A stretch of DNA of 64,000 bases from Psychroflexus tropicus DSM 15496 (GTDB lineage: Bacteria; Bacteroidota; Bacteroidia; Flavobacteriales; Flavobacteriaceae): the NCBI RefSeq assembly GCF_000378765.1, contig NZ_KB905344.1, positions 1 through 64,000 on the forward strand. Direction: 5' to 3'. Positions 1 to 64,000 of the stretch are shown here, one piece after another. The number at the start of each line of letters is the position of its first letter. Positions within the stretch are counted from its first letter, which is position 1. Both the position numbers and the translations under genes were made by a program. The notes under the pieces are model-generated. The model was not told the DNA's origin and did no database searches. It saw nothing but the letters and a program-made list of their open reading frames with translations.

Positions 1-94
1 AGACATCAGATATGAGATACAAGAAATAAGATAATTGACCAAAAAGTCTAAACTCTATAATCTTAAATCCAATATCTACAATCTAATATCTACT
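1..94. repeat. paired degenerate heptad arrays upstream of 5S rRNA
   Basis: The first 34 bases are a degenerate GAGATA-type run, and about 54-94 is a TATCTAC/AATCTAA-type run. The second is roughly the reverse complement of the first, the same left/right arrangement seen in many spacers further along. No 23S rRNA 3' end can be recognised here, so the 23S gene should end before the window begins. Confidence 0.5.
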
Positions 95-103
95 TTACAA
101 TTT

Positions 104-212
<109 letters not shown>

Positions 213-218
213 ATAATG

Positions 219-253
219 AAAACCCTAATCATGAATTTGATTAGGGTTTTTTT
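219..253 (+). terminator. rho-independent terminator of the rRNA operon
   Basis: AACCCTAATC pairs perfectly with GATTAGGGTT around a short loop, followed by a run of seven Ts. It sits just after the 5S gene and ends the rRNA transcript before mutS. Confidence 0.93.
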
Positions 254-318
254 GTTTGGGATCGCTATAGTCTTAGTGGCTTTTCCTCAATCAATTTAGT
301 ATTTTAGCAAAAAAAATT

Positions 319-2937
319 GTGGCTAAATCTAAATCATTAAAGATTACTCCCTTAATGAAACAATATAATAGCATCAAGGAAAAATATCCTGATGCCATGC
401 TATTATTTCGGGTTGGTGATTTTTATGAAACTTTTGGAGAGGATGCAGTCGCTGCTTCTCGAATATTAAACATTATCCTTACCAATAGGAATAATGGTGG
501 AGAACGTTCTGAACTCGCTGGTTTTCCTCACCACTCTCTTAATACTTACCTTCCCAAATTAGTTAAAGCTGGATTACGGGTTGCAATTTGCGATCAGTTG
601 GAAGACCCTAAACAGACTAAAAAAATTGTCAAACGGGGAGTTACAGAGTTAATTACTCCAGGTGTTTCATTTAATGATGATGTGTTGTCCAGAGATGATA
701 ACAACTTCTTGTGTTCAATATTTATTGGCTCTAAGAGTAATTATGGTATTTCATTTTTAGATGTGTCTACAGGAGAATTCTTAGTTTCTGAAGGTGCTTT
801 AATTGATATTGATAAACTAATTCAAAATTTTTCTCCAAGCGAGATTCTCGTTTCCAAAAAACAAAAAACACTAATCTCAGAGCAACTTGGAAATCAGCAT
901 CCCTATTTCTACATAGATGACTGGGTGTTTAAGGCCGATCTATCTCATAATTTAATTAATTCTCATTTTCAAACGACTTCCCTCAAGGGTTTTGGGATTC
1001 AGGCTTTTGAGGAAGGTATTATAGCCTCGGGTGCCATATTACATTATTTATCGGAAACGAATCACTCCAAGCTCCAACATATTAATAACCTATCCAGAAT
1101 TCCTAAGGAGGATTACGTTTGGATGGATAAGTTTACGATTAAGAATCTGGAATTATTTCAATCGACCTCACCAGATGGGGTCTGTTTAGCAGATATCATC
1201 GATAAAACGTCTTCTGCTATGGGTAGCAGACTTCTTAAACGCTGGCTAGCCTTTCCTTTAAAATCAAAACAAAAAGTAGAACAACGGCTTGATACAGTAA
1301 GTTTTTTAAAATCAGATCAGGAACTTCATATTCAATTGAGAGATTATCTTAAAGAGATCAATGATTTAGAGCGCTTGGTTTCTAAAATTTCAACCCAGAA
1401 GATTAATCCTCGTGAATTAGTTCAGTTAAAACATTCATTGGACATCATTGATTCCTGTAAGAATGATTTGAGCAATTCTCAACTTGAGTCTTTGGTTAGA
1501 ATAGCAGACCACCTTAATCCTTGTGAAGCCTTAAAATTAAAAATAGAAGCCGCTCTTTCTGAAGAGCCTCCAGTGAATATTCTTAAAGGTAAAGCCATTA
1601 GAACTGGATATTCTGAAGCGCTTGATGAGTTAAGAACGATTGCTTACTCAGGTCACGATTATCTCAATGAAATGATTGAGAGAGAATCAAAAGCTACAGG
1701 GATCTCTAGCTTAAAGATAGGAAGCAACAATGTTTATGGTTTTTATTTCGAAGTAAGGCATGCCCATAAAGATAAGGTTCCAGAAGATTGGACTCGCAAA
1801 CAAACCCTGGTTAATGCAGAGCGTTACATCACTGAAGAATTAAAAGTTTACGAAGAAAAAATATTTTCTGCTGAAGATCAAATCGCTTCTTTAGAGCAAC
1901 AGCTATTTCAGGATTTAGTAATCTGGACACAGGATTACATGAAAGTCATACAACAAAATGCTTTTCAAATCGCCCAATTAGATTGTCTATCTGGCTTTGC
2001 TCAATTGGCTATTGAAAATAACTATTCAAAACCAAGGGTAAACGATGAATTTGCATTGTCTATTAAAGAAGGAAGGCATCCTGTAATAGAAACTCAACTA
2101 AAAGCCGAAGAGGAATATATTAGCAACGACCTTTTTCTTGATCAGGACACTGATCAGATCATTATGATAACTGGCCCGAATATGAGTGGTAAGTCTGCCT
2201 TATTAAGACAAACAGCCCTTATAGTTCTATTAGCACAAATGGGAAGCTTTGTTCCGGCCACTTCAGCTGAAATTGGAATGGTTGATAAAATATTTACCCG
2301 AGTAGGAGCCAGTGATAATATCTCCATGGGGGAATCTACTTTTATGGTAGAAATGAATGAATCGGCGAGTATTCTCAATAACCTTTCTAGGCGAAGTCTT
2401 GTGCTTCTAGATGAAATCGGCCGGGGAACGAGCACCTACGATGGTATTTCTATTGCCTGGGCTATTGCCGAGTTTCTCCATGAACATCCGAGTAAAGCCA
2501 AGACACTCTTTGCTACGCACTATCATGAACTCAATGAGATGTGTAAACAATTTGAGCGGATTAAAAATTACAATGTTTCGGTGAAAGAGCTTAAGGACAA
2601 TGTTCTTTTTCTTAGAAAATTAGTGCCAGGAGGTAGTGAACACAGTTTTGGAATTCATGTGGCCAAAATGGCTGGTATGCCACAGTATGTAATCCATAAA
2701 GCAAATAGTATTCTAAAAAAATTAGAGTCTATGAGAGATTCTGATCAGGATGCTGATGGATTTAAAAAAGCGGTGGAGCCAGAACCACAATTGAGTTTTT
2801 TCAATATGGATGACCCTCTCTTAGAGCAGATTAGAGAGGAGATTTTGAAACTTGATATTGATACGCTAACCCCAGTGGAAGCGCTTATGAAGCTTAATGA
2901 AATTAAACGCCTTATTGCACCAAAGTCCAAGTCGTAA
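319..2937 (+). CDS. mutS: DNA mismatch repair ATPase MutS
   Basis: MutS recognises mismatches and small loops in newly replicated DNA and recruits MutL. The 872-residue product is full length for the family. The mismatch-reading motif GDFYETF is near residues 33-39 (Phe35, Glu37), followed by connector, lever and clamp regions. The ATPase Walker A GPNMSGKS is near residue 619, followed by the LDEIGRGTSTYDG signature and ATHYHEL. The C-terminal end has a QLSFF clamp-binding motif and the small LTPVEAL oligomerisation segment. Translation starts at GTG 319; no better upstream start exists because the rRNA terminator is close. A weak TAttTTAG box at 300-307 could be the -7 element. It is a single gene, not an operon member. 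Confidence 0.97.
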   Translation: MAKSKSLKITPLMKQYNSIKEKYPDAMLLFRVGDFYETFGEDAVAASRILNIILTNRNNGGERSELAGFPHHSLNTYLPKLVKAGLRVAICDQLEDPKQTKKIVKRGVTELITPGVSFNDDVLSRDDNNFLCSIFIGSKSNYGISFLDVSTGEFLVSEGALIDIDKLIQNFSPSEILVSKKQKTLISEQLGNQHPYFYIDDWVFKADLSHNLINSHFQTTSLKGFGIQAFEEGIIASGAILHYLSETNHSKLQHINNLSRIPKEDYVWMDKFTIKNLELFQSTSPDGVCLADIIDKTSSAMGSRLLKRWLAFPLKSKQKVEQRLDTVSFLKSDQELHIQLRDYLKEINDLERLVSKISTQKINPRELVQLKHSLDIIDSCKNDLSNSQLESLVRIADHLNPCEALKLKIEAALSEEPPVNILKGKAIRTGYSEALDELRTIAYSGHDYLNEMIERESKATGISSLKIGSNNVYGFYFEVRHAHKDKVPEDWTRKQTLVNAERYITEELKVYEEKIFSAEDQIASLEQQLFQDLVIWTQDYMKVIQQNAFQIAQLDCLSGFAQLAIENNYSKPRVNDEFALSIKEGRHPVIETQLKAEEEYISNDLFLDQDTDQIIMITGPNMSGKSALLRQTALIVLLAQMGSFVPATSAEIGMVDKIFTRVGASDNISMGESTFMVEMNESASILNNLSRRSLVLLDEIGRGTSTYDGISIAWAIAEFLHEHPSKAKTLFATHYHELNEMCKQFERIKNYNVSVKELKDNVLFLRKLVPGGSEHSFGIHVAKMAGMPQYVIHKANSILKKLESMRDSDQDADGFKKAVEPEPQLSFFNMDDPLLEQIREEILKLDIDTLTPVEALMKLNEIKRLIAPKSKS

Positions 2938-2964
2938 TTTTATTCATATTTTCTCGAAAAGGTT

Positions 2965-2993
2965 TTGACAAATCAATTAATATATTAAATTTG
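2965..2993 (+). promoter_or_regulatory. Bacteroidetes-type promoter of the tRNA-Gly/tRNA-Leu unit
   Basis: TTGACA at 2965-2970 and TAAATTTG at 2986-2993 match the Bacteroidetes -33 (TTG) and -7 (TAnnTTTG) elements with an 18-bp gap after TTG. The tRNA-Gly gene starts 18 bases after the -7 box. Confidence 0.82.
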
Positions 2994-3010
2994 CACTCGC
3001 AATTACCAAT

Positions 3011-3082
3011 GCGAAAGTAGCTCAGGGGTAGAGCATCACCTTGCCAAGGTGAGGGTCGCGGGTTCAAATCCCGTCTTTCGCT
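3011..3082 (+). tRNA. tRNA-Gly (anticodon GCC)
   Basis: The acceptor arms GCGAAAG and CTTTCGC pair exactly. The anticodon loop TTGCCAA gives GCC at 3043-3045, and the T arm contains GGTTCAAATCC. CCA is not encoded. It is the first gene of a two-tRNA transcript; tRNA-Leu follows after six bases. Confidence 0.96.
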
Positions 3083-3088
3083 CTTTTC

Positions 3089-3176
3089 GCTCGGATGGTG
3101 GAATTGGTAGACACGTTGGACTTAAAATCCAATGACCATTGCGGTCGTGCGGGTTCAAGTCCCGCTCCGAGTACCA
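3089..3176 (+). tRNA. tRNA-Leu (anticodon TAA), CCA encoded
   Basis: Acceptor GCTCGGA pairs with TCCGAGT (first pair G-U). The anticodon stem TTGGA/TCCAA encloses CTTAAAA, with TAA at 3123-3125. A long variable arm follows, as expected for a class II tRNA. The 3' CCA is encoded (3174-3176), unlike the neighbouring tRNA-Gly. Confidence 0.95.
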
Positions 3177-3208
3177 AACCCTTTGAGAAATCAAAGGGTT
3201 TTTTGTTT
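3177..3208 (+). terminator. terminator of the tRNA unit
   Basis: A perfect 10-bp stem (AACCCTTTGA/TCAAAGGGTT) closes a GAAA tetraloop and runs into TTTTTTG. It ends the tRNA transcript, and the following methyltransferase start lies within about ten bases of it. Confidence 0.93.
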
Positions 3209-3215
3209 TAAATCT

Positions 3216-3749
3216 ATGCCAAGAAAACTAAAAAATAGCGAACTTATTCGCAAAACAGACCAAGAGTTTAAAGCTTCTCAAAAAACTCCGCTTATCCTCG
3301 TTTTGGATAATATTAGGAGCCTGAATAATATTGGCTCTGTATTTCGTACTGCGGATGCATTTCTTATTCAAAAGATTTATCTCTGCGGTATTACAGCTAC
3401 ACCACCTCATAAGGATATTCAAAAAACAGCTCTGGGAGCTACTCAAACGGTAGACTGGTCTTACAGAGAAGAGACTCTTGACTTAATAAACAGTTTACAA
3501 GCAGATGGCGTGCAAGTCCTCTCTATAGAGCAGGCTGAAGAATCAATTTCGCTGGATCAATTTCAGCCTCAAAAAGATAAAACCTATGCTTTCGTTTTTG
3601 GCAATGAAGTGAAAGGGGTGCAGCAAAGCGTTGTAGATGCCTCCGATGCTGTACTAGAAATTCCTCAGTTAGGAACTAAGCACTCCCTAAATATTTCTGT
3701 AACTGCAGGCGTTTGCGTTTGGGATTTTATGTCTAAAAGTCAATTTTAA
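3216..3749 (+). CDS. TrmH/SpoU-family RNA 2'-O-methyltransferase
   Basis: This is a SPOUT-class methyltransferase of 177 residues, predicted to methylate a ribose 2'-OH in tRNA or rRNA with S-adenosylmethionine. The three SpoU motifs are present: NNIGSVFRTADAF near the N terminus, FVFGNEVKGV in the middle, and IPQLGTKHSLNISVTAG at the C terminus, which forms the knot. The reading frame is open back to 3132, but that extension lies inside tRNA-Leu and its terminator, so ATG 3216 (MPRKLKNSEL) is chosen. The target RNA cannot be named from sequence; TrmH (tRNA Gm18) and TrmL-like enzymes are both possible. The gene ends two bases before the convergent uvrB. Confidence 0.9.
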   Translation: MPRKLKNSELIRKTDQEFKASQKTPLILVLDNIRSLNNIGSVFRTADAFLIQKIYLCGITATPPHKDIQKTALGATQTVDWSYREETLDLINSLQADGVQVLSIEQAEESISLDQFQPQKDKTYAFVFGNEVKGVQQSVVDASDAVLEIPQLGTKHSLNISVTAGVCVWDFMSKSQF

Positions 3750-3751
3750 GT

Positions 3752-5758
3752 CTAGGCTTTTTCTTCTTCTAATTTTTCCTGAAGCATTTTCAATTCATCT
3801 CTAAATCTGGCAGCTTCCATAAAATCAAGGTCCTTAGCTGCTTTTTCCATCGATTTTCTTACTACAGTCATCCTCTTCTTGAGGTCTTTTTCATTGTAAT
3901 TTTCTGCCGCTTCCTCTGCAGCCTCCAGTGTAGGCGTTTCGATGACTTCGTATGGTTTCTCCTTTCTGCCACTTAGAGCTGAATCCAAGGATTTTTTAAG
4001 TGCGGTAGGCGTAATATTATGTTTGGTATTGTACTCTATTTGTTTAGTTCTTCTGTATTCAGTCTGATCTATGGTTTTTTGCATGCTTTCCGTAATTTGA
4101 TCGGCATACAAAATAGCTTTTCCTTCAAGGTGTCTAGCAGCTCGACCAATCGTCTGAGTTAAGGTTCTATTACTTCTCAAAAAGCCTTCTTTATCGGCAT
4201 CTAATATGGCAACCAAGGATACCTCAGGTAAATCAAGGCCTTCCCTTAATAGATTAACCCCCACCAAGACATCAAAGACCCCTTTACGCAAGTCAGACAT
4301 GATTTCTACCCGTTCCAGGGTATCGATATCACTATGAATGTAGCGAGTCCTTATTTTAACTCTGGTCAAATATTTGGTAAGTTCTTCAGCCATTCTTTTA
4401 GTGAGTGTTGTCACCAAAACCCGTTGATCTTTTTCGACTCTGGTGTTGATCTCTTCGATAAGATCATCGATTTGATTTTGACTTGGTCTTACTTCAATGA
4501 CTGGATCCAGAAGTCCGGTAGGTCTAATGACCTGTTCAATATACACCCCATCGCATTTTTGTAACTCATAATCCGCTGGCGTTGCACTTACATATACGAC
4601 TTGGTTTTGAAGTGCCTCATACTCTTCTAATCGGAGAGGCCTGTTGTCCATAGCGGCAGGCAGTCTAAAACCATAGTCCACTAAGTTCTCCTTTCTCGAG
4701 CGGTCCCCACCATACATAGCTCCTACTTGAGGAATAGTTACGTGACTTTCATCTACAATCATTAAATAATCTTCTGGGAAATAATCTAGCAAACAGAAAG
4801 GTCGAGTGCCCGGCTGTCTCCCATCGAGATAACGGGAATAATTTTCTATTCCAGAGCAATATCCGAGTTCTTTAATCATTTCCAGATCAAAGTTGGTTCG
4901 CTCCTCAATCCGCTTGGCTTCCAAAGGCTTTCCGATCTCCTTAAAATATTCAATTTGTTTACCCAGATCAATAGCAATTTGATCGATGGCTGAATTCAAT
5001 ACTTCAGGGGAGGTGACAAATATGTTGGCCGGATAAATGTTTAATTTATCATACTTCGCTATGATTTCATTCGTTTCCACATTAAAAGCCTCTATTTCTT
5101 CGATCTCATCTCCAAAAAAATGAATGCGATAAGCATGATCTGCATAACCAGGAAAGATATCCAGGGTATCGCCTTTTATTCTGAAATTACCACGGTTGAA
5201 TTGAACTTCTGTTCTGGAATATAAACTTTGGACGAGTCTCTGCAGTAATTTAGTCCTTGGGATCTGCTGATCCACTTCCACTGCAATCACATTTTTTTGA
5301 AATTCAATCGGGTTACCAATACCATACAGACAACTTACCGAGGCAACGACTAGCACATCTCTACGTCCTGAAAGTAGGGATGAAGTTGTGCTTAGTCTCA
5401 GTTTTTCAATTTCGTCATTAATCGATAGGTCTTTTTCAATATATGTGCCGCTTGAAGGGATAAAGGCTTCCGGCTGATAATAATCGTAGTAGGATACAAA
5501 GTATTCGATGGCATTATCAGGAAAAAAAGTTTTAAACTCCGAGTACAATTGAGCTGCAAGAGTTTTGTTATGAGCCAGAACTAGAGTTGGTTTTTCGACT
5601 TTTTCTACAACATTCGCCATGGTAAAAGTTTTACCAGAGCCAGTCACTCCCAGTAGGGTTTGATAGCGGTCGTTGTTGTGAATGCCTTGCACCAACTTTT
5701 CAATGGCCTGGGGCTGGTCACCAGTGGGTTCAAAATCAGACTTAAGTTTGAATTTCAT
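3752..5758 (-). CDS. uvrB: excinuclease ABC subunit UvrB
   Basis: UvrB is the damage-verifying helicase-like subunit of nucleotide excision repair; it loads with UvrA and then binds UvrC. The 668-residue protein is full length. Walker A GVTGSGKT is at residues 37-44, and the damage-probing beta-hairpin region (YYDYYQPEA) is near 90-98. The DESHVT Walker B, the QTIGRAARH helicase motif VI and a C-terminal UVR domain (MEKAAKDLDFMEAARFRDE) that contacts UvrC are all present. It is convergent with the methyltransferase gene. A Bacteroidetes-type promoter lies about 45 bases upstream of the start. Confidence 0.98.
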   Translation of the reverse strand: MKFKLKSDFEPTGDQPQAIEKLVQGIHNNDRYQTLLGVTGSGKTFTMANVVEKVEKPTLVLAHNKTLAAQLYSEFKTFFPDNAIEYFVSYYDYYQPEAFIPSSGTYIEKDLSINDEIEKLRLSTTSSLLSGRRDVLVVASVSCLYGIGNPIEFQKNVIAVEVDQQIPRTKLLQRLVQSLYSRTEVQFNRGNFRIKGDTLDIFPGYADHAYRIHFFGDEIEEIEAFNVETNEIIAKYDKLNIYPANIFVTSPEVLNSAIDQIAIDLGKQIEYFKEIGKPLEAKRIEERTNFDLEMIKELGYCSGIENYSRYLDGRQPGTRPFCLLDYFPEDYLMIVDESHVTIPQVGAMYGGDRSRKENLVDYGFRLPAAMDNRPLRLEEYEALQNQVVYVSATPADYELQKCDGVYIEQVIRPTGLLDPVIEVRPSQNQIDDLIEEINTRVEKDQRVLVTTLTKRMAEELTKYLTRVKIRTRYIHSDIDTLERVEIMSDLRKGVFDVLVGVNLLREGLDLPEVSLVAILDADKEGFLRSNRTLTQTIGRAARHLEGKAILYADQITESMQKTIDQTEYRRTKQIEYNTKHNITPTALKKSLDSALSGRKEKPYEVIETPTLEAAEEAAENYNEKDLKKRMTVVRKSMEKAAKDLDFMEAARFRDELKMLQEKLEEEKA

Positions 5759-5802
5759 CCAATAATTATTTGGTGCTAAGATACTTTGCTTAAAAATCAG
5801 TA

Positions 5803-5831
5803 CAAAAGTAAAGTCCTTCCTTTGGCATTAA
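5803..5831 (-). promoter_or_regulatory. candidate uvrB promoter
   Basis: On the minus strand TACTTTTG (5810 to 5803) is an exact TAnnTTTG -7 box. A weak TTA (5831-5829) stands at the -33 position, 21 bases upstream. The predicted transcription start is near 5798, giving a leader of about 40 bases. Confidence 0.55.
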
Positions 5832-5888
5832 TTTCACATGTATAAACGCAGAGCACACTAATGGTCAATCCTAGATCAGATCATTTTC

Positions 5889-6341
5889 TCACTCATTAAA
5901 CTGAATGCTTTTTTCTGTTTTTGGGTATTGTTTAACTTGATATGGAATATACACAGGTAAGGTCACCAGAGATTCCTGAGGTGTATTGTAGAGGACATTG
6001 AGAAAAATTATAGTTTCAGTCTCACGATCCACTTGAATATCAACAGAGTAACCTCCTGAGGTTTTAATTTCATCTGAAGAAATCAGCATTACATGGGTAT
6101 TGAAATTAAAGGGATTCTCTTGGAAGAAAGTTAAGAAATTTTGTTCATTGGAAAAAACAGTTTCCAGTTCAGATTGACTTTCAATGATCCAATTTTGCTT
6201 AGCCAGGATCTCATTTTCAGCACTAAATATGCCTTCTTTAATTAGCTCTAAATCTGGTGAATTAGTAATTGTGTCATCATCATTTGTACAGCCGATACTT
6301 AATATCAGTATTGTGATAAGGATTAAATTCTTCATGGTCAT
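5889..6341 (-). CDS. small lipoprotein with PrcB-like C-terminal region
   Basis: The 150-residue product begins with a hydrophobic signal ending in the lipobox LSIGC followed by TNDDD. It should therefore be cleaved, lipidated on Cys and carried to a membrane; Asp after the Cys-Thr-Asn is common in exported Bacteroidota lipoproteins. The C-terminal half (TSGGYSVDIQ near the middle, then strands ending in VKQYPKTEK) resembles the PrcB C-terminal fold of protease-complex lipoproteins, but I recognise it only weakly. Two ATGs (6341 and 6335) are equally plausible starts. It lies 120 bases downstream of the T9SS protein gene, same strand, with no clear promoter. Confidence 0.72.
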   Translation of the reverse strand: MTMKNLILITILILSIGCTNDDDTITNSPDLELIKEGIFSAENEILAKQNWIIESQSELETVFSNEQNFLTFFQENPFNFNTHVMLISSDEIKTSGGYSVDIQVDRETETIIFLNVLYNTPQESLVTLPVYIPYQVKQYPKTEKSIQFNE

Positions 6342-6461
6342 TTATTAAAAGACGAATAATTCAAAAAAGGTTGCGTTTTTGATGAAAAGAGTTTAATCAT
6401 TAAAGTAAAGAATACAAATTAAAAAGCGTTTTCGGTGCTTTAAGATTAACGTGGGTGTCGT

Positions 6462-9047
6462 TTATCTTTTCAGAGTAAAATTACCGGTTTCAAGGGTTCC
6501 GTTGCTAAATTGAATTCTATACCAGTAATCATCAGTTGGCATATTTCTGCCATTGTAGGTACCATCCCAGCCCCTGTCTTTATTGGTGAAGCTGGACAAT
6601 AATTTTCCATAGCGATCAAATACCTGTAAGTTAATTTGTTCTTGGTCATTGTCTAATAATCCACTGATTTGCCAAACATCATTAATACCATCTCCGTTTG
6701 GCGTGAAAAAGTCCATAATACCAAGAATACCGACTGTTTTTTCAGCCAAACCACAGCCTAATTTATCTCGAACAAAGACCTGATAAATCCCAGGCGACAA
6801 ATCTTCAAACACATTGGAATCTTGAAAGTTGACGGGTTCATCTATTGCAAAATCATAATCGCCTAAACTTGAGTTAGCAATAATGATTTCAATGACATTG
6901 GTATTTCCAGAACTTTCTACTACGTAGTCAAATTCAGCTATATTAGATTCAATGACAGTAAAGGTTTTCGTCAAAGCACACTCAAAGCCTAGAATGTTAA
7001 TATCAACAGTATATTCTCCTCCCGAATTGACCTGAAGCTGTGAGCTGGTTTCCCCGGTATTCCAAAGGTATTCAAGCTCAGTCTCATCGTCTTCATTACT
7101 CGCATCCAATAACAAGCCTTCTGTATTTTCTAAGCATAATATAAGGGTTTCGTCTTCTAGAAAAAGGTCAGGAAATTCTTCTACAAGGAGCTCGATCTCA
7201 ACGATTTCTTCACAAGTTTCAAAACTGACAATATTTGCAAAAATTGAAGGTATTCCAGTATCGTTTTGAAAGATTGAAAAGTCTTCAATAGGATTGTTTT
7301 CTGCCAGGGCATCAGCTTCAGATTCATAAAACTCCCCTTCAATATCTTCTTCATCAATGCCATTATTCTCACCTAAAATTCTAAAGACCTCAGTCAAATC
7401 ATACTCAGGCACTTCAGATGTAGAATTTCTACAGGTAGTAAGTTCAATGTCATTAAAATTGGGCGATTGATTAAAGGTGAGGCGGGCAATCCCTATTAAT
7501 GGACATTCGCCATCATTAAAATTAACTTCGAGTTGGTAAGTCACTTCATAAGGATATTCAGCATTATTTGGAACTACAACGTTCAACTCGGGACCATTTT
7601 CATCTGGTAAAATTTCTCTGTCTTTCTTCCAGGTGTAGGTAGCTCCAGGTGAAGAGATATAGGATAAGGTGAATTCAGTTTCATCACAAAGCTTAACTTC
7701 AGTAGGGATATTGTCCTGATCATCGTTAATGATATTGATTCGCTCTGAGAACAAGGATTGAATAAAAGGAGGGAGACCAAATATTCCAGAGCGACCAGAT
7801 AAACTCACCGAACTTAAGTTTGAGCCGGGAATATAATTAACATCAGCTCTCAAAGCATTTGGACTATTTATGACCCCTAATCTGGCAGATTGAAAGGTGA
7901 CATGATAAATTTTACCATCAGGACCAAGCTGTATTGCGGTTGATTGCTCAAAACTTTCTAAATTGACTCTAAACTGAGAATCAGGAATAGCACTGCTCTC
8001 AAGGTCCCATTGGTATAAATGATGTTCTCCGTCAAATAAAGTGGCGTAGGCTCTTGTCCCATTAGGAGAAAATTCCACTCCATAAGGGTTGCAGTTTCCA
8101 ACTAGTCGAATTGGATTGCTTACCTGGCCTGTTACATTATTGAAATCATAAACATAAACACTACCATCTTGTCCTGCAATATCGTCCTCACGATCAAAAC
8201 TGGTAGCATGATGAGCTACAAGCAGCCTGTCTCCATTAGGAGAAGCTTTGAGATAACCTAAGGCTCCCCTTCTGTAGGAAGACAACGGAATATTTGGCGT
8301 AACTTCCGAGACTACAGGTGTAGGATCTAATCCGAACTCGTTGATAAAAAAGGAATAGTATTTATTTTTGAAATGAGTGATCAACCACACTGAGTTACAA
8401 TCACTGCCACGTACAGCAGTTATTTTTTCAGAAGCCTTAAACTTGGGATCGTTAGGAGAATTTCCAAAAGTGATAAGTTGAATATTTTTATTAGCAGGAT
8501 CTACATCACCCAATCCACCCCTCAAGTCCATATTTACAATCGTATAATTTAATCCATTATTAAATCCATCATCATCCTGAGGAACAAAACCACCATCTGA
8601 ATAAATATCGATATTATTACCACTTGAATCTGCTGGGCCCTGACCCGGAAATGCATTGGCGTTTTCATGATGGGGTTCGTCTACGGTAAACACATAATAT
8701 AAATTGAGTTCTGTTGGGTGAGGAACTATCAAACCGCTCGATGTACTGGAAGGATCACCGTTGAGTCCATCTAATCCATTAGTTCCAAAATAATCAGCCC
8801 CTGGCATGATGTCGTGGTTTTTATCCCATATAGTTCTGCCGTCGGTGTACATCAATAAGTCACCATTAATATCAGAGATGGAAGAGCACCCCTCATTGGT
8901 GTCTAATTGTCCGTCGGTTAGTGCTGACGGGGGGTTGGTGTTAAAAGTAATCCCGGCATTATTACCAAAATACCAGTTATTCGCTTCCCCTTGTGCAAAA
9001 GTTGTATAGCACAAAGTGAAAAAGAAAAAAATGAGGAATTTTTTCAA
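6462..9047 (-). CDS. large secreted protein with T9SS type B sorting domain
   Basis: This is a secreted or cell-surface protein of about 861 residues. A signal peptide (KKFLIFFFFTLCYTTFAQ) is followed by a beta-propeller-like region with repeated SPNGDRLLVAHH and SPNGTRAYATLFDG strands. Ig/PKD-like segments follow. The C-terminal domain (FFTPNGDGINDVWQI, DRYGKLL, GWDGTYNGRNMPTDDYWYRI, ending FTLKR) is the gliding-motility or type B signal read by the type IX secretion system. The frame is open to 9158, but that part overlaps the permease gene; TTG 9047, placed exactly before the signal peptide, is the best start. It follows the permease by 26 bases and may be co-transcribed. Ligand or substrate is unknown. 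Confidence 0.88.
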   Translation of the reverse strand: MKKFLIFFFFTLCYTTFAQGEANNWYFGNNAGITFNTNPPSALTDGQLDTNEGCSSISDINGDLLMYTDGRTIWDKNHDIMPGADYFGTNGLDGLNGDPSSTSSGLIVPHPTELNLYYVFTVDEPHHENANAFPGQGPADSSGNNIDIYSDGGFVPQDDDGFNNGLNYTIVNMDLRGGLGDVDPANKNIQLITFGNSPNDPKFKASEKITAVRGSDCNSVWLITHFKNKYYSFFINEFGLDPTPVVSEVTPNIPLSSYRRGALGYLKASPNGDRLLVAHHATSFDREDDIAGQDGSVYVYDFNNVTGQVSNPIRLVGNCNPYGVEFSPNGTRAYATLFDGEHHLYQWDLESSAIPDSQFRVNLESFEQSTAIQLGPDGKIYHVTFQSARLGVINSPNALRADVNYIPGSNLSSVSLSGRSGIFGLPPFIQSLFSERINIINDDQDNIPTEVKLCDETEFTLSYISSPGATYTWKKDREILPDENGPELNVVVPNNAEYPYEVTYQLEVNFNDGECPLIGIARLTFNQSPNFNDIELTTCRNSTSEVPEYDLTEVFRILGENNGIDEEDIEGEFYESEADALAENNPIEDFSIFQNDTGIPSIFANIVSFETCEEIVEIELLVEEFPDLFLEDETLILCLENTEGLLLDASNEDDETELEYLWNTGETSSQLQVNSGGEYTVDINILGFECALTKTFTVIESNIAEFDYVVESSGNTNVIEIIIANSSLGDYDFAIDEPVNFQDSNVFEDLSPGIYQVFVRDKLGCGLAEKTVGILGIMDFFTPNGDGINDVWQISGLLDNDQEQINLQVFDRYGKLLSSFTNKDRGWDGTYNGRNMPTDDYWYRIQFSNGTLETGNFTLKR

Positions 9048-9073
9048 AAATGTAGAGTTTCCCCAAATATAAT

Positions 9074-9898
9074 TTAAAGATCCCTCTTTTTTAAAAGTTT
9101 CCAGGAGGAATAAATAAATATAAAGCTCCAGGCTAAAACAATGAGAACGGCAGACCATTCCACATCATAGGTTTTGGTAAACTCTGAATTTAATTGAGAC
9201 GCCGTTGATTTTACAATACCTAGCCTGGTCATAGGTTCTATAATGAGATTACTCATCGACTGAAGCGGTAAAAACTGAATGATGAACTCTAAGGATTCTG
9301 CCTGAAAATTTATAAACAATTGAACGATGCCTTCAAAAATCCAAAGCAGGAATAAGAAACCCAGGGCAAAAGCCGAACGTCTAAGCAAAATCCCGAAAAA
9401 CAAACACATGGAAAAAAAACCGACTAACTTTAAAAAGTAGGCCCCTATGTATTCCAGGTCCGAAAAGATAATGCTGAATTCGTCATAGTCAGAAAAAATC
9501 AAACCAAGAACCAGACTCACTATAAAGAGGAGTAGGGTTGAAGCTAAAGCAAATGCTAAAACCCCGTAAAATTTAGACAGAATAAATTCTTTCTTACTTA
9601 AGCCGTCAATTAAATTCTGTTTTAAGGTGCGGTTGGTATATTCACTGGAGACCATAGAAACAATCACAACGGCAAGAAATAATTTTAAAAAGGCTACAAA
9701 ATAAGAATTGAAATGCCAGATGTAAGGGAAGTTAAAAATACCCTGGTCGGCTAGCCTAAAATCTACCGAGCCAAAGGTGAATTTAATTGATGAAAACAAG
9801 GCTATGGCACTAAACAGTATAAAGTAAATAAGACTTAAAATTTTAGCCGCTTTGTTGTTTTTTAGTTTATGAAATTCTATCAGGAAAAGTCGTTTCAT
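9074..9898 (-). CDS. ABC-2 type exporter, permease subunit
   Basis: The 274-residue protein is strongly hydrophobic, with about six membrane segments. An N-terminal MKRLFLIEFHKLKNNKAAKIL is typical of ABC-2 permeases of the NatB/bacitracin-export type. The phrase VSSEYTNRTLKQNLIDGLSK is the conserved cytoplasmic coupling segment of this family. It pairs with the ATPase gene that ends nine bases upstream. The substrate cannot be told from sequence; peptides, sodium and antibiotics are all exported by relatives. Confidence 0.87.
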   Translation of the reverse strand: MKRLFLIEFHKLKNNKAAKILSLIYFILFSAIALFSSIKFTFGSVDFRLADQGIFNFPYIWHFNSYFVAFLKLFLAVVIVSMVSSEYTNRTLKQNLIDGLSKKEFILSKFYGVLAFALASTLLLFIVSLVLGLIFSDYDEFSIIFSDLEYIGAYFLKLVGFFSMCLFFGILLRRSAFALGFLFLLWIFEGIVQLFINFQAESLEFIIQFLPLQSMSNLIIEPMTRLGIVKSTASQLNSEFTKTYDVEWSAVLIVLAWSFIFIYSSWKLLKKRDL

Positions 9899-9907
9899 GG
9901 TCAGATC

Positions 9908-10807
9908 TTATTGATTCTTGGTTAATTTTAAAAATTGTTCCTCAAGGGTTTCTTTTCGTTTGACTAAATGCGTAAGGAAAATGCCCTTTTCAAAACACTC
10001 TTTATTGATTTCACTAGCCTCGTAAGGATGAGCTAAAATGGCTTTGATGACTTCGTGGTCTACTTCCTCAAAATGGTCTATGGCCTCATGACTGTTTAAA
10101 AAAGTATGCAGCTCCTCGGTCTGTTCGCTTTTTAATTCCAGGAAGCCGTGAGTCGCATTCAGTTCATCCACAGGGCCAGAATATAACATGTTTCCTTTGC
10201 GGATGACGACCACATGAGAACAAACCTTTTCAACTTCATCCAGGAGATGGGAGGCGAGTAGAATCGTCATGCCTTCTGAAGCTATACGCTTGATGATTTC
10301 ACGAATTTGATGAATCCCCTGAGGATCCAGACCGTTGGTGGGTTCATCTAAAATTAAAATTTCAGGATTATTCAACAGAGCAGAAGCGATGGCTAGACGT
10401 TGCTTCATACCCAAGGAATAACTTTTAAAGTGATCTTTTTTTCGATCTTTCAAATCGACGATATCTAAAACCATATCTATTCTTGAATAATCCACCTCCT
10501 TGATTTGACACACTAATTTTAAATTGTCCTCAGCACTCATGCTTGGATAAAAATTCGGACTTTCAATAATAGCGCCTACTTTTTTTAAGGCTTCATGCGT
10601 AGAAAGGTTGCCCTGAAACCATTCAAAATTCCCAGAACTGGGGTTGACGACATTTAGAATCATGCCTAGCGTAGTAGATTTTCCACTTCCATTAGGGCCA
10701 AGAATACCATAGACATGTCCTTTCTCGATGTTGAACGTTAGGGCATCAACAGCCGTTAAACTGCCAAATTTCTTTGTGAGTTGGTTGAGTTTTAAGATTG
10801 TGTTCAC
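9908..10807 (-). CDS. ABC-2 type exporter, ATP-binding subunit
   Basis: ATPase of about 299 residues that powers the neighbouring permease. Walker A GPNGSGKST is at residues 37-45, the signature YSLGMKQRLAIAS lies mid-domain, and Walker B ILILDEPTNGLDP is followed by LASHLLDEVE. The C-terminal part (residues about 220-299) is the usual extension of the NatA/CcmA-like group. The frame is open to 10954, but the extra 49 residues overlap the promoter region of the divergent gene and match nothing, so GTG 10807 (reading MNTILKLNQLTKKFGS) is chosen. Confidence 0.9.
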   Translation of the reverse strand: MNTILKLNQLTKKFGSLTAVDALTFNIEKGHVYGILGPNGSGKSTTLGMILNVVNPSSGNFEWFQGNLSTHEALKKVGAIIESPNFYPSMSAEDNLKLVCQIKEVDYSRIDMVLDIVDLKDRKKDHFKSYSLGMKQRLAIASALLNNPEILILDEPTNGLDPQGIHQIREIIKRIASEGMTILLASHLLDEVEKVCSHVVVIRKGNMLYSGPVDELNATHGFLELKSEQTEELHTFLNSHEAIDHFEEVDHEVIKAILAHPYEASEINKECFEKGIFLTHLVKRKETLEEQFLKLTKNQ

Positions 10808-10872
10808 GTGATGAGGTTTATTGTATGACGAGAAGCATAAGTTTATGTTACAATTTAAGCCGGCAAAATTCC

Positions 10873-10880
10873 TACCTTTG
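10873..10880 (+). promoter_or_regulatory. -7 promoter box of the kinase-like gene
   Basis: TACCTTTG is an exact Bacteroidetes TAnnTTTG box in the spacer between divergent genes. Transcription should begin near 10886, which rules out the in-frame ATG at 10821 and favours starts at 10887, 10896 or 10911. Confidence 0.65.
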
Positions 10881-10895
10881 ATAAAAATGCAGCCT

Positions 10896-11942
10896 ATGGA
10901 AAAGAAACTCATGTCCAAAAAGAAACCTACGTTTCCTATTAATGAGCAGCTCAAGAAATACCTGCAAACTTATAACAGGAATACAAAAATTCCCGTGTCT
11001 TACGATGACCTGTTAAGATTTTCGGGTTCTATTGTGGTTTACGACAGGCATGATGAAGATACGTTGTGGGTGCGATGTTACTATTCTGATTATGAGCGTG
11101 AGGAAATCGATAATAGTCTAAAAAGGGTTTACTTGATTTTACATTCCGATGGCCGCAGCGAACATCTGGATTTCCTCAATGTGGATGCTATCGACTACTG
11201 CACCTTCGGGAATTCAAAACCCTTTAGAATTAAAGTTAGAAACGTCCTAAACGACAACTTTACCTATTTCTATATCAAAAAAGCAGATGCTTCCAGAATC
11301 TACGGATTGGATTTTGAACATATTCTTTCTCCACACCGTATCAATTTCCTGGTGTATAAAGATACTCTTATTGAGGAGCATATTGCTGGAATCCCGGGGG
11401 ATGTTTTCATTAAAGAACATTTGCCAGAATGTGATGAACGAGCGAGAAATGAGATTGCCAAGCAGTTCGTTAAGTTCAATGAGCGCTGCACCTTAAGACT
11501 ACTGGGTGACATGCGTTCGTATAATTATGTAGTCATTCCTACGCATGATTTCGACCATGTGGATTATAAGATCAGGGCCATTGATTTTGACCAGCAGAAC
11601 TACGAGGGTAACCTAAAGGTCTACCAGCCCCATTTTTTTAAAGAAAATAGACCAATGGTGGAAATGGTGTCCAAGTTGCTGGAGGAATCTTCTATAGAAC
11701 AGTATAAAAAAGAAGAGCGTTCTCAGGTCGCCAAACGATTAATTACTTCAGAAAAACGCTTTCGAATGTTGATTCGCTCTATGATCAAAGACCGAGTGTC
11801 TTCAGATGAGAATGTGAAGCAACTTAGAAATCAATTAGTTGATTTCACCAAAGATATTCGGTTTAAACGCTGTAAAACCATGGGACATATCCTAAAGACA
11901 GCCTTAGATTTTGTAAAACGAAACTATCTAGAGGTAGAATAA
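10896..11942 (+). CDS. uncharacterised Bacteroidota protein with a kinase-like signature
   Basis: I do not recognise a named function. The protein is about 348 residues, soluble, basic and without signal peptide. In the second half, IAGIPGDVFIKEHLP, then LLGDMRSYNYVV and IRAIDFDQQ, resemble the order of a protein-kinase or phosphotransferase core (a catalytic loop with Asp and Asn, then a metal-binding Asp). The spacing and context make this only an inference. The C-terminal third is Lys/Arg rich and helical. The frame opens at 10821, but the promoter box at 10873-10880 implies a later start; ATG 10896 (MEKKLMSKKK) is chosen. It is divergent from the ABC exporter genes. Confidence 0.7.
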   Translation: MEKKLMSKKKPTFPINEQLKKYLQTYNRNTKIPVSYDDLLRFSGSIVVYDRHDEDTLWVRCYYSDYEREEIDNSLKRVYLILHSDGRSEHLDFLNVDAIDYCTFGNSKPFRIKVRNVLNDNFTYFYIKKADASRIYGLDFEHILSPHRINFLVYKDTLIEEHIAGIPGDVFIKEHLPECDERARNEIAKQFVKFNERCTLRLLGDMRSYNYVVIPTHDFDHVDYKIRAIDFDQQNYEGNLKVYQPHFFKENRPMVEMVSKLLEESSIEQYKKEERSQVAKRLITSEKRFRMLIRSMIKDRVSSDENVKQLRNQLVDFTKDIRFKRCKTMGHILKTALDFVKRNYLEVE

Positions 11943-11959
11943 TTTAAGTTGATAACCAA

Positions 11960-11986
11960 TTGTTATGGCTTGATTTTATATTTTAG
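11960..11986 (+). promoter_or_regulatory. candidate promoter of the M1 peptidase gene
   Basis: TTG at 11960-11962 and TATTTTAG at 11979-11986 (one mismatch to TAnnTTTG) are spaced like Bacteroidetes -33 and -7 elements. The start codon lies 28 bases after the box. Confidence 0.45.
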
Positions 11987-12013
11987 AGCCCAAATTCAAA
12001 ACACATAAACCCT

Positions 12014-13954
12014 ATGAACAGTATGAAGTACTTATTTATAGCCCTTTTTTTAGGGATGTTATCCATGCCTGAAGCTTCGGCTCAGCTAGAAAGCAATCAA
12101 TCTGATTTTGATGAATTCATGGACAGATCCGGCAATCGCTACCGGTCAGCTTCTGGAAAACCCGGTCCGGATTATTTCCAAAATGAAGCAAATTATGAGA
12201 TTAAAGTCAATTTAAATCCAGAAACGCATAAGGTTAAGGGTCAAATCACAATGGAATATACCAATAATAGTCCCGAAGACCTGGATTACATCTGGATGTA
12301 TCTGGAACAGAATCGATTTACTGAAGATTCCAGAGGAACCTTAACCACTCCTGTGGAAGGAAACCGCTATAATGGTGATCCTTTAGATGGAGTGAAAATC
12401 ACCAATCTCCAGTCCAAAGTGAAGCGCTCGACCTCTACCGAGCATTTGATTACCGATACTAGAATGCAGGTCTTTTTTGGAGAACCTTTAAAAGCCAAAG
12501 GCGGTAAAGCAGAAGTTTCTATGAATTTTGAGTTTGAAGTTCCTGTGAATGGAATGGACAGAATGGGTCGACTCAGTACCAAAAATGGAGAAATCTACGC
12601 GATGGCGCAATGGTTTCCGCAGGTAGCTGTATTCGACGATATCGAAGGCTGGAATGTTGAGCCTTATTTAGGAGCTGGAGAATTTTACTACGATTATGGA
12701 AATTTTGAAGTAGAAATTACGGTGCCTCACAACTTTTTGGTAGTAGCCTCTGGTGAGCTTCAAAATCCTCGCGACGTCTTATCTTCTAAAGTTTACGATC
12801 GCTATAAAAAAGCTCTGGAAAGTCAGGAAACGGTGACTTTGATTTCTTCAGAAGAAATAGGCGATAGCAGCATGTTTGCCAATCAGGAAGGAACACAAAC
12901 CTGGGAGTATAGTATTGAAAACTCCAGAGATTTTGCTTTTGCTACTTCCAAAGCTTTTATCTGGGATGGTGCTCAGTTTAACCTGCCAAGTGGAAAAACT
13001 GGTTTAGCACATTCTGTGTATCCTGTCGAGAGTGATGGGCAGGATGCCTGGTCTCGATCTACAGAATATAGTAAAGCTTCAGTAGAGCATTATTCAGAAA
13101 AATGGTTTGAATATCCTTATCCGGCAGCCGTAAATGTCGCGGCAGATATTGGTGGTATGGAATACCCAGGACTTAATTTCTGCAGCTGGAAAAGTAAAGG
13201 CGGCAGTTTATGGGGAGTGACCGATCATGAATTTGGTCACAACTGGTTCCCAATGATTGTGGGAAGTAATGAAAGACGCTACGCCTGGATGGACGAAGGC
13301 TTCAATACCTTCATCAATTATTACTCCACTCAGGCTTTTAACGACGGGGAGTATCCTGCAAGATTGGGTCAGCCTAGAAATTTAACCGGTTGGTTCCTGG
13401 GAGATACCCGCGAGGGCATCGATACCTATCCAGATGTTGCCAATCTAAGGAATTTAGGAATGATTGCTTATTATAAGCCAGCACTCGGTCTTGTTATGTT
13501 GAGAGAATACATTTTGGGCGAGGAGCGATTTGATTATGCTTTTAGGTCTTACATCGAGACCTGGGCTTATAAACACCCTCAACCTAAAGATTTTTTCAAT
13601 CATATCGAAAACGCAGCTGGAGAAAACCTTTCCTGGTTCTTCGACGGGTGGTTTTATGGAACTGGGAATATCGACCTGGCAATAGACTCTCTTAGAAAAC
13701 GAAACGGAGCTTACTTCCTAACTGTCTCCAATAAAGGCGACATTCCAATGCCAGTGCATATGGAAATCACTTTTGAAGATGGATCGACTGAGATGAAAAG
13801 TCTACCCGTCGAAATTTGGCAACGAGGCGATACCTGGACGCACAAATTTGAGACTGAAAAAGACATCAAGTCGATAGACATCGATCCTAAAAAAATTATT
13901 ATGGATGTGAATTATTCTAATGATTCATGGCCATCGAGTGTGTATCAAGACTAA
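12014..13954 (+). CDS. secreted M1-family zinc metallopeptidase
   Basis: The 646-residue protein begins with a signal peptide (MNSMKYLFIALFLGMLSMP to EASAQ) and should act in the periplasm or outside the cell. The M1 zinc site is clear: HEFGH at residues 405-409 and the third ligand Glu428 in WMDEGF. A GGMEYPG segment occupies the position of the GAMEN exopeptidase motif. The N-terminal beta domain (residues 50-250) carries the usual M1 substrate-binding fold. The family trims residues from peptide N termini. It is monocistronic, with its own promoter and a perfect bidirectional terminator. Confidence 0.93.
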   Translation: MNSMKYLFIALFLGMLSMPEASAQLESNQSDFDEFMDRSGNRYRSASGKPGPDYFQNEANYEIKVNLNPETHKVKGQITMEYTNNSPEDLDYIWMYLEQNRFTEDSRGTLTTPVEGNRYNGDPLDGVKITNLQSKVKRSTSTEHLITDTRMQVFFGEPLKAKGGKAEVSMNFEFEVPVNGMDRMGRLSTKNGEIYAMAQWFPQVAVFDDIEGWNVEPYLGAGEFYYDYGNFEVEITVPHNFLVVASGELQNPRDVLSSKVYDRYKKALESQETVTLISSEEIGDSSMFANQEGTQTWEYSIENSRDFAFATSKAFIWDGAQFNLPSGKTGLAHSVYPVESDGQDAWSRSTEYSKASVEHYSEKWFEYPYPAAVNVAADIGGMEYPGLNFCSWKSKGGSLWGVTDHEFGHNWFPMIVGSNERRYAWMDEGFNTFINYYSTQAFNDGEYPARLGQPRNLTGWFLGDTREGIDTYPDVANLRNLGMIAYYKPALGLVMLREYILGEERFDYAFRSYIETWAYKHPQPKDFFNHIENAAGENLSWFFDGWFYGTGNIDLAIDSLRKRNGAYFLTVSNKGDIPMPVHMEITFEDGSTEMKSLPVEIWQRGDTWTHKFETEKDIKSIDIDPKKIIMDVNYSNDSWPSSVYQD

Positions 13955-13974
13955 TTCAGTTATTAAAATCAATT

Positions 13975-14006
13975 AAAAAACGACCTCATTTGAGGTCGTT
14001 TTTTGT
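13975..14006. terminator. bidirectional terminator after the M1 peptidase gene
   Basis: AAAAAACGACCTCA and TGAGGTCGTTTTTT form a perfect 8-bp GC-containing stem flanked by A and T runs, so it can work on both strands. Positions 14007-14238 hold no gene or repeat that I can recognise. Confidence 0.92.
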
Positions 14007-14238
14007 TTCTCTACAATAGGATTTCTTTTTAAAGTTAGTTCTCTTTTTCTTTTGATTTTAATCCTGCAAGTATTTATGTTTTTAGAACATAAGCTTTCAA
14101 CCGAGAAGGTAACTTTCCAACTGGGATCTGGTGGGGAAGTAAACTTAAAGATTCATGATTAAAATCAGTAAGTATTCACCTGAAGTCGGGAATGAAATAA
14201 TTACAAAAGCACGCTGTTATATGAGAATTTATAATTTT

Positions 14239-14276
14239 CTAACATCTAACATCTAACATCTAACATCTAACATCTA
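14239..14276 (-). repeat. AACATCT heptad array starting in the fabD stop codon
   Basis: At least five near-perfect AACATCT units. On the minus strand, the strand of fabD, it reads TAGATGT repeated, and its first TAG is the fabD stop codon. This is the left-type arrangement also seen downstream of other genes in the window. Confidence 0.85.
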
Positions 14277-15161
14277 CGAAACCCCCGAAATACTCTCTGC
14301 AGCCACCTGTCGATCGACTTTCCTCAGTAAGCCTTGTAGCACTTTACCTGGTCCTACTTCCGTAAACTCAGTAGCACCATCGGCTAGCATTTGCTTTAGG
14401 GTTTGAGTCCATTTCACCGGAGCGGTAAGCTGCTCAATCAAATTGGTTTTAATGGCCTCAGGATCAGATACAGCATTGGCCGTCACATTTTGGTAAACGG
14501 GACAGATTGGTGTATGAAAAGTAGTCGATTCAATCGCTTTGGCTAGCTCTTCCCTTGCTGGAAGCATGAGTGGAGAATGAAAGGCCCCGCCTACAGGCAG
14601 CATTAGGGCACGCTTGGCGCCTTTTTCTTTGAGCAATTCACAGGCGCGTTCTACGGCTTCAGAAGCACCAGAGATGACCAGCTGACCTGGTGAATTGTAA
14701 TTGGCAGGAACCACAACCCCATCTACAGATTGGCAAACTTCTTCTACCGCTTCATCTTCCAATCCTAAAATCGCGGCCATAGACGATGGATTTTTCTCAC
14801 AGGCAGCCTGCATACTTAGGGCGCGTTTATGGACTAGTTTTAAAGCGTCTTCAAACTCCAAAGTTCTATTAGCGACAAGCGCAGAAAATTCGCCTAGCGA
14901 ATGCCCAGCGACCATATCCGGCTTAAAGGAGTCGCCTAAGACCTTACTCAATATCACAGAGTGAAGAAAAATAGCTGGTTGAGTGACTTTAGTTTGTTTG
15001 AGATCGTTGGCAGAGCCTTCAAACATAATTTTCGAAATATCGAAGCCTAAGATGTTATTAGCTTTTTCAAATAAGTCTCGTGCTTCTTTTGATGATTGGT
15101 ATAGGTCCTGACCCATTCCTGTATATTGTGCGCCTTGACCTGGAAATATATAAGCTTTCAT
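14274..15161 (-). CDS. fabD: malonyl-CoA:ACP transacylase
   Basis: FabD moves malonate from CoA to acyl carrier protein for fatty acid synthesis. The 295-residue product has the N-terminal FPGQGAQYTGMG oxyanion segment, the nucleophile Ser88 in GHSLGE, and the conserved GAFHSPLM His region, all in the expected order. The frame is open to 15188, but ATG 15161 gives the standard MKAYIFPGQ start. A -7 promoter box lies about 25 bases upstream. The gene is alone rather than in a fab cluster, and its stop codon is the first element of a heptad array. Confidence 0.96.
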   Translation of the reverse strand: MKAYIFPGQGAQYTGMGQDLYQSSKEARDLFEKANNILGFDISKIMFEGSANDLKQTKVTQPAIFLHSVILSKVLGDSFKPDMVAGHSLGEFSALVANRTLEFEDALKLVHKRALSMQAACEKNPSSMAAILGLEDEAVEEVCQSVDGVVVPANYNSPGQLVISGASEAVERACELLKEKGAKRALMLPVGGAFHSPLMLPAREELAKAIESTTFHTPICPVYQNVTANAVSDPEAIKTNLIEQLTAPVKWTQTLKQMLADGATEFTEVGPGKVLQGLLRKVDRQVAAESISGVS

Positions 15162-15185
15162 AATGTTATTTTTTTTGTTGAATTT

Positions 15186-15193
15186 CAAAGATA
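15186..15193 (-). promoter_or_regulatory. -7 promoter box of fabD
   Basis: On the minus strand TATCTTTG is an exact TAnnTTTG box. No clear TTG stands at -33. It would give a leader of about 20 bases. Confidence 0.55.
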
Positions 15194-15239
15194 GTATTTT
15201 GATAGTGTATGGAGGAATATGAGTTTTAGTTTTTGCGTT

Positions 15240-15900
15240 TCAGTGAATAGTGACTAGTGAGTCATAAGCTCCTCGTCTGAGTTTATCTTAAGCAAAGTCG
15301 AAAGGTTCTCGACTTCGCTCGAACTTGAAACAGGAGGATTCTCGACTAAGATTATCTTGAGCATAGACGAAAGGCAAAGTTGAAATAGTTTCTTGATAAT
15401 AAGAATCTGAGGTGAGGTTTTTCTCGACACCCTCCTTGATCCCTGTCTGCAAAAAGGCAGGCTCCCTTACTTCGACAAGCTCAGCACATGCTAGGGAGGA
15501 TATTTGTGCTTACGATCCTCTTGAGGCGGTGCATTGAGCTAAGTCGAAATGGGATGATAGGGGTGTTTAGTTGATTTAGAGCTATAAAGTAGTTGAAGTA
15601 GAAAAAGATATCACTTGAGTTCATCTTGAGCAAGGTCGAAAGGTTTGGAACATAAAAATTTTAGTTATATACTTAGATTTCGTTTTTATACAGAGTTTTT
15701 AATAAACCTTAAAATAAGGTGTGTTTGAACATCGAGCGGAGTCGAGATGGAGCTTAAACACTACTCATTTTATCTTGAGCTATGGTCGGTACGAACTAGA
15801 AACAGTTCCTCTACACCCACCATGTTACTCCCTCAAGGAGAGAAACAATAGATTATCCACTCGAAGCACTAATATAAGTTTAGATTCAAATTTTAATTCA
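15240..15900. repeat. spacer filled with dispersed intergenic repeats
   Basis: No gene is supported in this stretch. It holds copies of repeats that also occur elsewhere in the window. Examples are CTCGACTTCGCTCGAAC near 15310 (relatives near 46535 and 55870), ATCTTGAGCAAGGTCGAAAGG-like pieces near 15350 and 15625, and an AAGGCAGGCTCCCTTACTTC-type piece near 15455-15500 that is related to the repeats at 43065 and 46235. Confidence 0.65.
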
Positions 15901-15934
15901 TGAGAACAAACAAAATTTTAACACCTGTCAATTC

Positions 15935-15964
15935 TTTAACAATTCAATATTATTCCTATGTTTG
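15935..15964 (+). promoter_or_regulatory. trp operon promoter
   Basis: TTTAAC at 15935-15940 stands at the -33 position, and TATGTTTG at 15957-15964 is an exact TAnnTTTG -7 box. The leader-peptide ATG begins only five bases after the box, so transcription should begin at or next to the start codon. Confidence 0.72.
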
Positions 15965-15968
15965 TAGC

Positions 15969-16025
15969 ATGTTTCAAAAAATAAACAATTCTTGGTGGTG
16001 GTCTGTATTACGTCAAACGTCGTGA
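15969..16025 (+). CDS. trpL: trp operon leader peptide
   Basis: The 18-codon reading frame encodes MFQKINNSWWWSVLRQTS. It has three consecutive TGG codons (15993-16001) and ends at TGA 16023-16025, just before a terminator hairpin and trpE. Trp-rich leader peptides sense charged tRNA-Trp by ribosome stalling. From memory, a Bacteroidetes trp-leader RNA family has been described, and this looks like a member. The 3' end of the frame overlaps an antiterminator strand (16019-16026), so a ribosome at the stop codon would mask it. Confidence 0.88.
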   Translation: MFQKINNSWWWSVLRQTS

Positions 16026-16086
16026 TCTAGATCCTGCTATGTATATATTTCATAAAGGCTTGTCAAATCACGACAGGCCTTTTTTA
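16019..16086 (+). promoter_or_regulatory. trp attenuator: antiterminator and terminator
   Basis: The terminator is AAGGCTTGTC (16055-16064) pairing with GACAGGCCTT (16072-16081), one G-U pair, then a T run. The competing pairing is GTCGTGAT (16019-16026) with ATCACGAC (16067-16074), eight perfect pairs that would use the terminator loop and the first bases of its 3' arm. Stalling on the Trp codons leaves 16019-16026 free and should permit read-through. Translation to the stop codon covers it and should permit termination. The mechanism is inferred; the base pairing is seen directly. Confidence 0.85.
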
Positions 16087-16112
16087 ATTTTAAATACTTT
16101 GAGTCCTAAACT

Positions 16113-17498
16113 ATGAGTTATTCTTTAAAAACCACCTACAAAAAGCTGCTTGCCGATACCTTTACGCCGGTTAGCGCTTATCTTAAAATACGGGATAAGT
16201 ATCCCCATTCTCTGCTTCTGGAAAGCAGCGATTACCACACCAATGATAACAGTTTTAGTTACATCTGCTGTAACCCTATCGCGCATTTCAAAGTAGAACA
16301 CGAGCAGATTGAGCTGAAATATCCTGATGGGACTTTTAAACAAATAGAGATAGATCAAAGCATCAACGTCGCCGATGAGCTTAAGAAGTATCTGGCCGAA
16401 TTTGAAGTGGAAGACCATGATTTCAAATTTCTCACGCAAGGGCTGTTTGGATTTACGACTTACGATGCCGTGCGTTATTTTGAAAATTTAAGCATTGATA
16501 AAAGCAGAGCAAAGTTAGGTTTACCAGATATGTTGTACAGCGTGTTTCAAAATGTGATTGTGATCAATCATTTCAACGATGAAGCTTATGTCTTCAATCA
16601 CGCCTACGATGGCACCGATCGTATTCCTGAATTAAAATCTCTCTTAAAAAATCAGAATTATACCGAGTACGATTTTCAATTGGACGGTGAAGAGGAATCA
16701 CCGATTACCGATGAAGAGTTTATGGAGTATGTGACCAAGGCTAAAGCCCATTGCCAGCGAGGTGATGTTTTCCAGATGGTCATGTCACGCCGCTTTTCTC
16801 AAGGATTTAAAGGCGACGAATTCAATGTGTATCGTAAATTGAGAAGCATCAATCCGAGTCCGTATTTATTCTACTTCGACTTTGGAAATTACAAGATTTT
16901 TGGAAGCTCACCGGAAGCTCACCTCGTTGTTCAGGAGGGTAAAGCCGAAATCCATCCTATCGCAGGTACGTTTAAGCGAACCGGAAACGATCAGGAAGAT
17001 GCGGCCATGGCCTTAAAGCTATCTGAAGATGAAAAAGAAAATTCTGAGCACGTGATGTTAGTGGATTTGGCCAGAAATGATCTGAGCCGAAATGGTAAAC
17101 ACGTCAACGTGGAAACTTATAAAGAAGTGCAATACTTTTCTCACGTGATTCACCTGGTGAGTAAAGTGACCGCTGAGGTCAATCCAGAAGATAGTTTAAA
17201 ATTACTGGGCGACACCTTTCCCGCCGGAACATTAAGTGGTGCGCCAAAACACATGGCCATGTCCCTCATTGAGAAGTATGAAAACATCTGTCGAGAGGCC
17301 TACGGTGGAGCTTTGGGTGTGATAGATTTTAATGGTAATATGAATCAGGCCATCATCATTCGTAGTTTTGTGAGTAAAGACATGAAGTTACACTACCAGG
17401 CCGGAGCAGGCGTGGTAAGCGACAGTACCGAAGAAAACGAATTACAGGAAGTCATCAATAAACTTGGAGCTTTACGTAAAGCTTTAGATCAATCATAA
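16113..17498 (+). CDS. trpE: anthranilate synthase component I
   Basis: TrpE converts chorismate and ammonia to anthranilate, the first step of tryptophan synthesis, using ammonia from TrpG. The 461-residue protein has the chorismate-binding motifs GSSPEAH, HPIAGTFKRTG, VDLARNDL and PAGTLSGAPK in order. An LLES segment at residues 35-38 matches the tryptophan feedback site of TrpE, so allosteric inhibition is probably kept alongside attenuation. It is the first structural gene after the attenuator; trpG follows after five bases. Confidence 0.97.
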   Translation: MSYSLKTTYKKLLADTFTPVSAYLKIRDKYPHSLLLESSDYHTNDNSFSYICCNPIAHFKVEHEQIELKYPDGTFKQIEIDQSINVADELKKYLAEFEVEDHDFKFLTQGLFGFTTYDAVRYFENLSIDKSRAKLGLPDMLYSVFQNVIVINHFNDEAYVFNHAYDGTDRIPELKSLLKNQNYTEYDFQLDGEEESPITDEEFMEYVTKAKAHCQRGDVFQMVMSRRFSQGFKGDEFNVYRKLRSINPSPYLFYFDFGNYKIFGSSPEAHLVVQEGKAEIHPIAGTFKRTGNDQEDAAMALKLSEDEKENSEHVMLVDLARNDLSRNGKHVNVETYKEVQYFSHVIHLVSKVTAEVNPEDSLKLLGDTFPAGTLSGAPKHMAMSLIEKYENICREAYGGALGVIDFNGNMNQAIIIRSFVSKDMKLHYQAGAGVVSDSTEENELQEVINKLGALRKALDQS

Positions 17499-17503
17499 AA
17501 ACC

Positions 17504-18070
17504 ATGAAGAACATACTAGTCATAGATAATTACGATTCTTTTGTGTATAACCTTGTACACTATCTGGAAGAATTTGACGCTAAAGTTACGGTGAAGCGTA
17601 ACGATGAAGTCGATCTCGATGAGGTGGCTCATTACGACAAGATCTTGCTTTCTCCCGGACCAGGTATTCCCGACGAAGCAGGCCAATTAAAGGCGATCAT
17701 CAAAGCCTATGCTCACGACAAACCCATGCTTGGGGTGTGTTTAGGTCAGCAAGCGATCATGGAAGTCTTTGGTGGCGAATTGCTGAATTTGGACAAGGTT
17801 CACCACGGTGTGGCGACTGAAATCAAAATGCTGGTAGAAGACGAGGTGCTTTACCAAGGCTTACCCCAAACCATGATGGTAGGCCGTTACCACTCCTGGG
17901 TGGTGAAGCAGAACTTGCCAGATTGTCTGATAGCCACTTCGGTGGACGAGCAGGGTCAGATCATGTCGCTTCGACATAGAGACTACGACATCAGAGCGGT
18001 TCAATTCCATCCGGAATCGGTATTGACGCCAGAAGGCAAACAAATGATTAAAAATTGGATTGAAAGCTAA
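17504..18070 (+). CDS. trpG: anthranilate synthase component II (glutamine amidotransferase)
   Basis: TrpG releases ammonia from glutamine and passes it to TrpE. The 188-residue class I amidotransferase has the nucleophile Cys79 in GVCLGQQA and the His-Glu pair in FHPESVLTPEG near the C terminus. LLSPGPGIP forms the oxyanion loop. It is separate from trpD, not fused. The next start lies 21 bases after its stop. Confidence 0.97.
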   Translation: MKNILVIDNYDSFVYNLVHYLEEFDAKVTVKRNDEVDLDEVAHYDKILLSPGPGIPDEAGQLKAIIKAYAHDKPMLGVCLGQQAIMEVFGGELLNLDKVHHGVATEIKMLVEDEVLYQGLPQTMMVGRYHSWVVKQNLPDCLIATSVDEQGQIMSLRHRDYDIRAVQFHPESVLTPEGKQMIKNWIES

Positions 18071-18091
18071 GTGCACCTTAAATTATTGAAC

Positions 18092-19087
18092 ATGAAAGAT
18101 ATACTTAACCGACTTATACAACAGGAACAGCTTTCAAAAGAAGAGGCTAAAGGGGTATTGCTCCAAATCTCTAACGGAGAATTTAGCGATCTTCAGATCG
18201 CCTCCTTTCTTACCGTGTTTATGATGCGAAGCATCAGCGTGGAAGAACTGGAAGGTTTTAGAGATGCGCTTCTGGAACTTTGCATTCCAGTCGATTTTCA
18301 AGGCGAAACCGTGATGGATTTATGTGGCACCGGTGGTGATGGGCAAAATACCTTCAATGTCTCCACAGCAGCCTCCTTTGTGGTCGCCGCCATGGGAGTG
18401 AAAGTGGCAAAGCACGGTAATTATGGAGTGTCTTCGGTAAGTGGAAGTTCCAACGTGCTGGAAGCGATGGGGATTAAATTTTCAAATGAACAGGGCTTTT
18501 TAGACCGATGTCTTAATGAAGCCAATATTGCCATTCTTCACGCACCCCTCTTTCATCCAGCCATGAAAAACGTAGCACCCATCAGAAAATCACTGGCTTT
18601 AAAAACCTTTTTTAATATGCTAGGGCCTATGGTGAATCCGGCAAAACCAGACTTACAATTGGTAGGGGTTTACGATCTGGAGCTTTTGAGGAAGTACCAT
18701 TATCTGTATCAGAAAACCGATAAGACCTATTGCATTTTACATGATTTGAATCGCTACGATGAAATTTCACTAACGGCTAAAACCAAGTGTGTCACCAAGA
18801 CTCAGGAAATCTTTCTTTCTGCTGAAGATTTTGGAGTGCTCCCTGTCTCAAAAGAGGAAATTTATGGGGGCGATACGGTTGAAAGTGCAGCTGATATTTT
18901 TAATCAAATCCTGAGTGGAAAAGGTACCGAGGCACAAAATAATGTAGTTTGTGCTAATGCTGCCGCGGCTATTTCAACCGCCAAACCTATCTCTATGGAT
19001 GAAGCTTTTGTGGAAGCCAAATCCATCCTTAAAGGTGGCAAAGCCCTTGAAGTCTTGAATCAATTAAAAACCATCAGTCAGTCATGA
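18092..19087 (+). CDS. trpD: anthranilate phosphoribosyltransferase
   Basis: TrpD joins anthranilate to phosphoribosyl pyrophosphate. The 331-residue product has the PRPP-binding DLCGTGGDGQNTFNVST segment and the KHGNYGVSS motif near it, as in the family. A GTG at 18071 is in frame, but ATG 18092 (MKDILNRLIQQEQLS) gives the normal N terminus. Its stop overlaps the trpC start as ATGA, which suggests translational coupling. Confidence 0.96.
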   Translation: MKDILNRLIQQEQLSKEEAKGVLLQISNGEFSDLQIASFLTVFMMRSISVEELEGFRDALLELCIPVDFQGETVMDLCGTGGDGQNTFNVSTAASFVVAAMGVKVAKHGNYGVSSVSGSSNVLEAMGIKFSNEQGFLDRCLNEANIAILHAPLFHPAMKNVAPIRKSLALKTFFNMLGPMVNPAKPDLQLVGVYDLELLRKYHYLYQKTDKTYCILHDLNRYDEISLTAKTKCVTKTQEIFLSAEDFGVLPVSKEEIYGGDTVESAADIFNQILSGKGTEAQNNVVCANAAAAISTAKPISMDEAFVEAKSILKGGKALEVLNQLKTISQS

Positions 19088-19854
19088 AACAGATTTTAGA
19101 AGAAATCATAGGCTACCAACAATTGGTAGTTAATCTTAAGAAAAAAACGATGCCGGTAGAGGTCTTGACTTCTTTCCCTGAATTTAAAGCAGCCACGAGA
19201 AGCTTAAAGCAAGCAGTGGCCAATTCAGAATTAGGCATTATCGCAGAATTTAAAAGACGCTCGCCGAGTAAAGAAACCATCAACTTGAAAGCAGATGTCA
19301 TGGAAATCGCTCAAAGCTACGAGCAAATGGGAGCTGCAGGTATGTCAGTACTGACGAATCAGCGGTATTTTGGAGGGAGTCTGGAGGATTTACAATTGGC
19401 GAAGTCAGTTTGTAGCCTGCCGATCCTTCGGAAAGACTTTATGGTAGATCCTTACCAAATTTATGAAGCCAAAACCTACGGCGCCGATGCCATTCTGTTG
19501 ATTGCTAATGCGCTGTCTCCAGAGAAGCTGGAAGAACTAGCGATTTTAGCTCACGAGTTAGGCCTAGAGATTTTGTTTGAAATCCATGAGGCCGAAGAAA
19601 TCAAGAAACTAGATCCAAAGCATATTGATCTCATTGGGGTGAATAACCGAAACCTCAGAACTTTTGAAGTCGATCTTCAGCAGGGACTAGACATGTTGCC
19701 GCATCTGCCTTCAGAATTATTGAAAATTTCAGAGAGTGGTATTCAGGATCAAGAAACTATCGGGAAACTTATTCATCAGGGATTTAACGGTGTGTTGGTA
19801 GGTGAATTTTTTATGAAACAAAATTCTTTAGAGTCTAATACCAAAGAGCTATGA
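19084..19854 (+). CDS. trpC: indole-3-glycerol phosphate synthase
   Basis: TrpC closes the indole ring from carboxyphenylamino-deoxyribulose phosphate. The 256-residue TIM barrel has the catalytic Lys in AEFKRRSPSK, then LRKDFMVDPYQIYEA, LIGVNNRNLRTFEVD and ISESGI, in family order. It is coupled on both sides by ATGA overlaps (19084-19087 and 19851-19854) and is not fused to trpF. Confidence 0.97.
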   Translation: MKQILEEIIGYQQLVVNLKKKTMPVEVLTSFPEFKAATRSLKQAVANSELGIIAEFKRRSPSKETINLKADVMEIAQSYEQMGAAGMSVLTNQRYFGGSLEDLQLAKSVCSLPILRKDFMVDPYQIYEAKTYGADAILLIANALSPEKLEELAILAHELGLEILFEIHEAEEIKKLDPKHIDLIGVNNRNLRTFEVDLQQGLDMLPHLPSELLKISESGIQDQETIGKLIHQGFNGVLVGEFFMKQNSLESNTKEL

Positions 19855-20492
19855 AAGTGAAAGTCTGTGGGATGAAGCATCCAGAAAATATAAAGGCCCT
19901 GGCAGAATTGGGTATCGATTATATGGGCTTCATATTTTACAAAAAATCACCTCGTTTTGCAGAAAACCCTGTCGAGTTGCCAGAGCGAATTCAAAAAGTA
20001 GGGGTGTTTGTGAATGAAAGCATTGAATCTATCCTTGAAAAAGTCGGAAGTTTTGGTTTAGATATAGTTCAGTTGCACGGTCATGAAACGCCAGAATTCT
20101 GTGAGGAGCTCAATCAGGCTTTAGCCAAATCAGGACATGCTGAGGTGAAACTATGGAAAGTCTTTTCCATTAAAACCGCTTCAGATTTTGAAGGTATAGA
20201 AGCCTATAGCTTTTATGTTCACGGTTACTTACTGGATACCAAAGGCCAATATCGAGGAGGAAACGGTGAAAAATTTGACTGGCAGTTGCTAGAGAAACAG
20301 AATTTCTCTAAGCCTGTGATATTGAGTGGAGGAATTGGTTTAGATGATGCTGCGGAAGTCAGTCATCTGTATAAACAAGGATTGATTGCCGGCGTGGATA
20401 TCAACTCTGGATTTGAAGAGGCCCCTGGATTAAAAAAAGAAACAGAAATACATAAATTTTTACAAAACCTTAGAACCTATGAGCAAGTTTAG
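19851..20492 (+). CDS. trpF: phosphoribosylanthranilate isomerase
   Basis: TrpF carries out the Amadori rearrangement between TrpD and TrpC steps. The 213-residue barrel begins with [11 protein letters not shown], carrying the catalytic Cys, and ends with LSGGIG and [14 protein letters not shown], the phosphate-binding and catalytic Asp segments. It overlaps trpC by four bases and trpB by 14 bases. Confidence 0.96.
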
Positions 20493-21663
20493 TGTCAATG
20501 AAAAGGGATTTTACGGTGATTTTGGTGGAGCTTACATCCCCGAATTGTTGTATCCCAATGTGGAAGAATTAAGACAGAACTACAAGCAGATTATTGCGAC
20601 TGAAGATTTTCAGAAGCAATTCAAGCAGTTGCTGAAAGACTATGTGGGTAGACCTACCCCTTTGTATCTGGCCGAGAACCTAAGTGAAAAATACAAGACC
20701 AAGATCTATTTAAAACGTGAGGATTTGTGTCATACCGGAGCTCATAAAATCAATAATACAGTGGGTCAGATTCTTCTGGCTAAAGCTCTGGGTAAAAACC
20801 GCATCATCGCTGAAACTGGTGCCGGTCAGCACGGTGTGGCTACGGCCACCGTTTGTGCGCTGATGGGTCTGGAATGTATCGTATATATGGGAGCCGTTGA
20901 CATTGAGCGACAATCGCCTAACGTAGCGCGAATGAAAATGCTGGGAGCCAAAGTGGTTTCGGCGACCTCTGGAAGTAAAACGCTGAAGGATGCCACCAAT
21001 GAAGCGATACGCGACTGGATCAACCATCCAAAGGACACGCATTACATCATCGGTTCGGTGGTAGGACCACACCCTTACCCAGATATGGTTACTGAATTGC
21101 AGAGTGTCATTTCCAAGGAAGTAAAAGCCCAGATGCTGGAGAAAGAAGGTCGGGAGTTGCCAGATTACGTCATCGCCTGTGTCGGTGGTGGAAGTAATGC
21201 AGCCGGACTGTTTGCTGACTTTATGGATCACGAAGATGTCGGTATCATAGGAGTGGAAGCTTCAGGAAAAGGGGTGGAAACCACCGAATCTGCGGCTACC
21301 ACTATTTTGGGACGCGAAGGCATCATCCACGGCAGTAAAACCCTCTTGATGCAAAACACCGATGGGCAGATTACCGAGCCGTATTCTATTTCTGCAGGTT
21401 TGGATTATCCAGGTATCGGACCTCTGCATGCGCATCTGTTTAAAACTGGACGAGGTAAGTTTGTGTCGATCACCGATGCGGAAGCCATGGAAAAAGGACT
21501 GGAGCTAAGCCGTATGGAAGGCATCATTCCGGCGATTGAAACCGCTCATGCCTTTGCGATTTTCAAATATCTGAATTTCAAAGAAGATGATGTGCTGGTT
21601 TTTAACTGCTCCGGGCGTGGAGATAAGGATCTAGAGACCTACAGGCAGTATTTTGGGTACTAG
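20479..21663 (+). CDS. trpB: tryptophan synthase beta chain
   Basis: TrpB joins indole and serine using pyridoxal phosphate. The 394-residue protein is full length. The PLP lysine is in [19 protein letters not shown] is the substrate loop, VGGGSNAAG binds the phosphate, and a C-terminal CSGRGDKD segment is present. Normally trpA follows directly, and TrpA and TrpB form a complex; here a 426-bp repeat-filled spacer separates them. Confidence 0.98.
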
Positions 21664-21744
21664 AACGTAGGCTTTAGGTGGTAGGGTTTTGGAAAAGAGA
21701 GCAAAGAGTCAGGAACCAAGAAACAAGACAAAATTGATTAGAAC

Positions 21745-22016
21745 TAAGTGCCCTTCGTGCCTCCGTGTTAGAATTGCACCACAAAGGCACAGAGATCACA
21801 GAGAAAAGTTTAAAACTTGGTGTCCTTCGTGACTCCGTGGTAAGAAAAAAACATGAAACAGAGAATACCGAAACTATTGAAACTACACCTCTGTGAACTT
21901 AGCGACTTTGCGGTGAGATAAAATTTGAAGGCTAATGTTTCACCACAGAGGAACGAAGAGCACTGAGAAAAATGATATTTTAAAACTTGGTGACCTCTGT
22001 GACTTTGTGGTAAAAA
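21745..22016. repeat. palindromic dispersed repeats between trpB and trpA
   Basis: Two direct copies (about 21776-21843 and 21939-22016) each contain CACCACARAGG followed by CTTGGTG-CC-GTGAC-CCGTGGT, which fold back on each other. A third partial copy is at 21745-21775. This resembles a palindromic family with CCTTCGTGACTCCGTGG cores found in many bacterial genomes. There is no gene here, and no promoter box that I can see before trpA. Confidence 0.8.
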
Positions 22017-22089
22017 ATGCATCTGATAAAATAAAAAAGAACGATAATTTATAACGCAATTATCGAACGATAACAAACTTAACTAACAC

Positions 22090-22854
22090 ATGAATAGAAT
22101 AAATAAAGCTTTAGCACAAGACAAAAAATTGATTTCCATTTACTTCACCGCTGGCTATCCAAAGTTGGAAGACACGACCGAAGTCATTAAGCGACTAACA
22201 GCTGCAGGTACCGACGTAATTGAAATCGGTTTGCCTTACAGCGACCCTTTAGCCGACGGACCGGTGATTCAAAAAAGCTCGGAGCAGGCCCTTAGAAATG
22301 GGATGAGTACCCAGGTTTTATTTGACCAGTTAAAGGGTATTCGCGATACTGTAGATATTCCCCTGATCGTGATGGGTTATTTCAATGCGATGCTGCAATA
22401 TGGCGTTGAAGATTTTTGCAAGGAATGCGAGGCGATTGGGATCGACGGAATCATTATGCCCGATTTGCCAATTGATATTTTTGAGAGGGATTATAAGGCA
22501 TTGTTTGATGATCATGGGTTGAAGTTTGTACCCCTGATTACCCCAGAAACTTCAGAGGAGCGTATCCAAACCATCGATGCGCTTGGCGATAGCTTTGTGT
22601 ATATGGTCAGTTCGTCTAGTACTACAGGAGGTGAAAAGGGATTTGGTGAAGAAGCCATGTCGTATTTTAAACGCATTTCCGATATGCAGCTAAGCAACAA
22701 ACTGATGGTAGGCTTTGGGATTAAAGATGCTTTGAGCTTCGAGCAGGCCAGTCGACACACCAGTGGCTGTATCATTGGTTCGGAATTTATTCGAAGATTG
22801 ACTAATGAAGGCATGGAGGGGATTGAGCCGTTTATTAAGTCGCTGAAACAGTGA
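22090..22854 (+). CDS. trpA: tryptophan synthase alpha chain
   Basis: TrpA splits indole-3-glycerol phosphate and channels indole to TrpB. The 254-residue barrel has the catalytic Glu in IEIGLPYSDPLADGP and the catalytic Asp in IIMPDLP, followed by VSSSSTTGG and GFGI phosphate-binding segments. It is the last trp gene. It lies downstream of a repeat-filled gap, which may lower or uncouple its expression from trpB. Its TGA stop is the beginning of a long heptad array. Confidence 0.97.
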   Translation: MNRINKALAQDKKLISIYFTAGYPKLEDTTEVIKRLTAAGTDVIEIGLPYSDPLADGPVIQKSSEQALRNGMSTQVLFDQLKGIRDTVDIPLIVMGYFNAMLQYGVEDFCKECEAIGIDGIIMPDLPIDIFERDYKALFDDHGLKFVPLITPETSEERIQTIDALGDSFVYMVSSSSTTGGEKGFGEEAMSYFKRISDMQLSNKLMVGFGIKDALSFEQASRHTSGCIIGSEFIRRLTNEGMEGIEPFIKSLKQ

Positions 22855-23005
22855 TTAGTGAATAGTGAATAGTGAGTAGTTTTCAATGGTTAGTCAATAG
22901 TGAATAGTGAATAGTGAGTAGTGAATAGTGATTAGTCAATAGTGAATAGTGAATAGTGATTAGTGAATAGTGATTAGTAAATAGTGACTAGTGACTAGTG
23001 AATAG
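22852..23005 (+). repeat. left-type TAGTGAA heptad array beginning at the trpA stop codon
   Basis: About twenty degenerate copies of TAGTGAA/TAGTGAT/TAGTCAA begin within the trpA TGA stop. Because the period is seven, stop triplets (TAG, TGA) fall in all three frames. The complementary TCACGAT-type array is at 24410-24437, directly before the polysaccharide export gene, so the whole toxin-antitoxin spacer lies between the pair. Confidence 0.9.
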
Positions 23006-23043
23006 TTTTTTTTGAGGGTTGATGGGTTTCAGTTTACGCGTCT

Positions 23044-23080
23044 GTCATTCTGAACAAAATGCAATGAAGTGAAGAATCTG
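23044..23080 (+). repeat. GTCATTCTGA/GAAGAATCT dispersed repeat, copy 1
   Basis: GTCATTCTGAACAAAATGCAATGAAGTGAAGAATCT type; a second relative is at 24039-24076. A CCCGCCTCAGGCGGG palindrome follows near 23110. The rest of 23081-23310 shows no gene. Confidence 0.6.
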
Positions 23081-23314
23081 TTCTTATCGCTAAACATTTA
23101 GATTCCTTGCCCGCCTCAGGCGGGATAATCAGAATTATAGTTTTTTGTATTGTTTTGCAGCTTTAATTGTTTCTTGTTTCTTAATATTCTAATATACGAA
23201 TAATTGAATTTACACCTCTTTATTGTCAAATCCATTCATTAAATAAAAGGTTGCTTACTATTTTCATTGTTATTACAATTTATGAAGGCAATAGGATTTT
23301 AGAGAGCTTATTTG

Positions 23315-23322
23315 TATTTTTA
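23315..23322 (+). promoter_or_regulatory. -7 box of the antitoxin gene
   Basis: TATTTTTA differs from TAnnTTTG at the last base and lies 14 bases before the ATG at 23336. It supports that start over the in-frame ATG at 23312. Confidence 0.4.
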
Positions 23323-23335
23323 CGAAAGGCTTAGT

Positions 23336-23563
23336 ATGAAAAAAGAGGAACTCATTGATAAAGCAGTTGAAAAAATTAATCGCCTGCCTAATAACAAGAT
23401 TCAAGAAGTAAGTGATTTTATTGATTTTCTGTTAGCTAAAATTGATAATCAAGTCATGGTTGACAATGCTCAGCGCTTATCTTCAGAATCATCTTCCTTC
23501 GATTTTTTAGAAGAGGAAGAAAACCTTTACAGTATTTCAGATCTTAAAGAGTATTACAAGTGA
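23336..23563 (+). CDS. antitoxin-like protein of a PemK/MazF-type module
   Basis: The product is small (75 residues), acidic and largely helical: KAVEKINRLPNNKIQEVSDFIDFLLAKI is typical of DUF2281/antitoxin-like proteins paired with PemK toxins. The Glu-rich tail (LEEEENLYSISDLKEYYK) would be the toxin-binding part. Its stop TGA overlaps the GTG of the toxin frame (23560-23562). The antitoxin frame is intact while the toxin frame is broken. No DNA-binding motif is obvious. Confidence 0.78.
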   Translation: MKKEELIDKAVEKINRLPNNKIQEVSDFIDFLLAKIDNQVMVDNAQRLSSESSSFDFLEEEENLYSISDLKEYYK

Positions 23564-23883
23564 AAAAAGGTGATATTGTTTTACTGCCTTTTCCTTTCAC
23601 AGATTTATCTCGTACTAAAAACAAACCCGCCTTAATTCTAATTTCAACAGATGAGGATGTCACTATTTGCTTCATAACAACTCAGCTAAAATGACAATCC
23701 GAACTTGATATCCAACTAAAGCCATCTGAAAGCAATGGTTTAAAAAGGGAGTCTCTTATTAGATTAAATAAGTTTGCAACGGTGAATAAAGATTTGATTT
23801 TAGGTAGATTAGGCTGCTTGGAGGATGCTGAATTAAAGCGTGTGAATATTTCACTTCTTCGCATTTTAAAACTTGATACTTAG
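23560..23883 (+). pseudogene. PemK/MazF-type endoribonuclease toxin, broken by one stop
   Basis: From GTG 23560 the frame reads KKGDIVLLPFPFTDLSRTKN then KPALILIS, the hallmark PemK/MazF beginning. It continues to a TGA at 23692-23694 (codon 45) and then resumes in the same frame with family-like QSELDIQLKPSESNGLKR, IRLNKFATVNK and RLGCLEDAELK up to TAG 23881-23883. The full length of 107 residues fits a PemK toxin. One base would restore it, for example CGA or AGA for TGA. The two halves have no frame shift, so the break is recent or a sequencing error. Confidence 0.88.
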
Positions 23884-23911
23884 AATTATAATTTTTAAAT
23901 TTTACTCCCGA

Positions 23912-23943
23912 CCTGCCTTTGCCAAGGAAACGCTGGCAGGCTC
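23912..23943 (+). repeat. CCTGCCTTTGCCAAGG repeat, copy 1
   Basis: It shares CCTGCCTTTGCCAAGG and the following AAACGC with the 50-bp identical repeats at 43065-43114 and 46235-46284, with one change (CTGG for AGGC-side base). It is an intergenic repeat, not coding. Confidence 0.75.
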
Positions 23944-24038
23944 ACGATTCACGACCTGCCTTTACGTTATCCTATCTATTTGAGTCAGGGGATTCCTCGT
24001 CGAAGCAAAAAGCTTCTCTGTCGGAATGACAAGCAACA

Positions 24039-24076
24039 CTGTCATTCTGAAGGAGCTATTTTGCGACTGAAGAATC
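24039..24076 (+). repeat. GTCATTCTGA/GAAGAATCT dispersed repeat, copy 2
   Basis: GTCATTCTGAAGGAGC then TGAAGAATCT; relative of the copy at 23044. An inverted GTCGGAATGACAAG piece lies just upstream near 24015. Confidence 0.6.
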
Positions 24077-24139
24077 TATTTATAAAAAACATGAATTTCA
24101 TGCACTCGCCATTGAATTGCAGGAAGGCAACTAATTAAT

Positions 24140-24373
24140 GAATATCGAATACTGAATATCGAATAGTAAAGTAAAATTATCTAAAACCTACTGCCTAACA
24201 CCTACAATCCACTACCCACTCTACCACTATACCATTACACTATTACACCATTTCCCGAATATCGAATACTGAATATCGAATAGTAAAGTAAAATTACCTA
24301 AAACCAAGTGCCTAACACCTATAACCCACTACCCACTCTACCACTATACCATTACACTATTACACCATTTCCC
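24140..24373 (+). repeat. tandem duplication of a 117-bp unit
   Basis: 24140-24256 is repeated at 24257-24373 with only a few substitutions. Each unit contains GAATATCGAATACTGAATA heptads and a run of CCACTAC/CCATTAC heptads. It is a simple duplication within a heptad-rich spacer; no coding potential. Confidence 0.93.
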
Positions 24374-24409
24374 GTTTACTGACACCTCAATACCTAGAAC
24401 AGAAAACCC

Positions 24410-24437
24410 ACTCACGATTCACGACTCACGAATCACT
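24410..24437 (+). repeat. right-type TCACGAT heptad array before the polysaccharide export genes
   Basis: CTCACGATTCACGACTCACG and following units are the reverse-complement type of the TAGTGAA array at 22852-23005. Reverse complemented it reads TCGTGAA, identical to TAGTGAA except for the second base of each unit. Confidence 0.85.
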
Positions 24438-24456
24438 ATAAATCCAACAAATAATG

Positions 24457-24464
24457 TAAATTTG
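24457..24464 (+). promoter_or_regulatory. candidate promoter of the polysaccharide cluster
   Basis: TAAATTTG is an exact TAnnTTTG box (same as the tRNA promoter), 97 bases before the wzm-like ATG. No TTG at the expected -33 distance, so confidence is moderate. Confidence 0.4.
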
Positions 24465-24560
24465 GCACAGAATTAAGAACTAAAAACCAATCTCAATTTC
24501 GCTGTCTTCGTATATTTTTATAAGCCTGGCGACGTTGAATGATAGATAATTGCACCCTTT

Positions 24561-25436
24561 ATGGATTATTCCAAAACTTCCTCTCAAGACTCCGATTGGT
24601 TATACGAGATTAAAGCTGAAAAGCCCCTGTTTGACTTTAATTTCAAAGAGATCTGGAGGTACCGCGATTTGTTAGTTTTATTTGTCAAACGCGACATTGT
24701 CACTGTCTATAAGCAAACCGTACTCGGGCCGCTTTGGTTTTTGATTCAGCCGCTATTTACCTCGGTGATCTTTACCCTGGTGTTTAACAATGTTGCCAAT
24801 ATTCAGACGGGGGCTGTCCCCAGTTTTTTGTTTAACTTAGCCGGAATTACCGCCTGGACTTATTTTAAAGAATGCCTCACCGGTACCTCGGGGACTTTCA
24901 CCAAAAACGCGGGAATCTTCGGAAAGGTGTATTTTCCCAGAGTGATCATGCCCATGTCAGTGACCATTTCCAATCTCTTAAAGCTGGCGATACAGCTGAG
25001 TATATTCACCGGATTTTATATCTATTTTGTAGCTTCTGGCAAACCCATTAGTCCTAATGCCAACTTACTCTTATTTCCAGCTTACGTATTTATCATGGGC
25101 TGTACAGGCTTGGGCTTAGGAATGATTTTATCGGCCATGACCACTAAGTACCGTGACTTCACCGTTCTGATTACTTTTGGAGTACAACTGCTGATGTATA
25201 TCTCGGCGGTGCCTTTCCCGATGACAGAAATTTTAGAAAAGAAACCCGAATACTTTTGGGTGTTTAAATACAACCCCTTGGCGCAAATCATCGAAGGCTT
25301 CCGCTACATGACTTTGGACACCGGTTTATTTACCTGGTGGGGCTTTTTCTATGCTTTAGGCTTTTCGTTGCTGGTCTTTTTTGTGGGTCTGGCGATTTTT
25401 AATCGGACCGAGAAGAGTTTTATAGATACGGTGTAG
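24561..25436 (+). CDS. wzm: ABC-2 type polysaccharide exporter, permease (Wzm/KpsM-like)
   Basis: The 291-residue inner-membrane permease moves a finished glycan on its lipid carrier across the membrane together with the ATPase encoded at 26181. FKEIWRYRDLLVLFVKRDI at about residues 29-47, then YKQTVLGPLWFLIQPL, is the amphipathic segment and first membrane helix of the Wzm/TagG/KpsM group; about six membrane helices follow. It starts the polysaccharide region. Unusually, a four-helix-bundle gene and two pairs of repeat arrays separate it from its ATPase partner. Confidence 0.92.
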   Translation: MDYSKTSSQDSDWLYEIKAEKPLFDFNFKEIWRYRDLLVLFVKRDIVTVYKQTVLGPLWFLIQPLFTSVIFTLVFNNVANIQTGAVPSFLFNLAGITAWTYFKECLTGTSGTFTKNAGIFGKVYFPRVIMPMSVTISNLLKLAIQLSIFTGFYIYFVASGKPISPNANLLLFPAYVFIMGCTGLGLGMILSAMTTKYRDFTVLITFGVQLLMYISAVPFPMTEILEKKPEYFWVFKYNPLAQIIEGFRYMTLDTGLFTWWGFFYALGFSLLVFFVGLAIFNRTEKSFIDTV

Positions 25437-25467
25437 CGCCGGAGGCGCGGTTAACAGTTGACGGTTT

Positions 25468-25634
25468 GATAGTGAGTAGTGAATAGTATTTAGTGAGTAG
25501 TGGATGGTTAACAGTGAATAGATAACGGTGTCTAGTGATTAGTGAGTAGTGAATAGTAAAATTACATACATCGACTCACGGATGACAATTCACGATTTAC
25601 GAAAAAACGACTCACGAATCACGGGCAATAAATC
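25468..25634 (+). repeat. paired heptad arrays (left TAGTGAA, right TCACGAA) before the first S23-like gene
   Basis: 25468-25558 holds TAGTGAG/TAGTGAA units, and 25569-25634 holds ACTCACG/AATCACG units. The right array is the approximate reverse complement of the left, with an A-G mismatch at one position per unit, so the region can fold into a long imperfect hairpin. Confidence 0.88.
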
Positions 25635-25655
25635 ACAAAAAACAAATTAATAAGT

Positions 25656-26009
25656 ATGGACCATAAAGAGTTAGATGTTTGGAAGCAAGCCATGAAATTG
25701 ACCTCTATGGCCTATGATTTAACAGATCAATTACCGAGAGCAGAAAATTTTATACTAAAGTCCCAATTTTTAAGATCAGCGATTTCGATTCCTTCAAATA
25801 TTTCTGAAGGTGCTGGAAGAGACTCGGATAAAGAACTCTTAAGGTATTTAGCGATTAGTTTAGGATCTTTAGCTGAACTAGAAACTCAATACTTGATCGC
25901 TGTTGAACAGGATTACTTTAAAAATTCAATTACATTTGAAGAACAAATAATGAAAACACGAAAATTAATATTTGGATTTAGAAATTATATAAAAAGGAAA
26001 AGTAGTTAA
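25656..26009 (+). CDS. four-helix-bundle protein (S23/bAvd-like), paralogue 1
   Basis: The 117-residue protein belongs to the four-helix-bundle family first seen in intervening sequences of 23S rRNA and structurally like the bAvd protein of diversity-generating retroelements. It begins DHKELDVWKQAMKL and carries the family core RSAISIPSNISEGAG, RDSDKELLRYL and SLAELETQ. No reverse transcriptase or variable-repeat target is nearby. It lies between the wzm and wzt genes, with array pairs on both sides. It has two paralogues at 48637 and 62575. Function of stand-alone members is unknown. Confidence 0.88.
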   Translation: MDHKELDVWKQAMKLTSMAYDLTDQLPRAENFILKSQFLRSAISIPSNISEGAGRDSDKELLRYLAISLGSLAELETQYLIAVEQDYFKNSITFEEQIMKTRKLIFGFRNYIKRKSS

Positions 26010-26175
26010 TAGTGAATAGTAAGCAGTGATTAGTGAACAGTGAGTAGTGATTAGACAAAATGCGACTCACAGAAAACAAATCACGATTCACGAGTCACAG
26101 ACAACGACTCACGATTCACGAAAAAACGATTCACGGAAAAACGACTCACTACTCACGAAAAACAATTCACGATTA
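26007..26175 (+). repeat. paired heptad arrays between the first S23-like gene and wzt
   Basis: The left array (26007-26055, TAGTGAA type) begins at the TAA stop of the S23-like gene. The right array (26068-26175, GATTCACGAC type) ends six bases before the wzt ATG. Same families and order as at 25468-25634. Confidence 0.88.
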
Positions 26176-26180
26176 AGAAC

Positions 26181-27446
26181 ATGAGTAAAATTATACTAAC
26201 CGCCCAAAACATCTCCAAACAATACCGCCTCGGGGTGGTAGGTACGGGGACTTTGAGCCATGACCTGAACCGCTGGTGGGCCAGTGTACGAGGTAAGGAA
26301 GATCCTTATCTAAAGATAGGGGCGGAGAACGACCGCAGCAAGAAAGCGGAAACCGATTACGTCTGGGCCTTGAGGGGCATTAACTTTGACGTATACGATG
26401 GCGACGTGCTGGGGATCATTGGGAAGAACGGTGCCGGGAAATCGACCTTGTTGAAGATCTTGTCCAGAGTCACCTCTCCTACCACGGGAAGCATCAAAAC
26501 CAAAGGACGTATTGCCTCGTTACTGGAAGTGGGGACAGGCTTTCACCCGGAACTGACCGGTCGGGAAAACATTTACTTAAATGGTGCTATTCTGGGCATG
26601 ACCAAAGCAGAGATTAAGGTGAAGGAAGAAGAGATCATCGACTTTTCCGGCTGTGCGATGTACATTGATACACCAGTGAAACGTTATTCCTCAGGAATGC
26701 GGGTACGTCTAGCCTTTGCGGTGGCGGCTCACCTGGAACCGGACATCCTGGTGGTGGATGAGGTCCTGGCCGTGGGCGATGCCGAATTCCAAAAAAAAGC
26801 CATTGGCAAGATGAAAGACATCTCGGGCAACGACGGCCGAACCGTTTTGTTTGTGAGCCATAATATGGCGGCGGTGAAATCTTTATGTACGCGAGGAATT
26901 GTGCTGGAGAATGGGATTTCTACTTTTGAAGGTACTGCTGAAGAATGTGTAAGTTATTACCTTAAGGGCGGCAAGAGTGAATTGAATAATAGACAAGTTT
27001 TTGAAGATATTGGTGATTCTAAACATTTCAAACTAAATGAAATAGCAATCAAAAACTCAAATCGGAATTATGATGAGCCAATAGTAGAGGACGAAGAAAT
27101 AGTGTTAGAGACAAATCTGGTTATTAGCTCGGAGTCTGAACGGTATCACGTTACTTATCATTTATATAATGAACTAGGAGAAGCTATGTTTAGTCTGTCT
27201 AACAGAAGAGCAGATGTAAACCTAATTAATGGAGTAAATCATCTTAGCTGTAAATTTCCGAAAGGATTTTTACAGCCGGGAAATTTTTCGTTGAAGTTTC
27301 TTCTAATAAAAGATAGAAAAAAAGCTATTTATGTAGAAGACTCTATTATTAATTTTACAGTGGTGAATGCTGGTAGAGAACTAGGTGTGTATATGGGTAG
27401 AGAACCAGGATTTATTATTCCTGATCTGGAATGGAATCAAAACTAA
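26181..27446 (+). CDS. wzt: ABC-2 type polysaccharide exporter, ATPase with C-terminal glycan-binding domain (Wzt-like)
   Basis: The 421-residue ATPase energises Wzm. Walker A GKNGAGKST is at residues 81-89, the signature YSSGMRVRLAFAVAA follows, and Walker B is ILVVDEVLAVGD. The N terminus carries the roughly 50-residue insertion before the nucleotide site that is typical of the O-antigen group. Residues about 260-421 form a beta-rich extra domain like the Wzt C-terminal domain, which in known systems binds the capped non-reducing end of the glycan. The base composition of this last third is more AT-rich than the ATPase part, as expected if the domain has been exchanged to suit the local glycan. 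Confidence 0.92.
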   Translation: MSKIILTAQNISKQYRLGVVGTGTLSHDLNRWWASVRGKEDPYLKIGAENDRSKKAETDYVWALRGINFDVYDGDVLGIIGKNGAGKSTLLKILSRVTSPTTGSIKTKGRIASLLEVGTGFHPELTGRENIYLNGAILGMTKAEIKVKEEEIIDFSGCAMYIDTPVKRYSSGMRVRLAFAVAAHLEPDILVVDEVLAVGDAEFQKKAIGKMKDISGNDGRTVLFVSHNMAAVKSLCTRGIVLENGISTFEGTAEECVSYYLKGGKSELNNRQVFEDIGDSKHFKLNEIAIKNSNRNYDEPIVEDEEIVLETNLVISSESERYHVTYHLYNELGEAMFSLSNRRADVNLINGVNHLSCKFPKGFLQPGNFSLKFLLIKDRKKAIYVEDSIINFTVVNAGRELGVYMGREPGFIIPDLEWNQN

Positions 27447-27449
27447 TTT

Positions 27450-28517
27450 ATGATAAACGTTACCAAAACCTTTTTTCCGCCTATTGAAGATTACCAAAAC
27501 CAGTTACAACGTATTTGGAACAACCAGTGGCTGACCAACAACGGGGAGTTGTATAAAGAGTTGTCTAAAAAACTTCAGGACTATCTTGGCGTCAATCAGA
27601 TCATTCCTATGACCAATGGCACCTTACCGATTCAAATTGCGCTAAATGCCTATGCTAAAGAAGGCGAAGTCATCACCACGCCCTTTTCTTATGTGGCGAC
27701 AACGGCCAGTATTGTTTGGGAAAAATGTACTCCTGTCTTTGTGGATATTCATCCTGAATATTTAACGATTGATGAGTCCAAAATTGAAGCGTCCATCACT
27801 GAAAAAACCACGGCCATTTTAGCGACTCATGTGTATGGCAATCCTTGTGATGTGGAAGTCATTGAAGCCATTGCCGAAAAACATAACCTAAAAGTGATTT
27901 ATGATGCCGCCCATTGTTTTGGGCTGATTTATAAAGGTCAGTCGATTTTTAATTATGGGGACGTCAGCACCTGTAGCTTTCACGCCACCAAACTCTTTCA
28001 TACCGGAGAAGGTGGCGCTTTATTTTGCCAGGATGAAGAAACTCGCCAAGAACTATGGTATCGACATAACTTTGGGCATGACGGACCGGAACATTACCAT
28101 GGTTTAGGCATGAATGCCAAAATGAGTGAGTTACAAGCCGCGATGGGCTTAAGTGTATTGCCCTATATGGAACATATACTTAAAGAACGTCAACGGGTTT
28201 GTGAGTATTATGATGAACATTTAGATTTTACAAAACTTAGTAAACTAAAGTTAAGGGAAGGTACACAATGGAATTATGCCTATTATCCTGTCGCATTCAA
28301 AACAGAAAATGAACTTCTGAAAACCAAAGCTAAGCTAGAAGCTAAAAAAATAAATCCTAGACGTTACTTTTATCCAAGTTTAGAGGCTTTGCCCTACATA
28401 AACTCATCAGATTGTACAATAGCAATGGATACAGCGAAACGGGTGTTTTGCTTACCAGTTTATGACAGTTTAAATATCGAGGACCTTAATAAAATTGTAA
28501 GTACAATCAATGTTTAG
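27450..28517 (+). CDS. DegT/DnrJ/EryC1/StrS-family sugar aminotransferase
   Basis: The 355-residue PLP enzyme transaminates a nucleotide-linked keto sugar to an amino sugar. The PLP lysine is Lys181 in SFHATKLFHTGEGG, preceded by IYDAAHCFG (Asp binding the PLP nitrogen) and PFSYVATTAS. The substrate cannot be decided; relatives make 3- or 4-amino deoxysugars. It follows wzt by three bases and overlaps the next gene by eight, so it is part of a tightly packed transcript running to 38252. Confidence 0.88.
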   Translation: MINVTKTFFPPIEDYQNQLQRIWNNQWLTNNGELYKELSKKLQDYLGVNQIIPMTNGTLPIQIALNAYAKEGEVITTPFSYVATTASIVWEKCTPVFVDIHPEYLTIDESKIEASITEKTTAILATHVYGNPCDVEVIEAIAEKHNLKVIYDAAHCFGLIYKGQSIFNYGDVSTCSFHATKLFHTGEGGALFCQDEETRQELWYRHNFGHDGPEHYHGLGMNAKMSELQAAMGLSVLPYMEHILKERQRVCEYYDEHLDFTKLSKLKLREGTQWNYAYYPVAFKTENELLKTKAKLEAKKINPRRYFYPSLEALPYINSSDCTIAMDTAKRVFCLPVYDSLNIEDLNKIVSTINV

Positions 28518-29385
28518 TTCTAAAAAGCACCTATTTGTTATTGGTAATCCTAGATCGGGAACCTCCCTTTTTAGGATAATGCTTAATAGTCATAGCAAAA
28601 TGACCATTCCGCCTGAGTGCGGATTTATACACTGGTGGTATGAAAAATACAAATCTTGGGACAAAGAGTATAGCATCAGTAATTTTGTAACTGATTTAAA
28701 AACATCAAAAAAAATAGAGACCTGGGATTTAGATTTTTCTGATTTAGAAAGGTTTTTACAAAAAGAAGTTCCACAGGATTACAAAGAATTAGTTTTTAAG
28801 ATTACAGAATTCTATGGTCATTCAAAATTGAATAAAGCTGATCAACATGTATTAGGAGATAAAAACAATTACTATATAAAACATCTCAAAGAGATCAAAG
28901 AAATCAGTCCAGAGGCATTTTTCATATTTTTAATTAGAGATCCTAAAGCCGTATTTTCGTCGTATAAAGAAATCCAAAAACTAAAAACAGATTCAAGTTA
29001 TAAACCAGACCTTTCTTTAAATGTAACTGATTTCATTGAGGAGTGGCTCAAAAACCATAAAAATATATTAGATTTCATTAATGGTTTAAAAAAGAATAAG
29101 TTTCTAATTGTCAGTTATGAACAACTGGTAGTTAAAACTGAAGATGAGTTAAGGAGAACATCTAAATTTTTAGACTTAAGGTTTGAATCTGAAATGCTAA
29201 ATTACTACAAAACAAACGATGAACCTAGTGGCCTTTTAGACTGGAAACAAAAAACACTTCAACCTCCTGACCAGACTAGTATAATTATATATAAAGAAAG
29301 ATTAACGCGAGATGAAATATTCAACATTGAAGCTCAGACAAATTCATTATTTAATTGCCTTTTAAATCAACAGTATCTTGAGTAA
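28510..29385 (+). CDS. PAPS-dependent sulfotransferase, putative
   Basis: The 291-residue protein has the 5'-phosphosulfate-binding loop IGNPRSGTS at residues 11-19 and the 3'-phosphate segment FLIRDPKAVFSSY, as in the broad Sulfotransfer_1/3 family. It probably adds sulfate to the glycan or a precursor in the cytoplasm. It overlaps the aminotransferase by eight bases and the next glycosyltransferase by eight bases. It is one of six sulfotransferase-like genes in the locus. Confidence 0.84.
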   Translation: MFSSKKHLFVIGNPRSGTSLFRIMLNSHSKMTIPPECGFIHWWYEKYKSWDKEYSISNFVTDLKTSKKIETWDLDFSDLERFLQKEVPQDYKELVFKITEFYGHSKLNKADQHVLGDKNNYYIKHLKEIKEISPEAFFIFLIRDPKAVFSSYKEIQKLKTDSSYKPDLSLNVTDFIEEWLKNHKNILDFINGLKKNKFLIVSYEQLVVKTEDELRRTSKFLDLRFESEMLNYYKTNDEPSGLLDWKQKTLQPPDQTSIIIYKERLTRDEIFNIEAQTNSLFNCLLNQQYLE

Positions 29386-30319
29386 AAAAGATGTAAAGTA
29401 TACAGTTAGTGTAAGGTTGATGACTTACATGCATGCACCATTTATTAAAGAGGCAATGGACGGGATTATGATGCAAAAAACTGATTTTAAATTTGAGGTT
29501 GTAGTTGGTGATGATTTTTCGACAGATGGAACGTTAGATATTATAAGAACATATTCAGAAACAAAAAATGTACATATAAAAATCCTTAAAAGAGAGAAAG
29601 GAGATGCATATTGGCAGAAGAGGCAAGAACTTGGGAGACTGTATAATTTTATTAATATCCTGGAAAATTGCTCAGGTAAATATGTGGCATTATTAGATGG
29701 TGACGACTACTGGACCGATCCTTTAAAACTACAAAAGCAGGTGGATTTTTTGGAGGAGAATGAGGACTATAGCATGTGTTTTCACAAAGCAAAAGTGATT
29801 TCAGAAGCCTCAACGATGACAACAAATATCTATGATCATCTTGAAGAAAAGGAATATTCTGGTGAAGAAATATTAAACCAATGGTCAATTCCAACAGCTT
29901 CTGTAATGTTCAGGAACAGATACGATTTGGAAATATTATCTAAACCAAATAAAGATATTTTATTTGGAGATATTTTGTTGTTTCTATTTTTAGCAACAAA
30001 AGGCAAGCTCTTTTGTTTAAAGGATGAGATGTCAGTCTACAGAAGGAATGGACAAGGAGTTTCTGTAAAAGGGAGATTTACTTCAAAACGTAAATTAATT
30101 CACTATAAGACATTGTATCAATTACTACAACCCAACTTTAAAAATGCTTTAGAGAATTTGGTCATCAAGTACCTCATTAAAGTAATTCATTACGAATTAG
30201 ATAACCGTAATTTTATGCAAGGTTTTGTCTATAGCAAGGAACTGTTGTTTTTGAGGCCTAAGGCGTTAAAGGATAAAGTTTTAAAAAAAAGAATTAAAAA
30301 TGTTCTGAATTTTAATTGA
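29378..30319 (+). CDS. family 2 glycosyltransferase
   Basis: The 313-residue GT-A enzyme begins YTVSVRLMTYMHAPFIKEAMDG, then VVGDDFSTDGTLDI and the metal-binding LLDGDDYWTDP; a WSIPTASVMFRNR segment and a positively charged tail follow. It starts at TTG 29378, overlapping the sulfotransferase stop. It shares most sequence features with the next gene (30355), and the two are probably paralogues. The donor and acceptor sugars are unknown. Confidence 0.88.
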   Translation: MSKKDVKYTVSVRLMTYMHAPFIKEAMDGIMMQKTDFKFEVVVGDDFSTDGTLDIIRTYSETKNVHIKILKREKGDAYWQKRQELGRLYNFINILENCSGKYVALLDGDDYWTDPLKLQKQVDFLEENEDYSMCFHKAKVISEASTMTTNIYDHLEEKEYSGEEILNQWSIPTASVMFRNRYDLEILSKPNKDILFGDILLFLFLATKGKLFCLKDEMSVYRRNGQGVSVKGRFTSKRKLIHYKTLYQLLQPNFKNALENLVIKYLIKVIHYELDNRNFMQGFVYSKELLFLRPKALKDKVLKKRIKNVLNFN

Positions 30320-30354
30320 TTTAGGACATCTTTACCGGCTTAAAAGATTCTTTA

Positions 30355-31215
30355 ATGGATACTACTAATGATGTAGTTTTATCAATTTGTATTACAACCT
30401 ACAATCACGAAAAGTTTATTAAGCAAACTTTAGACGGTGTCTTTATGCAAAAATTAGATGCAACTGTAGAGGTAATTATTTACAATGATGCCTCTACAGA
30501 TAACTCAGATAAAATTATAAGAGATGCAATAAAAGATCGTGCGAATGTTAGGTATATGGTTCAAGCTAAAAATAAAGGAATTGCTGGTAATTTTACGGAC
30601 TCCATTAAAGCGGCTAGAGGTAAGTATGTAGCGGTTCTAGACGGCGATGACTATTGGATTGATGAATATAAGCTACAAAAACAAATTGAATTTTTAGAGG
30701 CTCACCCAGAATGCAAAGGATGCTTTACAGATACTCTGGTTAAAAACGAGATGGAAGATAGTCTTACTTCTGTTGGGGCTTTAAAATCAAAACATAAGAG
30801 GCATATCAATTTAGAAAATTTGGAACATGGAGGGTTTTGGATTCCTACCTCTACTTTTGTTTACAAAAACGAGGCCTTGAAACAACCTTTACCTCAAATC
30901 TACCAACAGATTAAAATGGTGGACATCTTTTTATTTTATTTGATTTTGGAGCAGGGGACTTTAGGGTATATAGATGAGGTGACGGCTGTGTATAGAAAAC
31001 ACGATTCTGGGGAGTGGTCTGGGTTGGACAGTTTGAAGAAACTTGATTTTAGAATTGATAATCTAACAAAAATGCAGATTCATTTTAGTGAACATCCAGT
31101 TTTGGGAGAAATATTCAACAACAGAGCAAAGAGCCAGAAGAAAAAGAAACGTAATTTTAAAAAACAGAATGTTCTTGGCTCTATAAAAAATATTTTAAAG
31201 GGCAACTTTAACTAA
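30355..31215 (+). CDS. family 2 glycosyltransferase
   Basis: The 286-residue product resembles the previous gene: LSICITTYNHEKFIKQTLDGVFMQ, NDASTDNSDKII and VLDGDDYWIDEYKLQKQIEFLE. The acceptor region FWIPTSTFVYKNE and the short basic C-terminal tail are also shared. A 35-base gap separates it from the previous gene, and there is no promoter. Likely arose by duplication and then diverged to a second linkage. Confidence 0.9.
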   Translation: MDTTNDVVLSICITTYNHEKFIKQTLDGVFMQKLDATVEVIIYNDASTDNSDKIIRDAIKDRANVRYMVQAKNKGIAGNFTDSIKAARGKYVAVLDGDDYWIDEYKLQKQIEFLEAHPECKGCFTDTLVKNEMEDSLTSVGALKSKHKRHINLENLEHGGFWIPTSTFVYKNEALKQPLPQIYQQIKMVDIFLFYLILEQGTLGYIDEVTAVYRKHDSGEWSGLDSLKKLDFRIDNLTKMQIHFSEHPVLGEIFNNRAKSQKKKKRNFKKQNVLGSIKNILKGNFN

Positions 31216-31227
31216 TTTAATTTTTTG

Positions 31228-31944
31228 ATGTTTCATAAACTCATCCAAAACTATATCAACTATTTTCCAAGACCTATCCAAAGGGTTTACAGCCGGATAA
31301 GGTTAAAAAGAAATTATAACCCAGATCAGTATAAAAATCCTGTGTATCAGTCCTCGTTGGGTGCTTTACATTATTATAAATGTATATTTATCCATATTCC
31401 TAAAAATGCTGGAATATCTGTCAGTTATACCTTGTTTGGAAATACGGGAGGTAGCCATAGAAAGTTAATTGATTATCAGCGTATTTTTGGAAAAAAAACA
31501 GTTAGCAAGTATTATAAATTTTCTTTTGTGAGAAATCCTTGGGATAGGTTGGTTTCTACCTATTTTTTTTTAATTAACGGGGGTTTGACAAATCGGGATA
31601 AAAAATGGACAGAAGAGCACATTTCTGATTATAAAGACTTTACAGATTTTGTTTTGAACTGGGTTCAAATAGAGCAAGTAAATACCTCCTTGCACTTTCA
31701 GGAGCAGCACCGGTTTTTAACCAATCATAAAGGTGAACTAGATGTTGATTTTTTGGGAAGATTTGAAACTTTAGACCAGGATTTTCAAAAAGTATGTCAA
31801 CATTTGCAGCTGGACAGATCTCTGAGAAAAACCAATAGCTCTAAACGAAAAAACGATTATAGGAGTTACTATAACGACGAGACTAAAGCTGTTGTAGAGA
31901 ATGTGTACGCTAAAGATATCCAATTGTTTAACTATTCATTTTAA
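31228..31944 (+). CDS. sulfotransferase family 2 (carbohydrate sulfotransferase-like)
   Basis: The 238-residue protein has FIHIPKNAGISVSYTLFG, the 5' PAPS-binding loop of the Sulfotransfer_2 group, and FVRNPWDRLVSTYFFL, the 3' phosphate segment. In animals this group sulfates chondroitin and related glycans; bacterial relatives sit in capsule loci. A TTG at 31225 and ATG at 31228 are adjacent starts; ATG is chosen. The stop shares bases with the next start (TAATG). Confidence 0.87.
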   Translation: MFHKLIQNYINYFPRPIQRVYSRIRLKRNYNPDQYKNPVYQSSLGALHYYKCIFIHIPKNAGISVSYTLFGNTGGSHRKLIDYQRIFGKKTVSKYYKFSFVRNPWDRLVSTYFFLINGGLTNRDKKWTEEHISDYKDFTDFVLNWVQIEQVNTSLHFQEQHRFLTNHKGELDVDFLGRFETLDQDFQKVCQHLQLDRSLRKTNSSKRKNDYRSYYNDETKAVVENVYAKDIQLFNYSF

Positions 31945-32846
31945 TGAAATCCATCCTCCTTATTATTCCTTATTTTGGACAATGGCCTATTTGGTTTGAG
32001 GCCTACTTAGTGTCTGTGAGAGCCAACCCCAGTATTCATTGGTTATGCCCGACCGATTGTGACTTGCCAAAAGACTATCCTACAAACCTCAAATTTTTAA
32101 AGACAAGCTTACCTAAGCTTAACCACCAGGTCAACCAAGTCGTAAATGCTGAGGTGCCACTAACTCCACGAAAGTTCTGTGATTTAAAACCAGCCTATGG
32201 AGAAATTTTTCAAGACGAAGTTAAAAACTATGACTTTTGGGGCTTTTGTGATATGGATATTATCTGGGGAGATATTAGAAAATTCATGACTCCAGAAATT
32301 CTAGAAAATCATGATATAATTTCTAGCCGTAAAGAAAACATCTCAGGACATTTTAACCTGTTTCGAAATACCCCTGAACTCAACCAACTTTATAAAAAAG
32401 TGCCCGATTACCAAAACCTATTTGAACAAGAGCGTTTTATGTGGTTTGATGAACAGGTGTTATCCAATTACTTGAGGGTCGCTCAGCACGATTTTACGAT
32501 AAAATGGGATAAGATTTTATGTAATCAAGAAAAAGGTAGAGATTCACATCAGGAATATGAGTTGAATCGCTGGTTGTGGAATGATGGTCAACTTATAAAT
32601 ACTAAGACCCGAGAAGAAGTGATGTATCTTCATTTTATCAACTGGAAACGAACGATGAAGTTTTGTGAAATTAGCTATATAGATCCTCCTAAACCTTTTT
32701 ATGTGTCATATATAGGGATGCATTATCACCCCTTTTCAAAGCTTAATTTGGTGTTGAACGATTTTAAAAATTTGTTTTTTGGGTATGAGATGATTTTGAA
32801 ACGAAAAAGAGTTACTAACAAAATAGTAAAGAAATTTAGAAAATAA
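31944..32846 (+). CDS. DUF6625-like glycosyltransferase-associated protein
   Basis: The 300-residue protein begins SILLIIPYFGQWPIWFEAYL and has WGFCDMDIIWGDI, with a metal-site-like DMD, near residue 105. A later HFNLFRNT and the LSNYLR region follow. It matches my memory of the DUF6625 family, common in polysaccharide clusters and probably GT-A-like glycosyltransferases. The catalytic role is an inference. One-base overlap with the upstream sulfotransferase stop. Confidence 0.75.
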   Translation: MKSILLIIPYFGQWPIWFEAYLVSVRANPSIHWLCPTDCDLPKDYPTNLKFLKTSLPKLNHQVNQVVNAEVPLTPRKFCDLKPAYGEIFQDEVKNYDFWGFCDMDIIWGDIRKFMTPEILENHDIISSRKENISGHFNLFRNTPELNQLYKKVPDYQNLFEQERFMWFDEQVLSNYLRVAQHDFTIKWDKILCNQEKGRDSHQEYELNRWLWNDGQLINTKTREEVMYLHFINWKRTMKFCEISYIDPPKPFYVSYIGMHYHPFSKLNLVLNDFKNLFFGYEMILKRKRVTNKIVKKFRK

Positions 32847-32847
32847 T

Positions 32848-33957
32848 ATGATTAATATACATTATTATAAATCTGAATTAAAAGCAGAATTTAAATATCT
32901 GCAATTAAATCTAAAGTGGTTGTTTACTCAAAAAAGAAAAGCTATTTACATAGGTTGCACTGGCCAAGGAAATTTAGGTGACGAGTCAGTCCTTCAAGCA
33001 TCAATTATATTATTGAAATCAAAATATTTTATTTATCCAATATCATATATCAAACCTACTTCTGGTAAATATCTACGTAGATTACTATTTAAAAATGTCG
33101 ATTCTATTATATTGGGTGGTGGTACTGTCATTAAGAAAAAACAAAAGGAAAGCTACTTGAAATTATTTAGTCAATTTCATGAGCAATATCCGAATGCAGA
33201 ACTAAAGGTTCTAGGTTCGGGAGTCGCAGATCCAGAATTAGCATCTTTAATTGGATTTTCTACAGACAAATTAGCGTGGAAAAATGTCTTAAATAAAGCT
33301 TCTTTTATTGGGGTAAGAGGAGTAAGATCAAAATTAGAGTTAAGCAGATGGGGTGTTGAAAGAGAAATAAAGATTGTCCATGACCTTGCAATTTATTTTA
33401 AGAAATATAAATCGAAAAGCAAGCAGAAAAAAAAGAGGATGGGAGTCAACTTTTGTAATATAATAGGTAGAATTTATGGTCTTGATCAAAAATCTGTAGA
33501 AAATTTTGCTAGAGATATAGTGATAAAATTAATAAATGACGGCTGGGAAGTATGGCTTTATCCAACAGTCTCTTCAGATATTGGATACATGAAAAGTTTA
33601 TTTGAAAAAACTTTATTAGAGAAACTCAATATTTACGAGAACACAACTAATATTAATGAGTCTCTTGATTTTTTAGAATCTTTAGATTTCTTTTTAGGTC
33701 AAAGGTTGCATTCAGTTATATTTTCAGCTATTACTTATACTCCATTTATCGCAATTGAATACGAATCAAAAACTAGTGATTTTCTTGAGACACTTGGTCT
33801 GGAAAAATATTCTCATAGAACAGATAATCTTAGTTCATCTCAAGTTTTTTCTGAAATTAATAAATATTATAAAGAAATTGACTCTATTCAAACTAAATTA
33901 TTTGATTGTATATCAAAAGCACATAAAGAACAAAAGCAATTAATATTCAAGTTTTGA
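32848..33957 (+). CDS. polysaccharide pyruvyl transferase-like protein
   Basis: The 369-residue protein carries GQGNLGDESVLQ near residue 40, ILGGGTVIKKKQ, and the C-terminal LGQRLHSVIFSAI segment, the usual signature of CsaB/PssK-type pyruvyl transferases. These add ketal pyruvate from phosphoenolpyruvate to a sugar. The gene is more AT-rich than its neighbours. It overlaps the next gene's TTG start (TTGA). Confidence 0.86.
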   Translation: MINIHYYKSELKAEFKYLQLNLKWLFTQKRKAIYIGCTGQGNLGDESVLQASIILLKSKYFIYPISYIKPTSGKYLRRLLFKNVDSIILGGGTVIKKKQKESYLKLFSQFHEQYPNAELKVLGSGVADPELASLIGFSTDKLAWKNVLNKASFIGVRGVRSKLELSRWGVEREIKIVHDLAIYFKKYKSKSKQKKKRMGVNFCNIIGRIYGLDQKSVENFARDIVIKLINDGWEVWLYPTVSSDIGYMKSLFEKTLLEKLNIYENTTNINESLDFLESLDFFLGQRLHSVIFSAITYTPFIAIEYESKTSDFLETLGLEKYSHRTDNLSSSQVFSEINKYYKEIDSIQTKLFDCISKAHKEQKQLIFKF

Positions 33958-35096
33958 AAACCATCTCTCTTCTCCATCCATTTTCAGCACAGGCCATAGG
34001 CTTACAAGAAGAGGATTTACATCATTCACACAGTAAAGCGCAGGAATTGGCTTTGCAAAAGATCCAGGAGAAGCATCCAAACTATCATATAAGTATTGAT
34101 TACTTTACGGGTAAATGGCTACCTTATCAAAAGCAAGTAGCAAATCTTGAAAAGCAGTTTTGGCCGGTTACCAGTCCTTTATTTAGGAATCGGCATCAAT
34201 GGAGGAAGCAAGAATCGTTTTGGCATTATAAACACCAGCAAAAACATCCTGCTGAGGTGACCATCATCAATATGTCAGGCCATGGGAGTCCTTATTGTTT
34301 TAAGCTGGCTAGGCTCATCAAACAGCAAGGCTTAACTTATATCCCTATGATAGGTGGGGTGCACATGAGCACCCATCCAAAAGCAGTTGTGTATTATCGA
34401 AATGCGCACCATATTTTGGTCCATACTCAGGTTCAAAAAGAAGCCTTAGTAGCTCAAAAGGTGTTTCGGGATCTAGATATTCGTGTGTTGCCTTTAGGCG
34501 TCAATCAGGATTTGTTTAAGCCTGCTTTAGAAGGAAAAAACAAAAGCGACTTATTTAAATTGATTCAGGTAGGACGAATTTCACGCTTGAAGCAACTGGA
34601 GCATTCTATACATTTGGTGAAGGACCTTAAAGACCAGCAGATTAATGTTCAGCTTAAGCTGATAGGTTTTCTAAGCGATGAGGTGTACTACCAGGAACTT
34701 TTGAGCTTAATTAATGAACTTAACCTGAATCAAGAGGTTCAATTTATAGGAAATATTGTTCAGGAAAAATTAGTTCAGTTTTATCAAGAGTCAGATCTGC
34801 TGCTGATGCCCAGTCAGCATGAGTCTTTTGGTATGGTCATGGTAGAAGCTATGGCGTGTGGCTGTCCCGTGGTGGGATATAAAGGAGCAGGGGGTACTGA
34901 TGAGATTATACTGCATAATTTAAATGGTTTACTCATAGAGCCTGAGGTTTTATCGGATTCAATACTTCAGCTATGGCAAAATCAAGATGTCTTACAACGA
35001 CTAAAAGTAGGTGCACTAGCAACAGTTCAAAGAAACTGGAGTATAGACAAGACTACCCAAATTCTTCAAAATTCTATTAGGGATGCAATTGGATAG
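33954..35096 (+). CDS. family 4 glycosyltransferase
   Basis: The 380-residue GT-B enzyme has a donor-side Rossmann domain with IQVGRISRLKQLEHSI and the GT4 catalytic HESFGMVMVEAMACG (two Glu spaced by seven, near residue 290). The N-terminal half is less conserved, as expected for the acceptor domain. Translation likely starts at TTG 33954 within the previous gene's last codons. Overlap of 14 bases with the next gene. Confidence 0.88.
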   Translation: MKTISLLHPFSAQAIGLQEEDLHHSHSKAQELALQKIQEKHPNYHISIDYFTGKWLPYQKQVANLEKQFWPVTSPLFRNRHQWRKQESFWHYKHQQKHPAEVTIINMSGHGSPYCFKLARLIKQQGLTYIPMIGGVHMSTHPKAVVYYRNAHHILVHTQVQKEALVAQKVFRDLDIRVLPLGVNQDLFKPALEGKNKSDLFKLIQVGRISRLKQLEHSIHLVKDLKDQQINVQLKLIGFLSDEVYYQELLSLINELNLNQEVQFIGNIVQEKLVQFYQESDLLLMPSQHESFGMVMVEAMACGCPVVGYKGAGGTDEIILHNLNGLLIEPEVLSDSILQLWQNQDVLQRLKVGALATVQRNWSIDKTTQILQNSIRDAIG

Positions 35097-36216
35097 TATT
35101 CATATAAATCAGTTGATACTCTATGTTCCCACGGAATTATCTCACTCAAGCTACTTGATAACTTCTGTCCAGGAATTCGCTATAAAAAATCAAATTGAGT
35201 TAATTTATAATTCAAGTCTATTTTCATCTAAAGGCAGAATTGAAGTGTTTGGAGAAGAGTTAGTAAAAACTACTCATTCCTATTTGAAAGTCGTTTTTGT
35301 AAGGCTTGACTTTAAAGATAATTCTAGTAAATTATTAGCTTTCGATTTTCATGATTCTAATACCTTTTTTTCTAAAGAAGGTATAGACAAGGCAGATGTA
35401 TATTTCAAAAGAACCTATACAAAAGCAGAGGTCGATTTGATTTCTAAGCATAACTCTAAACGAATTTATTCAATGGGATTGCCCTTTATGCTTAGACCAG
35501 ATAAGATTTTTCACAAAAACGAAATCAAGAAAAATCATTTAAAAGAATTGGTAAAACACTATTCTAAATTAGATAGATTGATCTTTAAACATATTTTAAA
35601 TGGGTTTTCTCAACATAAAAAAATCTGGAAAAATTTTGTATCAACTCGAACTTTATCTGATTTTGAAATATTAATAAAAGCTAAAAACATTAACTCAGTT
35701 TTTTACCAAAAGCGATTTTTTCCAAATGAAAACTCAAATGATACAAAAGCTGTTCATCAGCAACGTGTTGATATCGTCAGATTATTAAAGAATGAGTTTC
35801 CAAATAATTTCAAAGGAGGAATTAAGGATGATCAAAATTTACCTTTGCGATTTAAGGACTGCGCTTCTGATATCGAGGGCTCTCAAAGTCAATTTTTAAA
35901 CGCCATGCAGGATTGTGGAATTTGTATCTATACCAGAGGTTTAGGTAATTCAATAGGTTGGACCTTACCAGAATTTATGTCTCAGGGAAAAGCTATTGTC
36001 GCAGAAAGGCAATCAATTGTTTTTCCAAACCCAATAGAACATAATGTACATTTGCTTTACTTTGATACTTTAGAAGAGTTGAAAAATCATATACACTATT
36101 TATTAGATCAGCCAGATGAGGTTATAAGGCTATCAAAAAATGCAAGGCAGTATTATGAAGAGAATATTTCTCCTAAAATTTATTTTGAAAATGTCTTAAA
36201 GCAAATTCATGCATAA
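35083..36216 (+). CDS. unassigned protein, glycosyltransferase-like
   Basis: I do not recognise the N-terminal half of this 377-residue protein. The C-terminal part (FLNAMQDCGICIYTRGLGNSI then GWTLPEFMSQGKAIVAE and LLYFDTLEEL) has the general shape of GT-B donor domains in which a gene is read after a bound sugar nucleotide. It has no signal peptide or membrane helix. Its place among glycosyltransferases, with overlaps of 14 and 8 bases to neighbours, makes a transferase most likely. AT-rich. Confidence 0.6.
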   Translation: MQLDSIHINQLILYVPTELSHSSYLITSVQEFAIKNQIELIYNSSLFSSKGRIEVFGEELVKTTHSYLKVVFVRLDFKDNSSKLLAFDFHDSNTFFSKEGIDKADVYFKRTYTKAEVDLISKHNSKRIYSMGLPFMLRPDKIFHKNEIKKNHLKELVKHYSKLDRLIFKHILNGFSQHKKIWKNFVSTRTLSDFEILIKAKNINSVFYQKRFFPNENSNDTKAVHQQRVDIVRLLKNEFPNNFKGGIKDDQNLPLRFKDCASDIEGSQSQFLNAMQDCGICIYTRGLGNSIGWTLPEFMSQGKAIVAERQSIVFPNPIEHNVHLLYFDTLEELKNHIHYLLDQPDEVIRLSKNARQYYEENISPKIYFENVLKQIHA

Positions 36217-37240
36217 ACTATTTGTACATCACCGTTCGCCTCACCATTCCACTTATTCTGGCTATGCTCAACTCTTAGCCTATGTGGAAGGTAAAGTCAT
36301 TGATGGTAAGGATTCTAAACTACCTTATAAATTATCCAAGTATTTTTCCGGAAGAAAATCTAATAAGGCAGGAAACTATGATAGTAATAGTGTGCAAAAA
36401 GAACTGGAGCTCTTTACATCCCTTAAGAAAACCTCCAGAGATAAATGCCTGGTACATTACCTCAATGCAGAGCGGGACATTCGTTATAATTTAAAGTTCA
36501 AGAAAAATTATCCAAACACCAGGTTTTTAGCGACCTTCCATAAACCACCATCGGTCTTAAAAGAACGTATCACAGAAACCAAGTACTTAAGAAAATTAGA
36601 TGCAGCCATCTGTGTAGGCCAAAATCAGGTGGAATTCATCAAAGACTGGTTGGGTATAGATCAGGTTGCTTATATTCCACATGGCGTGGATACGGGTTTT
36701 TTTAAGCCAGACCCAAAAGTTGAAAAAGAACACTGTATTTTATTTGTAGGTCAGCATTTACGTGATTTTGAACTATTGAACTGGGTGCTCCCAAAATTTT
36801 TGGCCTACGATAAAAGTTTAAAAATTAAAGTGGTTGGGATACCTTTTGCTTTGAAGAAAATAAAAGAGGTTGAAAATGTGGTTAAGCTGAGTAAAGTTGG
36901 AGACGAAGAGCTAAAGCATTTATACCTAACCTCTAAGGGTTTGTTTTTGCCTCTGGTAGATGGAACCGCCTGCAATTCAATTTTAGAAGCTATGGCTTGT
37001 GGACTGCCTATTGTCACCAATGCTGTTGGAGGGAACAACGCTTATTTGGAAGGAACCCACTCCTGTTTTGAAAATGATAAGAAGGTTTTGTTTCAGGAAG
37101 TGATTAACTTGCTGGAAAATAAAACACAAAGAGAGATAAAGTCAATATTACTAAGACAAAGAGCTTTAGATTTCGATTGGAAAAAAATTGCCATAAAAAT
37201 TGAAAAGTTCCATAATAAATTAAATGGAAGTGAAACGTGA
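36209..37240 (+). CDS. family 4 glycosyltransferase
   Basis: The 343-residue GT-B enzyme has LATFHKPPSVL in the acceptor half, FVGQHLRDFELLNWV at the interdomain strand, and DGTACNSILEAMACGLPIV in the donor half with the Glu-x7-type pattern. It overlaps the upstream gene by 8 bases and the epimerase gene by 17. Confidence 0.87.
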   Translation: MHKLFVHHRSPHHSTYSGYAQLLAYVEGKVIDGKDSKLPYKLSKYFSGRKSNKAGNYDSNSVQKELELFTSLKKTSRDKCLVHYLNAERDIRYNLKFKKNYPNTRFLATFHKPPSVLKERITETKYLRKLDAAICVGQNQVEFIKDWLGIDQVAYIPHGVDTGFFKPDPKVEKEHCILFVGQHLRDFELLNWVLPKFLAYDKSLKIKVVGIPFALKKIKEVENVVKLSKVGDEELKHLYLTSKGLFLPLVDGTACNSILEAMACGLPIVTNAVGGNNAYLEGTHSCFENDKKVLFQEVINLLENKTQREIKSILLRQRALDFDWKKIAIKIEKFHNKLNGSET

Positions 37241-38252
37241 AAATATATTAATAACCGGGATTGCAGGGTTTATAGGATTTCATTTAGCAAGACAGCTTTT
37301 GGAAAGAGGTTACCAGATCATAGGAATTGATAATTTAAACACCTATTACGATGTGGATTTGAAATATGCGCGTTTAAATGAACTCGGAATAGCTAAACAT
37401 TGCTCAGAATTTTATAATCGAGAGGTGAAATCGGCAAATTTTAAAGGCTTGAGTTTTTTTCAGCTCAAATTGGAAGACCGAGCTAATTTACCCAACCTAT
37501 TTAGGAAGCATAACATAGATGTGGTTTGCAACCTTGCAGCTCAGGCTGGGGTGCGCTATAGCATCGAAAACCCAGAAGTCTACATTGATACCAACATTAC
37601 TGGTTTTCTCAACTTGTTGCAGTGTATGCGAGAAAACCAGGTATCGAAACTGGTTTACGCTAGCAGCTCCAGCGTTTACGGAAACACCGATGAGGTACCG
37701 TTTAAAGTCGAGCAATCGGTTGATCAGCCCATTAGTGTGTATGCGGCAACTAAAAAATCTAACGAACTTCTGGCTCATACTTATGCTCACTTATTCAGAA
37801 TTCAAACGATAGGTCTGCGCTTTTTCACGGTTTATGGGCCATGGGGTAGACCTGATATGGCACTATTTCTATTTGCGGATGCTATTGCAAAAGACAAACC
37901 CGTTAAAGTGTTTAATCAAGGCCACTTATCCAGAGACTTTACTTACATCGGCGATATTGTAGAAGGTATTATAGCAACTCTGGAAAAAGATCTACCCAAC
38001 AATTCAAAATACGGCATTTATAATATTGGAAATTCAAAACCGGTCAAGTTATTGGACTTTATTGAAGCTTTGGAACATAGTTTTGGTAAAACTGCCCAAA
38101 AGGAAATGCAGCCTATGCAACCTGGAGATGTACACCAAACCTGGGCCGATGTGTCTGATTTAGAACGGGATTTTGGCTATGCACCAACCACTGACATTCA
38201 AACAGGAATCGATAATTTTGTAGAGTGGTATAAAGATTACTATAGAGTGTAG
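37224..38252 (+). CDS. NAD-dependent epimerase, UDP-glucuronate 4-epimerase-like
   Basis: The 342-residue short-chain epimerase has the NAD loop GIAGFIGFHLA, IGIDNLNTYYDVDLKYARL (typical of UDP-glucuronate 4-epimerases), the Ser cluster YASSSSVYG and the catalytic YAATKK. It should interconvert UDP-GlcA and UDP-GalA, giving an acidic glycan building block. It is the last gene of the packed block. Its TAG stop is the first element of a repeat array. Confidence 0.93.
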   Translation: MEVKRENILITGIAGFIGFHLARQLLERGYQIIGIDNLNTYYDVDLKYARLNELGIAKHCSEFYNREVKSANFKGLSFFQLKLEDRANLPNLFRKHNIDVVCNLAAQAGVRYSIENPEVYIDTNITGFLNLLQCMRENQVSKLVYASSSSVYGNTDEVPFKVEQSVDQPISVYAATKKSNELLAHTYAHLFRIQTIGLRFFTVYGPWGRPDMALFLFADAIAKDKPVKVFNQGHLSRDFTYIGDIVEGIIATLEKDLPNNSKYGIYNIGNSKPVKLLDFIEALEHSFGKTAQKEMQPMQPGDVHQTWADVSDLERDFGYAPTTDIQTGIDNFVEWYKDYYRV

Positions 38253-38327
38253 TCGTATAATCGTATACTTGTAAAGTGGTCTATAACTTCATACAACTAA
38301 ACGAATACACCATTACTCGAATACACG
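38250..38327 (+). repeat. paired 8-bp arrays (left TAGTCGTA, right CGAATACA)
   Basis: The left array begins with the TAG stop of the epimerase gene (38250-38268). The right array (38301-38327) ends five bases before the next ATG. Reverse complemented, the right array reads TCGTGTAT-type units with the same TCG anchor. Confidence 0.8.
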
Positions 38328-38331
38328 AAAA

Positions 38332-39486
38332 ATGAAACTAGTAATTTTCGACGGCAGCTTCAAAACCACTGCCTTTATCAATCGCCTGATTGAGGGTCTG
38401 GTCAAGCATGGAGTTGAGGTTTATGTGTTGGGATTTAATGACCAACTAAAACATCCTTTAAAAGATGTAAACTATGTGAGCTTGGGTAGTAGCCAAAGCC
38501 GAATCAAATTTGCATGGAAGAGTTTAAAGTGGGGGTTAAGCTCTAAAGATTTGTTGAGAACGATCCGTATGTTGCTTAAGGGCAATATATCTGAACTTAA
38601 GAAAAACAATTTGACCTCAGCTTTGCAGGCTATTCAGCCAGACCTAGTTCACCTACAGTGGGTCTCGAATATTTCATTGTTTGAAGAACAGTTAAATAAA
38701 AAGTGTTTTAAGTTCATACTTTCACAAAGAGGTTACCAAACCAACGTCCGGCCTTTTGTGAACTCAGATAATTTCAATTATTTACAACACTGGCTCCCGA
38801 AGTTTGATGGCTTTCATTCGGTTTCTGAGGCGATTTCAAAAATCGGCGATCAAATTTATAAACATCCTAACAAAATAGATCAGGTGGTGTACACGGGATT
38901 GAATTTAGATAAATTTGAGTTTCAATCTGAGGTTGTCAACAATAAATTTTTACAATTGATTTCTGTTGGTCGTCCGCATTGGAAGAAAGGTTATAAATAT
39001 GCTCTAAAAGCCTGTGCTGTATTACTTCAACAAGGGATTGATTTTCATTATACCATCATCGGTGCTTCAGGCAATGAAGAATTGTTATTTTTGATCGATG
39101 ATATGGACTTAAGTGATAAGGTGGTGTTAACACCTAAATTATCTCAAACCAAAGTGTTTGAGTTGATGAAAACCTCAAACCTATTTCTATTACCTAGTCT
39201 AGAAGAAGGTATTGCCAATGTTGCCGTAGAAGTTATGGCTTTAGGCACTCCCGTCATTTCAACAGATTGTGGCGGGATGCAGGAATTGATTACCCATGGA
39301 AAAGAAGGATGGATTGTACCCGTTAGAGATCCTGAAGCTATGGCAGAACAAATCCTAAATTATAGTAATTTAGAAGTGGATGAGGTTAGAAATATTAAGA
39401 TGGCTGCCAGACATAAAGTGGAAGTGCAGCATAATGAAGATAGCATGATTAAAGGCATGATAGAATTGTATAATAGTCTTAAATAG
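38332..39486 (+). CDS. family 4 glycosyltransferase
   Basis: The 384-residue GT-B enzyme begins with MKLVIFDGSFKTTAFINRLI, has LISVGRPHWKKGYKYALKA and the catalytic SLEEGIANVAVEVMALGTPV (Glu292 and Glu300). It is the first gene of a new block, directly after a right-type array, and is followed after five bases by a sulfotransferase gene. Confidence 0.92.
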   Translation: MKLVIFDGSFKTTAFINRLIEGLVKHGVEVYVLGFNDQLKHPLKDVNYVSLGSSQSRIKFAWKSLKWGLSSKDLLRTIRMLLKGNISELKKNNLTSALQAIQPDLVHLQWVSNISLFEEQLNKKCFKFILSQRGYQTNVRPFVNSDNFNYLQHWLPKFDGFHSVSEAISKIGDQIYKHPNKIDQVVYTGLNLDKFEFQSEVVNNKFLQLISVGRPHWKKGYKYALKACAVLLQQGIDFHYTIIGASGNEELLFLIDDMDLSDKVVLTPKLSQTKVFELMKTSNLFLLPSLEEGIANVAVEVMALGTPVISTDCGGMQELITHGKEGWIVPVRDPEAMAEQILNYSNLEVDEVRNIKMAARHKVEVQHNEDSMIKGMIELYNSLK

Positions 39487-39491
39487 AAATA

Positions 39492-40196
39492 ATGAAATAC
39501 TTAATTTCAGTTCACATGCCAAAAGCTGGTGGCACCAGTTTTAAGTTTTTTCTCAAAGAAAATTTTAGAGATCAACTTTATCTTGATTATACAGACTATC
39601 CAGATCATTTAAATGAAAAACAGATTAATGATAAGCTTAAAAAATACAATAATTGCTTTTATAACTTAAAACCTTATTATTTTAATTTAAAAAACAAATC
39701 AATATTTCATGGGCATTTCTTGGCGGCGAAATATAAATGCTACTTAGCTAAAGAAAATGCCTGTTTTATAACTTGGCTTAGAGATCCTATTGAGAGGTTG
39801 GTTTCACATTATTATTACTGGTTAAAAACATACAATAAAGAAAGATCATTAGCTCTTCATAAAAGAGTAGTAGAAGAAAAATGGTCACTTGAGAAATTTT
39901 GTTTTTCCAAAGAAATGAAAAATCTTTATTCTAAGTTTTTAATAGATTTTGATATTAAAAATTTTGATTTTATTGGCATCGTAGAAAAGTATGATGAGGA
40001 TTTTATTTATTTTAATAATTTCATTTCAAAAATTAAAAACCCAACTCTTCCAGACCTTAATAAAACAGTAAAACCAGAAAAAAATCACTTCGATAACGAT
40101 ATTAAAGGACAACTGAAACAGTTTCATAAAAAAGATTATGAGATTTATGATTATGCTTTAAGAATGAGGAAAAAAAGGATTAATAGTTATGAGTAG
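39492..40196 (+). CDS. sulfotransferase family 2
   Basis: The 234-residue protein has SVHMPKAGGTSFKFF (5' PAPS loop of Sulfotransfer_2) and WLRDPIERLVSHYYYW (3' phosphate segment). It is related to the gene at 31228 in fold but not a close copy. AT-rich. Overlaps the next sulfotransferase gene by eight bases. Confidence 0.87.
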   Translation: MKYLISVHMPKAGGTSFKFFLKENFRDQLYLDYTDYPDHLNEKQINDKLKKYNNCFYNLKPYYFNLKNKSIFHGHFLAAKYKCYLAKENACFITWLRDPIERLVSHYYYWLKTYNKERSLALHKRVVEEKWSLEKFCFSKEMKNLYSKFLIDFDIKNFDFIGIVEKYDEDFIYFNNFISKIKNPTLPDLNKTVKPEKNHFDNDIKGQLKQFHKKDYEIYDYALRMRKKRINSYE

Positions 40197-41025
40197 AAGG
40201 CTCAGAAAAATAATTTTTCTTTTTTTTCCATTTCTTAAGAAATACGGATCTTATGTAAGTGTGGTTATAATAAATAAAATCACAAGGGTTTTCTATAGAA
40301 ATAAAAAACATCAATTCTTATTCATTCTTTCTCCTCCATTTTGTGGTTCAACATTATTAAATGAGATAATATCTTCTTCAAAAATAGTTTCTGTTAATAA
40401 TAAATTTGGTACCAGAGAAGGACAAAAGCTACCTACGGTTAGAAATATTATGTTTGATGGTATTAATAGGTGGGACGAATCCTTAACTTTTGATTGGGAT
40501 TATATCAAAAAAGAATGGATCAAGTATTGGGACTTGTCAAAACCTATTCTATTAGAAAAGAGTCCACCTAATATTAAATACGCTAAAATTTTAGAAGAAA
40601 AGTTTGAAAATTCTCACTTCATCATTTTTTATAGAAATCCTTATGCTCATTGTGAAAGTTTAATGAGACGTAGTAAAATGGGTGTCAAAGATGCAGCTGA
40701 GTTTTCTATAAAATGTTTAAAATATCAAAAGCGGAATATAATAGGGTTAAAACAAAAAACGATTATTTCTTATGAAGAGTTAACCAATGAAACGAATAAA
40801 ATCAAGAATAGAATTGATAACATTTATCCAAAAACGAATCTTGATGTTGAAATTCACAATGAATTTAATGCCCATAATTTTTTTAAAAAAAGCCTAGCTA
40901 TTCAAGATTTAAATAATTTGAAAATTAATAAATTGACTGTTGAAGAGATTGTTGAAATAAACGCTGTTTTTCAGAAAGAAGCTGGTTTAATTTCATTTTT
41001 TGGTTATAACATAATAAAAACATGA
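40189..41025 (+). CDS. sulfotransferase, putative
   Basis: The 278-residue protein has FILSPPFCGSTLLNEI near residue 45, a 5' PAPS loop, and FYRNPYAHCESLMRR, the 3' segment. The CGST form is seen in Sulfotransfer_3-type proteins, and this is less certain than the neighbouring gene. ATGA overlap with the following glycosyltransferase. Two sulfotransferase genes side by side suggest sulfation at two positions. Confidence 0.78.
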   Translation: MSRRLRKIIFLFFPFLKKYGSYVSVVIINKITRVFYRNKKHQFLFILSPPFCGSTLLNEIISSSKIVSVNNKFGTREGQKLPTVRNIMFDGINRWDESLTFDWDYIKKEWIKYWDLSKPILLEKSPPNIKYAKILEEKFENSHFIIFYRNPYAHCESLMRRSKMGVKDAAEFSIKCLKYQKRNIIGLKQKTIISYEELTNETNKIKNRIDNIYPKTNLDVEIHNEFNAHNFFKKSLAIQDLNNLKINKLTVEEIVEINAVFQKEAGLISFFGYNIIKT

Positions 41026-41888
41026 ACCCTTTAGTAAGTATTATACTCCCTTCTTACAATCATAAAGAATATCTAAAGGAAAGATTAGATTCTATACTTA
41101 ATCAAACTTTTCAAAATTTTGAACTCATTATGTTAGATGATGCGTCTACCGACGGTAGTCAAGAATTTTTAAAAGCATATAAAGACCATCCTAAAGTAGC
41201 TCATAGTGTTTTTAACGAGATCAATACAGGTTCACCCTTCAAACAATGGCAAAGAGGCTTAGAGCTAGCAAAAGGAGAATATGTGTGGATCGCCGAAAGT
41301 GATGATGCCTGTGAGCTCAATTTTTTAGCATCCTCAATGGAAGTGTTTGGGCTTTATTCAGAGGCTTCTATCGTTGTTGCTCAAACATTTAAATTTACTA
41401 GTCAAAAAATTGGAGGAGAGGTTTATCATCATATTTTTAAGGAGTCAAATCCAACTTTAATCAGTCAGAAAAACATCAATTTTTGCCCAATCTTAAATGT
41501 AAGTGCTTGCATATTCAAAAACCCTAAGCTTGGAAATGGATCTAATGAGTTTGTGAACTACAGACTTATTGGAGATCGCGTATTTTATCATGAATTTTTT
41601 TATGGTGGTCTGGTGGTAAAAAATTCAAATACAAGGAGTTACTTCAGAAAAGAAGGAGAAAGTGTCTCTGCCTTAAAATTTAAAGATAGTTCTTATTTGA
41701 AGCAGTACTTTAAAGAACACTTAAGATTTATCGACTACGTTTATCAAAATACCAAGTTACCTGAAACCTTCTATAATGCATATCTATCTAAATTCTTTAA
41801 AAGAGTAAGAGATAGGATGAATAAAAAGGATAAACTAAGCTTAACTTATCTTTTATTAGTTATTAAATACAAAACGAAATTGAAATAA
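41022..41888 (+). CDS. family 2 glycosyltransferase
   Basis: The 288-residue GT-A enzyme has VSIILPSYNHKEYLKERLD, LDDASTDGS and VWIAESDD, the latter in the place of the metal-binding DXD. Typical single-domain GT2 with no membrane helix. It is translationally coupled to the preceding sulfotransferase. Confidence 0.9.
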   Translation: MNPLVSIILPSYNHKEYLKERLDSILNQTFQNFELIMLDDASTDGSQEFLKAYKDHPKVAHSVFNEINTGSPFKQWQRGLELAKGEYVWIAESDDACELNFLASSMEVFGLYSEASIVVAQTFKFTSQKIGGEVYHHIFKESNPTLISQKNINFCPILNVSACIFKNPKLGNGSNEFVNYRLIGDRVFYHEFFYGGLVVKNSNTRSYFRKEGESVSALKFKDSSYLKQYFKEHLRFIDYVYQNTKLPETFYNAYLSKFFKRVRDRMNKKDKLSLTYLLLVIKYKTKLK

Positions 41889-41893
41889 TCTAT

Positions 41894-42892
41894 ATGCCTA
41901 GAGTCGCTATTGTAATTACTGCCAAGAATGAGGAGCGCTTATTAAAACAAAATCTTCGATATCATTTTGCATTAGGCATACATAAAGCCTTTGTTTATTT
42001 CGACGGTGTTACAGATAATGGCCCCGAAACGATTAAAAATTTGCCTAGAGTAGTTGCTCAAAATTCAGTTGAGCCTGAAAAATATAAACACTTAGAGAAT
42101 TTAAGTAAATTTACATCCAATGCGAATGAACACCATACTGCCAGGCAATGTTTAAATACATATGATGCCATGCTTAAATGCAAAAGGGATGGAATAGATT
42201 GGCTAATTTCTATAGATGCAGACGAGTTGTTTTATCCTGGATCAGATATCAAGGATTTAAGTGTATTTTTTGATGCTCTTGAAGCGTATGACGTTATTAA
42301 ATTACCCCCCCTAGAGATAATCAATAGGAAAATGACTTACACCAACGTTATGTTAGAAGAGTCTTTATTTAAGACAAAGAAAAATTTTAAGTCTAGGTTA
42401 GATCAGATTTATTTTGACATTAAAAATCCCTATGGCAATAAATCTTTTACAATTTCATATTGGTTAGGACATACGATGGGGAAATGTATCTTAAATGTAA
42501 AAAGCGATATTATACCCAAAAATGTGCACCGATATGAAACAAAGGATAATACTAAAATAAAATCAATCACAAAAGGTAACATTCTTCATTACCATATGTA
42601 CGATTTTGAAGATTTTATTAAGAAATTTAAAAATTTTGAACACCATCCTCCTGTTTTTTTAAGTGGGAATGAGATAGGTTCTTTAAAAAGTTTATGGATA
42701 CAATTAGTCAATGACCCAAAGATGACAAAGGAGCAGCTAAAAGAATACTACAAAAAAAATCTGCTTTTTAATGAAAAGAAATTAAAGCGTTTAAACAAAA
42801 CACGCTTATTTAATTTAGTTAGAAGAAAAGAAAAAGCAATTGTTGAAATTAAATTGCCAAGGCAAATTTTATCAAATATTAAACATGATTAA
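41894..42892 (+). CDS. glycosyltransferase family 2-like (Glyco_tranf_2_4 type)
   Basis: The 332-residue protein has AIVITAKNEERLLKQNLRYH, FVYFDGVTDNG and a metal-binding SIDADELFYPG, the pattern of the GT2/GT92-like group named Glyco_tranf_2_4. HYHMYDFEDFIKKFKNFEHHPP follows in the C-terminal half, then a basic tail. It is the last gene of this block. A degraded acyltransferase 3' end begins right behind its stop. Confidence 0.83.
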   Translation: MPRVAIVITAKNEERLLKQNLRYHFALGIHKAFVYFDGVTDNGPETIKNLPRVVAQNSVEPEKYKHLENLSKFTSNANEHHTARQCLNTYDAMLKCKRDGIDWLISIDADELFYPGSDIKDLSVFFDALEAYDVIKLPPLEIINRKMTYTNVMLEESLFKTKKNFKSRLDQIYFDIKNPYGNKSFTISYWLGHTMGKCILNVKSDIIPKNVHRYETKDNTKIKSITKGNILHYHMYDFEDFIKKFKNFEHHPPVFLSGNEIGSLKSLWIQLVNDPKMTKEQLKEYYKKNLLFNEKKLKRLNKTRLFNLVRRKEKAIVEIKLPRQILSNIKHD

Positions 42893-42961
42893 TTCTGTAA
42901 GGTGTCCCATGTTGTGGTGGCGGGGAATCCGGCGAAAGTGATAAAGCGATTAGTCGAGTAG
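42893..42961 (+). pseudogene. 3' remnant of a hexapeptide-repeat acyltransferase
   Basis: Frame 42893-42961 reads FCKVSHVVVAGNPAKVIKR then LVE and a TAG stop. VVAGNPAKVIKR is the very conserved end of left-handed beta-helix sugar acetyltransferases. Everything before it is gone: the preceding triplet is a stop codon and the upstream glycosyltransferase ends at 42892. The fragment runs directly into the next repeat array. Confidence 0.85.
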
Positions 42962-43018
42962 TCGAATAATGGAGTAGTCGTGTAATCGAGTAATCGTATA
43001 ATGGAGTATTTGATTAGT
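42951..43018 (+). repeat. left-type 8-bp array (TAGTCGAG)
   Basis: TAGTCGAG, TAGTCGAA, TAATGGAG and TAATCGTA units run from the end of the acyltransferase remnant. Anchor TCG, period eight. The right-type mate is at 43254-43315. Confidence 0.88.
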
Positions 43019-43064
43019 AGATTACCCAAATAATAAAAATTTAGTAGCCATTTAAACATGATAC

Positions 43065-43114
43065 ACACCCACCTAACCCTGCCTTTGCCAAGGAAACGCA
43101 GGCAGGCTCCCTCA
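43065..43114 (+). repeat. 50-bp direct repeat, copy A
   Basis: This 50-bp segment is identical to 46235-46284. It contains CCTGCCTTTGCCAAGG and an inverted GGCAGGC piece. It lies in the loop between a left and a right array, upstream of the asparagine-synthase-like gene. Related copy at 23912. Confidence 0.9.
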
Positions 43115-43253
43115 AGGAAGGAAACCAAAAGCAACTATCCCCTTGAGGGCCTGCCTTACTGGTCAGTTAGAGATTATTACTAATAAGACAAAAATGTAGT
43201 CTTTTAATGATTAATAAATACACATAGACTAAACTTAGTTAATACACTTTTAA

Positions 43254-43315
43254 CCGAATAATCGAATAATCGAATAGACGAATAGACGAATAGACGAATA
43301 CACGAATAGACGAAT
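43254..43315 (+). repeat. right-type 8-bp array (CGAATAGA)
   Basis: CGAATAAT, CGAATAGA and CGAATACA units end directly at the ATG of the next gene (43316). It is the mate of the array at 42951-43018. Positions 43115-43253 show no gene. Confidence 0.9.
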
Positions 43316-44704
43316 ATGCGAAGTATTAAAACCCCCATCATCCTCACCACCCAAACCTTTGTCAAGATCAAAGGGGAATCCCACGAACTAGACTATGAGG
43401 CCATTTGCCTGTTTGCAGCAACGGGATTTTTTTGGGACGATTCGACCTATTGGAAAGATACTAAAGTTTTGCGACCAGGGACGATCAATGAGATCGAAGA
43501 AGAGGGCTTTTTGGTAAAGTCCAAGCCCTGGTTTCAGTGGACTTATGAGCCAAAAAATCAATCTTTTGATAGCTCTTTACAAGAGTATCAAGACATGTTT
43601 GAGCAGATCATCGATGAGCAGATTGGCAATCAACAGGCTATTTTGCCTCTATCCGGTGGGCTGGATAGTCGGAGTCAGGCGGTAGCTTTACATAAATTAG
43701 GGAAGCAAGTGACCTCGTATTCCTATTCGTTTCAAGGCGGGTATAAAGAACATCAGATCAGTCAGCAAATCGCTAAGGTCTGTAACTTTGAATTTAAGGC
43801 CTTTGAGATTCCTCCACACTATCTTTGGGAAAAAATCGGGGAGTTAGCCGAAATCAATCAGTGTTATTCAGAATTTACTCATCCCCGGCAAATGGGTGTT
43901 TTAGAGGAGCTGAAACAAATGCAGGGTGTCTTTTCGCTCGGCCATTGGGGTGATGTTTTGTTTGATAAAGGAGGTGATGAAGGCATACAGGATAAAGACT
44001 TGGTTTCTTATATCCATAAAAAAGTAATCAAGAAAGGCGGGCTGGAATTGGCGAGGGAACTTTGGGCTAGCTGGAATTTGGAAGGGGATTTTGACACCTA
44101 TTTAAAAGACACCACCCAAACCTTGTTGAATCGTATCGATATTAAAAATACCTCGGCCAAAGTCAGAGCCTTTAAGTCGATGTACTGGGCGCCACGCTGG
44201 ACCAGTATCAATTTAAGTGTGTTTGAAGCGGCGCATCCCATCACTTTGCCTTATTACGATGATCGAATGTGTCAGTTAGTTTGCAAGATTCCTGAGTCAC
44301 ATCTTGCCGATCGCCAGCTTCAAATCGAGTACATTAAGCGCAACCATCCTGAAGTCGCCAGAATCACCTGGCAGGATCAGAAGCCGTTTAATTTGATGAA
44401 TTTCCATAAGAACATAGCACCTTACAATTTGCCTTATCGCATCACTGATAAACTGAAACGTGTGCTCCAGGAGAAATTGGGGAAGAAATTCATCCAGCGG
44501 AACTGGGAGTTGCAGTTTCTAGGTGAAGACAATGAAAAGCAGCTAGAGTCGTATTTGTATGATAAGGACTTCAATAATCTTGTAGACTCACAAGTGGTTA
44601 ACAATCTATACCGTAAATTTCAAACTCAAGATCCTGTGTTTTATTCACATCCGGTGAGTATGCTGTTGACATTGGCAGTTTGGAATAGGAGAAATTTAGA
44701 GTAG
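43316..44704 (+). CDS. asparagine-synthase-like protein lacking the glutaminase cysteine
   Basis: The 462-residue protein has the ATP pyrophosphatase loop LPLSGGLDSR of asparagine synthetases near residue 110-120, and NHPEVARITWQDQKPFN late in the chain. The N terminus is short and does not begin with the catalytic Cys of class II amidotransferases. It may use ammonia, or form an amide or related bond on a sugar acid; similar genes appear in capsule clusters. Substrate unknown. It is flanked by repeat arrays on both sides and stands alone. GC content is higher than its AT-rich neighbours upstream. Confidence 0.82.
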   Translation: MRSIKTPIILTTQTFVKIKGESHELDYEAICLFAATGFFWDDSTYWKDTKVLRPGTINEIEEEGFLVKSKPWFQWTYEPKNQSFDSSLQEYQDMFEQIIDEQIGNQQAILPLSGGLDSRSQAVALHKLGKQVTSYSYSFQGGYKEHQISQQIAKVCNFEFKAFEIPPHYLWEKIGELAEINQCYSEFTHPRQMGVLEELKQMQGVFSLGHWGDVLFDKGGDEGIQDKDLVSYIHKKVIKKGGLELARELWASWNLEGDFDTYLKDTTQTLLNRIDIKNTSAKVRAFKSMYWAPRWTSINLSVFEAAHPITLPYYDDRMCQLVCKIPESHLADRQLQIEYIKRNHPEVARITWQDQKPFNLMNFHKNIAPYNLPYRITDKLKRVLQEKLGKKFIQRNWELQFLGEDNEKQLESYLYDKDFNNLVDSQVVNNLYRKFQTQDPVFYSHPVSMLLTLAVWNRRNLE

Positions 44705-44730
44705 TCGTGTATTCGAATAATCGAATATTA
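44702..44730 (+). repeat. left-type 8-bp array beginning at a stop codon
   Basis: TAGTCGTGTATTCGAATAAT begins with the TAG stop of the asparagine-synthase-like gene. The mate is the right-type array at 46594-46631, so the 1.9-kb toxin-antitoxin spacer lies between them. Confidence 0.8.
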
Positions 44731-44764
44731 GGTATGTCACTTCGAGCCTGACCGACGAAGTCAT

Positions 44765-45060
44765 TTGTTTTTAAAAACATCAATGCTTTAAGCCAAATTA
44801 ATGGTTTTTTTCTTTTTTAGTTCACCCCCTTTGTTATTAATTAAGTGTTCATGAATCTCGTACCTCGATTTGTATTGCCAAAAAAAGAAACAATCCCCAA
44901 AGCTTTGGGGACTAGGCTTATTTTTATGTCTTTAAAAACTACAAAAGAAGTTCCACCACGTAAAGCAAACCGTTTCACTTATGCTTTACTCCTTCACCCA
45001 CTCTTCACCTCTTTTTGTTTTTTGACATCCATAAAAAGTAGGCCGGATTAAGTCGTTCAA
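44765..45060 (-). other. unclassified non-coding or decayed segment
   Basis: No intact gene. Read on the minus strand, pieces such as KRFALRGGTSFVVFKDIK and SLVPKALGIVSFFGNT are continuous but broken by stops. A perfect CCCCAAAG/CTTTGGGG palindrome is at 44895-44910, followed by a T-rich run on the minus strand. It could be a decayed gene or a dispersed element; I cannot decide. Confidence 0.4.
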
Positions 45061-45126
45061 GCGGGTCTTTTCAGTTATTAGCATTAATTATTCTAGATTC
45101 ATATGAGCTAATAGTTAAGTCGAGTT

Positions 45127-45269
45127 CTCGATACATCCCTTTTGGATTTCTGGTAAATCCAAAAAGGTCACTCGAACTGACAAAATCAACTTTATGGATG
45201 TCACTTGTGACTGCCTAACGTGGTCATTCAGGCGAGTGATCCCAACATTTTCGTTTGGGATGTATCGAG
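45127..45269. repeat. nested palindromic element, MITE-like
   Basis: CTCGATACATCCC (45127-45139) and GGGATGTATCGAG (45257-45269) are perfect 13-bp inverted ends. Inside, TTTTGGATTT/AAATCCAAAA (45140-45164) forms a second hairpin, and GGTCACTCG/CGAGTGATCC a third pairing. No coding capacity. The flank TCGAGTTCTCGA and CACTCGAACTGAC recurs at 46078-46198. Confidence 0.75.
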
Positions 45270-45357
45270 AGGTCATTTGAAGTTATCTCATGTTAGATAT
45301 TACTGAATAGTTGCCAATGCTAAATAACTCATACAATATTTTAAACTAAAATTTGAG

Positions 45358-45365
45358 TATTTTTG
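45358..45365 (+). promoter_or_regulatory. -7 box of the MNT antitoxin gene
   Basis: TATTTTTG is an exact TAnnTTTG box ending five bases before the ATG at 45370, the same distance as for trpL. The transcript would be leaderless or nearly so. Confidence 0.5.
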
Positions 45366-45369
45366 AATT

Positions 45370-45666
45370 ATGAACATATCTGAAAAAAATATCGATCGAA
45401 TTAAGAAGCTTTGTGAGAAATATAAGGTTAGGACGTTTTCGGCCTTTGGTTCTGTGGTCCGTGATGATTATAGTGAAGATTCCGACATTGATTTTGTAGT
45501 AGATTTTGAAGAAACCGATCCTTTTAAATACACAGATTTATATTTCCAACTTAAAGAGAATTTAGAAAACTTACTTCAAAGACAAATTGACCTAGTTGAA
45601 GAACGTGGAATTAAAAATCAATTTTTCAGAAAAGAGCTTGACAGTACTAAAATTTTGATTTATTGA
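45370..45666 (+). CDS. mntA: minimal nucleotidyltransferase antitoxin (MntA-like)
   Basis: The 98-residue protein has FSAFGSVVRDDYSEDSDIDF with the nucleotidyltransferase GSxxR and SDID metal site, then a second Asp in RQIDLVEE. In HEPN/MNT toxin-antitoxin pairs, MntA modifies the HEPN toxin with AMP and silences it. The gene is intact. The HEPN frame begins right at its stop and is broken by one stop codon. Confidence 0.87.
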   Translation: MNISEKNIDRIKKLCEKYKVRTFSAFGSVVRDDYSEDSDIDFVVDFEETDPFKYTDLYFQLKENLENLLQRQIDLVEERGIKNQFFRKELDSTKILIY

Positions 45667-46015
45667 CAATAGGATTAGTGTTTGGTTCGAAGACATCGTA
45701 AAATCCATCGACCAAATATTTGAATTTCTTCCCTAAAAACGAGATTTCTTTGACTATCAAAAAGACCTAAAAACCAAGAAAGCAGTCGAAAGAAATATTG
45801 AAATCATCGGGGAAGCCATTAACCGAATAGTTAAACACAAAGATTCTGATTTTCAAATAAACAACGCACAAAAGATAGTTGGTACTCGAAACAGAATTGC
45901 TCATGAATATGACAGTATTTCTGATGAGGTGATTTGGACGATTATAATACGTGAACTACCTGAATTGAGAAAAGAAATTCAAAGCTTAGTAGAAAAGCAC
46001 AGGCCACGACCGTAG
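45665..46015 (+). pseudogene. HEPN (DUF86) toxin partner, broken by one stop
   Basis: In one frame the sequence reads WFEDIVKSIDQIFEFLP, then TAA at 45734-45736, then KRDFFDYQKDLKTKKAVERN, IEIIGEAINRIV and the RNRIAHEYDS catalytic motif (R-x4-H), ending at TAG 46013-46015. Length and motif order fit DUF86 HEPN RNases. After the stop there is no usable ATG or GTG before the core helices, so the toxin is probably absent. No good start codon is visible before the break; an alternative start such as ATT would be needed. Confidence 0.87.
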
Positions 46016-46077
46016 CACATATATTAGTTTTATGTGCTAATGCAAAAGTTTTACCTTGAGGCGATCTGCTGAGCTAG

Positions 46078-46198
46078 GTCGAGTTCTCGACCTGCTTGCC
46101 AGAGGCACCTGCCTGCTAAGGCACGACAGGTAGGCGACAGGCAGGTGCACTGATTTTGGTCTGTCGGCACAAAAACAGCACTCGAACTGACAGGTGCT
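46078..46198. repeat. palindromic element sharing flanks with 45119-45178
   Basis: TCGAGTTCTCGA at the left and CACTCGAACTGAC at the right are the same as around the element at 45127. The middle differs: GCACCTGCCTG (46105-46115) pairs perfectly with CAGGCAGGTGC (46138-46148). Confidence 0.7.
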
Positions 46199-46234
46199 AA
46201 AGGTACTTTGGTTTAGAATTTTACTTATTTACAA

Positions 46235-46284
46235 ACACCCACCTAACCCTGCCTTTGCCAAGGAAACGCAGGCAGGCTCCCTCA
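46235..46284 (+). repeat. 50-bp direct repeat, copy B
   Basis: Identical to 43065-43114; followed by ACTTCGACAAGCTCAGCACA-type sequence also found near 15470. The two copies bracket the asparagine-synthase-like gene and the MNT/HEPN remnant (3.2 kb apart). Positions 46285-46593 hold further pieces of dispersed repeats (for example CTCGACTCCGCTCGAAC near 46535) and no gene. Confidence 0.9.
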
Positions 46285-46593
46285 CTTCGACAAGCTCAGC
46301 ACAGGCCAGGGAGGAATGTTAAACATTTTCCCTCGAGGCAATGTGCTGAGCTAGGTCGAAGTAGAAATGCCGCTAGGCAAAGGGTGTTGGAGATCTTCAA
46401 AACACACCCAACCCTAACCCTTCCCTCAATGGAAGGGAACTAAGAAACTTTCCCTTGAGGCGATGTGCAGCCCTCACTCCTTCAGGATAAACTTTGACGA
46501 AGTAAAGTCAAGATGCACTTAATCATAATTATGCAAAAGTTCTCGACTCCGCTCGAACATAAACAAAAGGAAAAAACTATTTTTGATCTAGTA

Positions 46594-46631
46594 AACCGAT
46601 TATACCATTACACTTCTACTCGACTACACTA
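46594..46631 (+). repeat. right-type array directly before a glycosyltransferase start
   Basis: ACCATTACACTTCTACTCGA-type units, the reverse-complement class of the TAGTCG arrays; the following ATG is at 46632, with no gap. Confidence 0.7.
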
Positions 46632-47735
46632 ATGAAAAAGAAACTTAAAATCCTCTACACCATCCCTAACTTTGACACCGCTGGTAGTGGCAAGGTGGTG
46701 TACGATTTGGTGAAGGGTCTGGATAAAGAGCTATTTACCCCAGAGATCTTAGTGAAGCATAGCCGAGGGGCATTTTTTAAGGAGGTGGAACAGCTTGGGG
46801 TGCCGATTCATGTGTTCAATTATGAGACGGACTATAAGCCATTTTGGTCTTTCCCCTTTCGATTGCTGAAAGTAATCCGGTTTTTTAAATCATACGATTG
46901 GGATATCGTGCATTCCTGGCACTGGAGCTCCGATTTTTCAGAGCCTTTAGCGGTGAAATTAGCAGGTAAGAAATTTGTTTACACTAAAAAAGCTATGGGC
47001 TGGGGCAACAAAGCCTGGCGATGGCGATCGCAGTTGAGTAATCACGTCATTGCGATTAACAAAGATATGATGACCGAGTTTTTTAACCCAACGCCTTCTG
47101 TTAAGGCAACCTATTTGCCTTTAGGGCTGGATACAGAAGTTTATGCGCCGTTAGCTTATCATCAAGATACGGCCAATCTGTATGGAATTAAGAAAAAGGA
47201 TTTCGTGGTGATCTCTGTGGTTAATATGGTAGAGGTAAAGGGCATAGAAATTCTGATCGAGGCAGTCATTCAGTCCAAAATTCCTCATATCAAATTACTT
47301 TTGGTTGGAAATGACCAAAGTGACTATGTTGAAAAGCTGAAAGAGAAATACCTTAAAGACCATTCTAATATAATATTTACCGGGAAACAATTGGAAGTTC
47401 GGAACCATTTATCCATTGCTAATGTGTTTGTGATCCCTACCAAAAATGAAGGCAAGCGGGAAGGCATGCCGATGGCGCCAGTGGAAGCTATGAGTATGGC
47501 TGTGCCAGTGATCGGTTCTAAAGTGTCTGGGATTACCGATATTTTAGAGGACTTCGACGAGTGGATGTTTGAGGCTAGTCAGGTGGAAGAACTTACACAA
47601 TTGCTTCAAAAAGCCCAGAAAATGCCTTTTGAAGAGTTAAAAGTAATAGGTCTAGAAATGCGGGAAAAAGTGAAGAATAAGTATACATTTGAAGCTTTTA
47701 TTTCATCAAGAGAAAATCTCTATGAGTCACTTTAA
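46632..47735 (+). CDS. family 4 glycosyltransferase
   Basis: The 367-residue GT-B enzyme begins LKILYTIPNFDTAGSGKVVYDL, has VVNMVEVKGIEILIEAV and the donor-side GKREGMPMAPVEAMSMAVPV. It is the first gene of a short block of two. The next gene starts inside its last codons (ATG 47722, overlap 14 bases). The GC content is higher than in the AT-rich genes at 39492-42892. Confidence 0.92.
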   Translation: MKKKLKILYTIPNFDTAGSGKVVYDLVKGLDKELFTPEILVKHSRGAFFKEVEQLGVPIHVFNYETDYKPFWSFPFRLLKVIRFFKSYDWDIVHSWHWSSDFSEPLAVKLAGKKFVYTKKAMGWGNKAWRWRSQLSNHVIAINKDMMTEFFNPTPSVKATYLPLGLDTEVYAPLAYHQDTANLYGIKKKDFVVISVVNMVEVKGIEILIEAVIQSKIPHIKLLLVGNDQSDYVEKLKEKYLKDHSNIIFTGKQLEVRNHLSIANVFVIPTKNEGKREGMPMAPVEAMSMAVPVIGSKVSGITDILEDFDEWMFEASQVEELTQLLQKAQKMPFEELKVIGLEMREKVKNKYTFEAFISSRENLYESL

Positions 47736-48576
47736 TAAACATACGATTGTGGTGGGGTCTGCCCGAAGTGGAACCAGCTGGCTCAGTGAAAACATGGCGA
47801 AGGTGTTTCGCTATCGGATGTTGTTTGAACCCGAGCATACCGAACGAACCCAAAAAGGCCATTTGATCGCCGATCAATGGATCACACATGCTAATCAGCG
47901 AGATTACAACAAAGGCTTAAGCTATTTGGAACAGGTGTTTAAAAACCGGGTTGATTCCGACTGGATCGCTCAAAATTCCAATCGCAAGTATAAAATGCAT
48001 CTGTGGCCGTTTATACCCAAACATTTTATCATCAAATTTGTACGAGGGAATCTAATGGCAGCATTTCTTAATCAATATTATAACATTCCAGTCGTCCATG
48101 TGCTACGTCATCCTTTGGAAGTGATCAAATCGCAACAGCGGGTCAAATTTCCCTGGCTGTATGACTTGTCCTATTTTGAAAAACAGGAGGGTCTCAAACA
48201 GCTTTTAGCAGACAAGTATAACATTCAGATTGAAGCTTTTAAAGCCAAAAGTGAAGTTGAGATTTTAGCCTTGCGCTGGTGTATTGAGAATGTGGTAGTT
48301 TTAGATGATTTGAAAGCTGGTCAGTCCGAGACTTATCATATACTCAAACATGAAGATCTAAGAGCAGATGTTCAGGTCTACAAAGACCTTTGTGCTATTC
48401 TAGGCATTGATGTAGTGCAACAGATTGATAATGAGTATAAAAAACCCTCTACAAAAGCCCATCCGAAATCCACGGTGAGAGGTCAAAAGGATGACAGGGA
48501 GTTTTTGAATGATGAGGAGAAAGGATTAATTTTGAACATACTACAGCAGTTTAATCAGAATATTTATGAATTGTAA
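47722..48576 (+). CDS. sulfotransferase, putative
   Basis: The 284-residue protein begins HTIVVGSARSGTSWLSENM, the 5' PAPS loop, and has HVLRHPLEVIKSQQRV, the 3' phosphate segment. This is a Sulfotransfer_1/3-type protein. An upstream in-frame start at 47689 lies within the glycosyltransferase gene and lacks support; ATG 47722 gives the usual short leader. Followed by a left-type array and an S23-like gene. Confidence 0.83.
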   Translation: MSHFNKHTIVVGSARSGTSWLSENMAKVFRYRMLFEPEHTERTQKGHLIADQWITHANQRDYNKGLSYLEQVFKNRVDSDWIAQNSNRKYKMHLWPFIPKHFIIKFVRGNLMAAFLNQYYNIPVVHVLRHPLEVIKSQQRVKFPWLYDLSYFEKQEGLKQLLADKYNIQIEAFKAKSEVEILALRWCIENVVVLDDLKAGQSETYHILKHEDLRADVQVYKDLCAILGIDVVQQIDNEYKKPSTKAHPKSTVRGQKDDREFLNDEEKGLILNILQQFNQNIYEL

Positions 48577-48577
48577 G

Positions 48578-48620
48578 TGCGAATAATCGAATAGTCGAGT
48601 AGTCGTATATTCGAATTCAC
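48578..48620 (+). repeat. left-type 8-bp array before the second S23-like gene
   Basis: CGAATAATCGAATAGTCGAG and following TAGTCGTATATTCGAA units, immediately after the sulfotransferase stop. Confidence 0.82.
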
Positions 48621-48636
48621 AAAAAAACTAACTATT

Positions 48637-48993
48637 ATGAATCATAAAGATTTGGATGTTTGGAAAGTCAGTATTGAACTTGTGACATTAATCTATAAGT
48701 ACACTGATAATTTTCCAAAAAACGAGCAATTTGGTTTGACAAATCAAATTAGACGCTCTGCTGTTTCGGTACCATCAAATATAGCTGAAGGTAGCGGAAG
48801 AAATAGCTGGAAGGAACTCTACAATTTTGTAAGCTATTCAATTGGTTCAGCAGCTGAGTTAGACACACAATTAATAATTGCAAAAAACCTCATTTATCTT
48901 AATGCTGAAGCTGAAGAAACCTTATTTGCAATGATAGAAAAAACGAGAAAGCTATTATCTGGGTATAAGAAGTATGTAAAAAGTAAAATTTGA
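48637..48993 (+). CDS. four-helix-bundle protein (S23/bAvd-like), paralogue 2
   Basis: The 118-residue protein aligns throughout with the genes at 25656 and 62575: NHKDLDVWKVSIEL, IRRSAVSVPSNIAEGSG, RNSWKELYNFVSYSIGSAAELDTQLI. The surface helices differ more than the core. It lies between a left-type array (48578-48620) and a right-type array (49000-49032), inserted between a sulfotransferase gene and a glycosyltransferase gene. No partner gene is visible. Confidence 0.9.
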   Translation: MNHKDLDVWKVSIELVTLIYKYTDNFPKNEQFGLTNQIRRSAVSVPSNIAEGSGRNSWKELYNFVSYSIGSAAELDTQLIIAKNLIYLNAEAEETLFAMIEKTRKLLSGYKKYVKSKI

Positions 48994-48999
48994 GTTGGA

Positions 49000-49032
49000 A
49001 TAAACGAATAGACGAATACACCAATACACGAC
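49000..49032 (+). repeat. right-type 8-bp array after the second S23-like gene
   Basis: AACGAATAGACGAATACACC and following units end three bases before the ATG at 49036. Confidence 0.82.
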
Positions 49033-49035
49033 AAA

Positions 49036-50202
49036 ATGACCATTACCCTCATCCTTCCCCAACCCCCAGGCTATTCTGAAACCTTCTTCAGGTCTAAGAT
49101 TCAAGGCCTTCAGGAGAGTGGGCATGAAGTGATTTTGGTCACGGCAGCCACCGATCAGAACTTTGAGGCGTGCCAACATCTGCATCATCCTAAAGTCAGC
49201 AAGAATAATCTAGTTCAGGTCTTTAAAATGCTAGGTGTTTATTTAGGTTTACTGCCTTATTTGAAGTCCGTTTCTAAATACATCAAGCTAGAAAAAAGCG
49301 AGGGAACCTCTGTAAAGCGAATGTTTGAGAAGTTGTACATCAATGCCACCTTAATTAAGCTAAGAACGGATTGGCTACATTTTGGCTTTGCCACCATGGC
49401 TTTGGAGCGAGAGTTAGTCGCCAAAGCGATTGGAGCGCAACTGGCAGTGAGTTTAAGAGGTTATGATATTGGAGTCTACCCACTAAAGCATCCAAATTGT
49501 TATACTAAGCTTTGGGATTATGTGGATAAAGTGCATAGCATCTCTAAGTATTTATTAGAAAAAGCATATGGTTTAGGTTTATCAACACAAGTGCCAATCA
49601 ATATCATTACACCCGCTGTTGATTTAAAAATGATCGGACATTCAAAACCTACTCACAATGATAAATTGACCATTCTAAGCATCGCCAGATTACACTGGAT
49701 CAAAGGCATAGATGATCTCATTGAAACCGCTTACGCTTTAAAACAGAAAGGAATTGACTTTGAGTGGAAGATTATTGGAAGTGGGGACCAGAAGCATGAA
49801 GAGCGTTACAAGTTTCATGTGTATCAAAAACAGCTGAGAGATCAGATTATTTTTTTAGACAAGCAAACTCACCAAGAGACTATAGACCACCTCCATAAAA
49901 CTGATATATACGTTCAAACCAGTTTGAGTGAAGGCTTTTGTAATGCCGTTTTGGAAGCCCAGGCTTTAGGTAAGCTATGTTTAGTTTACGATGCTGGCGC
50001 TTTATCTGAAAATATTGTGCATGAAGAAACAAGTTGGCTGGTACAAAAAGCTAAGCCAGAATTATTAGCTAATAAAATTTTGGAAGTGCTTAACCATGAT
50101 GAAAAGATTAAAAAAAGTATTCAAGGAAATGCTAAGGAGAGAGTACAAAACAAATTTGGTTTAGAAGTTCAAAAAGAAGCATTTACAGAATTTTATCTAT
50201 AA
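49036..50202 (+). CDS. family 4 glycosyltransferase
   Basis: The 388-residue GT-B enzyme begins MTITLILPQPPGYSETFFRSK, typical of the colanic-acid-type GT4 group. It has LSIARLHWIKGIDDLIETA and SLSEGFCNAVLEAQALGK with the two donor-site glutamates. First gene of a long block running to 59073. Confidence 0.93.
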   Translation: MTITLILPQPPGYSETFFRSKIQGLQESGHEVILVTAATDQNFEACQHLHHPKVSKNNLVQVFKMLGVYLGLLPYLKSVSKYIKLEKSEGTSVKRMFEKLYINATLIKLRTDWLHFGFATMALERELVAKAIGAQLAVSLRGYDIGVYPLKHPNCYTKLWDYVDKVHSISKYLLEKAYGLGLSTQVPINIITPAVDLKMIGHSKPTHNDKLTILSIARLHWIKGIDDLIETAYALKQKGIDFEWKIIGSGDQKHEERYKFHVYQKQLRDQIIFLDKQTHQETIDHLHKTDIYVQTSLSEGFCNAVLEAQALGKLCLVYDAGALSENIVHEETSWLVQKAKPELLANKILEVLNHDEKIKKSIQGNAKERVQNKFGLEVQKEAFTEFYL

Positions 50203-50211
50203 TTTTTAACT

Positions 50212-51135
50212 ATGCCACACATTTCAATTATTAGCCCGGTTTATAACGCTGAAAATATTTTGTCAGAATTAGTTACAAGGATTGAAACTTCAGTAAAATC
50301 TATTACTACTGATTATGAAATTATATTGGTAGAAGATTGTGGGCCAGATAAGTCATGGGAGAAGATTTTAGAACTTTCACAGGGCAGATCTTATTTGAAA
50401 GGGATCAAATTAAGCAGAAATTTTGGACAGCACTACGCCATTAGCTGTGGATTAGATCATGCTAAAGGAGACTGGATTGTAGTTATGGATTGTGATCTTC
50501 AGGATCAACCAGAAGAGATAGTTAATTTATATGCAAAAGCTAAACAAGGCTTTGATATTGTTTTAGCAAGTAGAGCGAAACGAAAAGACTCTTTTTTTAA
50601 AAAGCTGTTTTCGAAAACTTTCTATCGAACTTTAGGATATCTTACAGGAACCGAGCAAGATGAAACAGTTGCAAATTTTGGAATTTACAACCTTAAAGTT
50701 ATAGAGACCTTGATAAGAATGAAAGACTCTATACGCTATTTTCCTGCTATGGTGAAGTGGGTTGGATTTAAATCAATAAAACTTGATGTTGAACATGCTA
50801 AGAGAGAAGAGGGAAAATCTAATTATAATTTTAAGAAACTAATGAATCTTGCGCTTGATATTATCCTTGCATTTTCTGACAAACCTCTTCGTTTAGTAGT
50901 GAAAGCAGGTTTATTTATCTCTTTTATTTCAATAATTATTACAGTGTTTTATTTCTTCAAATGGTTGAAAGGGGATGTTGTTGTATTAGGGTTTACCAGC
51001 TTAATTATCTCAATTTGGCTCTTATCGGGTGTGATTATTTCTACCCTTGGTATAATTGGACTCTATGTAGGAAAGATTTTTGAAGGGGTTAAAGGAAGGC
51101 CTGTTTATATTATTTCAAACACTACGGATTCATGA
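50212..51135 (+). CDS. membrane-anchored family 2 glycosyltransferase (GtrB/DPM-like)
   Basis: The 307-residue protein has ISIISPVYNAENILSELV, VEDCGPDKSW and MDCDLQDQPEEI, the DXD-type site, followed by two C-terminal membrane helices (about residues 230-285). This architecture transfers a sugar from a nucleotide to polyprenyl phosphate, making a lipid-linked donor for use on the outer side of the inner membrane. The lipid-linked sugar may supply the GT-C-like membrane protein encoded at 52941. ATGA overlap with the next gene. Confidence 0.9.
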   Translation: MPHISIISPVYNAENILSELVTRIETSVKSITTDYEIILVEDCGPDKSWEKILELSQGRSYLKGIKLSRNFGQHYAISCGLDHAKGDWIVVMDCDLQDQPEEIVNLYAKAKQGFDIVLASRAKRKDSFFKKLFSKTFYRTLGYLTGTEQDETVANFGIYNLKVIETLIRMKDSIRYFPAMVKWVGFKSIKLDVEHAKREEGKSNYNFKKLMNLALDIILAFSDKPLRLVVKAGLFISFISIIITVFYFFKWLKGDVVVLGFTSLIISIWLLSGVIISTLGIIGLYVGKIFEGVKGRPVYIISNTTDS

Positions 51136-51824
51136 TACGAGAACTGAAATGGGACTCTAATTTTTTCAATAAGAGAATTGCAAAACTTGAGATTAAAAAA
51201 GACGAAGATAAAAACGTATTTGAAGAAATAAGTCAAGAATACGACTTGACATATGTGTTTTCAAATTTCGAAATCAAAGCTTTAGAAAATTTTCATATTG
51301 ATACTAAAATCATTCTTTCAAAATCTATTTTTAAACCTTTCAAAAAGGCATTAAATACAAGGATAATGATAGAAAAACCTGAATGTGTAAAAGAATTTGA
51401 AAATGAAGATTTATATGAATTAGCCTACGTTAGTGGACACAAATCAAGATTCAAGCTAGATTCAAAGTTTAGTGATGAAGAGTTCAAACTACTTTACAGA
51501 AAATGGATAGATAATAGTCTTCAAGATTTAAAAACTATAGTCTATATAGCTCTAATAAATAATTCAATTATAGGTTTTATTGCTTGTAAATTAGAGCAAA
51601 GGAGCGCAAATATTACATTAGTTGCAGTCGATCCTGAATTTCATGGGAAAGGTGTGGGTAAATTACTTATCCATAATTTGGAAAATTACCTCAAAGAAAA
51701 AGATATTAAAGAACTTTACGTAGCTACTCAATCTTCAAATTTACAAGCTATAAAATTTTACAATCAGATTGGTTTTTTTGTATTTAGCAAAACCGAAATC
51801 TACCATGTATGGAAAACAAAATGA
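51132..51824 (+). CDS. wecD: GNAT acetyltransferase, WecD/RffC-like
   Basis: The 230-residue protein has a divergent N-terminal domain (IRELKWDSNFFNKRIAKLEI) and a C-terminal GNAT fold with VDPEFHGKGVGKLLIH and FYNQIGFFVF. GHKSRFKLDSKFSDEEFKLL is like the substrate region of WecD, which acetylates dTDP-4-amino-4,6-dideoxygalactose. The neighbour at 51821 is the matching transaminase, and the two are joined by ATGA. The gene name is by analogy. Confidence 0.8.
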   Translation: MIRELKWDSNFFNKRIAKLEIKKDEDKNVFEEISQEYDLTYVFSNFEIKALENFHIDTKIILSKSIFKPFKKALNTRIMIEKPECVKEFENEDLYELAYVSGHKSRFKLDSKFSDEEFKLLYRKWIDNSLQDLKTIVYIALINNSIIGFIACKLEQRSANITLVAVDPEFHGKGVGKLLIHNLENYLKEKDIKELYVATQSSNLQAIKFYNQIGFFVFSKTEIYHVWKTK

Positions 51825-52957
51825 TCCCTTTTAATAAACCTTATTTAACAGGCAAAGAAACTTTTTATATTGAAGATGCCGTAGCTACAGGACATATTTC
51901 GGGTAATGGTAAGTACACTAAAAAATGTCAAAATTTTTTTGAGTCTGTTTATGATTTTAAAAAGTGCTTATTGACCACATCCTGTACTGATGCATTAGAG
52001 ATGGCTGCCTTATTGATTAATATACAGGCCGGAGATGAGGTAATCCTGCCGTCCTATACCTTTGTGAGTACGGCAAATGCTTTTGTGTTACGAGGTGCTA
52101 AACTAGTATTTGCAGATTCTAGAAAAGATCATCCCGGTCTCGATGAAAGTCAACTAGAAGGATTAATCACTCCAAAAACCAAAGCGATAGTTCCTGTTCA
52201 TTATGCAGGTGTAGCTTGTGATATGGATAAAATTATGCAGGTGGCCGAAAAACATAACTTGTTTGTGATTGAAGATGCAGCTCAGGCTATAGATAGTTTT
52301 TACACGGGTCAAGATGGCGTAAAGAAACCACTAGGGAGTATTGGTCATTTAGGCGCATTTTCATTCCACGAAACCAAAAACATCATATCTGGGGAAGGGG
52401 GTATGCTGGCCATAAACGATTCACAATTCATTGAACGGGCTGAGATCATTTGGGAAAAAGGAACCAACCGTTCAGCATTTTTTCGTGGAGAAGTCGACAA
52501 ATACGGATGGGTAGATGTAGGAAGCTCTTTTCTACCTTCAGAAATTATTGCAGCATTTTTATGGGCGCAGATTGAAAATATTGAGAAGATACAATCAAGA
52601 AGAAAATTGATTTGGGATTCTTACCGAGATAAGATTTCAATTTGGGCTAGAAAAAATAAAATACAATTGCCAGTTTTACCTGCATATGCTACCAATAATG
52701 CGCATATGTTTTATTTGGTTTTTGAAACTGAAGAGCATAGAAGAAAGTTTATTGCTTATATGAAGGGTCATGATATTCTAACCGTCTTCCACTACATAAG
52801 TTTACACCGCAGTGAGTTCTATAAAACTAAACACGAAGGCAAAGCTCTTCCTTTTTCAGACAAATACACTAACTGTTTATTGAGATTGCCATTGTTTTTT
52901 GAGCTTGATGTGCACTCTGTAATTGACAAAATTTTGATGTATGAATCGGATAAATAA
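51821..52957 (+). CDS. wecE: dTDP-4-amino-4,6-dideoxygalactose transaminase, WecE/RffA-like
   Basis: The 378-residue PLP enzyme makes the amino sugar later acetylated to Fuc4NAc. It matches WecE over long conserved runs: GDEVILPSYTFVSTANAFVL, VPVHYAGVACDMD, SFHETKNIISGEGG with PLP Lys186, ERAEIIWEKGTNRS and DKYGWVDVGSS. ATG 51821 is chosen over the ATG at 51809 because it makes an ATGA overlap with the acetyltransferase. No dTDP-glucose genes (rmlA, rmlB) are in the window, so the donor precursor must come from elsewhere. Confidence 0.93.
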   Translation: MIPFNKPYLTGKETFYIEDAVATGHISGNGKYTKKCQNFFESVYDFKKCLLTTSCTDALEMAALLINIQAGDEVILPSYTFVSTANAFVLRGAKLVFADSRKDHPGLDESQLEGLITPKTKAIVPVHYAGVACDMDKIMQVAEKHNLFVIEDAAQAIDSFYTGQDGVKKPLGSIGHLGAFSFHETKNIISGEGGMLAINDSQFIERAEIIWEKGTNRSAFFRGEVDKYGWVDVGSSFLPSEIIAAFLWAQIENIEKIQSRRKLIWDSYRDKISIWARKNKIQLPVLPAYATNNAHMFYLVFETEEHRRKFIAYMKGHDILTVFHYISLHRSEFYKTKHEGKALPFSDKYTNCLLRLPLFFELDVHSVIDKILMYESDK

Positions 52958-54347
52958 AATCCTTAAGTTTATTTTATATGCAATTCCTGTTGGCTTAATA
53001 GTTTGGAAATTGGCTTTGTTTCTGATTTATCCCCACGTGAGTACGGATGGGCCATGGACATTGAGTCATCTTTTTTCATTCATGAGAGGTGATTTTAATG
53101 AAAGTAGTTTTGCTCATAATTTTGATGGAGATATCTATAAAACTTATGGATTGGAGATGATTTTGTCACCTTTCTACAAGCTTGCAGGCGAGATAAACAC
53201 CTATAAATTCATTTTGATCTCATTTTTATTTATTTCTGTAAGTGCTTTTCTAATCAAAAAAATAACTTTAGATCAGTTGAAGTCAAAGTTTTTATTCATT
53301 ATTACTATAGCTGGATTTCTAACTTCTACCTACACATTTGGCTTAAGATCTGAGACCTATATTATTCCATTTATGTTGCTCATAATCTATCAGGTTTTTG
53401 AAATATATCATCAAAAAACTAAAGTGTTTAGGCTATTAATCATAGGTTTTATTGGGGCTTTAATTTTCTTGATCCATCCTGCCTCTGCAATCTTCACCGT
53501 GTTGATTGTTCTCTATATCTGGGCTAATAAATGGATAGGTCACAAACATTTTATCAGGATTATAAGCATAGGGGTAGTCTCGGCATTGGTTATATCTGGT
53601 TTTAGGCTGTTGGATTATATAAATCTTTTTACAGGTTCAAATGAATTAGAGGATCATTCTTTTTCATTATCACATGTTTTGAAATACATTTCATTTTCGC
53701 CAATTGTAATAGTCTTGATTTACTTAGGAGTGTTTAAAAATAAAAATATACTAAAAATACTTTTCCTGATTAGCTACATAATTTTTACCTGTGTCTTTGG
53801 ACGGAGTTACTATTTTAGTTATTTAATTCCATTCTTATTGCTCTTTTTTGTAGATATGAGCGAATTAAAAGATCTAAAATTTAATGCAGTTATTAAATTA
53901 ATATCTTTCTGCTTCATTAGCTATAGTTTATTGGTTACACATTTATTTCCAACTTTCCAAAATTTTGAAAACCCAGTTTTAGGTTCTACTTATAGAACTA
54001 TTTTAAAAAGAACTAATGAAATTGGTGAATCTATACCAAATGACAATCGGATTTGGGTGACATCTCAATTAGGTATGGAAGTCATCGACCAACCTAATTC
54101 AAGATTACATCACCATTTTTATAAGACAATGTCAGGAGAGAAAATAGAACTTGAAGAAGGTGACGTAATGCTTTTTATATCAAAACAAAAAATGTTGGAT
54201 AGATTAAACTCAAAAGTAAATCATTCTAAAGAGGATCTTATTATCACAAGTGAAATAGATCCAGTAAAGGGCCATTATAAGATTTCTAGACCTTTTCAGG
54301 AGCGTGGAAGTGAAATAGGACTATATAAAGTCACACTCAGAGAATAA
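52941..54347 (+). CDS. polytopic membrane protein, GT-C-like glycosyltransferase
   Basis: The 468-residue protein has about ten membrane segments, with an early periplasmic loop containing YPHVSTDGPWTLSHLFSF, reminiscent of the acidic loop of GT-C enzymes that use polyprenyl-linked sugars, and a hydrophilic C-terminal domain of about 100 residues. No family can be named with confidence. It follows wecE with a 17-base overlap. It could use the lipid-linked sugar made by the GtrB-like protein at 50212, or be a polymerase-like enzyme. Confidence 0.68.
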   Translation: MNRINKILKFILYAIPVGLIVWKLALFLIYPHVSTDGPWTLSHLFSFMRGDFNESSFAHNFDGDIYKTYGLEMILSPFYKLAGEINTYKFILISFLFISVSAFLIKKITLDQLKSKFLFIITIAGFLTSTYTFGLRSETYIIPFMLLIIYQVFEIYHQKTKVFRLLIIGFIGALIFLIHPASAIFTVLIVLYIWANKWIGHKHFIRIISIGVVSALVISGFRLLDYINLFTGSNELEDHSFSLSHVLKYISFSPIVIVLIYLGVFKNKNILKILFLISYIIFTCVFGRSYYFSYLIPFLLLFFVDMSELKDLKFNAVIKLISFCFISYSLLVTHLFPTFQNFENPVLGSTYRTILKRTNEIGESIPNDNRIWVTSQLGMEVIDQPNSRLHHHFYKTMSGEKIELEEGDVMLFISKQKMLDRLNSKVNHSKEDLIITSEIDPVKGHYKISRPFQERGSEIGLYKVTLRE

Positions 54348-54358
54348 AATAAATAACT

Positions 54359-55786
54359 ATGCTCTTCAATTCCCTCACCTTTTTTATTTTTCTCCCTACC
54401 GTATTTATTCTGTATTGGTTTGTATTAAAAGGTAGACTATAAGCTCAAAATGTACTGATTCTCATTGCCAGCTATGTGTTTTATGCCTGGTGGGACTGGC
54501 GGTTTTTAAGTTTAATTGTATTTAGCACCTTACTCGATTATAGTCTTGGTTTAGCTATAGACAAATCGACTTCCAGGCAAAAATCCAAACTCTTGTTGTG
54601 GACCAGTTTACTGGTCAATCTCGGGTTTTTAGGCGTCTTTAAATACTATAATTTCTTCGTGGAGTCCTGGATTGATGCCTTTGCAGGCTTAGGCATCACT
54701 ATGGAAGTCAGTACGCTTTCTATCATACTTCCTGTAGGCATTTCCTTTTATACCTTTCAAACCCTTAGTTACACTATCGATGTGTATCGAAAGCAACTAA
54801 AGCCAACCTCATCTTTATTAAATTTCGCCGCGTACGTGGCCTTCTTTCCTCAGCTGGTGGCAGGACCGATTGAGCGGGCTACCCGCTTATTACCTCAGTT
54901 TAGTGAAGAGCGAGTATTCAACTCAAGTTTTGCAACCTCGGGCGTATATCTGATCATTTGGGGCCTGTTTAAGAAAGTAGTCATCGCCGATAATTGTGCC
55001 TTTTTTGTCAATCAAATTTTCGAGCAATCAGGTAATTATTCCAGTGCAGAATTAGGCTTGGGTGCCGTTCTATTCGCGTTTCAAATCTACGGTGACTTTT
55101 CCGGGTATTCGGATATTGCGATTGGTACTGCCCGCTTATTTGGATTCTCTTTGATGACCAATTTTGCTTTTCCTTATTTTTCTAGAGACATTGCCGAGTT
55201 CTGGCGTCGCTGGCACATCTCCTTATCGACTTGGTTTAGAGATTACCTTTATATTCCCTTGGGGGGAAGCCGAGTGCGAAAAACCTTACAAGTCAGAAAT
55301 GTAATGATCATCTTTTTAGTCAGTGGCTTTTGGCACGGCGCCAACTGGACGTTTTTGGTTTGGGGCGCTTTACATGCCCTGTTCTTTTTACCTTTGTTGC
55401 TTCTCAATGTGAATCGAAAATATGTAAGTGAAGATGCCTTGCGCCTTCCCCATCTGCTTAAAATCGGTTTAACCTTTGGCATTGTTTGTCTGGCCTGGGT
55501 GTTTTTTAGAGCGGATAGTATTAGTGAAGCTATTCAATTTTTAGGGCATATATTTGAAATGAACTCACTGAGTTTAGACGTTTTTACCAAATCTTCTAAG
55601 TACCTCTTGTTTTCAGCAATTATAGGAATGAGTATCTTACTGATGCTGTATTTTGAATTTAGAGCCTTTAGAAAGCAGCGAGTAGAAGTGCACTTACGAC
55701 CCTTTTCGGCGGCATTTGTAATAGCGTGTATTGTAGTGATGGGAGCCTTTAAAAATCAGGCAGATTTTATTTATTTTCAGTTTTAA
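54359..55786 (+). pseudogene. MBOAT-family O-acyltransferase (AlgI-like) with an in-frame stop at codon 28
   Basis: From ATG 54359 the frame reads MLFNSLTFFIFLPTVFILYW, the usual start of AlgI-like MBOAT proteins, then FVLKGRL, TAA at 54440-54442 and AQNVLILIASYVFYAWWDWR in the same frame. The expected residue at the stop is Lys or similar. The remainder is complete: RDYLYIPLGGSRV and the catalytic SGFWHGANWTFLVWG with the conserved His. MBOAT proteins carry acetyl groups across the membrane for glycan O-acetylation. A GTG at 54476 could give a product missing the first 39 residues. Either a recent mutation or a sequencing error. Confidence 0.88.
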
Positions 55787-55865
55787 ATAATTGATCGAAT
55801 GGAGCTTAAAACTATTTTCCTCAATAATACGACTGGCAGAATAAAAAACACTTGCTTTTGTTTCA

Positions 55866-55900
55866 AGTTCGAGCGGAGTCGAGAACCATTTACATCTCGA
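55866..55900 (+). repeat. TTCGAGCGGAGTCGAGA dispersed repeat
   Basis: GTTCGAGCGGAGTCGAGAAC is an imperfect palindrome also seen in inverse form near 15310 and 46535. It lies in the 284-bp gap between the MBOAT gene and its likely partner; no gene in the gap. Confidence 0.7.
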
Positions 55901-56070
55901 CTGAGTTTATCTCGAAGAATTGAGAGGCTCGATGCTAAACAATTCTCCTTTCTTGAATTGTGAGTATTTCTACTCATTAGCAATGGCTTCATCCAGAGCT
56001 GTTTATATCTCAACTCTAATAGAATTATTTAAATATGTCAAATAAAGATTTCGAATTTTAAAATCACCCA

Positions 56071-56949
56071 ATGACTAAATTCCTCAAAAAATTACTTCTC
56101 TACGGCGGTTTGCTTTTCGTTCTCCTCAATCTTCTCGTTTTAGGAAGTTTCTGGAGTCTAAGACAATCCGAATTTTACAAGCCTTCCTTTGCCGTGAATC
56201 AAATTAAGCTGGATTTAGATTACGTGGTCTTAGGGTCTAGTACCGGCTTAACCACCTTAAACACCAAACTTATCGATAGCTTAACGGGCTGGCAGGGCCT
56301 CAACCTGAGCATGGATGACACTGCCTTACCAACGCATTACTTAATGCTTAAGCATTTCTTGGAAAACGGTGGGCAAACTCAGCGTTGCGTTTTGGCGATT
56401 ACTCACTGGGACGTGGCGAATGCTTCACCGAGTATAGGAAACAACGATCATCGGTTTTTACCTTTTATAGCAGAGGATTATGTAGAGGATCACTTTACTA
56501 TTTTAGAAGATGAGGCTTGGTCTCCTTTGACTACAAGTCAATGGGTACCGATTTATGGATTAGGCTATTACAACACCGAGTTATTTTACCCTTCGCTAAT
56601 ATCCTTAGCTAAACCAACCTATCGAAACCGCTACGATGACAAAGGCAATTATGTGTATCCTAAATTAGGAAAGCCCTTAAAGGTCAAAAGACCTGAAGTT
56701 TCAGATTATCAGTTTAACAACCTGTATCTTGAAAAAATTCAATTACTTTGTCAGCAGAATAATATCGAACTGATCTTATACCAATCGCCCATGTTGAATC
56801 AGCACCAAAACACCCCTGATAATTTCCAGTTCATAAACCATTCAGGGCTATTATATCAAAAAACGAACTTGTTTTATGATGAGATTCACGTCAATAAAAA
56901 AGGTAGGAAAAAGGCAACAGAGGAGTTCGTGAAAGCAATTACTCAATGA
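56071..56949 (+). CDS. SGNH/GDSL-like protein paired with MBOAT (AlgJ/DltD-like role)
   Basis: The 292-residue protein has an N-terminal membrane anchor (LLLYGGLLFVLLNLLVLGSFW) and a periplasmic domain. YVVLGSSTGLTTLN stands in the SGNH block I position, and DEIHVNKKGR near the C terminus is the Asp-x-x-His block V. Such proteins complete acetyl transfer from an MBOAT partner to a glycan. The MBOAT gene immediately upstream is its natural partner; it carries a stop codon. The ATGA overlap at the end couples it to the next sulfotransferase. Confidence 0.8.
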   Translation: MTKFLKKLLLYGGLLFVLLNLLVLGSFWSLRQSEFYKPSFAVNQIKLDLDYVVLGSSTGLTTLNTKLIDSLTGWQGLNLSMDDTALPTHYLMLKHFLENGGQTQRCVLAITHWDVANASPSIGNNDHRFLPFIAEDYVEDHFTILEDEAWSPLTTSQWVPIYGLGYYNTELFYPSLISLAKPTYRNRYDDKGNYVYPKLGKPLKVKRPEVSDYQFNNLYLEKIQLLCQQNNIELILYQSPMLNQHQNTPDNFQFINHSGLLYQKTNLFYDEIHVNKKGRKKATEEFVKAITQ

Positions 56950-57743
56950 ATATTATTATTCACGGGCCTGGAAGGTCAGGAACCACGCTATTTAATAAGA
57001 TGTTTTCTTATCATCCAGATTTTGTGTGGTTATCCTCCTGGCAAAATAGATTTCCAAAACAAGCCTGGTTAGGAGTTTTCAACACCATTTACCAGAAACA
57101 AATGCTGGGTGTAGACTGGTCATCAGTTAAGAATATCCCTAAACCTGCAGAAGCTTATGGGTTTTGGAATCATTACTTTAAGCCCTTTTCATCAGAGGCT
57201 AGATTAGATGTTGAAAAGACTGAAGATTGCATTAATTTTATAACTTCTCTAAAACAAATATCTGGTAAGAAGAATTTTGTAACCAAGCTAACGGGGGAAG
57301 CAAGAAAAGAAATTTTGGATCAAGTTTTTAATAAAAATTACTTGGTATTGTGGATAGAGAGAGACCCTAGAGTTGTGGTTAGCTCCTACATCAAACAAAA
57401 ATGGTTTTATAAAAACAAACCTGAGGAGTTTGCGAAACTTAGCATGACTGATAAAATTGAATTTTATGCGAATTTTTATAAGCAGAATTTTGAAGGTGCT
57501 AAACCTTTAAACAGGAAACTTCTAAGATACGAGGATTTATGTGATGATCCTGTGATGTTTTTTGAAAGCTTACTGAAGGATTTAAATCTACCGTTTCATA
57601 AGAAACATAGAAAAATTATTGAACAATGGGAACTTAAAGTAGTGGATTGGAAGTCTTACTCTAAAAAGTATTCAGAAGAGGAGAAAACACTTTTCAATCA
57701 ATTACTCAAGGATGAAATGGTTTACTTAAATTACGAAGTGTAA
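56946..57743 (+). CDS. sulfotransferase, putative
   Basis: The 265-residue protein has IIIHGPGRSGTTLFNKMFS (5' PAPS loop) at the N terminus and WIERDPRVVVSSYIKQ (3' segment) about residue 138. A Sulfotransfer_3-type protein. Coupled to the SGNH-like gene by ATGA and followed after one base by a glycosyltransferase. Confidence 0.87.
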   Translation: MNIIIHGPGRSGTTLFNKMFSYHPDFVWLSSWQNRFPKQAWLGVFNTIYQKQMLGVDWSSVKNIPKPAEAYGFWNHYFKPFSSEARLDVEKTEDCINFITSLKQISGKKNFVTKLTGEARKEILDQVFNKNYLVLWIERDPRVVVSSYIKQKWFYKNKPEEFAKLSMTDKIEFYANFYKQNFEGAKPLNRKLLRYEDLCDDPVMFFESLLKDLNLPFHKKHRKIIEQWELKVVDWKSYSKKYSEEEKTLFNQLLKDEMVYLNYEV

Positions 57744-57744
57744 C

Positions 57745-59073
57745 ATGCCTTTTAAATTTCTCACTTACCTTCAACCCACACACTATTTTCGTCTTTTTAA
57801 AAAGGATAGAACATCAGTATTTCCCAAGGTTCAGGCTTTGCCTAATATGGTTTTAGACCAACTTATAAGAGATGAAAGGTATTCTTCTATGTTTGCTCAA
57901 GACTATGATCTGTCATGGAGGGCAATCCAAAAAGGCTATATCAGCCAGGCAGCAACCTACACCGATTTTGAGACCATACCGATTATCGATGAATACCGCT
58001 TTATCCGTAAGAATTTTCATAAAGCATGGGTGTTTTACGTCCTGTTAATTCGCTTGCTGTCATTTAACAACCCAATCACAGAAGTGTCTGCTTATTGTAA
58101 AACTAGAAAGGTGAAGCGAGTGGATGAGCATCAACATCCTATTCAATATACAGATTATAAGGACTTTAAGTCTGAACTCGTTCAGCGACAGCCATTTGTT
58201 TCGATCATTATCCCCACTTTAAATCGTTATCGGTATTTAAAAGATGTCCTCAAGGATTTGGAACAGCAGGAGTATACGAATTTTGAAGTCATCGTGGTGG
58301 ATCAATCGGAGCCTTTTCAAGTGGACTTTTACGATGAGTTTCAGTTAAATTTCAATTTGATACACCAGGAGGAAAAAGCTTTATGGTTAGCTCGGAATAA
58401 AGCGATTCAACAAAGTCAGGGTGACCTCATCTTGCTTTTTGATGATGATTCTAGAGTAGACACTGATTGGATTTCACAACATTTGAAAACGCTTGATTTT
58501 TTTAAGGCGGATCTATCCTCTGGGGTGTCGATTTCAACTCAAGGGGCCAAAGTGCCGGCCAATTATGCTCATTTTGGCATCAGTAGTCAGCTAGACACCG
58601 GTAATGTTTTACTCAACAAAGAAGTATTCAGACAGATAGGCTTATTCGATCGACAGTTTGAAAAGCAACGGATGGGCGACGGAGAATTTGGATTACGGGC
58701 TTATCTCGCCGGCTATAAAAACATTTCCAATCCCAATGCTAAACGTCTACACTTAAAAGTGGGGTCTGGAGGCTTACGCCAAATGGGGAGCTGGGATGGA
58801 TTTCGACCCAAAAAATGGCTGGACCCGCGACCGATTCCGTCTGTGGTGTATTTATTCAGAAAATACCACGGAAACAGAGCGGCCAGATGGGCTTTGCTGA
58901 AAACGGTGCCTAGCTCCATCATGCCTTATCGTTACAAAAGTAATTCGTTGCTGATGGTGGTGGGGGTGTTGATCAGTATCCTTATTTCACCTCTAGTTTT
59001 AGTTCAGGTTTTTAAATCATGGTCATTAGCGAGTGAGAAACTTAAGGAAGGGTCTAAGATTGAGAAGTTTTAA
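57745..59073 (+). CDS. family 2 glycosyltransferase with an extra N-terminal region
   Basis: The 442-residue protein has about 140 residues of unknown N-terminal sequence, then a GT2 domain: VSIIIPTLNRYRYLKDVLKD, VVDQSEPFQV and LLFDDDSRVD at the metal site, then MGDGEFGLRAYLAGY. A hydrophobic segment (LMVVGVLISILISPLVLVQV) near residue 415 may anchor it in the membrane. Last gene of the block; its stop opens into a repeat array. Confidence 0.9.
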   Translation: MPFKFLTYLQPTHYFRLFKKDRTSVFPKVQALPNMVLDQLIRDERYSSMFAQDYDLSWRAIQKGYISQAATYTDFETIPIIDEYRFIRKNFHKAWVFYVLLIRLLSFNNPITEVSAYCKTRKVKRVDEHQHPIQYTDYKDFKSELVQRQPFVSIIIPTLNRYRYLKDVLKDLEQQEYTNFEVIVVDQSEPFQVDFYDEFQLNFNLIHQEEKALWLARNKAIQQSQGDLILLFDDDSRVDTDWISQHLKTLDFFKADLSSGVSISTQGAKVPANYAHFGISSQLDTGNVLLNKEVFRQIGLFDRQFEKQRMGDGEFGLRAYLAGYKNISNPNAKRLHLKVGSGGLRQMGSWDGFRPKKWLDPRPIPSVVYLFRKYHGNRAARWALLKTVPSSIMPYRYKSNSLLMVVGVLISILISPLVLVQVFKSWSLASEKLKEGSKIEKF

Positions 59074-59207
59074 TAGTCTTTAGTCAATTAGTCGTGGGTC
59101 TTGGATCAAATAAGTTATAATCATCAATAGTATATTCGTATAGTAGAGTAGTCGAGTAATCGGTCGAGTGATTAAACCAATATACGATTACACGAATACA
59201 CTATTAG
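59074..59207 (+). repeat. paired 8-bp arrays (TAGTCGAG / CGAATACA types)
   Basis: Left part (59074-59168) with TAGTAGAGTAGTCGAGTAAT and similar units; right part (59176-59207) with CGATTACACGAATACACT. 59208-59261 holds nothing I can name. Confidence 0.75.
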
Positions 59208-59261
59208 TGACAAAGTCACACTAGACATTAAAGCTCGAGATAAAAAATACAAAATGCAACC

Positions 59262-60254
59262 ATGATCGAAATCGTTAACTATTCACCAACATACGAAAAG
59301 CAACATTTTGAGTTTGCGACCAGGATGTTTGGCAAACGGAGAAAGCGAAGAAATCCAGATTATATCTATTGGAAGTTTAGAGGTGAGCCAGGAAAAGAGT
59401 TGCCATCATTTAAATTAGCTGTAGAGAAAGGTGAAATTATTGGTCAGTTAGGTTTGATTCCATGTTATTTGAAAGTAGGAATGAAATCAATTGCCACCCA
59501 GTGGGCCTGTGATTTAATGGTTGACCCCGCTTATAGAGGAAAAGGGGTTGCTAAGTTACTTTATGAATCCGCTCACCAACAAAAACCTATTACTTTAGGA
59601 AGTGATCCAAGTCCTTCGGCTGAAAAATCAATGTTGAGGTCTGGGTATAAAAAATTAAAGAGTTCAACCAAGCAATTTATTCCTATTTATCTTGGAGTCC
59701 CTCTCCAAATGAAGGGTTTGCCTTATAAGTTTATAAAATCAGTTAAGAATCCATTTTTGTCTGTCTACAGACAAACTAAATACAAAAGAGAATTTCAGCA
59801 GTTGGATATCATAAATGAAAATCACCATGATCTTTTTCACACGAAAACCGCAAATGATTTGAGAATTCAGGTAGACGACAATTTTAAAAATTGGCGTTTT
59901 CGAGAATTTAAAGATTATTATCCAGGAGTTAAATTGTATAATTTATCTGGAACAAAAACCTACTTTTCCGGATACCATCACGGTCATATTTATTTTATTA
60001 CTGATTTAGAATTAGAAAATTCAAAGGACTTTTATTCGATTATAAATTTTATACTCAGTTTTTTACCAGAGAATATCGATAGAATTCGATTTCAAAATAA
60101 CATACATTCAAAAAAATTAGGAAGCCAACTGACTACAATCGAATATTCCACAAAAACATCAATTATCTATTACACTAAAGACAACGTTTTAGAAAAAAGT
60201 ATTCAAAAAAAGTACTTTTACTACACACATCAGGATTCTGATGAAAACATATAA
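59262..60254 (+). CDS. GNAT-family acetyltransferase-like protein
   Basis: The 330-residue protein has an N-terminal GNAT domain: RMFGKRRKRRNPDYIYWKFR, then DLMVDPAYRGKGVAKLLYES with the acetyl-CoA loop. The C-terminal half is unlike common acetyltransferases and may be a second, degenerate GNAT-like fold. Such proteins are often found beside deacetylases in polysaccharide loci. It shares a two-gene block with the deacetylase-like gene four bases downstream. Confidence 0.8.
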   Translation: MIEIVNYSPTYEKQHFEFATRMFGKRRKRRNPDYIYWKFRGEPGKELPSFKLAVEKGEIIGQLGLIPCYLKVGMKSIATQWACDLMVDPAYRGKGVAKLLYESAHQQKPITLGSDPSPSAEKSMLRSGYKKLKSSTKQFIPIYLGVPLQMKGLPYKFIKSVKNPFLSVYRQTKYKREFQQLDIINENHHDLFHTKTANDLRIQVDDNFKNWRFREFKDYYPGVKLYNLSGTKTYFSGYHHGHIYFITDLELENSKDFYSIINFILSFLPENIDRIRFQNNIHSKKLGSQLTTIEYSTKTSIIYYTKDNVLEKSIQKKYFYYTHQDSDENI

Positions 60255-60257
60255 GCG

Positions 60258-61073
60258 ATGAAGAAAATCATTTTAATCTGGGATTTTGACGGCGCTATTG
60301 GTTTGATCAATGCCTCTTATCCCTATAATTTTAATTTCAAGAATCTTCAGCGTGAACAAAACCAGGTGAAGCTAGCTCTCGATATATTAGATGAATATGG
60401 TATCAAATGTTGTTTTGCGATAACTGGCTTTTCTGCAGAAGAGGGATTAGCTCCTTATACCTTTCCAGCTTTGATTAAGGAAATTCATGACCGCGGCCAT
60501 GAAGTGGCTTCACATTCCTGGCGTCACGAATGGTCATCTATTTTTCAATTGAACCAAGTAGATAAAAGTTTAAAGAGAAGTCAGCTTGCCTTAGAAAAAG
60601 CCATCGAACACCAACAAAAAGTCATAGGTTTTGTACCTCCGCATAACCGCCCTATGTCTTGGTTAAAACGTGGGGCCTTTAGTTGGGGAGATCGCGGCAT
60701 TTATCCCTTCTTCAAAGCAGCCGATAATGAGTCGATTATTAAGCTATTGAAAGTAAATGATTATAGATGGGTCAGGGTCACCTACAAAACTATTTTTCAA
60801 AAATTTTTCAATTTGAAACGCAATCCAACTGGGACAGTGCTCAACTACAAAGGTGTTTTAGTATTGGAAAATCATTACACAGGCTTTGACACATTTGTGG
60901 TCAATCATATTCTAAATACCAATTATTCGACCTACACGATAAGTGCTCATCCCTTAATGCTCGACTTCCCCAATAAAAAAGAAAGTATGGCCAATTTTAA
61001 ACAATTTCTGGAGCAACTCAAGAGTTCAGGTCAGAAGATTGAGTTTGTAAAGCCGATGGAATTGGTTGATTAA
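60258..61073 (+). CDS. polysaccharide deacetylase-like protein
   Basis: The 271-residue protein has a NodB-type fold. WDFDGAIG (Asp9 and Asp11) stands at the first motif and HEVASHSWRHEW (His86, His90) at the zinc site; FVPPHNRPM resembles the RPP segment but has HN in place. It has no signal peptide, so it acts in the cytoplasm, perhaps on a sugar precursor. Deacetylation versus another hydrolytic step is not settled. Confidence 0.82.
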   Translation: MKKIILIWDFDGAIGLINASYPYNFNFKNLQREQNQVKLALDILDEYGIKCCFAITGFSAEEGLAPYTFPALIKEIHDRGHEVASHSWRHEWSSIFQLNQVDKSLKRSQLALEKAIEHQQKVIGFVPPHNRPMSWLKRGAFSWGDRGIYPFFKAADNESIIKLLKVNDYRWVRVTYKTIFQKFFNLKRNPTGTVLNYKGVLVLENHYTGFDTFVVNHILNTNYSTYTISAHPLMLDFPNKKESMANFKQFLEQLKSSGQKIEFVKPMELVD

Positions 61074-61084
61074 TTTATACTTCA

Positions 61085-61280
61085 TGTGAAGAAAACACCC
61101 CTTTCATCCCATTTCGACTTAGCTCAATGCAACGCCTCAAGGGGATAGAATTGAAAAAGCTTCCTCCCTGGAGGGAGGATTGAGGAGGGTGTATTGTTAT
61201 ATATATTGAGCAACTCAATAAGCAAATAATTAATAACTTTGAATCAAATAAACAACTCTAAAAAGGTCAACTCTATTTAG
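61085..61280. repeat. dispersed repeat piece in the 258-bp spacer
   Basis: ATTTCGACTTAGCTCAATGC and a CCTCCCTGGAGGGAGG palindrome are relatives of repeats near 15430-15550. AAAGGTCAACTCTATT near 61262 recurs at 62492-62507. No gene. Confidence 0.6.
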
Positions 61281-61331
61281 GACTCTACATACCATAAAAG
61301 CTGAACGAACAACAGTAAACTAATAACGAGC

Positions 61332-62435
61332 TTGAAAAAAATCCTTTTCCTCACATCCGAACTCCCCCCACAACCTGGAGGTATTGGTAATCATGCCCAT
61401 CAGCTAGCCAGGTATTTCTCCAATCATTACGAGGTAACTGTCATAGCAGATCAACGCTCTGAGGATGGCAAAGAAGAGCAAGAGTTTGATGAGCAGCAAG
61501 ACTTTTCTGTGAGTCGAGTTAAGCGAAGAAGGACTTTAATATTAACCTATTTAAAACGCTTCTTTATCGCAAGAAAACTTTTAAAAAAGAACGATATACT
61601 GTTAGTATCAGGTAAATTTCCCTTGTGGGTTGGAGGAGTCTTGTCACTTTCGTCCAACAAACCTATTGTAGTGATTATCCACGGGAGTGAAGTTCAGCTG
61701 TCTAATGCTTTAGCTCGACACCTAACCGATTGGTCGCTGAAACGTCTGGATCATATCATAGCGGTTTCTCGATTTACCTTACAACTGATTGAATCCTTAA
61801 ACTTAGAGGCTACAACGGTTATCCCAAATGGCTTTGATTTACCGAAAACAAAGGTTGAAAGCTCTTATGATCGCAATAACAAAGCAATACCCTTACAACT
61901 CATTACCGTGGGTAACCTTACCCAGCGTAAAGGTCAGCATAATGTCATAAACGTCTTACCTCAACTTAGTCAAGTCTATCCCGATCTGATTTACCATTGT
62001 GTGGGGATTCCTACCGAAATCAATCGGTTGGAGAAGCTGGCTAAAGCCTTAAAAGTGGAACAGCATGTCAAATTTCACGGGCGGGTGACAGAAGAAGAAA
62101 AGTTTGAATTGCTGAATCAAGCTGATGTCTTTATGATGCTAAGTGAGCAAACCTCCACTGGTGATGTGGAAGGCTTTGGGATTGCAATTCTAGAAGCTAA
62201 TGCGATGGGATTGCCTGCTGTAGGAAGTCTGAATTGTGGTATCGAAGATGCGATTGAAGATCAACTGTCAGGCCGCTTAGTCAACCCTCATGATGTCGAT
62301 CAACTTGTTTTGGCCATCAAGGATATCATGAACAACCAGAGTCAGTACAGTGCACAAGCCAAGGTTTGGAGTGAGCATTTCACCTGGGATAGGATTGGGA
62401 AGAAGTATCTTGAGGTGTTGGAGGAGTTCGAATAG
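61332..62435 (+). CDS. family 4 glycosyltransferase
   Basis: The 367-residue GT-B enzyme begins at TTG 61332: KKILFLTSELPPQPGGIGNHA, the sugar-binding glycine loop of the GT4 acceptor half. TVGNLTQRKGQHNVI and TGDVEGFGIAILEANAMGLP carry the donor-site glutamates. It stands alone between spacers. Its TAG stop begins a repeat array. Confidence 0.92.
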   Translation: MKKILFLTSELPPQPGGIGNHAHQLARYFSNHYEVTVIADQRSEDGKEEQEFDEQQDFSVSRVKRRRTLILTYLKRFFIARKLLKKNDILLVSGKFPLWVGGVLSLSSNKPIVVIIHGSEVQLSNALARHLTDWSLKRLDHIIAVSRFTLQLIESLNLEATTVIPNGFDLPKTKVESSYDRNNKAIPLQLITVGNLTQRKGQHNVINVLPQLSQVYPDLIYHCVGIPTEINRLEKLAKALKVEQHVKFHGRVTEEEKFELLNQADVFMMLSEQTSTGDVEGFGIAILEANAMGLPAVGSLNCGIEDAIEDQLSGRLVNPHDVDQLVLAIKDIMNNQSQYSAQAKVWSEHFTWDRIGKKYLEVLEEFE

Positions 62436-62572
62436 TCGTATAGTTGTATATTTGTTTATGGTTTATGGTTGGCGGTTGACGGTTCACTGTTAAAGGTCAA
62501 CTCTATTCAGAGAATTTAGAATAACGATAAACGAAAAACAGTAAAAACTCAACAAACAACAAACAACTAAAG
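62433..62572 (+). repeat. paired heptad arrays (GGTTTAT / AAACAAC types) before the third S23-like gene
   Basis: Left part (62433-62495) starts at the glycosyltransferase TAG stop and passes from TAGTCGTA-like units to GGTTTAT/GGTTGAC units. Right part (62521-62572) has AACGATAAACGAAAAACAGT and CAACAAACAACAAACAAC; its reverse complement is GTTTGTT-type. It ends two bases before the next ATG. Confidence 0.82.
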
Positions 62573-62574
62573 TT

Positions 62575-62925
62575 ATGGATTACAAAGATCTTGATGCTTG
62601 GAAAGAATCAATGAAGCTGGTTCAACTTGTCTATGAATTAACCCAAGTCTTTCCTAATGAAGAAAAGTTTGGATTGGTAAGTCAACTGAGAAGAGCATCC
62701 GTTTCTATTCCGTCAAACATAGCTGAGGGACAAAGTAGAAACTCTAATAAAGAGTATAAACGATTTGTTGAAATTGCCTTAGGCTCATCTTTAGAACTAG
62801 AAACTCAGCTCATCATAGCTTCAAGATTAAAATTAATCAAATCAGATCATCAGGTTTTTGAGCAAACTGAAAGCGTAAAGAAAATCATCCATGGTTTGAT
62901 TCGGTTTTTGAAGAAGAATAGTTAA
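62575..62925 (+). CDS. four-helix-bundle protein (S23/bAvd-like), paralogue 3
   Basis: The 116-residue protein has DYKDLDAWKESMKLVQLVYEL, LRRASVSIPSNIAEGQS, RNSNKEYKRFVEIALGSSLE and LETQLIIA, matching the other two copies most strongly in the second and third helices. Array pairs lie on both sides, as for copy 1. No other accessory gene is attached. The three copies are clearly diverged, so they are not very recent duplications of each other. Confidence 0.9.
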   Translation: MDYKDLDAWKESMKLVQLVYELTQVFPNEEKFGLVSQLRRASVSIPSNIAEGQSRNSNKEYKRFVEIALGSSLELETQLIIASRLKLIKSDHQVFEQTESVKKIIHGLIRFLKKNS

Positions 62926-63008
62926 TAGTTTACGGTTTATAGTCTACGGTTTTCAACCTACTTTCAACTATAAACGCTCAACAGTAAACAATCAACAGTA
63001 AACGCTCA
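62923..63008 (+). repeat. paired heptad arrays after the third S23-like gene
   Basis: Left (62923-62956) begins at the TAA stop with GTTTACGGTTTATAGTCTAC; right (62975-63008) has AACGCTCAACAGTAAACAAT and continues to ten bases before the next ATG. Confidence 0.82.
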
Positions 63009-63017
63009 CCAAAAAAA

Positions 63018-64000
63018 ATGACCCTCTGTATCATCTCCCATACCGAACATTATAAAGATGAACACGGCATTCTCAAAGCCTGGGGATCGACGGTGACGGA
63101 AATCAATCATTTGCTGGAAATTTTTGATCGGATTATCCATGTAGCGCCTTTACATGAAGGATTACCACCGCCAAGTAGTCTACCCTATATCGATGATGGA
63201 CGGATTGCTTTTATCCCTTTAAAACCTTCAGGAGGCCAGGGTTTACAAAAATTGAGTATCGTATGGACTGCTATCTCTAACTTAAAAAAAATTCGAAAGG
63301 CGATTCAAAACGCCGATATCATTCAATTTAGAGCCCCTACAGGGATGGGGATTTATGTATTACCCTTTCTGAAATGGTTGAATTCAAAACCCTATTGGGT
63401 CAAGTATGCCGGCAACTGGATGGATCCACACATGCCCCTTGGGAATCGACTACAAAAGCAGTGGTTGTTAAGATATTTAGAACCTGAAACTCAGGTGGCC
63501 TATAATGGACACTGGGAAGATAAGCCTCAGTTTAAAGCCTTCCATAATCCTTGTTATACCCTGAAAGATTATCAGCAGGCCAAATCAGCTTTGGATCAAA
63601 AGTCAGATAACCTGAAGGAAGGTGCGGTGCTGTGTTTTGTGGGGGCTTTAAATGCACATAAAGGAGTGCCGTTAATCCTTGAAGCTCTAAGTAAAAAACC
63701 TAAAAATCTACCAATAAAAGCAGTTCATTTTGTTGGGGACGGCCCTGATCGAGAAGATTATGAAAGCATTGCTAAAGAACTGGATGTAGTAACCTATTTT
63801 CACGGATTTTTGCCTAAGAATCAAGTCAATCAGATTTTAGTAAAGTCGGACGCTTTACTTCTGCCTTCCAGGTCTGAAGGCTTTCCGAAAGTGGTTGGCG
63901 AGGCTATGGCCTTTGGATGCGTGCCCATCACCTCAAATGTCTCCTGCATGGAAGATTACATAAATGATGGGGAGAATGGGTTTTTACTTCAGGACTTAAA
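63018..64000 (+). CDS. family 4 glycosyltransferase, truncated by the window end
   Basis: From ATG 63018 the frame is open to the end of the window (about 327 codons, no stop). It reads MTLCIISHTEHYKDEHGILK, then VLCFVGALNAHKGVPLILEA and SRSEGFPKVVGEAMAFGCVP with the donor-site glutamates. The missing C-terminal tail should be short (about 40 residues). Confidence 0.9.
   Translation, partial: MTLCIISHTEHYKDEHGILKAWGSTVTEINHLLEIFDRIIHVAPLHEGLPPPSSLPYIDDGRIAFIPLKPSGGQGLQKLSIVWTAISNLKKIRKAIQNADIIQFRAPTGMGIYVLPFLKWLNSKPYWVKYAGNWMDPHMPLGNRLQKQWLLRYLEPETQVAYNGHWEDKPQFKAFHNPCYTLKDYQQAKSALDQKSDNLKEGAVLCFVGALNAHKGVPLILEALSKKPKNLPIKAVHFVGDGPDREDYESIAKELDVVTYFHGFLPKNQVNQILVKSDALLLPSRSEGFPKVVGEAMAFGCVPITSNVSCMEDYINDGENGFLLQDL

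Follow-up and report, generated by a model that had tools for sequence, protein, structure and literature searches.

Upstream of trpE in Psychroflexus tropicus DSM 15496, within a stretch of 64,000 nt that was analysed as a whole (the window), we found an element that can with good confidence be read as a ribosome-mediated tryptophan attenuator, probably leaderless, in which a strand near the end of the leader ORF (strand a) would seize the loop of the intrinsic terminator together with the tip of its 3' arm (strand a'). In the mechanism we propose, transcription probably begins on the A of the leader ATG, and the ribosome would load directly at the 5' end, there being no untranslated leader. 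In the absence of translation, strand a would be held by a protector hairpin based on the Trp codons, and the terminator would form. With ample Trp-tRNA, the ribosome would reach the stop codon and cover strand a, which would again let the terminator form. When Trp-tRNA is scarce, the ribosome would stall at the three Trp codons and open the protector; the freed strand a could then capture the emerging loop and 3'-arm tip (16067-16074) before the terminator closes, and once this pairing (a:a') has formed, RNA polymerase would read into trpE.

The locus is a real member of a known motif, and its working parts are now better resolved. An Rfam profile search matched positions 15950-16064 (plus strand) to RF01692 (Bacteroid-trp) with 58.3 bits, above the gathering score of 49, and no other match reached E <= 1 in the same genome. 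A sequence-only reading of the same DNA had referred to a Bacteroidetes trp-leader motif and suggested searching with its covariance model, and on this point it was right. The match contains a short ORF with Trp codons 5' of tryptophan biosynthesis genes and ends 48 bp before the start of trpE, and a consensus scan places an intrinsic terminator between leader and trpE. The first structural gene, trpE (16113-17498, plus strand), is followed by trpG (17504-18070), trpD (ending at 19087), trpC (19084-19854), trpF (19851-20492), trpB (20479-21663) and, after a gap, trpA (22090-22854). Match and operon position together bear out the earlier proposal of a Trp-codon attenuator ahead of trpE. The Trp attenuator is of a known kind, the novelty residing in the variant and not in attenuation. 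The genes from trpE to trpB are closely packed; the 426 bp between trpB and trpA (21664-22089) contain short ORFs only. TrpE itself shows 88-94% similarity to the proteins of seven Psychroflexus loci and at most 66% to those of the 72 others returned.

Weinberg et al. (2010, PMC2864571) included Bacteroid-trp among their candidate cis-regulatory RNAs, in a paper whose main text, by a term search, has the motif once, in a table, and does not use the word "leaderless". The motif has also been noted 5' of the F. psychrophilum trp operon, with an attenuation reading (PMC6414381), and the F. psychrophilum transcriptome provided strong clues for leader-peptide attenuation 5' of amino-acid operons (PMC9723704), as far as the consulted sections of these two articles go. 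Like RF01692, the window has a Trp-rich leader, a hairpin and a position before trp genes. The Rfam model ends at the 5' arm of the terminator, before the loop, so that the closed terminator and the a:a' antiterminator both lie outside it; our analysis supplies an antiterminator to a motif whose model has none.

The translated leader ORF, MFQKINNSWWWSVLRQTS, extends over 15969-16025 (plus strand; ATG at 15969, stop codon TGA at 16023-16025) and does contain the three Trp codons noticed at first reading (TGG TGG TGG, 15993-16001, plus strand); Trp runs are present in its relatives too. Strand a, GTCGTGAT (16019-16026, plus strand), is the 5' strand of the antiterminator. It pairs exactly over 8 bp with strand a', ATCACGAC (16067-16074, plus strand), just as had been claimed, and a' consists of the last 5 nt of the terminator loop and the first 3 nt of the 3' arm. 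The intrinsic terminator is present at 16054-16082 (plus strand), where the consensus scan finds 11 pairs and not the 10 reported before, a loop of 7 and a T run thereafter. The 8-bp pattern at that spacing, which was picked post hoc, is unique in the window and absent from all 100 shuffles.

Further evidence comes from the comparison of leaders. In a phylum sample, 47 of 395 genomes gave RF01692 matches (E <= 0.01; 38 above the family cut-off), the leaders obtained by this profile search leaning towards those that resemble the Rfam model. A TrpE search yielded 79 named loci, 11 of them from Actinobacteria; upstream of trpE, 61 of these loci showed a W-rich short ORF, that of L084 being judged spurious later. 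Of 41 genomes in a family sample, mostly one per genus, 39 had TrpE, and 37 of these also had a leader. The pooled set comprised 145 loci, which came down to 140 unique leaders, as identical leaders were merged before counting (L031 and L048, one of them from Psychroflexus curvus, probably represent one genome), and to 138 leaders with a terminator, after L283 (no terminator by the rule used) and L084 (ORF inside another gene) had been dropped.

Strands a and a' change together in the relatives (GTCGTAAGG/CTTTACGGC, ATCGAGTGAT/ATCACTCGAT, CCGGGTGA/TCACCCGG, ATCGTAAA/TTTACGAT and others). The 122 leaders with a:a' comprise 43 different a/a' pairs; the other 16 of the 138 show no a:a' at the chosen position and score, the score threshold and the window of 12-24 nt having been set after the first tables. 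When leaders and terminators were re-paired, with an identical best-stem rule for real and re-paired sequences, the true a:a' complementarity stood out with a z value of 7.8 over 37 distinct a' cores (0 of 10,000 permutations as high) and, with a wider window, of 8.6 over 50 types; these and all further z values are indicative, since related species are not independent. The idea that the pairing competes with the terminator has thereby gained ground: a' is made of loop and 3'-arm tip, and it covaries across the phylum.

The signal depends on the distance from the last Trp codon. Its z value is 0.2 for the window 4-18 nt past this codon, 3.3 for 8-22 nt and 7.5 for 12-26 nt, peaks at 9.0 for 16-30 nt and then falls to 6.2 (20-34 nt) and 1.7 (24-38 nt); windows up to 18 nt have z values of at most 0.5, and those from 24 nt on of at most 1.7. 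When its position was not constrained, the start of strand a fell 15-21 nt downstream of the last Trp codon in 115 of the 119 leaders scoring at least 12 (L084 left out); here the distance is 17 nt. Relative to the stop codon, strand a lies well before, over or after it, depending on the species. Overlap with the stop codon was considered as an essential feature and rejected, as the distance to the Trp codons is kept while the stop moves. The first reading had made much of this overlap, and the TGA at 16023-16025 does lie inside strand a here, but it is the distance of 15-21 nt that is conserved and not the overlap.

Folding revealed a third structure that was absent from the earlier reading, namely a protector hairpin sequestering strand a. 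Without a ribosome, the leader of the window folds with -19.1 kcal/mol into a main hairpin at 15993-16039 (plus strand), located within the Rfam hairpin region, in which strand a is held by strand a'' (ATTACG, 16007-16012, plus strand) through pairing with 16021-16026 at the apex. Comparative support for the protector comes from the complementarity of the Trp codons' region to the segment that follows strand a (z 4.7, 65 types) and of a'' to a (z 3.9 for 38 types; z 7.5 for 108 distinct leader ends, a set with many related members). In many relatives the peptide end LRQTS is kept, presumably because its codons carry a'' and a.

We then considered the fold in each ribosome state. For RNA of the window extending to 16074-16078, the probability of a:a' was 0.94-0.99 for a stall at the Trp codons (ribosome edges being assumed), 0 for a ribosome at the stop codon and 0-0.11 without a ribosome. 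Across the 122 leaders, incomplete RNA reached an a:a' probability above 0.5 in 120 cases when the ribosome was stalled and in none when it was at the stop codon; without a ribosome, 47 of the 122 folded to a:a' instead of the protector, so a protector that wins in every species without a ribosome was not borne out. If a footprint of -18 to +12 is assumed, strand a is completely covered by a ribosome at the stop codon in 119 of the 122 leaders; that it is clear of a ribosome at the last Trp codon in all 122 results from the position filter and is no evidence. Taken together, the sequence, the covariation, the folding of incomplete RNA and the assumed footprint point to an antiterminator that is exposed only upon a stall at the Trp codons.

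Once the full terminator has been made, a:a' exceeds a probability of 0.5 in just 3 of the 122 leaders with a stalled ribosome (0-0.12 in the window), and at equilibrium the full RNA favours the terminator in all ribosome states. As the complete terminator wins at equilibrium, a:a' would have to act kinetically or as a pseudoknot. The strand order (a, 5' arm, a', rest of the 3' arm) is indeed that of a pseudoknot, and in 106 of the 122 leaders strand a takes just 2-4 nt of the 3' arm, which leaves most of the terminator stem free. Both features, and the equilibrium result, would suit a structure in which a:a' and the lower terminator stem coexist and which would hinder or delay termination without replacing the terminator; we regard this as rather improbable, its steric feasibility following from reasoning and not from the folding program, which cannot model pseudoknots. 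We retain capture of loop and 3'-arm tip ahead of terminator closure as the preferred reading, the kinetic order being what we infer from the folds of incomplete RNA.

On the plus strand between 15187 and the ATG there is a single TAnnTTTG sequence, the -7 box TATGTTTG at 15957-15964, which is separated from the leader ATG by 4 nt (15965-15968); the earlier description of a box ending five bases before the ATG refers to the same four intervening bases. Boxes of this type are no more common in the window than expected by chance (81 found vs 79 expected), so that the meaning of TATGTTTG rests on its conserved position: in an alignment of eight Psychroflexus leaders, that of the window included, box, ATG and 4-nt spacing are kept in all eight, though the bases of the spacer vary. 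In F. psychrophilum, the TAnnTTTG box sits at -12 to -5 from the start site, according to the part of the transcriptome study that was consulted (PMC9723704). This placement, combined with the 4-nt gap, puts the predicted transcription start (+1) on the A of the leader ATG (15969, plus strand), and the leader transcript is here probably leaderless.

Two further elements were seen in the upstream region. A block at 15913-15928 (AAATTTTAACA..TGT), located 28 nt 5' of the -7 box, is invariant in all eight Psychroflexus leaders; it seems far for the usual -33 element and is perhaps an upstream element or a regulator site. Four copies of a palindrome-like repeat, TCGAGCGGAGTCGAG, with at most 2 mismatches, are present in the window (15308-15322, 15732-15746, 46542-46556 and 55869-55883; 0.03 expected by chance). 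One of them precedes the trp promoter, a region in which some relatives have similar words.

In the pooled set, 124 of the 138 trp leaders have a perfect box within 45 nt of the ATG. The gap is 4 nt in 16 leaders, 5 nt in 25 and 4-9 nt in a total of 71. Where in-frame ATGs competed, the choice was manual in the phylum set and fell on the most downstream one in the one-per-genus set; in the named set, the candidates were ATGs with a box within 40 nt and the downstream one was taken, except for six loci (L070, L083, L089, L095, L107 and L114) in which the upstream ATG was picked by hand. These rules may slightly favour short gaps. In shuffled upstream sequence (200 rounds), a gap of 4-9 nt was obtained in a mean of 1.3 leaders, the largest value being 6. 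A further 43 of the 138 leaders have their box 16-23 nt from the ATG, and the notion of an entirely leaderless family was rejected on these grounds. The leaderless start proposed at first reading is therefore probable for the window, given gap and box placement, but does not extend to the whole family: leaderless or near-leaderless trp leaders are frequent and recurrent, not universal. In the family sample, perfect boxes at most 9 nt from the ATG occur in 15 of 37 trp, 5 of 32 his and 1 of 30 phe leaders; these counts cover perfect boxes only, and boxes with one mismatch are found at 7-9 nt in six further his leaders, at 4 nt in the trp leader L254 and in some phe leaders. On a quick TrpE tree of 113 rows, which has several long branches, near (<= 9 nt) and far boxes require at least nine changes, six of which are forced by well supported branches.

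The sole plus-strand box at 4 nt, its exact spacing in the eight Psychroflexus leaders and the scarcity of SD-like words in the 20 nt upstream of the ATG (6 of 138 trp leaders) all speak against a short 5' UTR, with transcription starting further upstream or the box unused and the leader being read like other Bacteroidota genes. We consider such a start unlikely, although it would accord with the 43 trp leaders whose box lies at 16-23 nt, with the far boxes of many his and phe leaders (one-mismatch boxes counted) and with the small share of leaderless mRNAs in two mapped relatives. In the consulted portions of the respective studies, this share is put at 5.5% of 890 mapped transcripts in F. 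psychrophilum (PMC9723704), and about 3.7% of the 5' UTRs are under 10 nt in B. thetaiotaomicron (PMC7366714).

The trp attenuator of E. coli has the same general components, that is, a leader with Trp codons, protector, antiterminator and terminator, and likewise a choice made by ribosome position. Its antiterminator takes the 5' arm of the terminator and its leader has a ribosome-binding site, whereas the switch of the window would capture the loop and the 3'-arm tip, and its transcript probably lacks an untranslated leader. For trp leaders, complementarity to the 5' arm barely exceeds that of re-paired sequences (z 0.5 and 1.6, and 2.0 just after strand a), as opposed to 7.8-8.6 for loop and 3' tip. 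The data did not establish an additional helix that would join a CCT element 3' of strand a to the 5' arm of the terminator (z 2.0). Judged by sequence comparison, the trp switch would work like the classical one but is built differently. Among the 16 leaders noted above as showing no a:a', four from another family (L040, L041, L044 and L046) have GGCAGCCT or GGCAACCT pairing with the 5' arm. These four, the 5'-arm pairing of Flavobacteriaceae his and phe leaders and a few 5'-arm bases also caught in the stalled fold of the window are what an E. coli-type attenuator, with strand 2 pairing with the 5' arm and a:a' as a by-product of protector and peptide sequence, has in its favour, but we hold it to be very unlikely in view of the z values just given and because a' lies outside both the Rfam model and the protector, so that protector pairing does not explain its covariation.

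The his and phe attenuators of the Flavobacteriaceae resemble the trp attenuators in having runs of the regulated amino acid and a terminator; unlike the latter, they carry an upstream strand that is complementary to the 5' arm. His and phe leaders served as topology control (ilv leaders and the homoserine dehydrogenase loci of the thr operon were left out, and L199, L209 and L290 were dropped from the phe set as not being phe leaders). Pairing with loop and 3' tip had z values of -2.2 in his (32 leaders, 22 types) and -1.1 in phe leaders (30 leaders, 24 types). Complementarity to the 5' arm reached a z value of 7.3 in phe leaders; in his leaders the cognate mean was 14.4 vs 8.5 for the loop, and the low z value of 1.5 probably reflects the close similarity of the his sequences. 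On this comparative evidence, the trp switch has its own topology, with L040, L041, L044 and L046 as exceptions. Amino-acid attenuation would hence be built with two antiterminator topologies inside one bacterial family.

A leaderless attenuator as such is not new. In S. meliloti, the transcript of the Trp attenuator trpL (rnTrpL) begins at the ATG of the leader ORF and is a leaderless small mRNA, as described in the part of the publication we used (PMC7298713). By the same source, trpL is an alphaproteobacterial system with a 14-aa peptide and roles in trans, and its likeness to the window is one of design. For Bacteroidota, we recognised neither a leaderless trp leader nor a loop-capturing antiterminator in the literature covered, most subscription papers being outside its scope; the work of Lopatovskaya et al. 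on attenuation of amino-acid operons may cover these leaders. Whether the Bacteroidota possess a separate architecture, combining a leaderless or near-leaderless ORF (in about half of the leaders) with an antiterminator that takes loop and 3' tip, lies 15-21 nt past the last Trp codon and acts as a kinetic, pseudoknot-like block, alongside classical 5'-arm his and phe attenuators, is in our estimation an evenly balanced question. The leaders form a natural series in which the same switch comes with a predicted 5' UTR of either about 0-5 nt or about 12-19 nt, and this series bears on how Shine-Dalgarno-independent ribosomes load fast enough for attenuation.

The length ahead of the sensing codons is fixed in most leaders. 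The first Trp is residue nine in 103 of 139 trp leaders, both near- and far-box variants among them, and the run in his leaders is mostly preceded by six residues. The genome that contains the window has a second near-leaderless attenuator 5' of hisG (L149), with the His leader MKNLNLHHHISNTL and the box TAAATTTG 7 nt before the ATG, and this is among the five near-box his leaders counted above. A Phe-rich leader, MSARFYFYYNFYFAIPAKRG, is located 5' of the prephenate dehydratase gene of the same genome (L286), with its box TAATTTAG at a gap of 18 nt from the ATG. Boxes of the TAnnTTAG type, farther from the ATG, are present in many phe leaders of this family and may mark a different promoter type.
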